Source of the DNA: Candidatus Hydrogenedentes bacterium CG07_land_8_20_14_0_80_42_17
Lineage (GTDB): Bacteria; UBA8481
Assembly: GCA_002780065.1 (NCBI GenBank)
Contig: PEWQ01000098.1
Location: 231 to 7,457 of the forward strand
DNA: 7,227 nucleotides
Direction of reading: 5' to 3'
Shown: piece after piece, positions 1 through 7,227 of the stretch
How positions within the stretch are numbered: the first letter of the stretch is position 1
Layout of the letters: every line of letters begins with the position of its first letter
Notes under the pieces: model-generated
Databases searched by the model: none
The model's input: only the letters and a program-made list of their open reading frames with translations
Told to the model about the DNA's origin: nothing
Position numbers and translations under genes: made by a program

Positions 1-1
1 A

Positions 2-1798
2 ATTAAAGGTGAGCCATCAGATACACTTGAAGAATTTTTTATCTATCTTGACGTTTCTTCAGGGCTAGATTCAATTTATGTCACTAGTATGAATCTATAT
101 CGTGATATAGACAAAGACGGTTCATGGACACCTGGCGACCAGTTTGTGGCAAATCTACAATGGCAACCAATGTTTGGGATATTTGGCAATCAATCAGTCA
201 ATCTGCCTTTACCATCCGGAGAAGACTCATTCATCATAATAATGAAGGGTGCGGACACAACTCCGCTCGGCGAGACATTCCAAGCTGTTATACCTGATCA
301 TAGTATCAAAACCTCTCTGCGCGATTACGGTCCCTCGACATTAATGTATGCTCCAACTCTATTCCAGACAGAGATTCCACCGGGCGGCTATCCGACAGAC
401 GTTTATGTATCTGTAGCTCAACCTGTAAGCGGAACCATTTATCCTGCAGGCATAGACCAGACCTCTGTAATGGCTCTTTCAATTGGAGGAGACAACAGCG
501 GCGACACATTAACAAAGTTTTACGTAAACTTAATCGGTTCGGCAGCACAACTGAATAGAATCGAAAATGTGACATTGTATTATGATCTCGATGAAAACGA
601 ACTCTTCAATCCGGCAATTGACGCAAGCGCCGCTCCACTTCCGAGCATTGGCGGCGGCATTTATGGCTCCAATTTACTTTCAGTAGAGTTACCAGACTGG
701 AGGCTCGGAGCAGACTCATTCCTCGTCATTGTAGAACTCTTCGACACTGCTCCTGCAGGTGAAACTTTGCAAGCTCTAATTTCTCCAACCCAAGTTAAGA
801 CCCAACTCAGAGATTCTGCTCCTTCTTCAGCGCTCTATTCACCGGCAACATTCTCAGTTGCATCTACTCCAACTTATCTCTATGTCGATCCTTTGAGGCC
901 TGCCGGCTCAGCAATCAATCCTGCCGGAGCTGACATCACTTCAGTAATGTCGATGACAATTGGCGGAGCTCCAAGCGACACTCTAATATTGTTCCAGGTA
1001 AACTTTGAAGGAAATGCCGGAGTCGGCATACAGATCGAGACTGCGGCGTTATACAGAGACATAGACAAGAACGGAAATTATTCAGCCGGCACGGACATTC
1101 TGGAAAACAATCTTTCGGTTTCAGGAAATATTGCAATGCTTACCGGCAACGTCAGTCTGCCTTCGAGCGACTCCTTCATCATTGCAGTTTCGTTCAGAGA
1201 CACAGTTACGGGCGGCGACACTCTGCGAGCATTTATACCTGCCTATTCAGTACAAACTTCAATGAGAGATGTTACTCCAACATATAACATCTATGCTCCA
1301 GCTGAATTCATAACGGAGTCAGGTGTAGCAACTGCCGCAAGAGTTTATGTAAGTCCGAACACAGTTTCAGAAACTATATCGCCTCTCAATGTTGATTTGA
1401 CACGTATTATGGCATTCACTATTTCAGGTGCCTCTAACGACACTTTGACGGAATTTACAGTCAATTTGAACGGTCTTGCAGGTCAAGTATCGAAGTTGGA
1501 CTACATAGTCATATACAGAGATGCAAACAATAACAGCAACTTCGATTCAGGAGTCGACCCGATCGTTTCTTTGCTTGGGTGGATGAGCGGACAGACCTAC
1601 GGAATGACAGGAATTAATTACGATCTCGGTCCGACAGGAACAGAGAGTTTCATACTTGTTCTTTCATACAAAGATTCATCACCGAGCGGCGAGACTGTTC
1701 AGGCAATGATACCTGCTCTAGGAGTTAAAACTTCTTTGTTGAGTTACGGGCCGGCCATCAACATGTCTGCTCCGGCCGCATTCACAATATACGATCTC
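2..1798 (+). repeat. Four tandem ~155-residue N-terminal domains with calcium-loop-like segments
   Basis: Four protein-level repeats begin at about base 2 (first unit lacking its start), 401, 875 and 1343, with complete units of 158, 156 and 152 codons. Each runs: a 'VYVSP' strand; 'I.P.G.D.tsvMa.tI.G...DTL..F.VNL'; 'lYRD' running into an acidic loop; 'DSFII.v...D..p.GeT.qA.IP'; then 'vkTslrd..P....yaPa.F'. The acidic loops are DIDKDGSWTPGD (104-139), DLDENELFNPAID (584-622), DIDKNGNYSAGTD (1058-1096) and DANNNSNFDSGVD (1520-1558). The first fits the 12-residue D-x-D-x-D-G EF-hand/dockerin loop exactly; the others are looser. The units have diverged in DNA, so this is old duplication. I do not recognise a named family. 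The pattern suggests a calcium-stabilised beta-sandwich stalk module. Confidence 0.85.
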
Positions 1799-4700
1799 AC
1801 TCCGCCGTCTGCATTCACACTTATATCACCGGCAAACAACACTGACACAAATCTTTCATCGATCAGCCTGCGCTGGAACGCAAGCTCTGATGCAGGAAGC
1901 GGATTGTCGAATTACCGAATTCAAGTTTCAACCTCGCCGACATTCTCTTCATTCCTAATTAATGCTTCCACCGGTCTGACTCGAAGTTATTCATTCGCTC
2001 CGCCATCGGACAACACATACTATTGGCGAGCTGTTGCGTATGATGTGAACGGAAACTATCGCATCTCGACTGACACTCGCACACTCAGAAGCGACAGAAC
2101 TGCTCCAACAAAATCTGTTTTGAGTTCACCGACAGCAAATCACGAAACTTCAGTTCCGACCATCACATTCACCTATTCAGCCTCGAGCGATACATTTACA
2201 GGCATCAAGCAATATCGACTGCAAGTATCCGACAACCCAACATTCTCCACGATTCTTTCGGACTCGCCAAATGGAACCGCACTCACTGCAATTAAGAATC
2301 TCGGTTCAGGAGCTGTTTACTACTGGCGAATACTTGCCGAAGACAACGCCGGCAATACAACAGCTTCAGATACACGCAAACTAACAATAATCGGTTCCGG
2401 TCCAACTGCTCCAGCGCTTATCGAACCGGCCAATGGATTCGAGACTTCATCAGCCACTCTTAATTTCCAGTGGGGTGCGTCAACCGACACTCTATCGAGC
2501 ATAACAAACTATCAGCTTCAGATTGCAAACGATGCGTCATTCTCATCTCTGGTTGTCAACGCTCCAATGGGCATTGCGTATTCATCTCAACGCACTCTTT
2601 CTGCGGGACAGGTTTACTACTGGCGAGTGAATGTGACAAACTCCGCCGGGTTCTCGACAAACTCTGCAACAAACTTCCTTGCAATCGACAACGTCTGCAC
2701 GGTCTCGCTCTTCTCGCCGCCTGACGGAGTGACTACTGATGACACAACACCGCTCTTCGTATGGCAGAGCGACGGTGATTCATATACATTGCAAGTCGGA
2801 ACTGATACGACAGGTGCAGCACTTGTGCTCAACGAAAATTACAATATAAATACGTATCAAGTTGAGACAGGAATAAGTGCAGGTACATACTATTGGCGCG
2901 TCATTGCTCTTGATAATGCTCGCAACATTGATACCTCATCGTGGAGAAGTTTGACTATAGATACCGGAGGCGCAATCAGCGACAGCACACCGCCAGAGCC
3001 TTTTGCGCTCATTTCTCCGGAACATGCAACTTGCACCGGCGTATTGGCTATAACTTTCAAATGGGCTTTGACCACCGACACTTCGACCGGTGTGGCGTCA
3101 TACACAATACAGATCGATCCTGACAGCACTTTCTCGAGTCCGATCTATGACTCTTCAGTCTCATCTGCTATTGATACATTCACGGCTCAATTGCCGGCAA
3201 ACGAAATACTTTATTGGAGAGTAATCGCAACGGATGCCGCAAGCAACACAAGAATATCTCAGACAACAAGAGCGATCATCACTGATACTCTTGCTCCGTC
3301 AACAGTCACAGCTTTATCGCCAGTCAACGGAGTCGAAACATCTGCGTCGACTATAACATTCGAATATACCTCTTCTTCAGACACAAACGGAATTGATCAC
3401 TATGAAGCTGAAGCTGACACTTCCGGCGCATTCACAGCTCCTATACTCACCGGAACATCCGCAGGAACTTCAATTACTCTAATCGGCTTTACACAAGACA
3501 CATGGTATTGGAGAGTTGCGGCAGTTGATATTGCGGGCAACTATTCGACATGGTCAACAGATACATTCCATGTCACTCGAACCGCTCCGAGCGTGCCAAC
3601 TTTGATTTCACCAATAAACGGAGCATATGAAACTTCGACAACAGTCGCGCTCGATTGGTCTGATGCAGTGCCTGCCGGCTCTGCAGTGAGAAGATACAAA
3701 TTCAGAGTCAGCACCGATTCTTCGTTCGCTTCTTCGCTTTATAACAGTGTCACATCAGATACGACCAGTTCGACAAACATCTCCGGGCTTTGGGGAGGAA
3801 GTTGGTATTGGCAAATAGCTTCTGAAGACTTGCTCGGCAACATCTCCGACTGGTCAAGCACAAACAACTTTACAGTAGACACATCAAACATTCCGACACC
3901 TGCCGTTACCGCTCCAACTAATAATGCAGTGACTCGCATTAATGCAATGACAATTGCATGGAACGTTTCAGGAACCATGCCGACTAGCGGACTTGCCGGA
4001 TACGATCTGCAAATCATCAATGCGGCGTCTGTGTTGATGCTCGACACTTCTTTTGCATCCAGCGCTCAAATCTATTCAATAGCACTTTCCGGATTCAGCG
4101 AAACCACTTATTCTGTTCGCGTCAGAGCAAGATCAAACGCCGGAGCAATCGGCGCTTGGAGCAGTTCTGTAAACTTTGCATTCGACTTTACTCCGCCGAA
4201 TGGAGTTCCGACGCTTGTCTCTCCAATCAGCGGAACAGAGACAAGTGTGACTGCAGTTTCATTCGAAGTCACTTCAGTTTCCGATACCGGGCCGGGCGGA
4301 ACAAATGTCTATTACATATTCCAAACCTCCAGAAGTTCGACATTCGATACTTCTACAATACTTTCGACTCAACGAATGGGAGCGACAAAGTTTACACCAA
4401 CATGGCTCTTCAACGACTCTGGAGCTTATTGGTGGCGAGTTGCCGCGATGGATACTGTAGGAAATATAGGTTCGTTCTCAAATCCGGATAGTTTCACTCG
4501 GCCGATTCCAATTGATACTGTGCCTCCTGTTCCGATTGCAAAGCTGTCACCCACTGCAGACGATCTGCTCGGAGTAACTCTGATTTGGGAAGGTTCTCCA
4601 TCAACCGATATGACCAGCGGCGGCCAATATAATATCTACTGGAACGAAGGAATAACCGGAGCTATGCCTGACACAATCTTCAAGATTGTTCCGAACATTG

Positions 4701-6124
4701 GAACAGAAAGTTATATCTATTCGACTCTCGTTGATACAACACTTAGAAATGGCGTATATTATCGTTTCAAAGTTAAAGCTCAAGATCGAGTTGGAAACGA
4801 AGAGGATAATAATTCTGTTGTAGGAGCTACTGCACGGCTTGGCGCATCAAATTATCCGTGGATCGAAATAATTACTCCGCATGCAGAGCACACTGTAAAT
4901 ATGACAGGCGGAGTTCAAGTGCAGGCTAGAATTAGAGGAAGTTACAGAAGTATATGCGATACATTAATTCTACAGTTCAGGAATATTCAATCATCAGCTT
5001 GGAGCACAATGACTCCGGTATCAAGCAACTGGTCAAATCCGAATTATGTCGGAGGAGAATCAAAGACCGTATATGGAATTCATTGGGACGCGGCAGGAGA
5101 CGGAGGTCAATCAGATAGTAATTATGAATTGCGAGGGATTGCAGTCATCAATACCGGCGATTCCAATCCAAGTCTATCTGAAGTCATACAGATTACTTTG
5201 ACGACCAACAGTGGTGATGCAGATATTAATTCAGGAACCGATTCAACTGAGCAGAGAGGCTATTCAGGTCAGAGAAATAGTGTCAATCATGAATCCGGCG
5301 AAGATACAAAGGGCGGAGTAGAATTTGCCGCTGGAGCAACAGGTGAAAATGGTGAAGACACAATTACAGTCTCTGTCGGAATTGAAACAACAGCCGGGAG
5401 AGGAGCTCACGGTCAAAGCGTAAGCGGATTGGGCGCAAGCGGATTAGCAGTAAGCGCAATTGACAACCTCATCGGTTCAGACACACCTTTGGGAATCGGG
5501 CTGACAATAGAGATTAGAAACAAGAGCGGACAAGTAATTACAGCTCTTATACAGGACGCATTGATCTCCATGAGCTACAGGATGGATACTTCATACAGTC
5601 TTGACAGTCTTGTGATTCGAGCTTTACATGCGAATGGAGATACACAGGAATGGAGTTACGATTCTGTGACAAATCTTCCGTCACTAACTGCTTTTGCTTA
5701 CGACACAATAGAGCGGCTCATCACCTTCAAGACGAGAAAATTCTCTTCGTTTGTTTTGGTAGCGCCTGCACTCGGTTCCGGCGGGCCTGGCAATCAAGTT
5801 AATCTTGCAAAGTTCATGGTCTATCCAAATCCATACAGACCGAACGATGGTAATGCATCGACAGGACAGCCTTACGATCCGGCAAATCCGCGAACTACCG
5901 GAATCATCTTCGACAATCTACCTGCACAGGTTAGAGTCGAGGTTTACACAATGCGCGGCGAGCGAGTATTCGAGCGAACAATGACAGTAAATGACGGCTA
6001 TCTAACATGGAATGCAAAGAATTCAGCAAACGGAGATGATGTTGCAAGCGGTTATTACATCTACATTGTCACCGACCTAGCAACAGGCCGGAGAGTCACA
6101 GGTAAGTTGGCGGTGATAAGATGA
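2..6124 (+). CDS. Giant secreted multidomain repeat protein with type IX-like C-terminal sorting domain (5' partial)
   Basis: The frame is open from base 2 to the TGA at 6122-6124, giving 2040 visible residues with no start inside the window. The codons before the ATG at 89 read IKGEPSDTLEEFFIYL and match the start of the later repeats (IGGAPSDTL, ISGASNDTL), so that ATG is internal. Numbering from base 2, the layout is: four ~155-residue repeats (1-599), ten Fn3-like repeats (600-1613), an Ig-like domain (1620-1738), a linker plus ZU5-like domain (1739-1937) and a sorting domain (1938-2040). Ser, Thr, Asn, Asp and aromatic residues are abundant and only three Cys are visible, as in long extracellular beta-sandwich proteins. 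No catalytic motif is seen. The inferred role is a surface stalk, adhesin or S-layer-like protein exported by a type IX-like route. The PorV-like gene follows with a 4-base overlap. That the gene is coding is certain; the function is inferred from architecture only. Confidence 0.93.
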   Translation: MKGEPSDTLEEFFIYLDVSSGLDSIYVTSMNLYRDIDKDGSWTPGDQFVANLQWQPMFGIFGNQSVNLPLPSGEDSFIIIMKGADTTPLGETFQAVIPDHSIKTSLRDYGPSTLMYAPTLFQTEIPPGGYPTDVYVSVAQPVSGTIYPAGIDQTSVMALSIGGDNSGDTLTKFYVNLIGSAAQLNRIENVTLYYDLDENELFNPAIDASAAPLPSIGGGIYGSNLLSVELPDWRLGADSFLVIVELFDTAPAGETLQALISPTQVKTQLRDSAPSSALYSPATFSVASTPTYLYVDPLRPAGSAINPAGADITSVMSMTIGGAPSDTLILFQVNFEGNAGVGIQIETAALYRDIDKNGNYSAGTDILENNLSVSGNIAMLTGNVSLPSSDSFIIAVSFRDTVTGGDTLRAFIPAYSVQTSMRDVTPTYNIYAPAEFITESGVATAARVYVSPNTVSETISPLNVDLTRIMAFTISGASNDTLTEFTVNLNGLAGQVSKLDYIVIYRDANNNSNFDSGVDPIVSLLGWMSGQTYGMTGINYDLGPTGTESFILVLSYKDSSPSGETVQAMIPALGVKTSLLSYGPAINMSAPAAFTIYDLTPPSAFTLISPANNTDTNLSSISLRWNASSDAGSGLSNYRIQVSTSPTFSSFLINASTGLTRSYSFAPPSDNTYYWRAVAYDVNGNYRISTDTRTLRSDRTAPTKSVLSSPTANHETSVPTITFTYSASSDTFTGIKQYRLQVSDNPTFSTILSDSPNGTALTAIKNLGSGAVYYWRILAEDNAGNTTASDTRKLTIIGSGPTAPALIEPANGFETSSATLNFQWGASTDTLSSITNYQLQIANDASFSSLVVNAPMGIAYSSQRTLSAGQVYYWRVNVTNSAGFSTNSATNFLAIDNVCTVSLFSPPDGVTTDDTTPLFVWQSDGDSYTLQVGTDTTGAALVLNENYNINTYQVETGISAGTYYWRVIALDNARNIDTSSWRSLTIDTGGAISDSTPPEPFALISPEHATCTGVLAITFKWALTTDTSTGVASYTIQIDPDSTFSSPIYDSSVSSAIDTFTAQLPANEILYWRVIATDAASNTRISQTTRAIITDTLAPSTVTALSPVNGVETSASTITFEYTSSSDTNGIDHYEAEADTSGAFTAPILTGTSAGTSITLIGFTQDTWYWRVAAVDIAGNYSTWSTDTFHVTRTAPSVPTLISPINGAYETSTTVALDWSDAVPAGSAVRRYKFRVSTDSSFASSLYNSVTSDTTSSTNISGLWGGSWYWQIASEDLLGNISDWSSTNNFTVDTSNIPTPAVTAPTNNAVTRINAMTIAWNVSGTMPTSGLAGYDLQIINAASVLMLDTSFASSAQIYSIALSGFSETTYSVRVRARSNAGAIGAWSSSVNFAFDFTPPNGVPTLVSPISGTETSVTAVSFEVTSVSDTGPGGTNVYYIFQTSRSSTFDTSTILSTQRMGATKFTPTWLFNDSGAYWWRVAAMDTVGNIGSFSNPDSFTRPIPIDTVPPVPIAKLSPTADDLLGVTLIWEGSPSTDMTSGGQYNIYWNEGITGAMPDTIFKIVPNIGTESYIYSTLVDTTLRNGVYYRFKVKAQDRVGNEEDNNSVVGATARLGASNYPWIEIITPHAEHTVNMTGGVQVQARIRGSYRSICDTLILQFRNIQSSAWSTMTPVSSNWSNPNYVGGESKTVYGIHWDAAGDGGQSDSNYELRGIAVINTGDSNPSLSEVIQITLTTNSGDADINSGTDSTEQRGYSGQRNSVNHESGEDTKGGVEFAAGATGENGEDTITVSVGIETTAGRGAHGQSVSGLGASGLAVSAIDNLIGSDTPLGIGLTIEIRNKSGQVITALIQDALISMSYRMDTSYSLDSLVIRALHANGDTQEWSYDSVTNLPSLTAFAYDTIERLITFKTRKFSSFVLVAPALGSGGPGNQVNLAKFMVYPNPYRPNDGNASTGQPYDPANPRTTGIIFDNLPAQVRVEVYTMRGERVFERTMTVNDGYLTWNAKNSANGDDVASGYYIYIVTDLATGRRVTGKLAVIR
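1799..4840 (+). repeat. Array of ten fibronectin type III-like domains with 'YYWRV' signature
   Basis: Ten consecutive units of 95-110 codons start at 1799, 2102, 2408, 2693, 2990, 3293, 3584, 3890, 4193 and 4523. A typical unit runs 'APS.p.LisP.nG.ETs...i.F.W..ssDt.sgi..Y.lQvs.d..Fss', then a loop, then 'YYWRV.A.D.aGN', then a closing strand. The Y-x-L/I-Q-V and YYWRV strands match the C and F strands of the Fn3 fold as known from bacterial extracellular proteins. Units 1-7 and 9 keep the aromatic pair followed by R or Q. Unit 8 reads YSVRVRARS and unit 10 reads YYRFKVKAQD, so these are the most diverged. Unit 4 lacks the 'ssDt' insertion and is short before its Q-V strand. Likely a rigid or elastic stalk; sugar or protein binding by some units cannot be excluded. 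Confidence 0.85.
4859..5215 (+). other. Single Ig-like beta-sandwich domain after the Fn3-like array
   Basis: About 119 residues start at WIEIITP and end at ITLTTNSG. They lack the YYWRV strand and the 'LISP.nG' opening of the preceding repeats. The visible pattern is 'I.I.tP....v...ggv.vqA.i', then a Trp-rich middle (SSAWSTM, SNWSNPNY), then 'YELRGIAV', ending in a strand. This resembles bacterial Ig-like domains of the kind that open with 'V.it.P..g..v.g.v.v.A'. The family assignment is by pattern only. Confidence 0.5.
5216..5812 (+). other. Gly/Ser-rich linker followed by ZU5-like domain
   Basis: Roughly the first 40 residues are polar and low in complexity (Gly, Ser, Glu, Asp, Asn). Then come GGVEFAAGATGENGEDTITV, 'PLGIGLTIEI', 'ALISMSYRMD', 'LDSLVIRALHANGD' and 'FKTRKFSSFVLVAP'. 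This order (a 'gg.v..paGa....tITv' opening, a middle strand, a 'l.v...dg...W' segment and a closing 'FSSFvL' strand) is what I know from ZU5-like domains that sit just before C-terminal sorting domains in large bacterial surface proteins. A second Gly/Ser-rich patch (GQSVSGLGASGLAVSA) interrupts the domain. The assignment is inference from pattern; the domain probably rigidifies the C-terminal base of the protein. Confidence 0.5.
5813..6121 (+). other. C-terminal type IX secretion-like sorting domain
   Basis: The last 103 residues begin FMVYPNPYRPND and continue 'TGIIFDNLP..v.VEVYTMRGERVFE', 'GYLTWNAKNSANGDDVASGYYIYIVTD', ending 'GRRVTGKLAVIR'. The YPNPY opening, the 'v.vyt..Ge.v' strand, the 'W.a.n..G..vasGyYiY' strand and a basic end are the marks of the type A sorting domain family (Por secretion tail / FlgD-Ig-like). 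In Bacteroidota such domains direct export through the type IX system and are then cleaved by PorU and replaced by a lipopolysaccharide anchor. Here the same role is inferred, strengthened by the PorV-family gene directly downstream. Confidence 0.75.
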
Positions 6125-6183
6125 GAATGATGAATGATGAATGCAGAATGATGAAATACGTGAATTGTAATTCGTGGTGCGTG
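6121..6183 (+). repeat. Low-complexity repeat-like segment at the gene junction
   Basis: This 63-base stretch between the end of the giant gene and the likely start of the PorV-like gene is built from iterated ATGA/GAATGATGAA words. The 11-mer agaatgatgaa occurs at 6124-6134 and again at 6145-6155, and tgaatgatgaatg lies between. It is followed by a Gly/Thr-codon-free run of GTG/CGTG words (attcgtggtgcgtgatgcgtg, spanning into the next gene). Translated, it gives a Met/Asn-rich peptide (MRMMNDECRMMK) unlike any n-region expected for an exported barrel. It may be an intergenic repeat element that happens to be open in frame. Confidence 0.4.
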
Positions 6184-7095
6184 ATGCGTGTTTTACAAAT
6201 AGTTTTTGCAATTTTTATTAGTTTATCCTTTATCGTTCCTGTTTATTCTGCGCAGGACAATGCAGGTTCAAACTCAGGCATTTCGCTTCGATTTTCTCCG
6301 TCAGTGCGCGCCGCCGCAATGGGTGATGCGTTTACTGCAGAGGCTCGAGGAGTTTCTGCGGCATATTACAATCCTGCAGGTCTCGGTTGGACTGAACAGA
6401 AAGAATTGTTGCTCTCTTATCAAAACCTTGTGCTCGATGTTGGGCAAGGCTCACTCGGTTATGCTCACCCGTTAAGCAACAAAAGCGCATGGGCAATTTT
6501 GGGGCAATATGTAAATTACGGTTCAACTCAGAGAACCATAGTATCAGGCACTGCTGGAGCGTATTCAGGCACTTTCTCAGGGCAAGATATTGCGGTTGGA
6601 ATTTCATACGGAGCTAAGATGGGAAACTGGGGATACGGCGTCACAGCAAAGATACTCTCTTCTGAGATTGATAATACTTCTGCAACAGCTTTTGCAGGAG
6701 ACATAGGTTTACGATGGCAAGCAGATAATTCACCATTAGCTTTTGGAATCGCCGTAAATAATCTTGGCACAGAACTCAAATACGATCGTGAAGCGGAACG
6801 ATTACCAATTCTTTTCCGAGCCGGCGCAAGTTGGGAAGCAATTCATAAGAGACTAATTATCACAGGTGATTTAGAAAAGGTTGTAGATGAGAACTGGAGC
6901 GGACATGCTGGAGCAGAATTCAAACTTGGAGATATGTTTGCGTTTAGAGCAGGTTACGACGGCAGTGTCGAGATCGACAATGGATTAACGCTCGGTGCAG
7001 GATTTAAAACAAATGGGCTTGAATTAGATTACGCTTTTATTCCATTCGGTAAAGTTGGAGACAATCACAGAGTTGGATTAAATTATAAATTCTAA
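6121..7095 (+). CDS. PorV/PorQ (UPF0164)-family outer-membrane beta-barrel protein
   Basis: The frame gives 324 residues from the ATG at 6121, or 303 from the ATG at 6184. After the signal peptide comes the family hallmark 'ISLRFSPSVRAAAMGDAFTA' and AAYYNPAGL (residues 54-88), the turn-rich N-terminal part typical of FadL-like barrels of the PorV/PorQ group. The rest alternates Gly/aromatic-rich beta strands and ends in a terminal Phe (RVGLNYKF), as outer-membrane barrels do. Length fits the family (roughly 300-400). PorV of Bacteroidota shuttles sorting-domain cargo from the type IX translocon to PorU; PorQ is a related component. The 4-base overlap with the upstream cargo-like gene suggests one operon. 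No convincing Shine-Dalgarno sequence precedes either start. I favour 6184 as the true start, because it opens a normal signal peptide and the preceding 21 codons look like low-complexity DNA; 6121 is given as the outer limit. PorV versus PorQ cannot be decided here. Confidence 0.85.
   Translation: MRMMNDECRMMKYVNCNSWCVMRVLQIVFAIFISLSFIVPVYSAQDNAGSNSGISLRFSPSVRAAAMGDAFTAEARGVSAAYYNPAGLGWTEQKELLLSYQNLVLDVGQGSLGYAHPLSNKSAWAILGQYVNYGSTQRTIVSGTAGAYSGTFSGQDIAVGISYGAKMGNWGYGVTAKILSSEIDNTSATAFAGDIGLRWQADNSPLAFGIAVNNLGTELKYDREAERLPILFRAGASWEAIHKRLIITGDLEKVVDENWSGHAGAEFKLGDMFAFRAGYDGSVEIDNGLTLGAGFKTNGLELDYAFIPFGKVGDNHRVGLNYKF
6184..6252 (+). other. Sec signal peptide of the PorV-like protein
   Basis: From the ATG at 6184 the protein reads MRVLQIVFAIFISLSFIVP then VYSA and mature QDNAGS. 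This is a short basic n-region (one Arg), about 15 hydrophobic residues and a small-residue cleavage region. The cut is likely after Ala at 6250-6252, or one residue earlier (V-Y-S). There is no lipobox Cys. It fits export to the outer membrane. Confidence 0.75.
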
Positions 7096-7227
7096 CTGCG
7101 CAAAAATGTAGGGGCGAACCTATGTGTTCGCCCTGATGCGGTTGTGCAAAAATGTAGGGGCGAACCTATGTGTTCGCCCTGATGCGGTTGTGCAAAAATG
7201 TAGGGGCGAACCTATGTGTTCGCCCTG
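7096..7227. repeat. Exact 46-bp tandem repeat with internal hairpin, running off the window edge
   Basis: Directly after the PorV-like stop codon, a 46-bp unit starting 'caaaaatgta' recurs at 7101, 7147 and 7193. The first two copies are identical over 46 bases and the third is identical over the 35 bases before the window ends. The few bases before 7101 (actgcg) resemble the unit end (gttgtg) only partly, so the array begins there. Each unit holds an inverted repeat plus a 22-base constant segment (gatgcggttgtgcaaaaatgta from copy to copy). No gene is visible in this stretch on either strand. Confidence 0.95.
7111..7134 (+). other. Hairpin in first tandem-repeat copy, possible transcript end
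   Basis: The arms gggcgaac (7112-7119) and gttcgccc (7126-7133) pair over 8 bp, closed by a 6-base loop (ctatgt), with a G-T wobble outside (7111/7134). The same hairpin recurs at 7158-7179 and 7204-7225. It lies 16 bases after the stop of the PorV-like gene, so it could stabilise or end the operon transcript. There is no T-run after the stem, so it is not a standard intrinsic terminator. Confidence 0.55.

Follow-up and report, generated by a model that had tools for sequence, protein, structure and literature searches.

The window analysed here, a stretch of 7,227 nucleotides, is part of a 7457-base contig (C202) of Candidatus Hydrogenedentes bacterium CG07_land_8_20_14_0_80_42_17, whose assembly comprises 2.39 Mb in 207 contigs and is 87% complete. 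Among the genomes compared, a single further one belongs to the same order and the next ones are related at domain level only, so the lineage appears isolated, and the source organism, which has flagellar genes (C102), probably represents an undersampled phylum-level lineage. The same-order relative (G023, 94% complete) was taken as identical to genome J006 (G001), since the matches fall at the same contig positions.

Two genes are encoded on the forward strand of the window: the 3' part of a giant cargo gene (2-6124; 2040 aa), recognised by its Pfam modules and its sorting-domain tail, and a gene for an outer-membrane barrel of the PorV/PorQ family (6121-7095), which is proposed as the cognate carrier and anchor of the cargo. 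Outside the pair, the end of the contig (window 7100-7227) holds a 46-bp unit repeated 2.8 times in tandem with 100% matches, which includes the palindrome GGGCGAAC...GTTCGCCC.

Sorting domain and barrel

The cargo frame fills nearly all of the window and is open at the 5' side, also at the contig start; the N-terminus is therefore missing and the full cargo exceeds 2117 aa. Repeats of ~145 aa, delimited by eye, cover roughly the first 600 aa, and residues 601-1379 consist of Fn3/Ig-like modules (Pfam Ig_Rha78A_N, fn3 and Big_13), followed by a C-terminal sorting domain (CTD; 5786-6121, forward strand) reading ...YPNPYRPNDG...VASGYYIYIV...TGKLAVIR*. The YPNPY...KLAVIR tail had been read as a sorting domain from the letters alone, and the type A model TIGR04183, the match to PorZ and the predicted fold agree with that assignment. 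The tail alone matched TIGR04183 with E 3.6e-4, just under the curated cut-off, and its best match was the CTD of PorZ (6.8e-8). TIGR04183 recognised 16 of 16 CTD tails of the genome at E<=0.01, as compared with one of 16 for the type B model TIGR04131 and 12 of 16 for Pfam CHU_C; a profile built on the same 16 CTDs matched, in the PDB, PorZ (5m11, 1.5e-9) and PorU. Modelled with AF2 (pLDDT 95), the tail resembles the PorZ CTD and the translocon-bound NucA CTD. A lysine near the C-terminus (codon 6104-6106) is nearly invariant, the column in relatives holding Lys in 43/51 and Arg in 7/51 sequences. The window cargo thus ends in a type A-like type IX sorting domain. A FlgD-like domain was considered instead and rejected: FlgD Ig gave weak matches, equalled or surpassed by the CTDs of PorZ, NucA and PorU, and the domain always stands at the end of the protein.

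The downstream product scored 181.7 bits with the PorV/PorQ family model NF033709 (cut-off 90). It is an equivalog neither of PorV (NF033710, 82.4 bits, 250 required) nor of PorQ (NF033711, 135.6 bits, 220 required), scoring higher with the PorQ than with the PorV model, and a Pfam search gave no PorP_SprF match. Its AF2 model (pLDDT 90) has PorV of F. johnsoniae (8gl6_F, TM 0.72) as top fold match. The sequence-only reading, a PorV/PorQ-type barrel overlapping the cargo by ATGA at 6121-6124, was right about the barrel; the overlap of cargo stop and barrel start is possible, with ATG at 6121, and the signal peptide is also consistent with an alternative start at 6184. In five paralogous pairs of the genome (C117, C33, C149, C169 and C3) the overlapping ATG leads straight into a normal signal peptide.

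TodX and FadL are the next fold matches after PorV. Together with the pairing of the barrel with a surface protein, this FadL likeness might point to a FadL-like importer to which the CTD protein serves as lid or receptor, in the manner of SusD on SusC, with SprA secreting the cargo without the barrel. Such an arrangement is considered very improbable: PorV itself is the best match in both sequence and fold, and it is the CTD that identifies the partner, the passenger parts varying widely in length.

Recurrence and co-divergence of cargo-barrel pairs

Fourteen PorV-family genes are present in the genome of the window, and CTD matches, located independently, number 17, two of them within one gene (C63). 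Ten of the 14 barrels directly follow a CTD gene, which has a hypergeometric probability of ~3e-20, assuming ~2200 genes; nine of these pairs may share an in-frame 4-bp overlap (NTGA), and in the tenth (C3:3211) the barrel lies 2-8 bases downstream. An eleventh barrel, on C145, is separated from a CTD gene by one other gene. Overlaps of 4 bp were counted in 26 of 77 adjacent same-strand ORF pairs on the same contigs, leaving a background of 17/68 once the nine cargo-barrel pairs are taken out. Barrels of this genome are ~23-43% identical to that of the window. On contig C3, one cargo-barrel pair follows another in tandem (L039:1-7423), and two adjacent barrels occur in the relative too (L165).

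The same arrangement was found far beyond this genome. Among the 80 loci nearest the window barrel, a set biased towards that barrel, 54 of 82 evaluable barrels are preceded by a CTD ORF at a distance of up to 400 nt. When the better-scoring barrels of whole genomes were counted, pairing with a CTD gene was found for 12/15 barrels in J006 (a related lineage, deposited as Hydrogenedentota), 10/12 in Lindowbacteria, 13/18 in Elusimicrobia GWF2_62_30 and 5/7 in Gemmatimonadetes J002, the last with no overlaps; many loci of Aerophobetes and Desantisbacteria are arranged alike. Several of these lineages carry 14-32 divergent barrels per genome. The pairs have a direction: only 4/68 barrels are immediately followed by a CTD gene. 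In a Latescibacterota genome it is the gene of PorU itself that precedes a PorV gene. Genes for giant surface proteins placed directly before a barrel gene of their own occur here and in no fewer than five further lineages of phylum rank outside Bacteroidota. Recurrence of cargo-PorV pairs, put forward as a test of the sequence-only reading, was confirmed within the same genome and in several phyla outside Bacteroidota, and that reading was refuted neither by this test nor by the search for a translocon gene. Cargo followed by barrel is the normal arrangement in these genomes, and the window is no single odd locus.

Distances between CTDs and distances between barrels are correlated within genomes, with a pooled r of 0.55, while shuffling the partners inside each genome gave 0.12+-0.07 (p 2e-4); the single-genome p values are 0.015, 0.0006, 0.0014 and 0.02 after one near-identical duplicate was removed; in Gemmatimonadetes (5 pairs) the correlation was not significant. 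Five of the ten pairs here have one and the same pair of the relative as their nearest, whether judged by CTD or by barrel (p 0.001). This co-divergence shows that partners are not swapped between pairs, and is no proof of binding, because linked genes share their history. The pairs could even persist only through joint duplication, with no functional link, given that linkage alone yields correlated trees and that one Elusimicrobia genome does contain a near-identical duplicated pair. This is the least probable of the explanations weighed, having only a slight chance of being correct: order is fixed and spacing very close among strongly diverged pairs of several phyla, and CTD genes are rarely found downstream of barrels. 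Natural CTD-barrel fusions were also sought as evidence of contact; the only candidates, L087 and L107, each show a weak CTD-like match internally, after the barrel, and were unconvincing.

Exceptions to pairing occur on both sides. CTD genes on C81, C196 and C36 have no neighbouring barrel, and probably also that on C65, where the remaining 295 bases of the contig hold none, while that on C43 is assigned to neither group; conversely, the barrels on C204, C186 and C26 have no neighbouring CTD gene. Since orphan CTD genes and orphan barrels coexist, some sharing of carriers must occur in this genome. A common pool, as in ordinary type A systems, with any barrel carrying any CTD and adjacency only balancing expression, would accommodate these orphans. 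It would also agree with the plastic pocket by which PorV of F. johnsoniae accepts many CTDs (PMC10994853), and with the crosstalk known even between SprF pairs (PMC12618676). However, such a pool would hardly call for about one barrel per cargo, for the sets of divergent barrels in several lineages, or for partners that co-diverge, and it is judged unlikely.

Translocon, sortase and motor

A search of the genome for SprA, suggested by the sequence-only reading, led to a SprA-type ORF of 2103 aa on contig C34, matching TIGR04189 with E 1.7e-38 and 131.6 bits, under the curated cut-off of 200. It had no Pfam match and a single-sequence search of the PDB returned none, whereas a profile of ten SprA-like proteins retrieved SprA of F. 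johnsoniae (6h3i_A, E 1.4e-46). The protein aligns with all other large ORFs (sixteen compared) over ~830-2070 residues, and strong SprA matches were found in 16 of the 22 other genomes of a panel picked for carrying PorV-family genes. As judged from sequence, most carriers possess a full-length but divergent SprA translocon, and so does this genome, where the gene lies away from the pair. The pair had been imagined as self-contained, which it is not, because the SprA that it needs is encoded on another contig. In many genomes, including that of the window, the sprA-like gene lies beside genes for an lptF/lptG-type LPS-export permease (PF03739) and/or comF-type genes (L047:1379-3603; L218, L221-L223, L229-L232), and a conserved linkage of the translocon gene to LPS export is possible.

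PorU, likewise sought in the genome, gave a different result. No Peptidase_C25/PorU domain was detected in the genome of the window (G000, 87% complete), in its nearest relative J006 (G001), in Lindowbacteria, in two Elusimicrobia or in others. The C25 domain search was used instead of NF033707 because the last ~100 positions of that model are a CTD and mislead as to PorU. The same search was positive in Gemmatimonadetes, Latescibacterota, Poribacteria and Desantisbacteria (G003, G006, G016 and G017), and is thus able to detect C25. For the motor, the GldM and GldN profiles gave no match and that of GldL one marginal match, in searches of 20-23 genomes run with no Bacteroidota positive control.

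Proposed cognate carriers and anchors at a shared pore

Type IX secretion has been described as specific to Bacteroidota or to the FCB group (PMC4793230, PMC7463736, PMC11205867), and surveys have reported it only in Bacteroidota (PMC4793230) or FCB bacteria (PMC11205867). A study of Poribacteria reported sorting domains for which it found no secretion machinery, leaving their pathway unsettled (PMC3909097). In F. johnsoniae, the CTD inside SprA binds the loops of PorV and exits through the lateral gate together with PorV (PMC10994853). The type B cargos of the same organism have cognate SprF-like carriers that also serve as anchors (PMC12618676, PMC9143113), nine of 12 having a neighbouring shuttle and the three orphans sharing one orphan shuttle (PMC12618676), and PorQ of P. 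gingivalis anchors PorZ (PMC5562754).

The combination of a type A-like CTD, a PorV/PorQ-type barrel, about one barrel per cargo and no detected sortase leads us to propose that, at a SprA pore common to all pairs, every cargo is carried by its cognate barrel and then stays permanently anchored to it; we assign this a probability of about two in three. After export by Sec, the giant cargo would be presented within the SprA-like pore encoded on C34 with its CTD leading. The barrel from the next gene would dock at the lateral gate of SprA, bind the CTD and depart with it. The CTD would be retained on the cargo and the barrel would persist as a non-covalent, permanent anchor, like PorQ for PorZ and SprF for SprB, because no PorU sortase was found here or in the 94%-complete relative. 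Each major cargo would have its own barrel, and the overlap of stop and start codons would hold their production in balance. Homology, gene order, recurrence and co-divergence are established here, whereas the binding, its specificity for the cargo, secretion, lasting anchorage and the energy source are all predictions of this model. The arrangement suggests a type IX-like system with a dedicated carrier and anchor per cargo, as opposed to one shared carrier, and the early suggestion of a dedicated partner or anchor remains the best-supported reading, CTD-barrel binding itself being predicted.

A cargo gene beside that of its own carrier is not unprecedented, as sprB-sprF type pairs (PMC12618676, PMC9143113) and the porU-porV genes of Latescibacterota illustrate. 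For the PorV/type A form, searches of an open-access library, with most subscription journals outside its scope, turned up no account of such pairs in these phyla, nor any paper linking PorV to Elusimicrobia or SprA to Gemmatimonadota. In SprB-SprF type pairs (F. johnsoniae; PG1035-PorP in P. gingivalis) the carrier gene also lies directly downstream of the CTD cargo gene, pairs are cognate, the carrier serves as surface anchor, as it would here, and orphans exist on both sides (PMC12618676, PMC9143113). They differ in joining a type B CTD to a PorP/SprF-like shuttle, whereas here a PorZ/PorU-like type A CTD meets a PorV/PorQ barrel, outside Bacteroidota and with 4-bp gene overlaps common. In the PorQ-PorZ and PorU-PorV couples of the P. 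gingivalis attachment complex, a PorV-family barrel holds one particular CTD protein at the surface (PMC5562754), as is proposed here, but these form one common sortase complex, unlike the many cargos found here, each with a barrel and with no PorU detected. The SprA-PorV translocon of F. johnsoniae has homologues here of SprA, PorV and the CTD; there, however, one PorV serves many type A cargos, whereas here SprA is very divergent and the GldL/M/N profiles, used with no positive control, gave no convincing match. On the proposed reading, the scheme is that of SprF for SprB, drawn from the PorV/type A branch.

A divergent SprA, with one PorV-type carrier for each cargo, would be a definite secretion path for sorting-domain proteins in a number of uncultured phyla. 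The gene pairs predict which surface protein belongs to which barrel, which aids surface annotation of bacteria that resist culture, and the origin of the two carrier classes becomes testable. More tentatively, and with the odds against it, a sortase-less type IX branch may span six or more lineages of phylum rank, most of them outside Fibrobacterota-Chlorobiota-Bacteroidota, in which every major cargo has a PorV-type carrier as permanent anchor and the motor is not GldL/GldM; on that view, Bacteroidota would retain leftovers of pairing in their shared PorV and in PorU-PorV and PorQ-PorZ.

An extra C-terminal domain is carried by PorV-family proteins of C169, C117, C204, C33 and C3 (L032, L033, L034, L036 and L039), with TPR in that of C117. 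These domains are presumably periplasmic and might tie the anchor to the cell wall.
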